A stretch of DNA of 37,462 nt from a virus. Of the stretch, positions 1 through 37,462 are shown piece by piece (within the stretch, counting starts at the first letter, position 1; each line of letters opens with the position of its first letter). The notes under the pieces were generated by a model that saw only the letters and a program-made list of their open reading frames with translations, was not told the origin of the DNA and ran no database searches. The translations under genes and the position numbers were made by a program. The stretch spans positions 1 to 37,462 of the IMG/VR virus record IMGVR_UViG_3300038701_001221. One strand, 5' to 3'.

Positions 1-127
1 GAGGAATTGTTTCTATAATCAGGTTATAAAGGTTATGTTTTTATATCTTCTATTAGGGAGTAATAAAGAAAAAAAAATAGTAATAGAAAAAATAGGATAT
101 AGGATAAGGGAGAGTCGGTTATTAAAA
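1..127. repeat. Terminal direct repeat (circular overlap)
   Basis: Bases 1-127 are identical to bases 37336-37462. The first 18 bases are also the 3' end of the primase gene, whose stop codon is at 37351-37353 (equal to 16-18). The likely meaning is a circular assembly with one duplicated overlap, giving a unit length of 37,335 bp. The length of 127 equals a common assembler k-mer size, so it need not be a biological terminal repeat. Confidence 0.95.
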
Positions 128-178
128 CATAACCTTTAACACCAAGCAATCAATTTAGCAAACTGGAAGGAAAATAGC
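1..178. other. Non-coding junction, AT-rich, inverted and direct repeats
   Basis: This is the gap between the primase stop (37353, equal to position 18) and the first structural-arm gene. It is very AT-rich, and bases 55-116 are almost purely purine on the + strand. The word GGTTAT occurs at 22-27, 31-36 and 117-122, and in reverse complement at 129-134. An 11-base inverted repeat (TAAAGGTTATG at 27-37, CATAACCTTTA at 128-138) brackets the purine tract. TATAAT at 14-19 has no good -35 partner. The region could be an unwinding or origin element or a late control site; neither is proved. Confidence 0.5.
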
Positions 179-397
179 ATGAGATTTCGATGGGAGAGAG
201 TTGACGACAGAGAGTTCGAGGTTTATGATCACGTACAAGGATCTGAGCGCGCTGTGAAGCGTTCTAACCCGATTGCGATAGTTTATGATCCCGATCTCGC
301 AAAGCGCATCGTGGACAATCTGAACTACTTTGACAACGTTCACAAGAGCAGAGGGAAAGAAACAGGAGAAAAAATGTTTCAAACTCGAATTTATTGA
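179..397 (+). CDS. Hypothetical small protein
   Basis: A 72-residue soluble protein rich in charged residues, with no signal peptide or membrane segment. The start is supported by a GGAAGGA ribosome site just upstream. It is the first gene after the primase in the circular map and lies ahead of the packaging genes. I do not recognise the family. A sigma70-like element (201-229) lies inside it. It is probably real because of its ribosome site and the tight spacing to the next gene. Confidence 0.6.
   Translation: MRFRWERVDDREFEVYDHVQGSERAVKRSNPIAIVYDPDLAKRIVDNLNYFDNVHKSRGKETGEKMFQTRIY
201..229 (+). promoter_or_regulatory. Candidate sigma70 promoter inside first small gene
   Basis: TTGACG (201-206), a 17-base spacer and TATGAT (224-229) match the sigma70 consensus at 5/6 in each box with ideal spacing. 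It would transcribe into the gene at 436 and the terminase genes. Because it lies inside a coding region it may be chance. Confidence 0.35.
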
Positions 398-435
398 TGT
401 AGGATTGAAATACGGATAGACGAAAGGGAAACGTT

Positions 436-789
436 ATGAGCACAGTTTACAAAATCACGGCGCGATCGAAGAAGAACAAATTCAACGACGTTGTGTCTAT
501 CAATGATGCCGTGCAATATGAATTTGATTTCAGCGCGTGGGAAGAAGACAACACTACGATCACGAGCGTAACGTGGACAACTGAGCAAGGTCAAGCGGGG
601 ATTAGCGGTCAAGCTCTTGCGAGCGGTGTCGCGTCAGCGTTGATCACGTTCAACGAACAGGGCAAAGCTTTGATTAGTGTGTTAGCGGACACCGGAACTG
701 AGAAGAAAAAAGTGTGGTTAGAAGTCAACACGAAAGATTACGAGAACAATTCAGATGATTACGGAGTCGGAGGAATGTACTACTCATGA
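436..789 (+). CDS. Hypothetical beta-rich structural-type protein
   Basis: 117 residues. The middle (about 20-95) alternates hydrophobic and polar residues, with a motif reading TSVTWTTEQGQAGISG and a later ALISVLADTG stretch. This resembles the Ig-like or adaptor beta-sandwich proteins that phages carry near their terminase or tail genes. A ribosome site (AAAGGGAA) precedes the ATG, and the stop overlaps the next gene's start by four bases (ATGA), so the two are translationally coupled. A fibre or tail adaptor role is inference. Confidence 0.6.
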   Translation: MSTVYKITARSKKNKFNDVVSINDAVQYEFDFSAWEEDNTTITSVTWTTEQGQAGISGQALASGVASALITFNEQGKALISVLADTGTEKKKVWLEVNTKDYENNSDDYGVGGMYYS

Positions 790-1286
790 GCGGCAAAAGA
801 ACAGCAAAATTGAAGCAGAAAACGGCTGAAAAACCGGCGAAAGTTATCGCCAAGGAGCCGTCGAAAGCGCAAATTAGCGCAAAAACTACGGATAAAGCTA
901 AACTTCATGAAGAAAAACCATGGCTTTTCAAGCCTGGAAATAAACTTGGAGGGCGCCCGAAAGGATCGCGCAACTTACTGGGCGAGAAGTTCCTCAGCGA
1001 TCTTCTGAACGATTGGGAAGAACACGGCGCAATGGTTCTCGCTGAGGTCAGAGAGAATGATCCGACTCAGTATGTGAAAGTCGTAGCGTCTATCTTGCCT
1101 CGTGAAATCAAACTAGAGAATGAGGACGCAACGCTCGATGCCTTCCTCGACCAATTCAAATCTGTGGAGGAAATCGATGCATTCATTAGAGGCGTTGAGG
1201 CAATTGGAACCTCAGCAAGCCCTTCCGGCTCTGAAGAAGCTCAAGCTGAAGCTTCGCATGGAGTCAAGTCAAACGTTCTTCACTAA
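786..1286 (+). CDS. terS: Terminase small subunit (putative)
   Basis: 166 residues. The first 50 are Lys/Ala-rich and probably disordered. Residues about 51-62 read KPGNKLGGRPKGSRN, the Gly/Arg/Lys motif seen in DUF5681-like and phage small terminase proteins. A helical region follows (LNDWEEHGAMVLAEV... QYVKVVASILP), typical of small terminases that list helix-turn-helix and oligomerisation segments. It directly precedes and overlaps the large subunit, the usual order. The expected role is recognition of packaging-site DNA and regulation of the large subunit ATPase. The acidic C-terminus overlaps the terL start. Confidence 0.75.
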   Translation: MSGKRTAKLKQKTAEKPAKVIAKEPSKAQISAKTTDKAKLHEEKPWLFKPGNKLGGRPKGSRNLLGEKFLSDLLNDWEEHGAMVLAEVRENDPTQYVKVVASILPREIKLENEDATLDAFLDQFKSVEEIDAFIRGVEAIGTSASPSGSEEAQAEASHGVKSNVLH

Positions 1287-2847
1287 GTTCTTCTTCAGAT
1301 CAAGGGGCGAGAAGTTTATCCCCGCTGAACATCACGATCTTATTGAAGACGCATTATTGAAACTGGAAAAGGGCGAGCTGTACAACGAACATGGCGAGAA
1401 GTGTTCTATCCTTCTGATCAACATTGCGCCTCGCTTCGGCAAGACGCAGTTCATTTCAATTGATTGGCCGGCAAGATCCATCGGCCGCAATCCATCAGCT
1501 AAGTTCATTCATTTGTCATATTCTGATGAGCTGGCTCTCGACAACTCAAGCAAGTGTCGTGAGACTGTGTCATCACCAGAGTTCAGGGATTTCTGGAATG
1601 TAGAGATCAAGAAAGATACTGACTCGAAGAAGAAATGGTACACGACTAAAGGCGGCGGCATGTACGCAACTGCTGCAGGTGGTCAGGTCACTGGATTTGG
1701 CGCTGGTTCATTAGCAGATCTTGGCTTTGACGAAGAGGATGAAGACGAGTTTGATGGGTTCTTCGCAGGCGCTGATGAATTAGAGGAACAAGACCCTGAT
1801 GCATTCTATGGCGCTATCATCATCGATGATCCTATCAAAGTTGATGACGCGTATAGTGAGATAGCACGTAATAGGGCCAACAACAGATTAGTTGGCACAA
1901 TCATGTCACGACGGAACTCAAGAAACACACCCATGGTTGTGGTGATGCAGAGATTGCACGCTGATGATATGAGTGGCTTCATCCTTGATGGTAAGACTGG
2001 CGAGCCTGTTTATCATCTCAATCTTCAGTCATTGATCGAGCTTGAAGATATGGCGCATCTAGACTACTCAGATCCTGATCGCTATAGATCTCTATGGCCA
2101 GAAAAACATAGTGTTGAAGAACTACTACGTATGAGACGCACAAGCCGTAAGGATTTTATGGCCCAACACCAGCAAGATCCATCGCCTGAAGAAGGGACAT
2201 TCTTTGAAGTCAGTAAGATAAAACGCTTCAGACTTGGTGAAGAGCCTGTGCGTTTAGTAAAATACGGAGCGGGTGACTTTGCTGTGACCGAAGATGATGG
2301 AGACTATACTGAGCTTGGCATTGCGGGCTTTGATCATAAAGATGATCTGTGGTTCCTTGACTGGTTCGGCGCTCAATGCAGGCTCGATAAGGGTATTTCA
2401 GCAATGTTTGATTTACATGGCGATCATGATCCTGTATTATGGTCCGCAGAGAAAGGTGTGATCCGTAGAGCGTCAGAACCATTGATCGAAATGTTCCAAC
2501 GTAAACGTCATTCCTATTTCAAGATCGAGTGGCTTCCGTCTAACAAATCCAAAGCAGTCAATGCAAAGGCTTTTCAGGCGTTAGTTGAACAAGGCAAGGT
2601 GCATATTCCATACGGTGAGTGGGGTGATGCATTGATCGAACAGCTAGCTAAATTCACCGGCAAAGAAGATAAAGTTGACGATAAGGTCGACGTTTGTGGT
2701 ATCTTCGGTCGTTTATTAGGCATGGCATTTGGCCCTGAACAATATCACGATCAATTGGTGAACAAAGTGAAAGAAGACGATTATGGATTTGACGACGACG
2801 AATACCTCGATGAATACTACGGAGACGGAAACATACCAATCGTCTGA
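1258..2847 (+). CDS. terL: Terminase large subunit
   Basis: About 529 residues: the ATPase and nuclease that cuts and pumps DNA into the prohead. The ATPase part has a Walker A-like APRFGKT (residues 57-63) and Walker B AIIIDD (186-191). The nuclease part has the expected acidic residues in KYGAGDFA (Asp about 340), LWSAEKG (Glu about 398) and DDKVDVCG (Asp about 474-478). I chose ATG 1258 because the longer frame starting at 1120 lies wholly inside terS and has no family resemblance there. An unusual acidic stretch (about 158-184) sits between the adenine/arginine region and Walker B. The gene overlaps terS by 29 bases and the portal gene by 65. Confidence 0.93.
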   Translation: MESSQTFFTKFFFRSRGEKFIPAEHHDLIEDALLKLEKGELYNEHGEKCSILLINIAPRFGKTQFISIDWPARSIGRNPSAKFIHLSYSDELALDNSSKCRETVSSPEFRDFWNVEIKKDTDSKKKWYTTKGGGMYATAAGGQVTGFGAGSLADLGFDEEDEDEFDGFFAGADELEEQDPDAFYGAIIIDDPIKVDDAYSEIARNRANNRLVGTIMSRRNSRNTPMVVVMQRLHADDMSGFILDGKTGEPVYHLNLQSLIELEDMAHLDYSDPDRYRSLWPEKHSVEELLRMRRTSRKDFMAQHQQDPSPEEGTFFEVSKIKRFRLGEEPVRLVKYGAGDFAVTEDDGDYTELGIAGFDHKDDLWFLDWFGAQCRLDKGISAMFDLHGDHDPVLWSAEKGVIRRASEPLIEMFQRKRHSYFKIEWLPSNKSKAVNAKAFQALVEQGKVHIPYGEWGDALIEQLAKFTGKEDKVDDKVDVCGIFGRLLGMAFGPEQYHDQLVNKVKEDDYGFDDDEYLDEYYGDGNIPIV

Positions 2848-4693
2848 GGTATTCAGCCATGAATACATGAAGGATTGCGTTGACGACTTTCTTACAATGA
2901 CCAACGATGCTAGAGCATTATCTGAGCGTTGTAGAGATTACTACGATGGAAAACAATGGACGCCTGAGCAAGTAGCTGCGCTTAAGCGTCGTAAACAAGC
3001 ACCGACAGTCAATAACCGTATTAAGGTCAAGCATAATGGATTGCTTGGCCTAACTTCTGTACGTAAAGGCGATCCTAAAGCTTATCCTCGTAATGTTGAC
3101 AGCGATAGTGATACGTCTGAGGTCGTGACAGATGGGCTGCGTTACGCTGCTGATAAGACAATGCTCAACTCAACGTTTTTAGAATGCGCTGATAACTTCT
3201 TCTGTGAAGGCTATTGCGGCGTTCATGTCACTGTCGAGCAAAATCCTCGAGGCGATGTTGAAGTTGTCGTTGAGCAAGTGCCTTGGGACCGTATATTCTA
3301 TGATCCGTTCTCGCGTAAACATGACTTTAGCGACAGTCGAGGTAAAGGTTTTGGATTGTGGATGGACGAAGAAGACGTTAGATCTGCTTTCCCTGACGCG
3401 CCAGACAGCGCCTTTGTAGAGCAAGAACAGGCATGGGACGATACATTCGAAGACAAGCCGAGATGGTTCCAAAGATCAGGTAAACGCAAACGTCTATTGG
3501 TCATCACGCACTATCAGAAGCGCGATGGCGATTGGTATATCTCAATCTATACTGGATCAGGCTTCCTATTGGAACCAATGGTCTCGCCTTACGTCGATGA
3601 ATATGGTATGTCTGAATGCCCACTTGAATTTGAGCACGCCTATATTGATCGTGAGAACAACAGATACGGTGAGCTAGTAAGTTTCTTAGACTTGCAAGAT
3701 GAGATCAACCACAGACGATCTAAAGCGCTATTCTTGCTATCGCAGCGACAAACATTTGGTAATCGCGGCTCTGTTAAAGATGTGAAGAAAGCAAAACGCG
3801 AGCTCGCCAAGCCAGACGGCCACTTAGAAGTAGGCCAAGGTGAGTTTGGTAAAGACTTCGGCATCCTACCAACAGGTGATATGTCACAAGGTCAGCTTCA
3901 ACTGCTGCAAGAGGCTAAATCTGAAATGGATAGCCAAAGCTATTCAGCTCAATTGGCTGGCGAGAGACAGCAAGGCGATCTATCAGGTGTCGCTCTTCAA
4001 CGTCTACAGCAAAGTAATATCACAGAGCTTGTCAAACTGTTTGAAAACTTCTCTGCATTCAAGCTTAGAGTCTATCGCCAAATGTGGCACCGCATTCGTC
4101 AGTTCTGGACTGAGGAAAAATGGGTACGGGTTACTGACGATGAAGATAAACCAAAATGGGTGGGTTTCAATGTCACTATGACAATGAGGAAATTCCTTGA
4201 AGAGACAATGGACGATGACAATCTACCTCGTGAGATGCGTCTTGGCGCTTCAGCGCAGCTTATAACGCTTGAGCGTACAAATCCCCAGGCTCTTGAAGAG
4301 GTTATTGAAGTCAAGAACCGACCAGGTGAACTGGATATGGATATCATTCTCGATGAGAGCTACGATACAATCAACGTAAGTCAAGAGCAGCTCGATAAGA
4401 TCTTACAGTTTGGCGCGCAAGGTCAGTTCGATATTATTGATCTTCTTGAATTGTCAAATGTAACAGGTAAAGAACGCTTGATTGAGAAGATTGAACGTCG
4501 TCGTAAGGAAGCGGCGGAGGCCGCAACGCAACAAGGGCCCGATCCGCAAGCTATGTTTGCTCAAGGCCAAGCTATGAAAGATCAAGCTGACGCCGCTAAG
4601 AAGCAAGCGGAGGCTGAGCAAACACAGCTTGAAAACGAAATTCTGAAACAGCAGAGCGGTTCTGTTGTTTGGGATGGCAATATGTCAATTTAA
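2783..4693 (+). CDS. Portal protein (P22-like)
   Basis: 636 residues, near the usual size of P22-type portals. The N-terminal part contains ALSERCRDYYDGKQWTPEQ followed by KRRKQAPTVNNRIKVK, a pattern shared by P22-like portals. The C-terminus (from about 570) is Gln/Ala/Glu-rich and predicted coiled coil, matching the barrel end of such portals. Twelve copies are expected to form the DNA entry ring at one capsid vertex, docking terminase and then the neck proteins. The start at 2783 lies inside terL. Later ATGs at 2810 and 2867 are possible and none has a strong ribosome site, so the exact start is uncertain. Confidence 0.9.
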   Translation: MDLTTTNTSMNTTETETYQSSEVFSHEYMKDCVDDFLTMTNDARALSERCRDYYDGKQWTPEQVAALKRRKQAPTVNNRIKVKHNGLLGLTSVRKGDPKAYPRNVDSDSDTSEVVTDGLRYAADKTMLNSTFLECADNFFCEGYCGVHVTVEQNPRGDVEVVVEQVPWDRIFYDPFSRKHDFSDSRGKGFGLWMDEEDVRSAFPDAPDSAFVEQEQAWDDTFEDKPRWFQRSGKRKRLLVITHYQKRDGDWYISIYTGSGFLLEPMVSPYVDEYGMSECPLEFEHAYIDRENNRYGELVSFLDLQDEINHRRSKALFLLSQRQTFGNRGSVKDVKKAKRELAKPDGHLEVGQGEFGKDFGILPTGDMSQGQLQLLQEAKSEMDSQSYSAQLAGERQQGDLSGVALQRLQQSNITELVKLFENFSAFKLRVYRQMWHRIRQFWTEEKWVRVTDDEDKPKWVGFNVTMTMRKFLEETMDDDNLPREMRLGASAQLITLERTNPQALEEVIEVKNRPGELDMDIILDESYDTINVSQEQLDKILQFGAQGQFDIIDLLELSNVTGKERLIEKIERRRKEAAEAATQQGPDPQAMFAQGQAMKDQADAAKKQAEAEQTQLENEILKQQSGSVVWDGNMSI

Positions 4694-4710
4694 TTAGGAA
4701 GGACCAAGTT

Positions 4711-5010
4711 ATGACCAACGAAGTAATTATTGAAGAGTATAAAGCTTTTGATGCTTCAATACAAATACCTACACTCCCTATTACAACCCAAGTGCTGGAC
4801 ATAGGAACTATTTCGGCACAACTAAGCAATCAAACAGAATACATTCGTATTAGAGCTAAAGGCTCTGGGTTCTGGTGGATAACGGGAAACGCCAGTGTTT
4901 CTGCTGCGGCAAATACCGACGGGAATACTTTTATTGAAGCTGGCACTTTTACAGATCATAACGTCGGGGCTAACTCAAGTAAATATATAGACACAGCGGC
5001 AGATGCATAA
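4711..5010 (+). CDS. Hypothetical small virion-type protein
   Basis: 99 residues with a strong ribosome site (AGGAAGGA) before ATG 4711; the longer frame from 4669 has no site. The protein is beta-rich, with a pattern of the type EYIRIRAKGSGFWW...NASVSAAANTDG. This recurs in small phage proteins encoded beside head genes, where a short beta-domain is followed by Ala/Gly/Asn-rich loops. Its stop overlaps the start of the SGNH-like gene by one base, so the two probably form a pair. A head-decoration or fibre-base role is inference. Confidence 0.6.
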   Translation: MTNEVIIEEYKAFDASIQIPTLPITTQVLDIGTISAQLSNQTEYIRIRAKGSGFWWITGNASVSAAANTDGNTFIEAGTFTDHNVGANSSKYIDTAADA

Positions 5011-6791
5011 TGTTATTACAAGCAATATTAAGTTTTAGCAACAATAAGGTAAGTTTTCCAGCCCCTTTTGTTGTTCCTGATACCCCAAGAATAACTGCTA
5101 GGTTAGATAGTTTCGGCGATGACCTTAAAGCAAACGCGAGTTTGGGTTTTAATGCTAAAGCTACTACTTATTTTACAGCCTCTGGGGGCGTACAAGATAT
5201 GTCCGTTGATGGTCAATATCGTTTACGATCTAGTGCAATTAGTGTTAATCCTTCTAATACTAATTTTCAATGGAATGATAGCATAAATGAACAAAGTGCA
5301 AGCTTTGACACATTATATGCTGCGTTAACGTCTTCAGCGTCCAGCGCAGATATTTGTATTGACTGCGGTAATACAAATGATTGTAATCCAGCTGTATCAT
5401 TATCTAAAGCGGACTATAAAGCCGCTAAACTTAATCAGATCAACGCAGATAAAGCCGATTTTCCAAACTGGCAGAGGTATATTCTTATGCCTCAAAATCG
5501 CAGCTTAGACGCTGGAGCTAGTGATGCTAATTACCAAGCAGCTCGAGAAGCTGATTTGGAATTAGCAGAAGAAAATACGTTTATTGAACTTGGTCCACCA
5601 GTATATGATTTAGATATAGCGGCTTCACCAGATAATGTCCACATTGCTGCGAGTGAGTGGCAAAACGCTCTCGCAGATCGCTATTGGGCATTTATTGCTC
5701 GTAAATTTGGAAAAACCACGACCGGTGGGGTTGGCCCAAAGGTCACAACGGCTGTAATGGAGTTGACTTCGGTCCTTTGTACTGTGGCACACGATAACGG
5801 CACAGATATAACTGTTACTCCCGGCTGTGAAGACGCTTATGCTATAGAGGTAGGTGGTACTATTTATAAGGCCACAAGCATACAAAAAGTAAGTGAAACA
5901 CAATTTCGTATGTTTTTCGATGGAAGTAATTTTGATATTGATGATGGGGTTGATAGCATTAAGATTATTTACGGGGCTATGAAAAATCTTACTCGAGTAA
6001 GCCCAGCGGTTATAATCGACAACGCCCCAATTCCCATCCCTATTCGTCCAAAGGTTATATCTTCACCTGTTTTTGATAACCCTATGAATGGTGGAAAAGA
6101 GTATACGTTAGAACTAACCCCCAAATTGGAAACGCGAACTGGTTCGCCTGTAAGTAGTGTGACGGATCGAAGCGGGCAAGTATGGAATGCCGTTTCTGGG
6201 GACGAACCGACATATGACGCTACTCTTCTAGGTAATCTAGGAGCACTAAAAGCTAGTGATAACAGAACTTCTCTTGTTAATAATACAGACACTACTGCAT
6301 TAGCATGGAATAGGGTCTTTTTTGTTATCAAAGTCCCTGCGACAGTCCCAGCACTTTGTCATGTTTTGGGTTTAGGTACAAACGTAGGAGCACAACCGAC
6401 GCCTCGCGTATCATTAATGCTCAGCACAGACGGAACCTTAAAATGGTACCAAAATGAGAGCAATGGCGTCACTACTGTTTCAGGAGACGTGAGAGGCTCT
6501 GTAGTCATAGGGTGTTTAGACTTTGAAAGTGCGTCAAATGCTAATGCATATATAAATACGATAAGCGCTCCTGTCAATTTTGATCCTCGCGATAATATAC
6601 CCGGGCAAAGCAGAGTTTGGCTATTTGGAGGAGATGATACGGGAACAGGCGCGGTAGATATAACTTGTCCAGATTTAGAAATAGGATTTTTTCAGTGGCA
6701 TACCGCTGCGAGTGCTCCAAGTAACATACCAAGCATTGCAGATATGTTGACATTTTTAGCGAACCAAGCAGGCGGGGTTATTTCTTCTTAA
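5010..6791 (+). CDS. SGNH-hydrolase-like protein with C-terminal LamG-like domain
   Basis: 593 residues. The N-terminal third fits an SGNH (GDSL) esterase: a block I-like LDSFGDD with candidate nucleophile Ser34, block III GNTND (120-124) and block V DNVH (Asp208, His211). A beta-rich linker follows (240-340), then a LamG/concanavalin-like sandwich (about 430-590) containing a FVIKVPAT segment and PGQSRVWLFGG. Such proteins usually deacetylate surface glycans and sit on virions or tail fibres. Here the gene stands between portal and scaffold, an unusual place, and its coding is more AT-rich than the flanking head genes, suggesting a later insertion. Block I is noncanonical, so the activity is a prediction. 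Confidence 0.65.
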   Translation: MLLQAILSFSNNKVSFPAPFVVPDTPRITARLDSFGDDLKANASLGFNAKATTYFTASGGVQDMSVDGQYRLRSSAISVNPSNTNFQWNDSINEQSASFDTLYAALTSSASSADICIDCGNTNDCNPAVSLSKADYKAAKLNQINADKADFPNWQRYILMPQNRSLDAGASDANYQAAREADLELAEENTFIELGPPVYDLDIAASPDNVHIAASEWQNALADRYWAFIARKFGKTTTGGVGPKVTTAVMELTSVLCTVAHDNGTDITVTPGCEDAYAIEVGGTIYKATSIQKVSETQFRMFFDGSNFDIDDGVDSIKIIYGAMKNLTRVSPAVIIDNAPIPIPIRPKVISSPVFDNPMNGGKEYTLELTPKLETRTGSPVSSVTDRSGQVWNAVSGDEPTYDATLLGNLGALKASDNRTSLVNNTDTTALAWNRVFFVIKVPATVPALCHVLGLGTNVGAQPTPRVSLMLSTDGTLKWYQNESNGVTTVSGDVRGSVVIGCLDFESASNANAYINTISAPVNFDPRDNIPGQSRVWLFGGDDTGTGAVDITCPDLEIGFFQWHTAASAPSNIPSIADMLTFLANQAGGVISS

Positions 6792-6798
6792 TTATTGT

Positions 6799-6827
6799 TT
6801 CACTTTACAGGAAAACACCTGTATAAT
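6799..6827 (+). promoter_or_regulatory. Sigma70-like promoter for scaffold/capsid genes
   Basis: TTCACT (6799-6804), 17-base spacer, TATAAT (6822-6827, perfect). An inverted repeat, ACAGG-N6-CCTGT (6807-6822), lies across the spacer and could be an operator. The promoter sits just after the SGNH-like gene and would give an mRNA beginning near 6834 with a leader of about 115 bases. Confidence 0.65.
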
Positions 6828-6837
6828 GTGGTTGTTA

Positions 6838-6948
6838 CGGGCGTAATTTAGTAGGTCGCCGCTACTACCAGCACAGGGTATGTGCAAGCCGACGCCGGGT
6901 ACCGGGCGAGATAAGGACGCCGCTTATTCGGGCGAAAGGAGCATTGAT
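6838..6948 (+). ncRNA. Structured 5' leader of scaffold/capsid mRNA
   Basis: Short stems follow one another: TAGTAG/CTACTA (6849-6854 with 6862-6867), GCACA/TGTGC (6871-6885), CGCC/GGCG (6893-6908) and ATAAG/CTTAT (6911-6915 with 6923-6927). GGCG at 6840-6843 can also pair with CGCC at 6857-6860, and CGCC in the last loop (6918-6921) with GGCG at 6931-6934, giving two H-type pseudoknot possibilities. The second abuts the ribosome site AAAGGAG (6935-6941). It is GC-rich in an AT-leaning genome. I do not recognise a known RNA family. Confidence 0.5.
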
Positions 6949-7764
6949 ATGACTGACGAAAGTTCAACATCTTTTGAGAGTGCAGATCACGATGTTTTTG
7001 ATGATAGCGTAGCAGCAAGCCAGGCAACTGAGCAGCCTGCTGAGCCAGAGGCAAAAACAGAAGAGATCAAATCGGAAGAACCAGCGACGCAAGAAGCTGA
7101 TAAAACTGAGGATCAAACACAAACTCAAGAAACGGGCGAAAAACAAGAGACTGAGGCGACGCCGGCTGAAGCGCAAGATGGAGAAAAGGATCAGTCAGAT
7201 AAAATGATCCCTGAACATCGTTTTAAGGCGGCATTGAAGGATGTTACTGACAGACTTGACGCTGCACAAGCTGAGTTAGCTCAAATGAAGCAACAACCAG
7301 CGCCGGATCGCAACGCAGATCCTGATGGTTATGATCTTCATATTCGAGTTGAAACGTCTAAGGCTATTATGGCTGAAACGCATGAAGACTACAATGAAGT
7401 GATGCAACGCTACATTGAAATGGAAAAAGCAAATCCTGCAATTGCGCAGGTTGTAGCGGCTCACCAACTTCCTGCAAAGTATGCTTATGATCTTGCCAAA
7501 AAAGACATGGAAATTCGAGAGCTTAGTACGCTGAAAACTTCTGATGAGTGGGCTGAGTTCCAAGCATTTAAGAAGATGAAAGCTGAGAACGCTGAGAAAG
7601 AGGCGCAAGCCGCTGTCGCAGCAGCTAAGCAAGAACAGCAGAAGCAGACAAAGACGGAAGCGATATCTAAAGTGCCAAATCTCAACCGTGCTACGGATGT
7701 GTCGACGGCGAAAGATCAGAATACTTCTACAGAAGACGACGAACTTTTTGCCGGAGCCCTCTAA
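6949..7764 (+). CDS. Capsid scaffolding protein
   Basis: 271 residues. The first 90 are strongly acidic and low-complexity (Glu, Gln, Thr, Ala). Residues about 95-130 and 160-240 are helical and coiled-coil, and the C-terminus is short and acidic. This is the composition of phage scaffolds, and the gene lies directly before the major capsid gene. The protein should guide prohead assembly and then leave. ATG 6949 is chosen because AAAGGAG precedes it; the longer frame from 6880 has no site and covers the structured leader. Confidence 0.8.
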   Translation: MTDESSTSFESADHDVFDDSVAASQATEQPAEPEAKTEEIKSEEPATQEADKTEDQTQTQETGEKQETEATPAEAQDGEKDQSDKMIPEHRFKAALKDVTDRLDAAQAELAQMKQQPAPDRNADPDGYDLHIRVETSKAIMAETHEDYNEVMQRYIEMEKANPAIAQVVAAHQLPAKYAYDLAKKDMEIRELSTLKTSDEWAEFQAFKKMKAENAEKEAQAAVAAAKQEQQKQTKTEAISKVPNLNRATDVSTAKDQNTSTEDDELFAGAL

Positions 7765-7804
7765 AGCGCAACTAAACTTTAACTAACTCTGAAAGGAAAG
7801 TAAG

Positions 7805-8962
7805 ATGCAATCTACTGTATCAAGTGGTAACCAAGTTACCGATTTTCAGAAGAAAACCAATAAAGAATACGTTCGCGACGGTCGCTTCGGTCCTTATATT
7901 GGTGCTTCTGAGAATGCCATCATTCAGACCAATAAGAATATCCGTAAGAAGTCTATCCCTCTTATCGGAAAGCTTAAAGGTCAGGGAGTACGTGGCAGCT
8001 CCCAACTAGTCGGAAACGAAGAAGCTCTATCCAACTATGACTTCACTTTTGAGCCAACGCATATCCGTAATGGTGTGCTTGTTGACAACGAAGAGAACGA
8101 AAAGTCTGAATTTGATCTATACAGCGAAGCTAAAGGTCAACTTCAACCATGGTTGATGGAGACTAAACGTGACCAGATCATCCAGGCTCTCGGCGCTGTC
8201 GAAGCAAACGGAACCTACTACAACTACGGTGGTTCTGAAGCTTCAGGCGCTAAAGGTTCTTCTGCAGCTTCTGCAGCGAACATTGACACCTGGCAGGCGG
8301 CTAACACAGATCGCGTTCTATACGGCTCTGCTAAGTCCAACCTAACGTCTGGCGACCATACAACTTCATTAGGGACTATCGATACTACAAACGATAAGTT
8401 GACTCCTGCAGTCATCTCTCTATTGAAACGTATGGCTCAACAGGCTAACCCGTTGATCCGTCCAGTTATGATGAAAGGTGATGAGCCTTACTTCGTATAC
8501 TTTACAGGTATGTACGGCTTCCGCGATCTTCGCGATAGCACCGTCATGCAGAACGCTTTGCGTGAAGCAATGCCGCGTATGAAAGAGAACACTCTGTTCT
8601 CCGGCGGTGACCTGTACTGGGATGGCGTTATCATCAAAGAAGTTCCCGATTTTGACAAGTTTATTGACGAGTCAAACGGTGACGGTCTTTGGGATGGCGT
8701 TTGGGGTGCTAATGCAGTGGGCGACAGCCTATTGACAGGCGGCGCTTCAAGCTCTCGTGTTGGTTTTGGTGCTTTATGTGGTGCACAAGCCGTGTGCTTC
8801 GGCCGCGGTAAAAATGCCTCATTCGCAAAACGTAAAGAGGATGACTACGGTCATGCTAACGGTGTTGCGATTACGGCTAAGCACGACATCAAGAAAACTT
8901 TCTACAATGGCAAGCAGCATGGAATGATCACTCATTTCTACTCTGCAGCTATTGACGCTTAA
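7805..8962 (+). CDS. Major capsid protein, N4-gp56 type
   Basis: 385 residues with an HK97-type fold expected. Recognition rests on the N-terminal part: a YIGASENAIIQ segment, then KKSIPLIGKLKGQGVRGS and LVGNEEALSNYD, which follow the N4-gp56 (DUF4043) capsid family pattern. Further on, VYFTGMYGFRDLR and the C-terminal GKQHGMITHFYSA also fit. A strong ribosome site (GAAAGGAAAG) precedes the ATG, as expected for the most abundant virion protein. The gene sits between the scaffold and a small decoration-type protein. Family assignment is from memory of the pattern; the capsid role is very likely from context. Confidence 0.9.
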   Translation: MQSTVSSGNQVTDFQKKTNKEYVRDGRFGPYIGASENAIIQTNKNIRKKSIPLIGKLKGQGVRGSSQLVGNEEALSNYDFTFEPTHIRNGVLVDNEENEKSEFDLYSEAKGQLQPWLMETKRDQIIQALGAVEANGTYYNYGGSEASGAKGSSAASAANIDTWQAANTDRVLYGSAKSNLTSGDHTTSLGTIDTTNDKLTPAVISLLKRMAQQANPLIRPVMMKGDEPYFVYFTGMYGFRDLRDSTVMQNALREAMPRMKENTLFSGGDLYWDGVIIKEVPDFDKFIDESNGDGLWDGVWGANAVGDSLLTGGASSSRVGFGALCGAQAVCFGRGKNASFAKRKEDDYGHANGVAITAKHDIKKTFYNGKQHGMITHFYSAAIDA

Positions 8963-8981
8963 GATAAAGGAGACATAAATT

Positions 8982-9461
8982 ATGACTGATCTATCTTACA
9001 CATTGAAAGCTGATGTACGCCGCGCTAACCCAAACACTTTGGGGCAAGGCGAAGCTGGGAACCTGAAGTACGTATCTGCTTCTAAGTCTGTAACCGCTCG
9101 TTCAGACGGAGACACGCTGAAGTTTTTACGTCTTCCATCAAATGCGCGTATCTCAGGTCAATCTGAGTTGCATAATGATGATCTAGCTTCTACTGGCGCA
9201 CCGACCATAGATATTGGCGTTGGTTCTGTTGATAGCAATATCACTTCAGATCCTGACGCTATCAACAACGGTCTTGACGCTGCTACGGCAGGCACAAACA
9301 AAGTTATCGCTGACCACGCCAACTATGGCAAGCGTCTGTGGGAACTTGCTGGACTATCTGAGGATCCTAAAGGTGAATTGGACGTCTATGTGTCTTTCGT
9401 TGACGCGGCGACGAATGTTACTGGTGATGTAACCCTGGAAGTGTACTACACGCTTGACTAA
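8982..9461 (+). CDS. Head-associated structural protein (putative)
   Basis: 159 residues, beta-rich, with an ADVRRANPNTLGQG start, a TLKFLRLPSNARI strand pair and a C-terminal GDVTLEVYYTLD ending. Small proteins of this pattern commonly follow N4-gp56-type capsid genes and are usually called decoration, cement or minor structural proteins. The ribosome site AAAGGAG is strong and the gap to the capsid gene is only 19 bases, so high co-expression is expected. No enzyme motif is seen. Confidence 0.7.
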   Translation: MTDLSYTLKADVRRANPNTLGQGEAGNLKYVSASKSVTARSDGDTLKFLRLPSNARISGQSELHNDDLASTGAPTIDIGVGSVDSNITSDPDAINNGLDAATAGTNKVIADHANYGKRLWELAGLSEDPKGELDVYVSFVDAATNVTGDVTLEVYYTLD

Positions 9462-9467
9462 TCGTCA

Positions 9468-9493
9468 GAAGGGGCGGCGAAAGTCGCCTCTTC
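9468..9493 (+). terminator. Hairpin after capsid-decoration genes
   Basis: GGCGA (9476-9480), loop AAG, TCGCC (9484-9488), extended by GAAG/CTTC outside a small bulge. No T-run follows, so it is more likely an mRNA-stabilising or attenuating hairpin at the 3' end of the capsid message than a full terminator. Confidence 0.4.
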
Positions 9494-9529
9494 GCATGAT
9501 TTGTTAACTACGTTCTTCAGGAGGGAACT

Positions 9530-9790
9530 ATGGAACCAGAGAAATACATATACGAGTTGCCGGATGACTATACGATGAAATTCGTGCATCGCGTAAAAAT
9601 TGATAAGCTTGTCAAAGAACAGAATTTGACTAATGAAGAAGCGCAAAGGTGGATCGACCTTCACGTGGAATTAGTCGAGGAGTTTGCTGGAGAAATGCAA
9701 GGCGTAATGGTTCGCTCTGTTATGTTCTTCACAGCTGTATCGATCAGCGTTATAGCCCTAACTGTTGGGTTGTTATCTTTAATCTTCTAG
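9530..9790 (+). CDS. Small membrane-anchored hypothetical protein
   Basis: 86 residues. The first 60 are charged and helical. Residues about 61-86 form one hydrophobic segment running to the C-terminus (VMFFTAVSISVIALTVGLL), so the protein is probably tail-anchored in the inner membrane. The ribosome site AGGAGGGAA precedes the ATG. Being among head genes, it may be an unlinked cargo gene or a virion membrane-contact protein. I do not recognise it. Confidence 0.65.
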   Translation: MEPEKYIYELPDDYTMKFVHRVKIDKLVKEQNLTNEEAQRWIDLHVELVEEFAGEMQGVMVRSVMFFTAVSISVIALTVGLLSLIF

Positions 9791-9799
9791 GAGGAAAAT

Positions 9800-10228
9800 A
9801 TGACTGAAGAGAACCAAACTGAAGTAGATGACTTTGATCTTGAAGACGAAGTTGTCGAAGCACCAGCCGAAGAAGCTGTTGAAGAAAAACCTAAAGCTAA
9901 AAAAGCACCTGCAAAAAATAAACGCAAGGCGCCAGCTAAAAAAGCCAAAGCAAAAGACGGCGAAAACGTGTTCACATACGTTGGAAAAGGTGAAGACTCA
10001 CCTCGACGCATCAAATTTATGGGTCGCCAAACGTTTATTCGTGGTGAAGCAACTGAAGTCACGGATGAAATTGTCTTAGCGAAAGTTAAGATCAATCCTT
10101 GTTTCGTTGAAGGCGTAGTCGATATCGAGGATATTGCAGACGCTGACGAAGATGCCGCAGCTAAAGCAAATGCACAGCGAGCTGAAGACAAACGCATCGA
10201 TGCAGCGTATAAGAAACGTCACGGGTAA
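9800..10228 (+). CDS. Hypothetical phage protein with Lys/Ala/Pro-rich linker
   Basis: 142 residues. An acidic N-terminus (1-30) is followed by a histone-H1-like KAKKAPAKNKRKAPAKK stretch (about 33-52), then a folded beta domain (about 55-115) reading NVFTYVGKGEDSPRRIKFMG and FIRGEATEVTD, ending in a charged helix. The beta domain pattern recurs in small proteins located between capsid and neck genes of podo- and siphophages. Function is unknown; the basic linker could touch packaged DNA. The ribosome site AGGAGGAAA is strong. Confidence 0.65.
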   Translation: MTEENQTEVDDFDLEDEVVEAPAEEAVEEKPKAKKAPAKNKRKAPAKKAKAKDGENVFTYVGKGEDSPRRIKFMGRQTFIRGEATEVTDEIVLAKVKINPCFVEGVVDIEDIADADEDAAAKANAQRAEDKRIDAAYKKRHG

Positions 10229-10236
10229 AATAATCT

Positions 10237-10596
10237 ATGGCAACTAAAGCGCAAATACGGCAACGAGTCGGTGAGGATTTAGGGATCGTCCCTATTGGTC
10301 AAGATCTTGAAAGTCACGATGTAAATCGAATTGATGCGACCTTTGATGAGGTTTATTCAAGACTCAAAGAAAAAGGTTTAGCCACATGGGCGTCTACGGC
10401 GTCTATCCCCACCGAAGTCGTGCCGTATTATGCGCTGATGATGGAAGAAAAGCTTCTGACATCTTACAGCGTCCCAGAAAGCCGCTTTCTTCGCATCAAA
10501 AATGAAGCTGGGAAAGATGGAGACGATGCTCTGAATAATATATCAGAGCTCATAACGCCGGAGTACGAAAGCACAGATGAAGTAACGGGGTTCTAA
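10237..10596 (+). CDS. Head-tail adaptor, P22 gp4-like (putative)
   Basis: 119 residues, mostly helical: MATKAQIRQRVGEDLGIV at the start, then an ESHDVNRIDATFDEVYSRL helix and a YYALMMEEKLL segment. Small all-helical proteins of this kind placed directly before the gp10-like stabilisation protein are P22 gp4-type tail accessory factors that attach under the portal after packaging. In P22, gp4 also has muramidase activity; no such catalytic motif is evident here. The assignment rests on position and general pattern. Confidence 0.65.
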   Translation: MATKAQIRQRVGEDLGIVPIGQDLESHDVNRIDATFDEVYSRLKEKGLATWASTASIPTEVVPYYALMMEEKLLTSYSVPESRFLRIKNEAGKDGDDALNNISELITPEYESTDEVTGF

Positions 10597-10597
10597 T

Positions 10598-12019
10598 ATG
10601 CTAGTACCTATAAATATGACAGGTGGTGATTACCAAGAAAAATCACGCCCGTTGACAAAACAGGTTACAAGGAATTTTTGGCCAAAGCTAATCGGTACGA
10701 AAAAAGCTCGTAGTCAATACGTTCTGCAATCTTACTATGGCTTGAAAAATTTCAAAATACAAGCCGGCGCCGCTGACCGTGGTATGATAAAAAACCAAGG
10801 CAAACTATATAAAGTTACTGACACAACACTTTATGAAGTAGCCTCAGATGGAACTCATACTTCACTCGGCACAATTCCAGGATCAAATCGCTGCATTTTA
10901 TCAGCCATGGGCGCAGATATTATTATCGTAAACGGGAGCGGTAACGCTTATCTCTGGGACGATAGCGCTTCAAGCCTATTGACTATTACCGACTCAGATC
11001 TCGGTAACCCTAATGGCGTAGCCGTTTTAAATAACCAAGCTATCTATGACGATGGCGCTGGGCAAGGCTGGGTCGTTTCTGATGTTGGTGACGCAAGTTC
11101 TATCGATGGTCTCAACAATGCAAACGCAGAGAGCTTCTCAGATGATCTGGTGATCCCCTATGCGTATAGAGAAACTCTATATCAGATGGGGACAGAAACG
11201 ATCGAGTTGTGGTGGAACTCGGGTCAAGGCAACCCGCCTTTCGATAAAATTCAAGGCGCCGTGATCAACCAGGGTTTAGGGGCAAAATATTCAGTAGCGG
11301 ACAACCCCGATTTCATATTTTACTTTGGCTCAGACAATCAATTCCACACGTTGACGGGCGGGACTTCTGCCGTTGATACTGTGATTTCTACGCCAGCTAT
11401 GGCAAAGCAGTTTCAAGATTATAGGGTTACGAACGATTGCATAGGATGGACTATGCGCCTGGAAGGTCAATGGTTTTATGTAGCCACGTTCCCAGTTGAA
11501 AACGTAACGTGGGTGTACCCGGTGGGGGGAGAGTGGTTCCAATGGGGAACAGGTAACTCCGGACGGATTAGGGCAAATTCTTACGTAAACATTTTTGGAA
11601 AACACTTAGTAGGTGATTTTGATAGCGGAAACATTTACGAACTAGACGCTGAGACCTACACGGACGTTGATGAGACAATTATCAGAACACGAGACAGCGC
11701 GCCAATACACGGCGGCCTCTTCCAGCAAGATGGTCTCGCATTTGAAATGAACCGCCTTGAGTTTTTCTTAGAAACAGGTGTCGGCAATATTTCTGGTCAA
11801 GGATCAAATCCATTTCTCATGATTTCTGTTTCAAGAGACGGAGGCAAGACTTTCGGCACTGAAAGATTTGTCAGAGTTGGAAAACTTGGTGAAAGGGTAA
11901 AAGTTGAAACGGGTAGCTTCGGCCGTTTTGAGCAAACTTGTGTGATACGTATTAGAGTGAGCGAACCCATTTTCTGGTCAATCTACGGAGCAAAAGCAGA
12001 ATTGGAGTTTTGTATATGA
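10598..12019 (+). CDS. Packaged DNA stabilisation protein, P22 gp10-like
   Basis: 473 residues, matching the length of P22 gp10. It is beta-rich throughout, with segments such as ADIIIVNGSGNAYLWDD, a GMGTETIELWW-like strand (here YQMGTETIELWWNSG) and VIRIRVSEPIFWSIYGAKAE near the end, all typical of the Phage_stabilise family. In P22, six copies form the tail hub that plugs the portal and binds the tailspikes and needle. The start lies one base after the previous stop. Its presence shows a P22-type short tail. Confidence 0.88.
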   Translation: MLVPINMTGGDYQEKSRPLTKQVTRNFWPKLIGTKKARSQYVLQSYYGLKNFKIQAGAADRGMIKNQGKLYKVTDTTLYEVASDGTHTSLGTIPGSNRCILSAMGADIIIVNGSGNAYLWDDSASSLLTITDSDLGNPNGVAVLNNQAIYDDGAGQGWVVSDVGDASSIDGLNNANAESFSDDLVIPYAYRETLYQMGTETIELWWNSGQGNPPFDKIQGAVINQGLGAKYSVADNPDFIFYFGSDNQFHTLTGGTSAVDTVISTPAMAKQFQDYRVTNDCIGWTMRLEGQWFYVATFPVENVTWVYPVGGEWFQWGTGNSGRIRANSYVNIFGKHLVGDFDSGNIYELDAETYTDVDETIIRTRDSAPIHGGLFQQDGLAFEMNRLEFFLETGVGNISGQGSNPFLMISVSRDGGKTFGTERFVRVGKLGERVKVETGSFGRFEQTCVIRIRVSEPIFWSIYGAKAELEFCI

Positions 12020-12498
12020 CGTTGAGCCTCGCCCCTCCTCCACTACAGATGCCGCCTGATTTTGCGTCTGATAGCCTAAAGAATTCTTTTTTCTCCAGCT
12101 TAATAAATACCATTTACCAGCTGTGGACAACAGTATATAATATTCGTAGCCGTGTAAAAGCCACGACTACAAATGCAACGGTGACTTCAGTCATTCGCAT
12201 CCCAATTAAAGCTGGCACTACTGTTATGGTTCAAGCGCATATCGTCGCCAGAAGAACGGGAGGTTCAGCTGGCTCAGCAGGCGATAGCGCTTTTTATGTT
12301 TTAACGGGCGCGTATAAGAATATAGGCGGGACCTTAACGGGTATAGGAACGCCAGATTTGTACGGAGGAGAAGACCAAGCAGGATGGAATGTTGGGTTCT
12401 CTTCTTCAGGTGAAAACATAGTTGTCACGGTGCTAGGCGCAGCGAACAACAACATAACATGGGAGTGTACTTTTAGTACGTTTGTAGTCGGTGCATAG
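12016..12498 (+). CDS. Hypothetical tail/neck structural protein
   Basis: 160 residues. After a Pro-rich start (LAPPPLQMPPDFA) comes a helix, then a beta-sandwich-like domain with Gly/Ser-rich loops and a C-terminal ITWECTFSTFVVGA strand. It overlaps the gp10-like stop by four bases. ATG 12016 is preferred to the upstream TTG at 12010 because GGAG lies eight bases before it. Position between the gp10-like and ejection genes suggests a tail component. No family recognised. Confidence 0.6.
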   Translation: MTLSLAPPPLQMPPDFASDSLKNSFFSSLINTIYQLWTTVYNIRSRVKATTTNATVTSVIRIPIKAGTTVMVQAHIVARRTGGSAGSAGDSAFYVLTGAYKNIGGTLTGIGTPDLYGGEDQAGWNVGFSSSGENIVVTVLGAANNNITWECTFSTFVVGA

Positions 12499-12907
12499 TT
12501 TAGAAACATATAATGACGCAAATCACGCCCCCATCATCTACGCAGCGATGATGGAGGACGTAGATGTATCTCCTATGGTTGGCGGCGCAGAAAGATATAT
12601 AGGATACGGTAACACGAAACATGGCTATGGGCCGGCCTGCATCGTCGATGTAGCTGGGACTGATTATGTAGCAGAGCCACACGTCACATGGTTCCCATGG
12701 ACAACGCCGGCAAATAGAATAGTCAATTTCAAATGGGCTATGGCGCATTTTGCTGAAAGTAGAGAAGTAATGTTAACGGTTGAAAAATCTCAAAAGAAAT
12801 TTTTTGAACATTTCGTAAAACGTGGTATACTGAGAAAAGTTGGTTATTTAAAAAATATGCCAGAAGTCGACGAAATTCACATGTACCAGTATGAAAGGAA
12901 GGCGTAA
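12491..12907 (+). CDS. DUF2824-like protein (P22 gp14 type, putative)
   Basis: 138 residues starting with GTG and overlapping the previous gene by eight bases. Its core (EPHVTWFPWTTPANRI, then LTVEKSQKKFFEHFVKRGIL and a final EIHMYQY) fits the DUF2824 pattern, a GNAT-acetyltransferase-like fold found in podoviruses at the position of P22 gene 14, just before the ejection proteins. In P22 gp14 is needed for assembly of infectious particles. The internal ATG at 12548 is an alternative start but would remove part of the conserved region. Confidence 0.6.
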   Translation: MHSLETYNDANHAPIIYAAMMEDVDVSPMVGGAERYIGYGNTKHGYGPACIVDVAGTDYVAEPHVTWFPWTTPANRIVNFKWAMAHFAESREVMLTVEKSQKKFFEHFVKRGILRKVGYLKNMPEVDEIHMYQYERKA

Positions 12908-13875
12908 TGAGTAAGGCAGTAAAAAAAGTCGCACGGATTGCGCTCCCAGTTATTGGAACAATTGTCGCCCCAGGTATTGGAACAGCTTTAGGCTCAGCAT
13001 TAAGCGGAGCATCACTTGCTGCCATAGGTGGAGCGGTCGGCGGTGGGTTAGGCGGCGCAATTGGCGGCGGTGGGATTAAAGGGGCGCTAACTGGAGCAGC
13101 CCTTGGTGGCGTCGGTGGTTATATCGGCGGTGGTGGGTTGGGTTCTGTAGCGGGTACTCCTCTTGCCACTACTTCTGGTCAAGCCGCTTTACAGGGCCCA
13201 ACAGCAGGTACTGGCATCTTAGGGTCTATTACGCGTACGGGCATAGGATCGTCTCTAGCGCGTGCTTTACCTTCTTCAGGCGGAAGCTTATTTGGCGGTG
13301 GATTGACGTCTCCTCTTGGTATAGGCAACACGTTGTTGTCGCTTAATCAAGCAGACGCAGCAGAAGAAGCGGCGAAGCTCCAAGCCCAATCAGTTGATCG
13401 TGCCATACAGACACAACAGCAAAATACTGCGCCCTACCGTCAACTAGGTGAAGACGCTATCGGCCGGATCAATGAAATACAGAATGATCGCGCTGGGTTC
13501 ATTCAGAACAACGAGCTGTATCAATCCCTAGCTAATGACGCAGAACAGCGCCTGTTGGCCAACCAGGCAGCAAAAGGTAAGGTTGGATCTGGCGGAACTG
13601 CAGCAGCCTTGCAAGAACAGCTATTGAATATCGGGAATGGTCTCGTCAATCAAGAAATCAATCAGCTTCAGGGTCAAGCAGGCATAGGCGCGAATGCGGC
13701 TGTCGGAGCAGGCAATCAAATTTCTAACTTACAAGTGCAACAAGGAAATGCGCAAGCGGCGGGTCAAATAGGCCAAGCAAACGCGTTGTCTTCAGGGTAC
13801 CAAAATCAAATAAACACTTTATTGGCTCTTCAGTCGTTGAATAAGACGCCAGTCTATCAACCAGCAAGCATCTAG
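12907..13875 (+). CDS. Ejection protein, P22 gp7-like
   Basis: 322 residues. Residues about 10-75 are Gly/Ala-rich and hydrophobic (GGAVGGGLGGAIGGGG), a membrane-active-looking glycine-zipper segment. After a linker, residues 150-300 are Gln/Asn-rich helices (APYRQLGEDAIGRI, then ELYQSLANDAEQRL). This layout is that of P22 gp7-type DNA transfer proteins, which travel in the head and are ejected to build the channel across the envelope. The ATG overlaps the previous stop (TAATG). The gp20- and gp16-like genes follow in the P22 order. Confidence 0.8.
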   Translation: MSKAVKKVARIALPVIGTIVAPGIGTALGSALSGASLAAIGGAVGGGLGGAIGGGGIKGALTGAALGGVGGYIGGGGLGSVAGTPLATTSGQAALQGPTAGTGILGSITRTGIGSSLARALPSSGGSLFGGGLTSPLGIGNTLLSLNQADAAEEAAKLQAQSVDRAIQTQQQNTAPYRQLGEDAIGRINEIQNDRAGFIQNNELYQSLANDAEQRLLANQAAKGKVGSGGTAAALQEQLLNIGNGLVNQEINQLQGQAGIGANAAVGAGNQISNLQVQQGNAQAAGQIGQANALSSGYQNQINTLLALQSLNKTPVYQPASI

Positions 13876-13884
13876 GAGGAAACT

Positions 13885-15009
13885 ATGGTCGTAAATGCAA
13901 ATATTCCACTGGCGGGACAGCAAATTGACACGGCTTCTGGGATCTATCAGATGCAGGATCAACAAAATCAAAATGCAATGGCAGCCCAGCAGGTTTTAGG
14001 GCAATATTATCAAAATCTCGATGCTCGTGAACAATCTCGTTTAACGAGCACAATTGCTGGCGCCGCACAACTAAAATCGTTCATAGATAACAACGATCTT
14101 GAAGGCGCACAGAATTTTCTTGTGTCTAGAAAACAGCAGTTGATGAATAGAATGGGTTCTGGCGAAGCAATTGATACGCAAGAAACAGACGCGGCGCTTG
14201 AACTTATACGGTCTGGGAACGTTCAGGAATTGCAAAATAACATTGATGGTTTACTTGCAGCCGGCCAAGTTTATGGGATTATAGATCCTGTGAATAACGC
14301 AGGCGGCAATACCGGCGTACTTGTTGATCGTCTCATCCAGGAAGGTTCTGCGCAAAACGTATCTGAGGCGCTTCAGCTTATTAAGGGCGGAGCCGGTCAA
14401 TTAGGCCGTAACGCCGCTGACATACAATCGGGAACTGCAGCGAATTACGCTACAACAACTGGAACAAATCTATCAGATCTTGAATTTAAGCCACAAATTA
14501 CAACAGCGAATGCAAGAGCTACTGATGACGCCAAACAACAATCTTCAGATAGTAAAGCGCTACCTATCTTACGCGACATGATAGCTCAAAATGAAGGAAC
14601 ATTTGATGCTCCGTATCTCGAAGCGTTGCAAGGACCCGCTAAATTAGCCGGCTTCGAACAGCAAACTAAGAGTTTTGATCTGTTAAAACAAAATAGACTG
14701 GAACTTGCTGCGCCTCTTGCTAAAGCTCTTGGCGTCAATCCAACAGATAAAGACTTCCAAGCGTCGCTTGATAGAATTGTTGACACGAACTCAACAAAAG
14801 CTTCTCGTGATGCTCAGTTGAGACAGCTTCTCCAACGCATAGAGTCGCGCCAGCAAACTGGCGGAAACGTTACGAACACAAATCCAAGCGTGCCTTCGAA
14901 TGTACCTCAAGCCGCCATAAACGCTTTACGGACGAACCCGAATTTAGCTGCAGATTTTGATGCTAAATATGGGACGGGTATGGCACAACAAATTCTAGGA
15001 GGGCAATAG
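13885..15009 (+). CDS. Ejection protein, P22 gp20-like
   Basis: 374 residues, Gln/Asn/Ala-rich and largely helical, with an early NAMAAQQVLGQYYQNLD stretch, a RSGNVQELQNNIDGLLAAGQ segment, and a Pro/Asn-rich linker followed by a short C-terminal NLAADFDAKYGTG motif. The last motif is common at the end of phage ejection proteins. It is the middle member of the gp7-gp20-gp16 trio. The ribosome site AGGAGGAAA is optimal. The exact family is inferred from order and composition rather than a catalytic motif. Confidence 0.7.
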   Translation: MVVNANIPLAGQQIDTASGIYQMQDQQNQNAMAAQQVLGQYYQNLDAREQSRLTSTIAGAAQLKSFIDNNDLEGAQNFLVSRKQQLMNRMGSGEAIDTQETDAALELIRSGNVQELQNNIDGLLAAGQVYGIIDPVNNAGGNTGVLVDRLIQEGSAQNVSEALQLIKGGAGQLGRNAADIQSGTAANYATTTGTNLSDLEFKPQITTANARATDDAKQQSSDSKALPILRDMIAQNEGTFDAPYLEALQGPAKLAGFEQQTKSFDLLKQNRLELAAPLAKALGVNPTDKDFQASLDRIVDTNSTKASRDAQLRQLLQRIESRQQTGGNVTNTNPSVPSNVPQAAINALRTNPNLAADFDAKYGTGMAQQILGGQ

Positions 15010-16718
15010 TGGCAAACTTCTTTGACCAGTTTGACGAAGCGCCTGTAGCTACTCAAGGGGGTAACTTCTTCGATCAGTTCGATGAAGCGCCCGCGCAGCA
15101 GAACGATGTAGCCGCAAATGCTGAAGCTGATCTTGAAGATCAAATAGGTGGGATCGAAGCTTTCGGTCGCGGCGCTTATTACGGCGCGTTTCAACAGCCT
15201 AGAGATGTTATCGCCGCTGGTTTTGCGTCAACATTTAGCGATCTATCTTTTGAGGACGCTCTCAACGCAGCGAGAGAGGATAGCCTTGAAGGCAGACAAG
15301 GCCTCGCAAAAGAACAGCGCCCTGGAGCATTCACGGCAGGTGAAATAGGTGGAAATATAGCTTTAACGGCTCTACCCGCAGCCAAAGCAACATCCCTGGT
15401 CGGTAAAGCCGCACCTGCTCTTGCTAAGGCGCCTGTCTTAGGTCAAACTTTATCGAATACGGCTAGAGCCGTAGGGGCCTCTAAAGGCATTGCTGGGATA
15501 ACTGGCGCAGGCGCAATTCAAGGCGGTGTGCAAAGCTTAGCGACGCAAGGGGATTTATCTGGAGTCGCCCCTGGCGCAATTGGCGCCGGCGTGTTAGGAG
15601 CAGCTGGAAAAGTTGTTCGACCAATAGCTGATGACGCGGTCTCAGCGGCTCGTAAAGGTTTCACAAATACTTTACAAAAAGTCGGCATAGATGATTTATC
15701 GCCCGGCCAATTGACCGGAAATAATAATTTAGAATTGATTGACAGTACTCTCGATCAAATGCTCCCGACTGCAGGTTCAGCGCGAAACAGAGCAGAAGGG
15801 CAGCTTCGTAAGTTTACTCAAGCCGCTTTGAAAAAAGCCGGAATTGAAAGTGACACATTCACGCCTGAAGTTAGAGAAGCCGCTGAAGCACAGTTTAACA
15901 AACAATATTCTGATCTTATAGAAAAGACTGACGTCAAAATTGACGAAGATCTTCTTCAACAAGTTGTCAATGTGTACGATAGAAACGTTAACAAATTGCC
16001 GACCAATACTCGCCCGATAGTTCAGTCCTATATAGACGATATTTTGAATGCCGGCCAGAGCTTAACTGGGAAATCTTATCAGATTGCTAGATCGCAGATG
16101 TCTAAGCAATCTAATAGCATGATGAATTCAGATCCTTTCACCGCAGGCGTGTTGAAAGATCTTAGAAATGCTCTCGATAAAGCAGCTGAAAGGTCACTTC
16201 CTGCGGCCGAACAAGGGGCTTGGAGAGAGTTAAACAGAAAGTACGCCAACTTTAAAGTGTTGACAAAAGCCATAAGCCGAACTTCTGAAAATAGTTTAGA
16301 AGGTATTGTATCACCAGCGGCATTGAATTCTGTCATTGAGACGGCAAATAAAACAAAATCAACGAGAGGTTATAATGAGCTATATGAACTCGCCAGGGCT
16401 GGAAGAGGGGTTCTTTCTGACAATGTGCCTAATTCTGGTACTGCTCAGCGACTTCTTGCTCAGCAACTTTTAACTGCTGGTGCAAGTGGGGGCGCTGTTG
16501 GGACTGGAACTTATATGGCTACGCAAGACCCTAATCTTGCTTTAGGAGCCGCCCTGGCTGGAACCCTGGCCGCTCCTAAAGCTTCGCAAGTATTTTTAAA
16601 CTCACCAGCTGGAAGAAGATACTTTACAAAAGGTGTTCCAGGGCTTAATTTATTAGCAACGCCTGCTGCTCGCCAGTTAGGCGCTCAGGTTAACACAGGC
16701 TTACAGGCAGAAAGGTAA
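15009..16718 (+). CDS. Ejection protein, P22 gp16-like
   Basis: 569 residues starting with GTG whose first base overlaps the previous stop; AGGAGG lies just upstream. The N-terminus carries two copies of FFDQFDEAP (residues 4-12 and 20-28), a short motif typical of phage ejection proteins. A Gly/Ala-rich segment (about 90-200) could insert in membranes, and a helical domain follows (220-460). The third member of the ejection trio; in P22, gp16 helps DNA cross the inner membrane. A second Ala/Gly-rich segment occupies about 480-530. Confidence 0.75.
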   Translation: MANFFDQFDEAPVATQGGNFFDQFDEAPAQQNDVAANAEADLEDQIGGIEAFGRGAYYGAFQQPRDVIAAGFASTFSDLSFEDALNAAREDSLEGRQGLAKEQRPGAFTAGEIGGNIALTALPAAKATSLVGKAAPALAKAPVLGQTLSNTARAVGASKGIAGITGAGAIQGGVQSLATQGDLSGVAPGAIGAGVLGAAGKVVRPIADDAVSAARKGFTNTLQKVGIDDLSPGQLTGNNNLELIDSTLDQMLPTAGSARNRAEGQLRKFTQAALKKAGIESDTFTPEVREAAEAQFNKQYSDLIEKTDVKIDEDLLQQVVNVYDRNVNKLPTNTRPIVQSYIDDILNAGQSLTGKSYQIARSQMSKQSNSMMNSDPFTAGVLKDLRNALDKAAERSLPAAEQGAWRELNRKYANFKVLTKAISRTSENSLEGIVSPAALNSVIETANKTKSTRGYNELYELARAGRGVLSDNVPNSGTAQRLLAQQLLTAGASGGAVGTGTYMATQDPNLALGAALAGTLAAPKASQVFLNSPAGRRYFTKGVPGLNLLATPAARQLGAQVNTGLQAER

Positions 16719-16723
16719 ATAAC

Positions 16724-18904
16724 ATGACTTGGAACCCAATTGCTTTTCTCCCACCGCAGTATGTTGACACTCCTGGCGCACCGTACTCAGGCGCAATCTT
16801 AAAAGCGTACGCCGATGGGACGACGAACGTTATTTCTATGGCGACCGATAACACTGGCGCAACTACGGCGACTAGCTTCGCATTAAATGCAGCAGGCTAC
16901 CCTGTATCAGGCGGAGCTGTTATCATTCCGCACTTACAAGAAAACTACAAGCTGGCTTTATACCCAGATCAAGCATCGGCAGACGCTGATAGTGGAGCTA
17001 TTTGGATAGTTGACAACATCGTCATTGCCGAAGCGGCTAATACAGCGTTTGTCCAAACGTTTTCTGGGGATGGCTCAACAGTAGAGTTTACACTGACAGA
17101 GGACCTCGGGACAGACGAAAATACAATCATGGTGTTCGCTGACATTTCTGGGACAAAGCGTCAAATTCATCGCCCTGATGAATATACGCTCGCCAACAAT
17201 ACTTTGACCTTTGATACGGCTCCAGTTTCTGGCACAAATAATATAGTTGTTTTTGCGCCTTCGTTATTATTCGGCGCCGTGGAAGGTTCTGCAGCTGCAG
17301 CGGCAACTAGCGAGACTAATGCGGCGGCTTCGGCGACGGCTGCAGCGGCCTCAGCGACCGCGGCGGCAACTAGCGAAACTAATGCGGCTACAAGCGAGAC
17401 AAATGCAGCGACTTCTGCCACTAATGCAGCGACTTCTGCTACTAATGCGGCTACAAGCGAGACAAATGCAGCGACTTCTGCCACTAATGCGGCTACAAGT
17501 GAGACGAATGCCGCGAACTCTGCTACAGCATCTGCAGCCTCGGCAACTGAGGCTCAGACCGCTTCTAGCATGCTATTATATGCTTTTGCGAGCTCTACAA
17601 CTATGGCGGACCCTGGCACTGGGTTATTTAGACTAAATAACGCAACTCTTTCAAGTGTGACAGCAATTGCCATTGATGCTACTTCAGGTCAAAGCGGTAA
17701 CCCAGACGTTTCTGACCGGTTAGCCGATTGGGGTGTAGGTACAAGCACAATAAAAGGTACTCTAACAATAACAAATGGATCTTCTCCTGCAACCTTTGTT
17801 ACATACAGTGTCACAGCTGTTGCAGATAATACTGGTTGGCTACAATTTACAGTAGCTCATGTTGATAGTAATGGCACCTTCTCCGCAAGTGATAACTGCT
17901 ATTTACATTTTACCAAAACTGGAAACAAAGGGGACACAGGGGCCGGGGACGTCTCGGGCCCAGTTTCTTCTACTGATAATGCTATTGCCCGTTTTGATGG
18001 CACAGGAGGCAGTGACATCCAAAATAGTGGGGTCACGATTGACGATAATAATCTTTTAACTGCCCCGGGTGGCTTTGCTCACAATAAGGGTGAGGATATT
18101 GCTAGTGCGGGTACAATGGTTATTGACACAGACGGCGGATATTTTGATGTTACTGGGACAACAACAATTACTGGTTTTACAGTTGCGGCTAAGCGTGAAT
18201 TTACACTGCAGTTTGACGGAGCTTTAACTCTTACCCATGGGGCCTCATTGGTTTTACCTGGGGCAGCGAATATCACCACAGCTGCTGGCGATATTGGTGT
18301 GTTTTACGCAACAGCAGCAGATACTGTTGTTTGCGTTAGTTACACAAAAGCAGATGGAACCTCTGTTGTTGGTGGGGCTGGCGGTCAACATCCAGGTTAT
18401 ACAACAGGCAAATACTACGCGAGTGCACTAATCGGTGATAACTCTGGAAGCGCAAGCCTTTCTGCTAATTCGTTGAGAACACAACTTTTTATTTTAGAAG
18501 AGGATGCAACTTTTGACCGCGTTGAGGTTCGTTGCGAAAGCACAACATCTCTCAATGCCCGGCTTGGAATTTACAGTGTTGGGTCTGATGGTTTACCAGA
18601 TAGTTTAATTGAAGATTTTGGAACGTTTGCATCGTCAAGCACCGGAGCAAAATCAATTACAATTTCAACGTCTTTATCAAAGGGGATGTATTACCTTGCC
18701 ATGGTGACAGACGCAACGGCGAATTGGAGATCAACACAAAATAGCACAGAGAACAGTCGTATGCATTATATTGGCGTTGGGGATAGTGGCAGCGGCGCAG
18801 AGATTGGGAAAACTCAATCATTTACTTACGGTGCGTTACCCGCATCATTCACAGGAACATCTTCAAACTCACAAATGCCTGTAATTTGGCTTAGAAAGGC
18901 TTAA
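16724..18904 (+). CDS. Tail fibre / tailspike with N-terminal attachment domain
   Basis: 726 residues. The N-terminus (1-100; MTWNPIAFLPPQYVD, then GAILKAYADGTTNVIS) is a podophage tail-attachment domain, followed by a beta domain (about 110-185, FSGDGSTVEFTLTEDL). Residues about 187-285 are seven-residue repeats of the AATSETN kind, a trimeric coiled stalk. A short collagen-like NKGDTGAGDVSG segment leads to the C-terminal receptor-binding part (from about 410), which is beta-rich and ends in a jelly-roll-like domain (about 560-726). No enzymatic motif is clear. It should trimerise and bind the host surface. Confidence 0.88.
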   Translation: MTWNPIAFLPPQYVDTPGAPYSGAILKAYADGTTNVISMATDNTGATTATSFALNAAGYPVSGGAVIIPHLQENYKLALYPDQASADADSGAIWIVDNIVIAEAANTAFVQTFSGDGSTVEFTLTEDLGTDENTIMVFADISGTKRQIHRPDEYTLANNTLTFDTAPVSGTNNIVVFAPSLLFGAVEGSAAAAATSETNAAASATAAAASATAAATSETNAATSETNAATSATNAATSATNAATSETNAATSATNAATSETNAANSATASAASATEAQTASSMLLYAFASSTTMADPGTGLFRLNNATLSSVTAIAIDATSGQSGNPDVSDRLADWGVGTSTIKGTLTITNGSSPATFVTYSVTAVADNTGWLQFTVAHVDSNGTFSASDNCYLHFTKTGNKGDTGAGDVSGPVSSTDNAIARFDGTGGSDIQNSGVTIDDNNLLTAPGGFAHNKGEDIASAGTMVIDTDGGYFDVTGTTTITGFTVAAKREFTLQFDGALTLTHGASLVLPGAANITTAAGDIGVFYATAADTVVCVSYTKADGTSVVGGAGGQHPGYTTGKYYASALIGDNSGSASLSANSLRTQLFILEEDATFDRVEVRCESTTSLNARLGIYSVGSDGLPDSLIEDFGTFASSSTGAKSITISTSLSKGMYYLAMVTDATANWRSTQNSTENSRMHYIGVGDSGSGAEIGKTQSFTYGALPASFTGTSSNSQMPVIWLRKA
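17283..17565 (+). repeat. 21-base tandem repeat in tail fibre stalk
   Basis: Degenerate tandem units of 21 bases (for example ACTAATGCAGCGACTTCTGC) encode heptads of the form A-A-T-S-E/A-T-N. The variation is mostly synonymous. Expected to form the trimeric coiled stalk, and a likely place for length change by recombination. Confidence 0.8.
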
Positions 18905-18906
18905 TC

Positions 18907-19167
18907 ATGAAAGAACGTAATGAAGTTTTCGACGGAAAAGGAAATCTAATTTCAGTAGAAGAAAAAATTTTTAGCACTGAGGATGTGTTAAATCGAAGAG
19001 CCGCAGAGTACCCAGATATTGGAGATCAATTAGATGCTATTTGGAAACAACTAAATTACGACCGCATGCAAGGTCGACAACTAATTCAAGAGGCTGATGA
19101 CCGCTTGAATGAAGTCTTAGCTGTTAAGGCTAGACACCCAAAACCAACTAAGGAGGAAAGCAAATGA
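18907..19167 (+). CDS. Small tail-fibre-associated protein
   Basis: 86 residues, charged, beginning with a beta hairpin-like stretch (EVFDGKGNLISVEEKI) and continuing as helices containing YPDIGDQLDAIWKQLN. The YP.IGDQLDA.W motif recurs in small proteins encoded directly after fibre genes in many phages, often called tail assembly chaperone or hypothetical. It starts three bases after the fibre stop, so it is coupled to it. A fibre-folding role is inference. Confidence 0.6.
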   Translation: MKERNEVFDGKGNLISVEEKIFSTEDVLNRRAAEYPDIGDQLDAIWKQLNYDRMQGRQLIQEADDRLNEVLAVKARHPKPTKEESK

Positions 19168-19406
19168 AACTATTTGACGGAGGAGCAATCTTCCTGGTAG
19201 TCTTAGTATTGTTTGGCTACGGTGTATCCGTGCTTGAACGTGCTTCAGACGACACAGGGGTTGTAACAAAACCAGCTGTTAAAGAAGTAGTGGACCATGA
19301 TATTGATTATGTCACGGACCACGCAAGCGAGTACTACGCTGAAAGTAAGGTTAAGTATCCTGACGGGTACAACCAGGCGTGGTATGCTTCTGCAGTAAAC
19401 GAGTAA
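19164..19406 (+). CDS. Small membrane protein, lysis-region
   Basis: 80 residues with one membrane segment near the N-terminus (about 7-22, GAIFLVVLVLFGYGV) and a charged acidic C-terminal tail. The ribosome site AAGGAGGAAAG is optimal and the ATG overlaps the previous stop. Just upstream of the holin candidate, it could be an accessory holin, antiholin or other envelope protein. Not recognised further. Confidence 0.6.
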   Translation: MKLFDGGAIFLVVLVLFGYGVSVLERASDDTGVVTKPAVKEVVDHDIDYVTDHASEYYAESKVKYPDGYNQAWYASAVNE

Positions 19407-19423
19407 AAGAAGGAACGTCGAGA

Positions 19424-19756
19424 ATGGAAACAAATCTTTTTGATTTTAACTGGGAGCCATTTGCTCAATTTGGCCTCGCTGGGCTCATTCTCGGCGTTTT
19501 CTTTGTTTTACTGGTATTTATACTGAAACAAAACGCGAAAGTCGTTAGCAGTATTGTTGAGAGGATGAGCTCAGACCATAAAGATAGCAACGACGCATGG
19601 CGAAAAGCTTTTGAAAGCCATTCCGATAGATCAGACACGAGGCAGGCAGAAACAAATGAAGTCCTACGCGATCTAACAAAAGTGATGGCTGAGAATAACG
19701 TAAACGTTCAGCATTATCATGCCCATAGAAAAGACAAATTAAGCCATGGAATTTAA
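19424..19756 (+). CDS. Holin-like membrane protein (putative)
   Basis: 110 residues. One strong membrane segment (about 13-36, GLAGLILGVFFVLLVFIL) follows a short acidic N-terminus. The rest is a charged helical domain ending in a His-rich tail. ATG 19424 has AAGGAA upstream; the longer frame from 19379 overlaps the previous gene with no site. The gene overlaps the endolysin gene by 11 bases, which is the usual holin position. The single-segment topology fits class III holins or phage 'holin-like' proteins. Confidence 0.6.
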   Translation: METNLFDFNWEPFAQFGLAGLILGVFFVLLVFILKQNAKVVSSIVERMSSDHKDSNDAWRKAFESHSDRSDTRQAETNEVLRDLTKVMAENNVNVQHYHAHRKDKLSHGI

Positions 19757-20150
19757 TGATCTAAAATCTTCTGAATATTTTAAGCCGTACGAACTTTGGT
19801 CAAAAGATGATCAACGGGTTAAACTAGATCCTCGTTTCGACGAAGCTTTATTCTTTTATAGAGAGACGCTTGGTATTCCCCTAGTTCCAAACTCGTGTTG
19901 CCGTTCAATCGCCCATAATAGAGCCATAGGCGGCTCTTCTCGTAGCTACCACGTATACGAAGATATAGGCGACGGGCGCGAGGGCGCTTTAGCGATTGAT
20001 TTAAGAGTACGAAACGACAAAGAACGTGTTACAATGGTTGAGACCGCTCTGGCGCAAAACTGGTCAGTCGGCATTTACAAAACGTTTATTCATATTGATA
20101 AGCGGGTTGTGCTTGGTAAGCCTCAGGTATGTTTCTGGGGTAAATATTAA
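19746..20150 (+). CDS. Endolysin, peptidase M15 family
   Basis: 134 residues. The zinc site of M15 (D-Ala-D-Ala carboxypeptidase-like) peptidases can be read: SCCRSIAHNRAIGGSSRSYH with His69, then ALAIDL with Asp85, and FIHIDKR with His116. These proteins cut peptidoglycan cross-bridges and end the infection by lysis. No signal peptide is present, so release should depend on the holin-like protein encoded just upstream. Length is normal for the single-domain form; there is no separate cell-wall-binding domain. Confidence 0.85.
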   Translation: MEFNDLKSSEYFKPYELWSKDDQRVKLDPRFDEALFFYRETLGIPLVPNSCCRSIAHNRAIGGSSRSYHVYEDIGDGREGALAIDLRVRNDKERVTMVETALAQNWSVGIYKTFIHIDKRVVLGKPQVCFWGKY

Positions 20151-20164
20151 CGAAGGAGGAAGTT

Positions 20165-20320
20165 ATGAATAAGACAAAAATCACAGCATGGGTTACTGCT
20201 GGGGCTATTGCTCTAGGCTCTGTGTTTGGCTTAGGCGTGTCTTACAGCGATGCTATTCAGATCGCTCTTGATAAAGACAAAGCTAAAGCTTATTGCGAAC
20301 AACTAATCAACGGCGAATAG
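20165..20320 (+). CDS. Small signal/membrane peptide in lysis cassette
   Basis: A 51-residue frame with an ideal ribosome site (AAGGAGGAAGTT) before ATG 20165. The N-terminal 25 residues look like a signal or membrane segment (AGAIALGSVFGLGVSY after two Lys). The remainder is charged with one Cys near the end. It lies between endolysin and spanin genes with no spare space. Function unknown; a lysis accessory peptide is a reasonable guess. Confidence 0.55.
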   Translation: MNKTKITAWVTAGAIALGSVFGLGVSYSDAIQIALDKDKAKAYCEQLINGE

Positions 20321-20321
20321 T

Positions 20322-20537
20322 ATGTCGTGGTTCTCCGTATTGAGAGGGTTGCTCAATCTCGCTAATGTTGTCGCAAAACACATGGCGGATAAGCAACTTC
20401 TCGATGCCGGTCAATACAAAGCTATAGCCGAAAGTAATGCTCATGCTCTCAAAAAAATTAAAGCAGCTGATGATGCTCGCCTTAGTCTTCCTATTGACGG
20501 GGTGTCTGACGACCCGAACAATAGAGACAACAAGTGA
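20322..20537 (+). CDS. Putative i-spanin (Rz-like)
   Basis: 71 residues. The N-terminus (FSVLRGLLNLANVVA) is a hydrophobic/amphipathic anchor, followed by a charged helix (KAIAESNAHALKKIKAADDA). It is shorter than most Rz proteins and the anchor is weak, so the call rests mainly on arrangement: a lipoprotein gene (20437-20664) starts inside it in another frame, the classic Rz/Rz1 nesting. It would link the inner membrane to the outer-membrane spanin during lysis. Confidence 0.5.
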   Translation: MSWFSVLRGLLNLANVVAKHMADKQLLDAGQYKAIAESNAHALKKIKAADDARLSLPIDGVSDDPNNRDNK

Positions 20538-20664
20538 CGTTTCGTGTCATGCTTTTTGCGAAATCCAGTATTCTAAAACCCAAGACAGCGATATAACGAT
20601 AAGACAGGTGAGAGAACACAACGCCGCTTACGCAGCTATTTGTTCGAGGAAACCATGTCAATAG
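20437..20664 (+). CDS. o-spanin lipoprotein (Rz1-like)
   Basis: 75 residues. A signal peptide (KKLKQLMMLALVFLLTGC) ends in a lipobox LTGC, so the mature protein would start at Cys23 and be lipid-anchored in the outer membrane. The mature part has paired cysteines (SCHAFCEI) and the VREHNAAYAAIC ending seen in many phage o-spanins. The gene overlaps the preceding one out of frame by about 100 bases, as Rz1 genes do. The ATG at 20443 is an alternative start. Confidence 0.75.
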   Translation: MLMLSKKLKQLMMLALVFLLTGCLTTRTIETTSDVSCHAFCEIQYSKTQDSDITIRQVREHNAAYAAICSRKPCQ

Positions 20665-20687
20665 AGCTTCCTCCTGAGAAGGCGTTA

Positions 20688-20711
20688 CGCCCTGAGTTTA
20701 CGCTCGGGGCG
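20688..20711. terminator. Hairpin at convergent gene ends
   Basis: CGCCC (20688-20692) pairs with GGGCG (20707-20711), and GAG with CTC inside, with a T-G wobble between, around loop TTTACG. It lies between the ends of the rightward and leftward arms and overlaps the stop of the leftward gene. No T-run is present on either side, so factor-independent termination is uncertain. Confidence 0.45.
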
Positions 20712-20922
20712 TATCTGCGTTTTGAACTGCTTGTCTCGACCAGTGGTCAGCGCACTGAAGTAGTCTCTCCTTCTCATTTTCAACCGCTTCTTTCGCCAGA
20801 AGCGCGTATTTTTCTGCAATCTGTTTAGCCGTTCCGCGTATCGTCAGCTCATCGTCGTATACTGACCTGAAAGTTTGAACTCTACGTCTTTGACGTCTTA
20901 CTCTGTCACCTTTATTATGCAT
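20698..20922 (-). CDS. Miniature DUF4167-like protein
   Basis: 74 residues. An Arg-rich N-terminus (VRRQRRRVQTFR) is followed by IRGTAKQIAEKYALLAKEA and a CADHWSRQ ending. This reproduces the DUF4167 core (RGTA...EKY..LA..A...HAEHYYR), a domain found in alphaproteobacterial chromosomal proteins that also have a basic N-terminus. The cellular role of the family is not established; the basic region suggests nucleic-acid binding. I start at ATG 20922 because GGAGGA precedes it, rather than 20955. It is the last gene of the leftward arm and overlaps the preceding gene. Confidence 0.65.
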   Translation of the reverse strand: MHNKGDRVRRQRRRVQTFRSVYDDELTIRGTAKQIAEKYALLAKEAVENEKERLLQCADHWSRQAVQNADTPRA

Positions 20923-21041
20923 TCTTCCTCCACGTATGTTGTTTGCGTTTTGCAAGCTTCTACGGCCTGTTTGTTCAATCCGTTAAGAGCCCAGAAACAG
21001 AGCCCAAACACCACTATTACGCATAAACACGATCTTATCAT
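20898..21041 (-). CDS. Small membrane protein
   Basis: A 47-residue frame, too short for many callers. Ribosome site GGGGGTG precedes the ATG. Residues 4-18 are hydrophobic (SCLCVIVVFGLCFWAL), giving a single N-terminal membrane segment, and three of the five cysteines are in it. The rest is a short charged tail. It overlaps both neighbours by a few bases (4 with the DenV gene, 25 with the DUF4167-like gene), consistent with a coupled operon. Function unknown. Confidence 0.5.
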   Translation of the reverse strand: MIRSCLCVIVVFGLCFWALNGLNKQAVEACKTQTTYVEEECIIKVTE

Positions 21042-21409
21042 GATTTCACCCCCATTGACAATAAGCGCTCGTTGATCCGGTGACGGTTGAGATCTATAGC
21101 CGCCTGATCAGGGATCCAGTCGTTATAAAGACTATCGTACTTGTTAGCTGACGGCATCGTCAGAGTCTTAGGATCAAATGTAGGCTTAAAACCTCGCCGC
21201 TTCATCTCGTCTACGAGTTGTTGCTGACGTTTATGGCAGTAAACAAGCTTATTGTAGAAGAATTTCACATGGCCGGTACCTAAAACGTATTGCTCGGGAA
21301 TGTCCTTACACGGACGAGCTAACTTAAAAACTCGAGGTAGCTCGCGATATTCAGCTAACAAATGTTTGTCGTGGAGTTCTTCTACTGGAATACAATTGAT
21401 ACGGGTCAT
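21038..21409 (-). CDS. denV: Pyrimidine-dimer DNA glycosylase/AP lyase (T4 endonuclease V type)
   Basis: 123 residues, slightly shorter than T4 DenV (138). It starts MTRIN, so Thr2 becomes the N-terminal nucleophile after Met removal, and contains HLLAEYRELPRVF with catalytic Glu23 at the same position as in T4. GTGHVKFFYNKL also matches the family. The enzyme cuts the 5' base of UV-made cyclobutane dimers and then the backbone. It is encoded beside nucleotide and DNA-modification genes of T4-like function, and would help a phage exposed to sunlight. Confidence 0.93.
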   Translation of the reverse strand: MTRINCIPVEELHDKHLLAEYRELPRVFKLARPCKDIPEQYVLGTGHVKFFYNKLVYCHKRQQQLVDEMKRRGFKPTFDPKTLTMPSANKYDSLYNDWIPDQAAIDLNRHRINERLLSMGVKS

Positions 21410-21421
21410 TAGTCAAAGTCC

Positions 21422-21661
21422 TTATACCTGAGTTACGTATGACGCAATTTCGCCCCTATACCATTTAGGGAACAGAGCTCTATCCACAAGACTGTTAGTG
21501 TCTCTAAAATTTTGCCCAAAAATCAACGTCCCGAATATTCCGCAAACGCGAATGTCGTTGCGGCCGACTGTTTTCCATCCTTCGCCGTCTATGTAAACCG
21601 TGTCGCCTACGTTAATATTTTGTTTGTCGACTGTTTCGAATTTTTGTTTTGCTTTTGCCAT
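21422..21661 (-). CDS. Hypothetical small protein
   Basis: 79 residues. I start at ATG 21661 because a promoter (21699-21727) lies upstream, which excludes the longer reading from 21751 that would run through it. The protein is Lys-rich at the start, then beta-rich with NINVGDTVYIDGEGWKTV and GIFGTLIFGQNFRD, a small barrel-like pattern. It has no recognised family. First gene of the unit holding denV and the DUF4167-like gene. Confidence 0.55.
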   Translation of the reverse strand: MAKAKQKFETVDKQNINVGDTVYIDGEGWKTVGRNDIRVCGIFGTLIFGQNFRDTNSLVDRALFPKWYRGEIASYVTQV

Positions 21662-21698
21662 TTTTGTCTCGTTTCGTTTAGTGTCGTTAACTATAGAT

Positions 21699-21727
21699 AT
21701 AATACTAAATACTGGAACGAATGTAAA
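21699..21727 (-). promoter_or_regulatory. Leftward sigma70 promoter for denV unit
   Basis: On the minus strand TTTACA (21722-21727), 17-base spacer, TATTAT (21699-21704): 5/6 in both boxes. The sequence just upstream is nearly identical to that at 26360-26382 upstream of the modification operon, including the direct GTTGAT words and the T7 run. Confidence 0.7.
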
Positions 21728-21760
21728 CAAAAAAATCAACTTTTTTATCAACTAAGTTGA
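21727..21760 (-). terminator. Intrinsic terminator after the modification operon
   Basis: On the minus strand TCAACTT, an A/T-rich loop and AAGTTGA are followed by seven T. It comes directly at the dCMP deaminase stop. TCAACTAAGTTGA here is also a perfect palindrome on its own. The stem is AU-rich, so strength is uncertain, and the same bases feed the promoter just downstream. Confidence 0.5.
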
Positions 21761-22179
21761 ATAAATTCCCTGCCGGCTTCAAGCCAAAGTTCTTTGGACC
21801 GTCCGTGAGGGTAGTCTTCAGCGAACACTATCCGTTGACACGACGTGTTGAGCAGCAGCTTCGTACATGTTATGCACGGGAATGCTGTCACGTAGGCGCT
21901 CCAGACGTTCTGAGTGTCTTTACATTGCAGCAACGCATTCTGCTCCGCGTGAATAGCTTCGCACGCATCCAGGCTCATCCCAGAAGGAGCATTTGCGCCT
22001 TCGCATCTATTAGAACCTTCGCAATGAGGGAAACCACTTGGGCGGCCGTTATAGCCAGTGGCAACCACAAATTTATTGTTATCGACTAAAACACAGCCAA
22101 CTTTACGGCGACAGCACGTGCCTCGTTTTGCAACCAGGCGCGCCATCTCCATAAAGTATTCATCAGTTGAAGGTCTCAT
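21748..22179 (-). CDS. dCMP deaminase
   Basis: 143 residues of the zinc cytidine/deoxycytidylate deaminase family. The zinc motif is complete: HAE at 77-79 with Glu79 as proton shuttle, and PCITC at 101-105. Additional Cys/His residues (CEGSNRCEG) resemble the extra zinc site of T4-type dCMP deaminases. It turns dCMP into dUMP for dTMP synthesis. The ATG overlaps the stop of the thymidylate-synthase-like gene by four bases, and it is the last gene of the operon. T4, which has 5-hydroxymethylcytosine DNA, carries the same set of enzymes. Confidence 0.9.
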   Translation of the reverse strand: MRPSTDEYFMEMARLVAKRGTCCRRKVGCVLVDNNKFVVATGYNGRPSGFPHCEGSNRCEGANAPSGMSLDACEAIHAEQNALLQCKDTQNVWSAYVTAFPCITCTKLLLNTSCQRIVFAEDYPHGRSKELWLEAGREFIQLS

Positions 22180-23012
22180 CGTGATCCAAGCTCTTTCATA
22201 AACTGATTTTTGACGTCATATCGGCCGTCGGCTAGATCTTGCAAATGATCAATTAACTCTTGCGCCTTTTCAAACGAATAAGGCTCAAACGGGTGATATT
22301 TAAAGCCAGACACACTTTCAGTGTCGAGTTTTTTCAGTATCTTTTCAGAGACTTCAAAATGCTTTTCATAAATATGATGCGAAGCCGCTGTGAGATATAA
22401 ATTCCCAAGCGTAACGTTTTCGTATTTATACGGCTCGCCTCGTCTATCAGCTCTATCACGAAGTAGAAGCAATATGTAGCCAGAAATCATTGACATATTG
22501 AAAACGTCATAAACCCAACCCAACCAAGCATCTGATGATCTCATCGTATCAAAGCAATGAAGTTTACCGTCCCTGATCATGAACTGGAGTTGCGTTGTGC
22601 ACGGAATATCGCGTGACGGTCGCGGATTTGGCCTCCAAATAGTGATTACTGCTTGGCGAGTGTCTCTATCTTGTTCGAGCATATCACAAACGTAAGTCAA
22701 CTGGTCGATGATCATCGGTCCGTAGGCGCCATTATAAAATTCCCCATCGTCAGAAAACTGCCAGATGAATTTTGAATATTTCTCGATATTGCGGATACGA
22801 TTGTCCCCATTAAGGATCCACGCGGCTTCCGCGGCCATAAATTTATACCCCATTTTGCGTTCTGGGATAGACACGACAGGATAGCGCATATCCATCACGG
22901 TCGTGTTTGACAAGATTTCCTTGACCAACATATCACGAGGCGCGTATTTGTCGCCTTTAGTCATAATATCGTTTATGAGTTTTAACCACTCAGAGTTTGC
23001 TGAATTTGTCAT
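22176..23012 (-). CDS. Thymidylate synthase homologue, predicted dCMP hydroxymethylase
   Basis: 278 residues with a full thymidylate-synthase fold signature: Glu62 (AEAAWILNGD), catalytic Cys138 (IPCTTQLQF), RSSD at 158-161, and His213/Tyr215 (HHIYEKH). In thymidylate synthase RS.D is followed by LGLPFN, whose Asn selects dUMP. Here the matching stretch is LGWVYD, with Asp169. Asn-to-Asp at this place is the known mark of dCMP-specific enzymes such as T4 gp42. It should add a hydroxymethyl (less likely a methyl) group to dCMP using methylene-tetrahydrofolate. The ribosome site AAGGAGG is strong; the gene overlaps kinase and deaminase by four bases each. Confidence 0.85.
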   Translation of the reverse strand: MTNSANSEWLKLINDIMTKGDKYAPRDMLVKEILSNTTVMDMRYPVVSIPERKMGYKFMAAEAAWILNGDNRIRNIEKYSKFIWQFSDDGEFYNGAYGPMIIDQLTYVCDMLEQDRDTRQAVITIWRPNPRPSRDIPCTTQLQFMIRDGKLHCFDTMRSSDAWLGWVYDVFNMSMISGYILLLLRDRADRRGEPYKYENVTLGNLYLTAASHHIYEKHFEVSEKILKKLDTESVSGFKYHPFEPYSFEKAQELIDHLQDLADGRYDVKNQFMKELGSR

Positions 23013-23536
23013 TGAAATTTCCTCCTTAAAAATGACATTAATTGAATGAACGAACCATTTTGTTCGTAGTCATAGACGAACAAAGATCCCTGTCTCCGAA
23101 GAGTGTCTCCTATCGAAGACAAAAATATGTGATCGTATATATCAACGATCCGTTTATGGTTTTCCTCTACCGCCTTGATCTGCTCGTCAGTATCGTGTTC
23201 GGCTTTTGTATGATTTAAGCTGTAGACGCTTTCGGGTCTGCAATAGACAACTTTCCAACCTTTATCGCCACATAATCTATAGAAATCCATGAGATCCTTG
23301 AAGGACACAGGATCGCGGTCATTTATAATCGGCCCGTAGACAAACTCGCTAATGTGAGTCGTACGGTCCAACATGAACCCCTGGTTGAGCTTATGTTCGC
23401 ATTGCTTCATCCATTCACGGACTAAGTCATCGTCAACAGCCCCGCCAGGGTGCCATAGAGTCGTGTCAAGCGCGGCTTCTAGTTGTTTTGCCAACGTTGA
23501 TTTCCCGCCGCCATCAGGCCCTTCAAGAATAATCAT
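23009..23536 (-). CDS. Deoxynucleoside monophosphate kinase (thymidylate-kinase-like)
   Basis: 175 residues, P-loop kinase. Walker A is EGPDGGGKST (5-14), the form used by thymidylate kinases (EG.DG.GKST). A later LDRTTHISEFVYG stretch corresponds to the DR(Y/W) nucleoside-binding motif. It should phosphorylate a dNMP. In the modification operon it is a good candidate for making 5-hydroxymethyl-dCDP, the task done in T4 by gp1, although T4 gp1 is a different subfamily. It starts three bases after the MazG-like stop and overlaps the thymidylate-synthase-like gene. Confidence 0.8.
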   Translation of the reverse strand: MIILEGPDGGGKSTLAKQLEAALDTTLWHPGGAVDDDLVREWMKQCEHKLNQGFMLDRTTHISEFVYGPIINDRDPVSFKDLMDFYRLCGDKGWKVVYCRPESVYSLNHTKAEHDTDEQIKAVEENHKRIVDIYDHIFLSSIGDTLRRQGSLFVYDYEQNGSFIQLMSFLRRKFQ

Positions 23537-23539
23537 AAT

Positions 23540-23959
23540 TTACTCCACAAACTTTTTCATTTCAGGCGCTGTCCAGCCATCTGGTTTTACAAGGTCGATG
23601 CTGAAATCGCGTTTGGATTTAGAAGCTCTCCCGGCTAATTCTTTGCGCAGATTTGCCATCATAACTTCTCTAAAAGGGGCTATGAATGGGAAACCTTGAC
23701 GTTCCAATGTCCCAAAAGCAAAAACCATAAGATCTATAATAGCGTCCAGTTCATCTTCAAGAGTTTCGGCTTCTTCGTATTCTGCAACCTCTTCTTCAAG
23801 ACACGTTACTCGGAAAGCTTTCTCTTCAGGATCAAGTTTACGCGGAGCGCCTTTATAGTTGATGCCAAATTTTGTGTGCATGGCGTGCACCATTTCGTAA
23901 GGTGTCATCTCCTCAAGATTTAGAGGTAATTCAGGTTGGATTATTTCTGAGTCTTTCAT
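23540..23959 (-). CDS. MazG-like nucleotide pyrophosphohydrolase
   Basis: 139 residues. The all-alpha pyrophosphatase motif is present: EEEVAEYEEA (55-64), then EDELDAIIDL (68-77), giving the acidic metal-binding set E..E / E..D. The C-terminal part ending KPDGWTAPE is common in phage versions. Such enzymes cut dNTPs or related nucleotides to monophosphates. Between the carbamoyltransferase and a dNMP kinase, the natural guess is a dCTP pyrophosphatase that removes plain dCTP and feeds dCMP to the hydroxymethylase, as T4 gp56 does. The substrate is inferred from context only. AAAGGAG precedes the ATG. Confidence 0.8.
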   Translation of the reverse strand: MKDSEIIQPELPLNLEEMTPYEMVHAMHTKFGINYKGAPRKLDPEEKAFRVTCLEEEVAEYEEAETLEDELDAIIDLMVFAFGTLERQGFPFIAPFREVMMANLRKELAGRASKSKRDFSIDLVKPDGWTAPEMKKFVE

Positions 23960-23975
23960 GGTTATCTCCTTTGTG

Positions 23976-25769
23976 TTAGTTTGAAAGAATGAAAATATAT
24001 GGCAATTCTAAGCTAGCTTCTTTAGCCCGTTCACATTGCCTGTTGAACGTAGTGAGAGCATTCTCTATCGTAAGAATAATCGGCTCACCGTGGTAGTTGT
24101 ACGACGTGTTTATCAATACAGGATAATCTTGTTGACCGAGAATGTCTGTCATAAAATCATCAGTAGCTACTTGCGGGCGAGAAGTCATAATAAAGTCATT
24201 CAGCGGATCTCTATGGACAACGCCGCCGATGTCACAATCGTCTTGGCCTGAGTGCATGTCTACGTGATAAGTCACAATCATGTATTTATCAGATCCGACA
24301 ACACGCGACCATTGATCTTTCTTGTACATTCGTTGTAGAAAGTCCTCAGTCATAACCGGGGCCATAGGCATCACTTCGTTACGGTCGTTCATTTTGTTTA
24401 TGGCTTCAGAATTTTTCTTTGTCGGCTTTGCTAAAGTTGTCGTGTGACACAACGCTCGAGGACCGAATTCCTGGCCAGGACGTTTGACGTTAACGATCTT
24501 ATTGTTTTTCAAAAGTTCAGCTATGGCGTCTTTAATGCCTTGATCACTTTCTTTTCCGTACACGACGTTTTTATGGAATTCTTCGTTTACTGTTTCAAAA
24601 ACTAAGCCATTGTCCACTTCACTCTGTAAGTCTTCAAATTCAGGTAAATTAGATTGACCGAATATCATACCACTAAAATCTAAAGGATGGAAAGGGTTGT
24701 AAGCGTAGAACATCCCGATGCCGCAACCTTGGTCGCCATTGATTGGATTTGTACAGTATAACCCGTCAATCTCGTTTAGCAATCGATTGTTTAGTTTAAC
24801 GTTGTAGAATATTCCACCGCAAGTGATCAAGTTTTTGACTTCGAAATGTTGGGCGAGGATCGTAACTACTTCTTCAATAACTGTCTGAACACCAAAGCCT
24901 GTAACGATGCGTTTGAATTCTTCATCGTCAAGTAAAGTAAACGGAATACCGCACTGACCGAGATAGGTCAACCAGTTTCTGAAACGTTGGTGCCAGCTCT
25001 GTTTGACGTTTCTCAGATGATCAAAGTTTATCAAATCGAATTCAGAAGTCCCGCCCATATACTCAGGGATACCTTCTTTCGTGTCTTCCCATGCCAACAT
25101 AGCTTCTGCTTTGTTTTCAGCAAAATTGATCAACTCTCTTTGGAACGCGGCGATGACATCCGGCTCTAGAACCTCTTTGATCTTTGACTCGTAACCGAGG
25201 AATTTGTATTCATCTTTATTTTCGCTCATGCCACAAAAGCTTGTAGCGTATTGGTACATGAGGCCGAGAGAATGTTCGTAGCCATACGTTCTATGGATTT
25301 TACGAGGCTTTCCAAAATGATCAACTTTATATACGGATATCACTTCCTGTTTATTGCCAAAACCATCAGCTACGAGAACAGTCGTATCAGCAAAAGCCCC
25401 ATCATAATTATGACTGCCGGCAAAAGCCACGGCTGAATAAGCGTGGGCGTCATGATGCGTATGCTTCTCGTCAACGACGATTAGATTGTAATTATTCACG
25501 ATCTCGTTTAACTTTTCATAAGAAAAATATTTGCAATCATCAAATCTCTCCGTGCCAAAACCATCGAACCAATGGCTGATATACACTTCAGCTTCTTCTT
25601 CTCGGTTGATCAACCCATCTTCCTTAAGCTTTAGAAGAGCGTCATAGGGGAAAGCGGAAGATGCTTTTTTACGGTCAAATCTTTCTTGCTCGTAGGCACG
25701 GATTTTCCCGTCTTCAGTAACTACGGCCGCGCTAGCGTTATGGCCTAATGTGATCATGATATATTGCAT
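23976..25769 (-). CDS. NodU/CmcH-family carbamoyltransferase, predicted DNA 5hmC carbamoyltransferase
   Basis: 597 residues, the normal length. The N-terminal Kae1-like half has TLGHNASAAVV, EQERFDRKK and THHDAHAYSA (metal-binding histidines about 105-109), then VADGFG and GLMYQYATSFCGM. The C-terminal YrdC-like half has RPGQEFGPRALCHTTTLA and NDRNEVMPMAPVM. The family transfers carbamoyl from carbamoyl phosphate with ATP to hydroxyl groups. Phage members acting on 5-hydroxymethylcytosine in DNA have been reported. Beside a dCMP-hydroxymethylase-like enzyme, that is the likely substrate. The ATG follows the stop of the 59-residue gene with no gap. Confidence 0.88.
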   Translation of the reverse strand: MQYIMITLGHNASAAVVTEDGKIRAYEQERFDRKKASSAFPYDALLKLKEDGLINREEEAEVYISHWFDGFGTERFDDCKYFSYEKLNEIVNNYNLIVVDEKHTHHDAHAYSAVAFAGSHNYDGAFADTTVLVADGFGNKQEVISVYKVDHFGKPRKIHRTYGYEHSLGLMYQYATSFCGMSENKDEYKFLGYESKIKEVLEPDVIAAFQRELINFAENKAEAMLAWEDTKEGIPEYMGGTSEFDLINFDHLRNVKQSWHQRFRNWLTYLGQCGIPFTLLDDEEFKRIVTGFGVQTVIEEVVTILAQHFEVKNLITCGGIFYNVKLNNRLLNEIDGLYCTNPINGDQGCGIGMFYAYNPFHPLDFSGMIFGQSNLPEFEDLQSEVDNGLVFETVNEEFHKNVVYGKESDQGIKDAIAELLKNNKIVNVKRPGQEFGPRALCHTTTLAKPTKKNSEAINKMNDRNEVMPMAPVMTEDFLQRMYKKDQWSRVVGSDKYMIVTYHVDMHSGQDDCDIGGVVHRDPLNDFIMTSRPQVATDDFMTDILGQQDYPVLINTSYNYHGEPIILTIENALTTFNRQCERAKEASLELPYIFILSN

Positions 25770-25771
25770 TT

Positions 25772-25951
25772 TTATAGTGCCTTTCTCGGTTGTTGTAAGT
25801 TATTTTTATCTTGCCCTAACGTTTCTCGGTAAGTCTCATTAAAGGCATTTAATTCATTTTTGAATTCGCTATCGATATCGTCTATTGTCTTTGAATAAAC
25901 ATATCCTAGGGCAAATCCAGGAGGACAAATCGTGACCTTTACTTTTTGCAT
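25772..25951 (-). CDS. Small hypothetical protein coupled to carbamoyltransferase
   Basis: A 59-residue frame lying exactly between the upstream 119-residue gene (overlap 13 bases) and the carbamoyltransferase start. It begins with a beta-like KVKVTICPPGFALGYVYS, then an acidic helix (DDIDSEFKNELNAFNE) and a Gln/Lys-rich end. It fills what would otherwise be a 170-base gap in a packed operon. No family recognised and no clear ribosome site, so it would be translated by coupling. It might be a partner of the modification enzymes; this is inference. Confidence 0.55.
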   Translation of the reverse strand: MQKVKVTICPPGFALGYVYSKTIDDIDSEFKNELNAFNETYRETLGQDKNNLQQPRKAL

Positions 25952-26298
25952 TGCTTAGGTCTCTTATAGTGCGATAGCGGAATTTCATGCCCTTCTTTAC
26001 GAAGCTTAAATCTCCACCAGGCAACATCTTTTTCAGTTGACTTAGACTTCGGATAACTCGAGCGCAACTCAGACACAATTCTTTCAGCGGTCCATCCGTT
26101 TAAGATGCCTCTTGATATAAACGCGCCGACACCAGTTTTCAGTACTGGTTTTTCAGTTTTTAGAACCGGCGTAATAAGAGCTCTGCATCGTTTTTCAGCA
26201 GTAGCCCTATCACGAAACTTTTTGATCTGCTTGTCAGCAGGAACGTTTTTATTGTAGAACTCAACGAGCTCTGAAGTTTTTGCTTTTTCTAATATCAT
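25939..26298 (-). CDS. Hypothetical protein, first gene of the modification operon
   Basis: 119 residues from ATG 26298, which has AAGGAG upstream; the longer frame from 26346 would begin ahead of the predicted transcript start. The N-terminus (ELVEFYNKNVPADKQIKKF, then RDRATAEKRCRALI) follows a short domain often found at the start of phage proteins (ELV.FYN...KKF.DR.TAEKR). The C-terminal half (LNGWTAERIVSELRSSYP... DVAWWRFKLRKEG) looks like a winged or helix-turn-helix DNA-binding domain. A site-recognition or regulatory role for the modification operon is inference. Confidence 0.65.
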   Translation of the reverse strand: MILEKAKTSELVEFYNKNVPADKQIKKFRDRATAEKRCRALITPVLKTEKPVLKTGVGAFISRGILNGWTAERIVSELRSSYPKSKSTEKDVAWWRFKLRKEGHEIPLSHYKRPKQCKK

Positions 26299-26330
26299 CG
26301 TTCGTCTCCTTAATAACGCTGATAAAATTG

Positions 26331-26382
26331 ATCCTATACACTGCAAAAAACTATGTACACAAAAAAATCAACTTTTTTATCA
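26331..26382 (-). promoter_or_regulatory. Leftward promoter of the DNA-modification operon
   Basis: On the minus strand TGTACA (26354-26359), 17-base spacer, TAGGAT (26331-26336). The T7 run and the word TTTTTTTGTGTACAT just upstream recur at 34253-34267. The upstream GTTGAT direct repeats and A6/T7 runs (26360-26382) recur at 21727-21750. The repeated layout makes it a phage promoter class, though each box is only 4/6 to the sigma70 consensus, which suggests help from an activator or an A/T upstream element. Confidence 0.65.
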
Positions 26383-27795
26383 ATTTTTCAGTTTTTGCTC
26401 TCTGTAGTTCTTTATGGCAACTTTTAGATGCGTTTGCGTACGATCTTTCTGAATATTTCGTATGTAAATCATATCGTCGACTGTGTTTCTGGCCATAATA
26501 TGATGGATCGTCACATTACTGTCCACGCCCTGACGATAGATCCGTCTATTAAGCTGTTCGTATTCTTCAAAGTTATCCGTCATTGAGAACCAGCAAATGT
26601 CGCGGCCGCTTTCTTGCATATTCAAGCCATGAGACATCGATGCTGGGTGGACAAGAAGGATCGGGATTTCGCCAGCATTCCAGTCTTTTGCTATTTTGAC
26701 GCCCGCTTGATCATCGACGCCCTTGCCGATGTACGGAACATTCTTAAATTCCTGCTGCAGCCGTATAAGTTCGTGGTTAAACGCATACGCCACCATAAGA
26801 GGTTTACCTTGAAGATCGTCCACGAGATCTCTAAGCGTATCAATTTTCTGCGTATGAATGTCATAATATTCTCTTTCCCCTTTCTTGACTGACTTAAGCC
26901 CTGTTGGAAAATACTCTTCTTGATGATAGAGCGCTCCTCCTGTTATTTGTTTGCAAGCGTTGTACGATGCTGCGGCATTGATTAAAGATACTTCGTCGTC
27001 TTCTATTTCAGCAAAGAGCTTCGTCTCCAGATCATTATAGACCTCTTCAGCTTTACCTTCAAGATCAATATATAGTTTGTTGTAAATCAATTCTGGTAAG
27101 TCGAGATAGTCCTCAGCGCTCATTTGAAGTACAAGCGGGGCGACTTTTCTGTGAATTATTTTATCCATTCCAGGATTGAGGTCATAAGAGTATGAATAAG
27201 GATCATGTGTAAAGTAAGCATCCCTAAAACGAGTGATAGAAGTTCCAAGAGCCTCGCCTCTATCGATCATAAACACTTGCGGAAATAAATCAATCAACCA
27301 CTTGGGCGCTGGCGAGCCGGTCATTATGTGTCTACGTTTGAAATATCTCAATAGTTTCTTGAGCATTTTCGTGCGCTTAGCCGTCCAGTTTTTAAATTTG
27401 GTCGACTCGTCTATGTTCAAAACATCAAAATCATGATGGCGCTCATCTTTCAACTGAGACACGAGCCATTTTATACCTTCTGGGTTGATCAAGTATATGT
27501 CGTGATCTTCTTGGAGGCGTTTCGCTTTGTCTTTACCGTGCAAAATGGTGTAGGATAGATCTTGAAAGTCTGGCCACTTGTCAAACTCTCCTGGCCAAGT
27601 GATATAGCAGACTCGCTTCGGTGCTATGATCAATGTTTTCTTCACGCCTAGGTACTTTTTAGCGAGTTTCGTATACATAAGATAGGACGCTGTCTTGCCC
27701 AGACCTGGATCCAAAAAGAGCCCTGAAAAAGGGTTGTCGAGTAAAAACTTGACAGCCCTTTTTTGGTACCCGTGCATCACTTCTACGAAACGCAT
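26380..27795 (-). CDS. SNF2/DEAD-type SF2 helicase
   Basis: 471 residues. Motif I is FLDPGLGKT (28-35). Motif II is NIDESTKFKN (Asp129-Glu130), followed by motif III-like MTGSPAP. The C-terminal RecA domain has MSHGLNMQESGRDICWF and the RNRRIYRQG-type motif VI (NRRIYRQGVDSN), which is the phage SNF2-like pattern. Probably remodels or unwinds DNA during replication or recombination. ATG 27795 is preferred to 27831 because GAAGAGG lies just upstream. It overlaps the VRR-NUC gene by 13 bases, a pair that travels with family A polymerases in phages. Confidence 0.88.
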   Translation of the reverse strand: MRFVEVMHGYQKRAVKFLLDNPFSGLFLDPGLGKTASYLMYTKLAKKYLGVKKTLIIAPKRVCYITWPGEFDKWPDFQDLSYTILHGKDKAKRLQEDHDIYLINPEGIKWLVSQLKDERHHDFDVLNIDESTKFKNWTAKRTKMLKKLLRYFKRRHIMTGSPAPKWLIDLFPQVFMIDRGEALGTSITRFRDAYFTHDPYSYSYDLNPGMDKIIHRKVAPLVLQMSAEDYLDLPELIYNKLYIDLEGKAEEVYNDLETKLFAEIEDDEVSLINAAASYNACKQITGGALYHQEEYFPTGLKSVKKGEREYYDIHTQKIDTLRDLVDDLQGKPLMVAYAFNHELIRLQQEFKNVPYIGKGVDDQAGVKIAKDWNAGEIPILLVHPASMSHGLNMQESGRDICWFSMTDNFEEYEQLNRRIYRQGVDSNVTIHHIMARNTVDDMIYIRNIQKDRTQTHLKVAIKNYREQKLKN

Positions 27796-28073
27796 AAAAA
27801 CCTCTTCAGCAATCTCATTGCATGGGCGCAAGTTGTCACTTCGTGAACTTCGAAATACATGCCTTCTAAGCCCCTCTGATATTTCTTCTGCCCGCGCCTA
27901 GAGCTTTTTCCAGGAACTTTGAATTCAAAAAATATGACACGCCCGCCTGGGCACAACACCATTCTATCAGGGGCATTACGGCTTGCAGGGTCCACAAACT
28001 TAATCGCCTTACAGCCGATGTCGTACGCTGCTTTGACAAATTTTCTCTCCTCGTCTGTTTCAAGTTTAGTCAT
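27783..28073 (-). CDS. VRR-NUC domain nuclease
   Basis: 96 residues. The PD-(D/E)XK catalytic core of VRR-NUC proteins can be read: NAPDRMVLCPGG (Asp), VIFFEFKVPGKSSRRGQKKY (Glu-x-Lys and the conserved basic helix), then a YFEVHEV strand. Stand-alone VRR-NUC proteins are encoded beside SNF2-like helicases in phage replication modules and cleave branched DNA such as Holliday junctions. The ATG overlaps the polymerase stop by four bases. Confidence 0.85.
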   Translation of the reverse strand: MTKLETDEERKFVKAAYDIGCKAIKFVDPASRNAPDRMVLCPGGRVIFFEFKVPGKSSRRGQKKYQRGLEGMYFEVHEVTTCAHAMRLLKRFLCVS

Positions 28074-30115
28074 TTTCTATACCTTTTACCTTTCCACCCT
28101 TCTGCAGCGATAGGGCAATTTGAGGCCCACTTTGGCGGCTTAGAGAGGACGGCCTCATATTCTTCTACTGAGCCGGTTCCTTCTTTACGTTCAGCGACAA
28201 GTTCATCGTGAACAGAAGTCAGGATTTTATAGCCAGCGTCTTCTGCTTCTAAGGCAGCGGCTGACATAATATCACGAGCGACTGCTTGGCAAATGTTCTC
28301 TGTCAAGTGACCGCCGTATGTGTCGAGTCTCACCCATTGTTTTGATTTTGGGTGCACGCCCATGAAAGTAAGCGTGTCTTTCATGCGCCCGTAAAATTCA
28401 GTCTGTTTGATTTTCGGTTGATAGTAGTATAGGCATCTTCCGCTAGGCAGCTCTGCGCACAGAAATCCGTTGTGCATATACCACTTCACCCGGCCTTTCT
28501 TGCATGGCTTATCTTTTGTGCGTTGGTGTTTAACCGCGTGCATAGCCGCTTTTTCATAACCGTACCAAAGATTGACGATAGACTCGTATTTGCTTCTGTA
28601 CTTATCGACGACCGTCTCGCAGAATGAGTCTGTAAGCTTCTGACCACCTTTTCTGAAAGCTTCGCGTTGATAGCGGCGCCATCCCATCCCATAGCCAAGG
28701 CCTAAGATAGCATCTTTCCCAACGCCGCGCATGAAGGTTTGTTTCTCTTTAGGCTCGCTATCGTAGTCATCCTGCGTTATCCCAAAGATCGTGAGCGCCA
28801 TATCGATATAGATGTCTTTACCGGCATGGAATAGCTCCAGAGCGTTCTCATCACTCGCAAGCCATACAATCACACGGGCTTCAATAGCAGAATAGTCTGC
28901 GCAGAACATATCATGGCCAGGAGTAGCCATCATAATTGACCTGACGACAGAAGACAACGCGTCAGCTGGATCTTCATAACGCTGTGTGAATTTGTCAATG
29001 TCGCGTTCTTTGATCAACGCAATGCACTCTTCAATCTCGTCAATGCTTTTGAAAGAACCTTTAGGCAAATTCTGCGGCTGAATACCTTTTCCAGCCCAAC
29101 GACCCGTCGAAGCCCCATGATACATAAGAGAGTCGCGGCAGCGATGATCATCAGGATCTGCGTAGATCTTAAACTTAGCAAATTTTTTAATAGACGCTTT
29201 GCCTCCCAGTTGTCTCAGGTTCAATAATTTTCTAACCTTAGGCGGAACATCGTCTTTTTCTAAAGTCTTCTCTATAGTGTCTGCGGTTAAATTTGGAAGC
29301 TCATAACCTTCGGTATAGCAATAGAACAACATATCATCGCGCTTTGTAGGCGCATCGACGTAACCGTTTGTTAGCTCAACAAGATCCTGTTTGACGCGCA
29401 CTTCAAACTTATCTAGTAAAAATAAAGCGGCTTCAACGAGTTCATAGTCAATGTATATGCCTCGCCAATTGATCAGTTGAGTATGTAGGAATATTAGGCG
29501 TTCTGTAGGAGTAAGATCGTCTAAAGCAGACGACAATTCTTCTTCAGCAGCGACGTCAAAGTCACAGTATTCGTAGAGCCATTGGAATAATTGTTGAGGC
29601 GTGATCTCCTCGCCTTTGGAATAAATAGGCGTTTCATCATCTTTATTGATCCACGTACGAGGATCTTTCTTTGTGGGTTTTTGCGGCTGAGACAGCTTAC
29701 CCAGCACAAATTTACCGCGAGGATCTTTCTGTATTTTTAAATCTAAGGCTTCGCCAGCTTTGTCGAGAGCACGTGGAAGGGCATGAGCAGCGGCCTTTGC
29801 AGCAGAACACTTCATCCGCGAAGCGGGTAATTCAATCCAGCCGTATTTCTTTACACACACGTTCATCCAGATGCATAATTCGAAGAAGCTGTTGTGCGCT
29901 TCAATATAATAATTTTCAAATTCGTCTTCGATGGCATCAAATAAAGCATAAGGTGGCTCATCGCCCTCTTTCCATAGTTTGCGATCGCAACCTGGTATTT
30001 TGTAAACAAGGCATAAGACTTCAGTAGACGGGTCTTTTGAATAGATCCATGCACCGACGTCCATTACGCTTACATTTGATTTTGTTTCAAAGTCAATTGT
30101 TATTCGGTCTTCCAT
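28070..30115 (-). CDS. polA-like: DNA polymerase I family (family A) with 3'-5' exonuclease
   Basis: 681 residues from ATG 30115 (AGGTGG upstream; the longer frame from 30175 runs through a terminator). Exonuclease motifs: TIDFET (Asp8, Glu10), EAHNSFFE (Asn75), YEYCDFD (Tyr183, Asp187). Polymerase motifs: STGRWAGKGIQPQNLP (336-351), motif A CADYSAIEAR (Asp407), motif B RGVGKDAILGLGYGMG (463-478), motif C SVHDELVAE (His636-Asp637-Glu638). No 5'-3' exonuclease domain, as usual for phage enzymes. It is the replicative polymerase, paired with the primase-helicase at 34.8 kb. It has to accept modified dCTP if the modification model is right. Confidence 0.95.
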   Translation of the reverse strand: MEDRITIDFETKSNVSVMDVGAWIYSKDPSTEVLCLVYKIPGCDRKLWKEGDEPPYALFDAIEDEFENYYIEAHNSFFELCIWMNVCVKKYGWIELPASRMKCSAAKAAAHALPRALDKAGEALDLKIQKDPRGKFVLGKLSQPQKPTKKDPRTWINKDDETPIYSKGEEITPQQLFQWLYEYCDFDVAAEEELSSALDDLTPTERLIFLHTQLINWRGIYIDYELVEAALFLLDKFEVRVKQDLVELTNGYVDAPTKRDDMLFYCYTEGYELPNLTADTIEKTLEKDDVPPKVRKLLNLRQLGGKASIKKFAKFKIYADPDDHRCRDSLMYHGASTGRWAGKGIQPQNLPKGSFKSIDEIEECIALIKERDIDKFTQRYEDPADALSSVVRSIMMATPGHDMFCADYSAIEARVIVWLASDENALELFHAGKDIYIDMALTIFGITQDDYDSEPKEKQTFMRGVGKDAILGLGYGMGWRRYQREAFRKGGQKLTDSFCETVVDKYRSKYESIVNLWYGYEKAAMHAVKHQRTKDKPCKKGRVKWYMHNGFLCAELPSGRCLYYYQPKIKQTEFYGRMKDTLTFMGVHPKSKQWVRLDTYGGHLTENICQAVARDIMSAAALEAEDAGYKILTSVHDELVAERKEGTGSVEEYEAVLSKPPKWASNCPIAAEGWKGKRYRK

Positions 30116-30129
30116 AATTCCACCTGCTA

Positions 30130-30172
30130 GAAAAGAAAAGACGCCGAGACCTGAGACGAAAAGCCTCGGCGC
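30130..30172 (-). terminator. Intrinsic terminator between ssDNA-binding and polymerase genes
   Basis: On the minus strand CGCCGAG (30165-30171) pairs with CTCGGCG (30142-30148), and CTTTTCTTTTC (30130-30140) follows. It probably lets the upstream DUF2815 gene be made in excess over the polymerase. Confidence 0.8.
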
Positions 30173-30188
30173 CATAAGTTACTCAATG

Positions 30189-30205
30189 GAGAGAGAGAGA
30201 GAGAG
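30189..30205. repeat. (GA)8 simple repeat
   Basis: Seventeen bases of perfect GA alternation lie between the DUF2815 stop and the terminator. It reads CT on the coding strand. Non-coding and prone to slippage; no function evident. Confidence 0.9.
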
Positions 30206-30209
30206 TTAC

Positions 30210-30851
30210 TTATTCTTCGTCTTCCCAGTCATCGTCTGAGTCTTCGTACTCATCCCATTCATCATCATCAAAATCATCAGCCGCAGCTTTACGCCCGCTG
30301 AAGGACTCACCGTCCTCGACTTTCATGATGTTCTGGAGACCAAAAGCAACGCCTTTGTTGTTACCTACGCTATAGGGATAGGCGACAACGGTAGCTACTG
30401 CGTAGCAACCAGCGTAAACTTCTGCAGGATCGTCAATCACGCGGCGCTTACCCGTGGAAGAGTCACGTTGAACGTGCACAACGCCAGGAGGGTTATCTTC
30501 TGTTGAAGTAGCACGAACAAAGATGTGACCGGGGTAACCGTCACGATCACAATAGTCTTCCTCTTCATCTCCGTCGCGGAAAGGCGAACGCAAATTCTTA
30601 GGAAGTTTACCATTCCACTTATCTTGAAGGCCCTTAGCGATAGCCGCGTCATAAGATCTTTCGAGTTCCGCTAGGATATTCTCGTCGTCTTCAGACTTGG
30701 GGAAAAGCATAGTTACACCAAACTTAGGCGCTGACTTTTCATCCATTGCTTTAGGTTCAAAAAGATTTGGAAATGATACTCTGAATTTTGGTGTTTTCAC
30801 CTTAATTAAAGTGATCTCACCATCGTTTTGAGTTTGTGGTTTTTTTGACAT
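30210..30851 (-). CDS. DUF2815 protein, ssDNA-binding type
   Basis: 213 residues. The core (KTPKFRVSFPNLFEPK near the start, FGVTMLFPK, GHIFVRATS, then EVYAGCYAVATVVAYPY and GVAFGLQNIMKV) follows the DUF2815 pattern, considered an OB-fold related to T7 gp2.5-type ssDNA-binding proteins. The last 35 residues are almost entirely Asp/Glu with Trp, the acidic tail typical of such proteins. It lies beside DUF2800 and the polymerase, as in many phages. AAAGGAA precedes the ATG. Confidence 0.85.
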   Translation of the reverse strand: MSKKPQTQNDGEITLIKVKTPKFRVSFPNLFEPKAMDEKSAPKFGVTMLFPKSEDDENILAELERSYDAAIAKGLQDKWNGKLPKNLRSPFRDGDEEEDYCDRDGYPGHIFVRATSTEDNPPGVVHVQRDSSTGKRRVIDDPAEVYAGCYAVATVVAYPYSVGNNKGVAFGLQNIMKVEDGESFSGRKAAADDFDDDEWDEYEDSDDDWEDEE

Positions 30852-30895
30852 AGTTAGGTTCCTTTCTCTATTTTTTTGTCAAGTTTTTTCACAGT

Positions 30896-32179
30896 TTAGT
30901 ATTGGTCATCGCCAGTTCCGTCTTCGAAATCAGCGGTGGCCGATGGTTCGACAGCCGGTCTCTTATCACTCTCATGAGCAATCGTCACCCCGCTATCGGG
31001 TATGTAGGTCAGGTCGTTGATAACTTCCTTCCCACATTCTTTACGCAGCTTAGTCAAAGTCTCAAGCTTTGTGCGTGTTATTATATCCTCTTCAAAGCCC
31101 ATTGTAACCAACTTTTCGATTACAACTTTCTCATCGTCTTTGAATTTTGTGTAAGCTCGTTTGTTGACCAGCTTATGCTTAGGTACTGAATGCCCAGCTT
31201 CAAGACGCTTTTGCGCATAGCTAAACACTTCATCAATAAAATCTTTAACCATTTGGCCGTCTTGCAAGACAGTAAGCAATTGGTCGTCGGTAAGTTGATT
31301 TGGTTTTTTAGATAAAGCCATTCTAGTTTCTCCTTCATCGTCCTCTTCGAAATCGAGAAGAGCAGTTTCTATCATTTGTTTATGTCTTGCTGGGCAGAAT
31401 GACACGTTTCCTGAAGATGTAGTCACAGCGGCCGCCGGACAGAATTTACACCAAGAGCCGGCTTTGACGTATTCCTCTATAGGTTCCCCTGCTTCGACTA
31501 TCGCCTTTTCAGCTTCTTGCGCTTTCTGGACGCCTTTCTTGAATACCTTGATCCATTCTTTAAGTTCGTCAATACTTATCTCATAGCTGCGCACAGAGCC
31601 GTCTGCATGAGGGCAGCGAGGCTGTACGATAACCATCTCGACCGTGTCAAATTCGAAATCATCTTCTAGTGCAGATCCAAGGGCGTAGTATATAAGCTGA
31701 GTATTATCCTCAACGTCAACTGGGACGCCTGATCCATGTTTGTAATCAATAATGATAAGCTTATCGTAAGGGACAGCAATACGTATATCGACTGTCCCAA
31801 ACATATCAGGCGCAACAAGCGGCGAGACATCCACTTTTTGTTCCAACATAATATCAGCATGAGGGTAGGCAGACATATAGGAACGAGCCACGTCAAGACA
31901 CACTTGAACAGCGTCAGCCATATTGTCGTCAACGGTATAGGATTTGAGAATAGTGGATCCATCTTCAGTTTTCTCCTCTATTTTGATTTCCCTGTCGATC
32001 ATTTCGTTTGCATCAAGATTTTCCTTCATGCATAGCTCGACAAGTTCGTGAGCAGCTGTCCCAAGCGCAGCAGCTTCTGATTGTCTTGGTTTAGGGCATA
32101 ATGATCTCATACCTATTACGCCTGGACAATTCAACCACTGGTTGGAACCTGATGCTGAAAATTTTGCGTGTTTTGCCAT
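30896..32179 (-). CDS. DUF2800 PD-(D/E)XK nuclease
   Basis: 427 residues from ATG 32179 (GGAG nine bases upstream; TTG 32194 is an alternative). Early motif SGSNQWLNCPG, then LGTAAHELVELC, and the nuclease core MFGTVDIRIA / LIIIDYKHGSG with QLIYYALGS form the Cas4/RecB-like PD-(D/E)XK signature. A Cys cluster (WCKFCPAA... FCPARHK) with the early Cys could hold an iron-sulphur group. DUF2800 proteins are encoded together with DUF2815 and family A polymerase, and are thought to process DNA ends in recombination. Confidence 0.88.
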   Translation of the reverse strand: MAKHAKFSASGSNQWLNCPGVIGMRSLCPKPRQSEAAALGTAAHELVELCMKENLDANEMIDREIKIEEKTEDGSTILKSYTVDDNMADAVQVCLDVARSYMSAYPHADIMLEQKVDVSPLVAPDMFGTVDIRIAVPYDKLIIIDYKHGSGVPVDVEDNTQLIYYALGSALEDDFEFDTVEMVIVQPRCPHADGSVRSYEISIDELKEWIKVFKKGVQKAQEAEKAIVEAGEPIEEYVKAGSWCKFCPAAAVTTSSGNVSFCPARHKQMIETALLDFEEDDEGETRMALSKKPNQLTDDQLLTVLQDGQMVKDFIDEVFSYAQKRLEAGHSVPKHKLVNKRAYTKFKDDEKVVIEKLVTMGFEEDIITRTKLETLTKLRKECGKEVINDLTYIPDSGVTIAHESDKRPAVEPSATADFEDGTGDDQY

Positions 32180-32183
32180 TGCG

Positions 32184-32528
32184 TTATTCTCCAAAATTTA
32201 AATTTTCCCATATTATATCTCTAATTCTTTCAGCTCGGCCTCTTGCGTTTGAGGTATTATATTTCATCTCACTGTGAGCCGTGCCAAGAGCCGAAACTGC
32301 CTCAACTCGACCGGTGAAATAAGCGAAAGGGGCAGCCAAGTGATCATTTATTTCGACAGCAAGTTCCCAAACTGTCGAATAGGCCGACAATATCTTTCTC
32401 AACAGCATTATCTCTTTTGCGCTTAATGTTATATCAATTCCGTCTGCCGGTGCGCTTAAATCAACATCTTTAAGTTTGTCAGCCAAATCATCAAAAACTA
32501 TGCCAGTTTGTATTCTTTTCATTTTCAT
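32184..32528 (-). CDS. Hypothetical protein
   Basis: 114 residues. An N-terminal GIVFDDLADKLKDVDL stretch is followed by helices (TLSAKEIMLLRKILSAYS) and a final charged helix containing ARGRAERIRDIIWENL. No family recognised, no membrane segment. ATG 32522 (two codons in) may be the true start since AAAGG is better spaced for it. Ends just before the DUF2800 gene. Confidence 0.55.
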   Translation of the reverse strand: MKMKRIQTGIVFDDLADKLKDVDLSAPADGIDITLSAKEIMLLRKILSAYSTVWELAVEINDHLAAPFAYFTGRVEAVSALGTAHSEMKYNTSNARGRAERIRDIIWENLNFGE

Positions 32529-32541
32529 TTTCCTTTCGTCT

Positions 32542-32832
32542 CTAGTTATGGTTTATATAAACGCGCTCGTAGCACGCTTTAACTTTCTCTAATTCAGGAT
32601 GCGCAGCGATCCACGATCCTGTGTAGTCACAAAACTCAGTCCTAAAAAATTCGTCTAATACTTCGTGCCCTGTGTCGATAGAGGGATCAATATCAAAACA
32701 TAGATCGTCAAATTCAGAGTCCGACATAATCGTATGCCCGGTATATTCGTAAGCGTATGCGGCCACAGAGACTCTTATGCGGTTACGTCTTTCTATTTCT
32801 ATCTTTGTCGGAGAGTATTCCTCTTTCTGCAC
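32542..32832 (-). CDS. Small phage protein resembling DNA-ligase N-terminal (Ia) region
   Basis: 96 residues starting with GTG. The core reads RIRVSVAAYAYEYTGHTIMSD, then FDDLCFDIDPS, TGHEVLDEFF and GSWIAAHPELEKV. The YAYE....IMSD.EFD pattern resembles domain Ia of NAD-dependent ligases (YYV.D.P..SD.EYD) and recurs as a stand-alone small phage protein. With no adenylation domain it cannot be a ligase alone. It overlaps the GcrA-like gene by 50 bases. Confidence 0.65.
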   Translation of the reverse strand: MQKEEYSPTKIEIERRNRIRVSVAAYAYEYTGHTIMSDSEFDDLCFDIDPSIDTGHEVLDEFFRTEFCDYTGSWIAAHPELEKVKACYERVYINHN

Positions 32833-32992
32833 GTTTTTGCTTTAGCTCCTTGTAAGTTGTTCCTTTGACATAAATTTTCGAATAGTGCTCTTCGCAGTAA
32901 CTTTTACCAGGAAGAGTCGGTTTTGCGCAATACATTGAGTCTTTACCTTCGCCGCTCACGCAAAACCTGCACTCGTTGTTGCCTATGTCCAT
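32783..32992 (-). CDS. Mini GcrA-like protein (C-terminal sigma-interacting type domain)
   Basis: 69 residues. The stretch ECRFC (8-11), MYCAKPTLPGKSYCEEH (20-36) follows the C-terminal signature of GcrA (CRWP...FCG...LPGKPYC..H). That domain binds sigma70 region 2 in Caulobacter. Conserved ligands Cys8, Cys22, Cys33 and His36 are present, with Cys11 replacing the usual Pro. The N-terminal DNA-binding helix-turn-helix of GcrA is absent; a basic helix (KELKQKRAERG) follows instead. It may redirect host sigma70. Resemblance is by pattern only. Confidence 0.65.
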   Translation of the reverse strand: MDIGNNECRFCVSGEGKDSMYCAKPTLPGKSYCEEHYSKIYVKGTTYKELKQKRAERGILSDKDRNRKT

Positions 32993-33004
32993 TAGGCTTT
33001 TCGT

Positions 33005-33451
33005 TTACTCGTCCTCGAAATCTTCTTGAGCTGAAGATAAATCGGCTAACGATGGAAGCTCAACACCTTCTAAGCCTAAAGCTTCTCTCAGTTTTTGCTT
33101 CTTAGATTTCATTTCAAGCGATTTAACCCTGCGAACCAATTCGCGTTCTGCTTTTTTAGTTTGCTCGAGCTGTGTCGTATCGATCTTTGTAACGATCCAT
33201 TTATATTTGATTTCAGTCGATAAGTCAATTTCAGCATCGATTTCGACAACCTTGACGCAACAAAATCCAAATTCGTTGCTAGGACCGGCGCATTCTACAA
33301 GAACAAGATCTCCGACTTTTAGGTCTTTGATATTAGTCTTGTACGTGTATGTTTTTATTTCGTTACGCGTTCCTGCGCTTATATCAGTAAAAACGCATTT
33401 GACAGCAGTCACGTTATCGTCGGCAAGGAATGCCATTGTTGAGTAGTTCAT
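33005..33451 (-). CDS. Hypothetical beta-barrel/coiled-coil protein
   Basis: 148 residues. The N-terminal half is beta-rich (TYTYKTNIKDLKVGDLVLVE, then FCCVKVVEID), a small barrel seen in many phage hypotheticals. The C-terminal half is a charged coiled coil (QTKKAERELVRRVKSLEMK) ending in an acidic tail. AGGAG precedes the ATG. Function unknown. Confidence 0.6.
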   Translation of the reverse strand: MNYSTMAFLADDNVTAVKCVFTDISAGTRNEIKTYTYKTNIKDLKVGDLVLVECAGPSNEFGFCCVKVVEIDAEIDLSTEIKYKWIVTKIDTTQLEQTKKAERELVRRVKSLEMKSKKQKLREALGLEGVELPSLADLSSAQEDFEDE

Positions 33452-33631
33452 AGTTTTTCTCCTATTTTTCTCTAGTTTGGTTAAAGGTTGCCGTCTCTCC
33501 GAGCTGTCACGCTTTCTAGTTAACCCATTGCGTCAAGGTACTTCCCGCTAGATCAGGTGAGTATATTATCCAGATTTACTACTCAATAGCTACGTTTTAC
33601 GACTCGTGTCAACTCTGGTGCTAAAGTCTTA
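33452..33631 (-). other. Non-coding 180-base region with possible promoter and RNA structure
   Basis: No usable frame on either strand. On the minus strand TTGACA (33607-33612), 18-base spacer, TATTGA (33583-33588) is a possible promoter with a perfect -35 but weak -10. Downstream, GGTTAA (33520-33525) pairs with TTAACC (33479-33484) around a 35-base GC-rich interior, and GAGTA/TACTC pairs farther up. A structured leader for the gene at 33451 is possible; I see no known riboswitch or tRNA. Confidence 0.4.
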
Positions 33632-34177
33632 TTAGTCGAGATCATCTTCCTCGTCTTCATCGACAGGTGGCTCTTTTTCAAGGGCAATCATCATCTCAGA
33701 CAAGTGATCTTCAGCGATAGACGCCATCTTTTCGGAGCCAGTCACTGATTTGATCATGGCTTTAGCGCCGTCTTTATTGTACTTTTTAGAATAAGCGCGT
33801 ACAGCGTCTTTGACTGTTTCAAGCGTTAGCTCTTCTTTCTCTTCTTCAGCTGGTGCTTCTTCAAGAGCTTTCTTTTTAGCTGGTGCTTTTTTCTTTTTGG
33901 CTGGTGCTTTTTCTTCAACTTCAGGTTTTTCAGCCTTAGCTTTATTCTTTGTCACGATATTCTTAGAAGCTTCCTGGATGGCTTTCTCTTCTTCATCGAG
34001 TTTTGCTTCTACGAAGTCTGCAGCTCGTGCATATAGCTCTTCTTCAGAGTTTGGCACACCTGTTTTGAATGTTACAGCTAAGCTGACATCCGTGCTTTCG
34101 TAATTCCCTAAATTGATCTTACGCGTTTGCGCATAAGTCACTACGGTTTCAGATACTGGTACTTGATCGCCTGACAT
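33632..34177 (-). CDS. Hypothetical phage protein with Lys/Ala/Pro linker, first gene of the leftward arm
   Basis: 181 residues. N-terminal domain (1-90) has VSETVVTYAQTRKINLGNYE and DVSLAVTFKTGVP, a beta domain common in phage early proteins and followed by a helix. A basic/acidic linker (KAPAKKKKAPAKKK, about 95-115) leads to a helical C-terminal domain (LTLETVKDAVRAYSKKYNK, KSVTGSEKMASI), also found at the ends of phage recombination or ssDNA-binding proteins. Ends in a Glu/Asp tail. Ribosome site AAAGGAG; promoter at 34230-34258. Confidence 0.65.
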   Translation of the reverse strand: MSGDQVPVSETVVTYAQTRKINLGNYESTDVSLAVTFKTGVPNSEEELYARAADFVEAKLDEEEKAIQEASKNIVTKNKAKAEKPEVEEKAPAKKKKAPAKKKALEEAPAEEEKEELTLETVKDAVRAYSKKYNKDGAKAMIKSVTGSEKMASIAEDHLSEMMIALEKEPPVDEDEEDDLD

Positions 34178-34229
34178 AATCGTCTCCTTTTGTTAATGTT
34201 AAAGTTCAATCAATGTTTTCACAATTAGG

Positions 34230-34258
34230 ATCCTGCATCGTAAAAAATAGCATGTACA
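34230..34258 (-). promoter_or_regulatory. Leftward early promoter
   Basis: On the minus strand TGTACA (34253-34258), 17-base spacer, CAGGAT (34230-34235). Together with the preceding T7 run it matches the promoter of the modification operon at 26331-26359. It should start the leftward arm at about 34223. Confidence 0.65.
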
Positions 34259-34287
34259 CAAAAAAATAAATTTATTTTTGTGTTTAC
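34254..34287. promoter_or_regulatory. 34-base palindrome, probable bidirectional operator
   Basis: Arms 34254-34270 and 34271-34287 match at 15 of 17 positions, centred on AAATTT. The left arm includes the leftward -35 box and the right arm overlaps a rightward -35 box, so a dimeric protein bound here would control both directions. The Cro-like product of 34452-34724 is the obvious candidate. Confidence 0.7.
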
Positions 34288-34311
34288 TTTTTTGTGTAGA
34301 CGGATTAGAAC
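34283..34311 (+). promoter_or_regulatory. Rightward promoter for the Cro-like regulator and primase
   Basis: TTTACT (34283-34288), 17-base spacer, TAGAAC (34306-34311). The -10 is only 4/6. Transcription would start near 34318 and give a leader of about 135 bases. Confidence 0.45.
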
Positions 34312-34330
34312 TGGAATTGCTACTAAGCTT

Positions 34331-34405
34331 GGGCTGCTCCTTCCCTTTGGGTAAATATAAGCGTTGGTTCGGAGTTGAAATGAGAGCACGCCAGCCCTTC
34401 TTTAG
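34331..34405 (+). ncRNA. Structured leader with terminator-like stem
   Basis: GGGCTG (34331-34336) can pair with CAGCCC (34392-34397), with CTCC and GGAG pairing inside; TTCTTT follows. It lies between the rightward promoter and the regulator gene and could attenuate transcription of the regulator and primase. Not a recognised RNA family. Confidence 0.4.
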
Positions 34406-34546
34406 TTAAGATTAGCTATACCGTTAGTTAAGATATAAGGAGAAAACTACAATGGTAAAATCAAAGGAAATAGCGCGTCAGCTTGCGTCTGAAGCACTTG
34501 ACAAGCTCATCGATAGGGCGGGAAGTCAAATGCAGTTAGTTAAGAT
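34402..34546 (+). repeat. Three direct copies of TTAGTTAAGAT
   Basis: Exact 11-base copies lie at 34402-34412, 34424-34434 (22 bases apart, two helical turns) and 34536-34546 inside the regulator gene. The last two share one more base. They sit in the regulator leader and next to the replication gene, so they may be regulator sites or iterons of an origin. Confidence 0.75.
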
Positions 34547-34724
34547 GCTTAAGAATGACGGTTATGATGTGACGCCTCAAGCAGTTCAGAATTGGGTTAT
34601 CCGAGGTCAGATCAGTAAACAAGGCGCAATAGCAGTTGCAAGACATCCCGAATTCGCACCTGAATTCTCCATGACTCAGCTCCGCCCTGATATTAGTGAA
34701 GCTGAGTGGAAGGAGGCGCTGTGA
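34452..34724 (+). CDS. Cro/YdaS-like transcriptional regulator
   Basis: 90 residues. Helix-turn-helix: GSQMQLVKMLKNDGYDVTPQ, then AVQNWVIRGQISKQGAIAVA (residues about 23-65), ending with MTQLRPDISE. The AV..W...G.I......A......SM..LRPD pattern is that of YdaS/Cro-type repressors. It should bind operators in the adjacent control region (palindrome 34254-34287 or the 11-base repeats) and set early gene expression. No CI-type partner or integrase is seen. Start follows AAGGAGAAA. Also first gene of the rightward arm. Confidence 0.82.
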   Translation: MVKSKEIARQLASEALDKLIDRAGSQMQLVKMLKNDGYDVTPQAVQNWVIRGQISKQGAIAVARHPEFAPEFSMTQLRPDISEAEWKEAL

Positions 34725-34731
34725 ACGCGCT

Positions 34732-34830
34732 ATGGAAGTTGAAGCATGCAGCTACTTAAAAGTGTTTTTCGACACAGCGATCGACGTTGTGCTCGTCTAT
34801 GCTTTGTTGAAATGGCTTGAAATTATTTAG
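34732..34830 (+). CDS. Possible very small membrane peptide
   Basis: A 32-residue frame in the 118-base gap between regulator and primase. It contains a hydrophobic run (TAIDVVLVYALLKWL) that could span a membrane. The AGGAGG at 34711-34716 is 15 bases upstream, too far to be ideal, so translation is uncertain. Confidence 0.3.
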   Translation: MEVEACSYLKVFFDTAIDVVLVYALLKWLEII

Positions 34831-34842
34831 AAAGAGACGACT

Positions 34843-37353
34843 ATGGAAACTAATGAACGCTTAGAAGCGCTAGCTTTCTTTACTGAAAATCAGATGGATC
34901 TTATCCCGCTGAAACGGTGGAACACAAAAACCACAAAGAACAATAAGCATATTCAAATGGGTAAGAGCCCGCGAGATAATAATTGGAGACATAAAAACTA
35001 TGGCCAAGACGAAATCAAAACAGCTGTCGAAAAGGGATATAACATCGGTTGGAGACTTTGTGAGGAAGATCTTGTCCTTGACGTCGACCCGAAAAACGGA
35101 GGTGATAAGTCTCTCGCACGCATCGAACAGCGATTTGGAGTTCATTTCGAAGACATTGCGCCTACTGTCATCACTGGGTCAGGGGGTAGACATTTTTATT
35201 TCGATAAAGATCCGTCCATCAAAACAAGAGAAGTCTTAGAAGATGAAGAAGGGAAGCCGTATCCAGGGATTGAATTCAAAACCGTTGGGCGTCAAGTTGT
35301 TATTCCTGGGAGCCGTCATCCTAATGGTCAATATTATGAGTGGGATGATTTCGCCCCAGAAGAAAGGCCAGTGCTCCGGCCTGATATTTTCGAGCTTATC
35401 ATCAGACCTTCAAGAAAAGACGGAAAAGCATCAGCAGGAAAACTAGACGCAGACGCTTTAGCTATGGCGCTAGAGCAGTTAGATCCATGCGATTACCGTG
35501 ACCATGACAAGTGGCTTGCTCTTATGATGGCCTGCCACCATGCAACAGATGGAGACGGATCAGAAGAATTCATCCAGTGGTCAACAGGTGACGCAGATTT
35601 CCGTGATCATGCCAATACTATCCGCATGAGATGGGACAGCTTGCATACGAAGAATGAAAGCGCAGTCACGTATAAGACGCTCTATCAAGAGATCAAGAAG
35701 CACGGCGGCAAGATTGACACGCTCGATGCCATATCAGACTTCGATGACGATGATTTCGATGCAGCGATCGGCGTATTCGAAGAAGGCGATGACTTCTCGT
35801 CTCAGCTAGAACGTCTCACTCAGAAGGGCGTGGCGCTCACACTGTCAAATGATCTCACAAACGAGTCGAGCGATAGAGACATCAAAGACGCTATCATTGC
35901 TGCGATCTCGTGCAAGAGCCCTATTGAAAAGCAGAAGGCTTTAGCAATCATACAGAAAAAGACAAAGCTGACCAAGGGCGCCCTGAACGCTATTATTAAA
36001 GAGATCGAAGAGAAACAGCTCAATGACGTGGGCGAATATGCGGCTGAAGCCCTTCTTAATGAACACTACGCTGGAGGCAAGCACCTACTCTACGTCAACG
36101 ACTCTGACTTCTGGCATTACAATGGTAAGTATTGGGAACCCCATAGCCGCAGCATCATCAGACAGAAGGCCATCACGCTCATTGATGAGCTACGCGAAAA
36201 GCTAGGGCTTCCTTTGGTTACGTCAAACGTAGTTCACCAGATCGAGTTCCTTCTCATTGGCGTATGTGCTACAGACAAAGACATCCTCAGGCTCACCCAA
36301 GAGCCATTGCCGGTCATAAACTGCTTGAACGGTGAACTCTGGATAGGCGAGGACGGCTCTTACGAACTAGTCGGGCATAAATACACAAGCTATTTAACAA
36401 ACTGTTTGCAAGTCGAATACGATCCTGAAGCGCAAGCTCCGCTATGGGATGAGACAATAAGAGACATATTTGTTGAGACAGGCGACTATTGTGAAGATAT
36501 GGCTCGCCACTTTGAAGAGATGATGGGCTATGTCTTGCAACCTTATAAAAACATAGCGTGTTGGTTCATGCTTAAAGGCCAAGGAGCGAACGGTAAGTCA
36601 TTATTATGCGACATGCTCGCAGAATTAGCAGGCGAGTTTGCGCTGAGTACGTCAATCAAGGATCTTGATACAAATAAGAATGCACACGCGTTTGCCAACC
36701 TACCGCGCAAACTGATGGTCTATGATGACGATCTCGACGTAACCTCAACCCTGCCAGATGGAGTGCTCAAGAAGATCTCTGAGCGCAAGAGGCTCGAAGC
36801 CAATCCAAAGAATAAGGCGCCGTTCTCTTTCATCTCTGTGGCTACTCCAATCCTTTTGGCGAATAAGTGGCCAACTATAAGAGACGTGTCAAATGGGACG
36901 CGTAGACGTGCCCAGATCATCCCGTTTAATAGAGTATTCGATAAGAACGAAATGGACTTAGATTTGGCTCGTAAGTTAAAAGCTGATGAATTGCCAGGCA
37001 TTCTCAACAGAGCCTTGGAAGGTCTGAGGCGTTTGAGGAAAAGAGGCGATTTTGATCCTCCTCGCCCCTGTATCGTTGGCGCGGATAATTGGCTTCAGTC
37101 GGCTAATACCTTTGCAGGCTTCATAGAGGACTGCGTGACGCGTACAAACAATGATAAAGACACAGTCAATTTGGCAGAATTATTTGACGCCTATAAGAAG
37201 TGGTGCCACAATAATGGCGTGCATTATTCATTGCAAAAGTCCCATTTCAAGGAAAACCTCCTCAATATCGGGATCCAGCTCGGGCACAAAGGACAAGGTC
37301 GAGTGAGATTTAAAGGGATCAAATTGTCGATAGACGAGGAATTGTTTCTATAA
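34843..37353 (+). CDS. Primase-polymerase / SF3 (D5, P4-type) helicase
   Basis: 836 residues. N-terminal prim-pol domain: WRLCEEDLVLDVDPKNGG (Asp80, Asp82) and TGSGGRHFYF (His117). A PriCT_2-type region follows (about 200-290; MALEQLDPCDYRDHDKWLAL). The C-terminal superfamily 3 helicase has Walker A KGQGANGKS (about 578-586), Walker B LMVYDDDLD (about 624-632), sensor PILLANKWP and Arg finger NGTRRRAQIIPF. It should both prime and unwind at the phage origin, with the family A polymerase on the other arm. Its last 18 bases are also the first 18 of the window. Confidence 0.95.
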   Translation: METNERLEALAFFTENQMDLIPLKRWNTKTTKNNKHIQMGKSPRDNNWRHKNYGQDEIKTAVEKGYNIGWRLCEEDLVLDVDPKNGGDKSLARIEQRFGVHFEDIAPTVITGSGGRHFYFDKDPSIKTREVLEDEEGKPYPGIEFKTVGRQVVIPGSRHPNGQYYEWDDFAPEERPVLRPDIFELIIRPSRKDGKASAGKLDADALAMALEQLDPCDYRDHDKWLALMMACHHATDGDGSEEFIQWSTGDADFRDHANTIRMRWDSLHTKNESAVTYKTLYQEIKKHGGKIDTLDAISDFDDDDFDAAIGVFEEGDDFSSQLERLTQKGVALTLSNDLTNESSDRDIKDAIIAAISCKSPIEKQKALAIIQKKTKLTKGALNAIIKEIEEKQLNDVGEYAAEALLNEHYAGGKHLLYVNDSDFWHYNGKYWEPHSRSIIRQKAITLIDELREKLGLPLVTSNVVHQIEFLLIGVCATDKDILRLTQEPLPVINCLNGELWIGEDGSYELVGHKYTSYLTNCLQVEYDPEAQAPLWDETIRDIFVETGDYCEDMARHFEEMMGYVLQPYKNIACWFMLKGQGANGKSLLCDMLAELAGEFALSTSIKDLDTNKNAHAFANLPRKLMVYDDDLDVTSTLPDGVLKKISERKRLEANPKNKAPFSFISVATPILLANKWPTIRDVSNGTRRRAQIIPFNRVFDKNEMDLDLARKLKADELPGILNRALEGLRRLRKRGDFDPPRPCIVGADNWLQSANTFAGFIEDCVTRTNNDKDTVNLAELFDAYKKWCHNNGVHYSLQKSHFKENLLNIGIQLGHKGQGRVRFKGIKLSIDEELFL

Positions 37354-37462
37354 TCAGGTTATAAAGGTTATGTTTTTATATCTTCTATTAGGGAGTAATA
37401 AAGAAAAAAAAATAGTAATAGAAAAAATAGGATATAGGATAAGGGAGAGTCGGTTATTAAAA
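37354..37462. other. Repeat copy of the junction region
   Basis: These bases repeat 19-127 of the window start and hold no gene. See the junction region at the left end for repeats and composition. Confidence 0.95.

Follow-up and report, generated by a model that had tools for sequence, protein, structure and literature searches.

Can a phage make use of the sigma-interacting domain (SID) of GcrA, a regulator of the alphaproteobacterial cell cycle, when the rest of that protein is missing? In GcrA, the SID binds domain 2 of sigma and the DNA-binding domain (DBD) recognises methylated promoters (PMC7403470). The question is raised by a small ORF in a 37,462-base virus record, which was analysed over its full length and is referred to here as the window. 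The structural genes of this record are those of a P22-like podovirus (portal, major head protein, head closure Hc3 and DNA ejection), and its early genes encode a PrimPol/D5 primase-helicase, a family-A DNA polymerase, an Enc34-type SSB, a DUF2800 exonuclease, a helicase, a thymidylate synthase and a dCMP deaminase. Three ORFs of the structural half (593, 374 and 294 aa) are without a PHROG match. The window also has a NodU/Nol-like carbamoyltransferase gene at 23976-25769 on the minus strand (Pfam Carbam_trans_N and _C, PHROG 1601), possibly a modification enzyme.

The SID gene and its surroundings

The ORF spans exactly 32783-32992 on the minus strand, starts with ATG and translates into 69 aa, MDIGNNECRFCVSGEGKDSMYCAKPTLPGKSYCEEHYSKIYVKGTTYKELKQKRAERGILSDKDRNRKT. 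Its codon usage is coding-like, with a score of +0.08 bits/codon against a mean of +0.20 (minimum -0.09) for true-frame 210-nt segments of this phage and a wrong-frame 95th percentile of -0.04. Upstream in the same operon, the gene of a 148-aa protein (PHROG 13551; 33005-33451, minus strand) has its stop 12 nt ahead of the SID start, and downstream a gene with a GTG start (32542-32832, minus strand) overlaps the SID gene by 50 nt; given this spacing and this overlap, the SID gene is probably translated within a coupled operon. The overlapping gene encodes a 96-aa protein with a lone Nlig-Ia domain (Pfam E 1.2e-8, above the cut-off), which in DNA ligase is the N-terminal domain that binds NAD+; no ligase adenylation domain was found anywhere in the window. 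The intergenic gap upstream of the 148-aa and SID genes (33452-33631, minus strand) is a possible place for a promoter and contains one GANTC, at 33601; with this single site in the early gap, enrichment of GANTC at promoters is not significant. Four of the 37 GANTC sites of the window (32717, 32770, 32914 and 32937) fall inside 221 bases in or beside the SID gene.

Within the 69-aa protein, alignments (A2-A4) and hhalign to the GcrA profile delimit a SID core of residues 1-45 (32858-32992, minus strand), made up of the segment that precedes the first Cys and a CCCH knuckle predicted to bind zinc. The knuckle residues are C8 (codon 32969-32971), C22 (32927-32929), C33 (32894-32896) and H36 (32885-32887), all on the minus strand, and there is an additional C11. 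The remaining residues 46-69 (32783-32857, minus strand) form a Lys/Arg-rich tail without a GcrA match that is probably helical, as in a low-confidence AF2 helix at 44-65. The AF2 model of the whole protein is likewise of low confidence (pLDDT 69, pTM 0.42), and a Foldseek search with it gave no match below E 5.

Homology to the SID of GcrA

Profile searches against GcrA found similarity over the core of the protein. The Pfam GcrA family (PF07750) aligns its positions 105-147 of 155 to residues 2-43 with an E value of 3e-4 and 21.6 bits, a score that does not reach the curated cut-off of 26.9 bits for membership of the whole family; it is the one GcrA match in the entire virus record. Because the match covers profile positions 105-147 only, the DNA-binding half is missing: the ORF itself begins at the SID, and the N-terminal DBD (GcrA residues 1-45) is absent. 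A second family, WRC (PF08879), matches residues 22-41 only (profile 16-35 of 43) with an E value of 7e-5 and 22.8 bits, below its cut-off of 28.6.

An HMM of the SID built without the window protein scored it at 26.9 bits, as compared with a maximum of 18.5 among 1,000 shuffles in which Cys and His were held fixed. A stricter HMM, which leaves out the window protein and also two GcrAs that had been found through it or its relatives, gave 21.1 bits, whereas 2,000 such shuffles reached 14.9 at most, and the best unrelated ORF among ~14,900 reached 10.3 bits. By this measure the similarity to the GcrA SID is more than a mere Cys/His pattern. Most of the signal nevertheless sits in the C/H/Y/G signature, since one of 2,000 shuffles ties the stricter score when four Tyr/Gly positions are fixed in addition to Cys and His.

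When residues 1-45 were aligned by hhalign to the SID of 12 GcrA proteins, the probability was 92.9% and the pairwise E value 3.6e-7. The features of the GcrA SID that are present include the CCCH knuckle, the YC..H...Y motif and the stretch that leads up to the first Cys. With this stretch the ORF opens: its N-terminus MDIGNNECRF aligns with INLKQNQCHF in phage ctHz2215 and with LTLGAHMCKW in GcrA from Caulobacter. GcrA's WPxGD segment is altered, with CRFC in place of CKWP. A PDB search with a profile built from the protein together with its relatives, two full-length GcrAs among them, returned 5yix (the GcrA SID bound to sigma70 domain 2) first, with an E value of 0.0013, and 7ye1 (full GcrA) was likewise among the leading matches; when the full-length GcrA rows were removed, 5yix still ranked first but not significantly (E 0.32). 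These comparisons show the 69-aa protein to be homologous to the GcrA SID, a family link that is well supported. They bear out the sequence-only reading of the ORF as the C-terminal domain of GcrA standing alone, with the DNA-binding part missing, by the Pfam match, hhalign, the SID HMMs and the leading PDB entry alike.

Relatives in other phages

Profile matches show that stand-alone SIDs recur in other phages and that the one in the window is not unique. Among IMG/VR phages, two such proteins score above the Pfam GcrA cut-off with the SID alone, one in L011/L012 (71 aa as read; 27.2 bits in L012) and one in L035 (76 aa, 36.8 bits). A larger and looser IMG/VR set, the A5 group, comprises 90-100-aa proteins of the form CTYIG...SYCAEHYALVYK.G on contigs of up to 207 kb and resembles GcrA less closely, with scores of about 13-21 bits under the strict SID HMM. 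A SID-like family of 90-100 aa occurs in the large phage contigs L002, L004, L008, L009, L013, L014, L018, L021, L040 and L041, and its conserved C-terminal helix region reads EAIAELEAEGFD.YGDSE. Full-length GcrA is encoded in the IMG/VR loci L003 and L038, and proteins of the full-length type are found in the named phages phiCbK-like, Atu_ph08, Pam5, ctHz2215, DMCA, Bajun and RHph_X2_24. RHph_N65, a phage of Rhizobium phaseoli, encodes a weaker 74-aa candidate of the SID type (EVC08_040; Pfam 19.0 bits, below the cut-off). It also has homologues of the window's SSB, DUF2800 protein and DNA polymerase, the last at 31% over 770 columns.

No SID was found in relatives close by capsid, such as L043, L051 and L054, and the DNA available for the 80 best DUF2800-type viral loci contained no SID-like frame other than one that is implausible and low-scoring; because these loci yield no plausible SID, the gene appears to be accessory. 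In L084/L085, on the contig of L043, the capsid is 77% identical, the early region is strongly diverged and no SID was found; GATC (9/141) and CTAG (13/143) are depleted there. Single-protein scans with the 148-aa protein or the DUF2800 protein gave no relatives. Two Anaerolineae membrane proteins, the sole matches of a scan of bacterial genomes, share a short YCEEHY match and were judged unrelated, and MseS-P1 gp15 (106 aa, annotated GcrA) was rejected as a stand-alone SID, since its open frame extends beyond the annotated start in the upstream direction.

The probable host and the proposed phage promoters

The CcrM site GANTC is present 37 times in the window where 161 are expected from dinucleotides, and it is the most depleted of all tested palindromes of 4-7 bases. 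Among the 16 palindromes of the form NNnNN it ranks first in Pam1, Pam5 and each of the five named alphaproteobacterial phages so compared, but not in four controls (Achromobacter, Pseudomonas, Klebsiella and picocyanobacterial phages); a phiCbK stretch has 14 where 80 are expected. GANTC has been reported to be under-represented in alphaproteobacterial genomes (PMC3973325), and about half of pelagiphages are reported to be depleted of it (PMC9516812). The host of the window phage is therefore probably a GANTC-methylating (CcrM/GcrA) alphaproteobacterium, as judged indirectly from this depletion, and this would make host GcrA and sigma70 sensible targets; the depletion could also stem from restriction of the HinfI type in a different host. 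The capsid resembles that of the Pseudanabaena phages Pam1 and Pam5 and so pointed to a cyanobacterial host, which is unlikely given the GANTC depletion and the match of the replication proteins to a Rhizobium phage; no psbA-type gene was found in the window. Pam1 and Pam5 (L107, L093), deposited as Pseudanabaena phages, are themselves depleted of GANTC (12/104 and 29/174), Pam5 with a full GcrA, and Ssp-JY42 (L103), deposited as a Synechococcus phage, encodes GcrA; the true hosts of these three may merit a check. The phage of L035 is without GANTC depletion, and so are most of the large A5-type phages, whose relatives of the knuckle may act in other hosts or serve another partner.

The sequence-only reading had also placed atypical phage promoters at 26.3 and 34.2 kb. 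This found no support, as promoter-like sites are not above chance in either region: two were found at 32.7-34.9 kb where shuffles predict 3.8, and three at 25.7-26.7 kb where they predict 2.2. The chief feature of the 34.2-kb gap is instead an inverted repeat next to an HTH gene (34452-34724), which is divergent and YdaS-like (E 2e-5). Nested A/T-rich inverted repeats at 34254-34298 (GTACACAAAAAAATAAA / TTTATTTTTGTGTTTAC and another copy) lie between that gene and the divergent early operon. The repeat looks like a repressor operator and the HTH protein like a repressor of the Cro/CII type. Scans with positive controls detected neither a sigma-70 region 2 domain nor a PF01555-type N6/N4 DNA methylase in the window, and family scans of its large ORFs gave no indication of a T7-type RNA polymerase.

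What the protein may do

A SID alone can, most simply, block GcrA at sigma domain 2, open promoters in an untargeted way or work with a DNA-binding partner. The reading that we favour, and whose chances we put at about even, is that a GcrA SID recruited by the phage docks on domain 2 of host sigma70, most likely as a GcrA competitor devoid of DNA binding. The phage would have recruited from GcrA a zinc knuckle of ~45 residues, with a short basic tail and without a DBD, and the 69-aa protein would dock on host sigma70 as the GcrA SID does. Lacking a DBD, it might then displace host GcrA from sigma70, and RNA polymerase might thereby be freed from methylated cell-cycle promoters during infection. 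We prefer these last two steps only tentatively, because GANTC sites are scarce in the phage, which would gain little from GcrA through them, and because the promoter scans show no special promoters at the two places named earlier. Against the reading as a whole stand the Pfam score below the cut-off, the concentration of the similarity in C/H/Y/G positions and the replacement of CKWP by CRFC, together with the low-confidence AF2 model and its empty fold search, the occurrence of the A5 relatives mostly in large phages without GANTC depletion, and the failure to find a SID in capsid-close relatives or in the DNA available for the 80 DUF2800-type loci.

A rival reading is a small zinc knuckle of another kind, WRC- or treble-clef-like, that arrived at the C-x13-C-x10-C-x2-H pattern by convergence and has a different partner. 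WRC slightly outscores GcrA on residues 22-41, the tie among shuffles with fixed Tyr/Gly positions points the same way, and the A5 group is mostly found in large phages without GANTC depletion. We nevertheless regard convergence as unlikely, since the GcrA match takes in the entire SID, the stretch ahead of the first Cys included, the genome bears the alphaproteobacterial GANTC signature, further short phage SIDs score above the Pfam cut-off and GcrA is the top PDB family. An activating role is also improbable in our estimation, though it shares the proposed contact: the SID on sigma domain 2, alone or with its tail on DNA, would aid open-complex formation at phage promoters without a need for methylated GANTC. 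GcrA itself reportedly stimulates the formation of open complexes by way of sigma domain 2 (PMC7403470), no phage sigma was detected and the tail is basic; yet no distinct promoter class is visible at the places where it had been proposed, and the recruitment of GcrA to promoters goes through the DBD, which is absent here. Least probable is a split GcrA, in which the SID and a separately encoded DNA-binding protein, for example that of the HTH gene nearby, rebuild a two-part activator. In G002-G004, a separate 86-aa frame ~5 kb from the SID-like gene has a weak match of the GcrA-DBD type, which would fit such an arrangement, whereas the HTH protein of the window does not match the GcrA DBD, and with its divergent gene beside the inverted repeat it looks like a repressor.

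By docking on sigma70 domain 2, the phage may use a lone SID to interfere with the host transcription machinery or to borrow it. That phages of CcrM/GcrA hosts repeatedly use a lone SID in this way, as a ligand of sigma70 domain 2, and so uncouple RNA polymerase from methylated cell-cycle promoters, is a more doubtful extension; if true, it would define a class of anti-GcrA (or sigma2-appropriation) factors, the counterpart of the phage factors that target sigma domain 4. The small size of the protein and the solved template complex (5YIX) make the idea directly testable, and GANTC depletion offers an independent and cheap clue to the hosts of such phages.

Comparison with known systems

The role proposed for phage GcrA homologues is to raise GcrA-type activity, and a SID without a DBD would predict an opposite, or a different, action. 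Such homologues are already known (PMC3556154, PMC6630229, PMC9382816), and full-text searches of open-access papers found no description of a stand-alone SID among the hits listed. With the SID of Caulobacter GcrA (PF07750; 5YIX, 7YE1), the 69-aa protein shares a knuckle of Cys, Cys, Cys and His in the same order, the stretch leading up to it and YC..H...Y, but it lacks the N-terminal DBD and linker and has CRFC for CKWP, Cys11 and a basic tail of its own. The full-length GcrAs of phages (phiCbK gp222, Atu_ph08 gp5, Pam5 gp57 and ctHz2215) are likewise SIDs carried by phages, mostly of GANTC-type hosts, but retain the N-terminal HTH/DNA-binding part that is missing here. Similar in architecture are the proteins of L011/L012 and L035 and the candidate EVC08_040 of RHph_N65, SIDs of 71-76 aa without a DBD, which differ in belonging to other phages and gene neighbourhoods and are at most 30-40% identical to the 69-aa protein. 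In its presumed effect, a small phage protein on host sigma70 that changes promoter use, it would resemble T4 AsiA, Thermus phage Gp39 and Xp10 P7, with which it has no known sequence kinship; these and the other phage sigma regulators listed in one review act on sigma domain 4 and not on domain 2 (PMC7403470), whereas the 69-aa protein would target domain 2.
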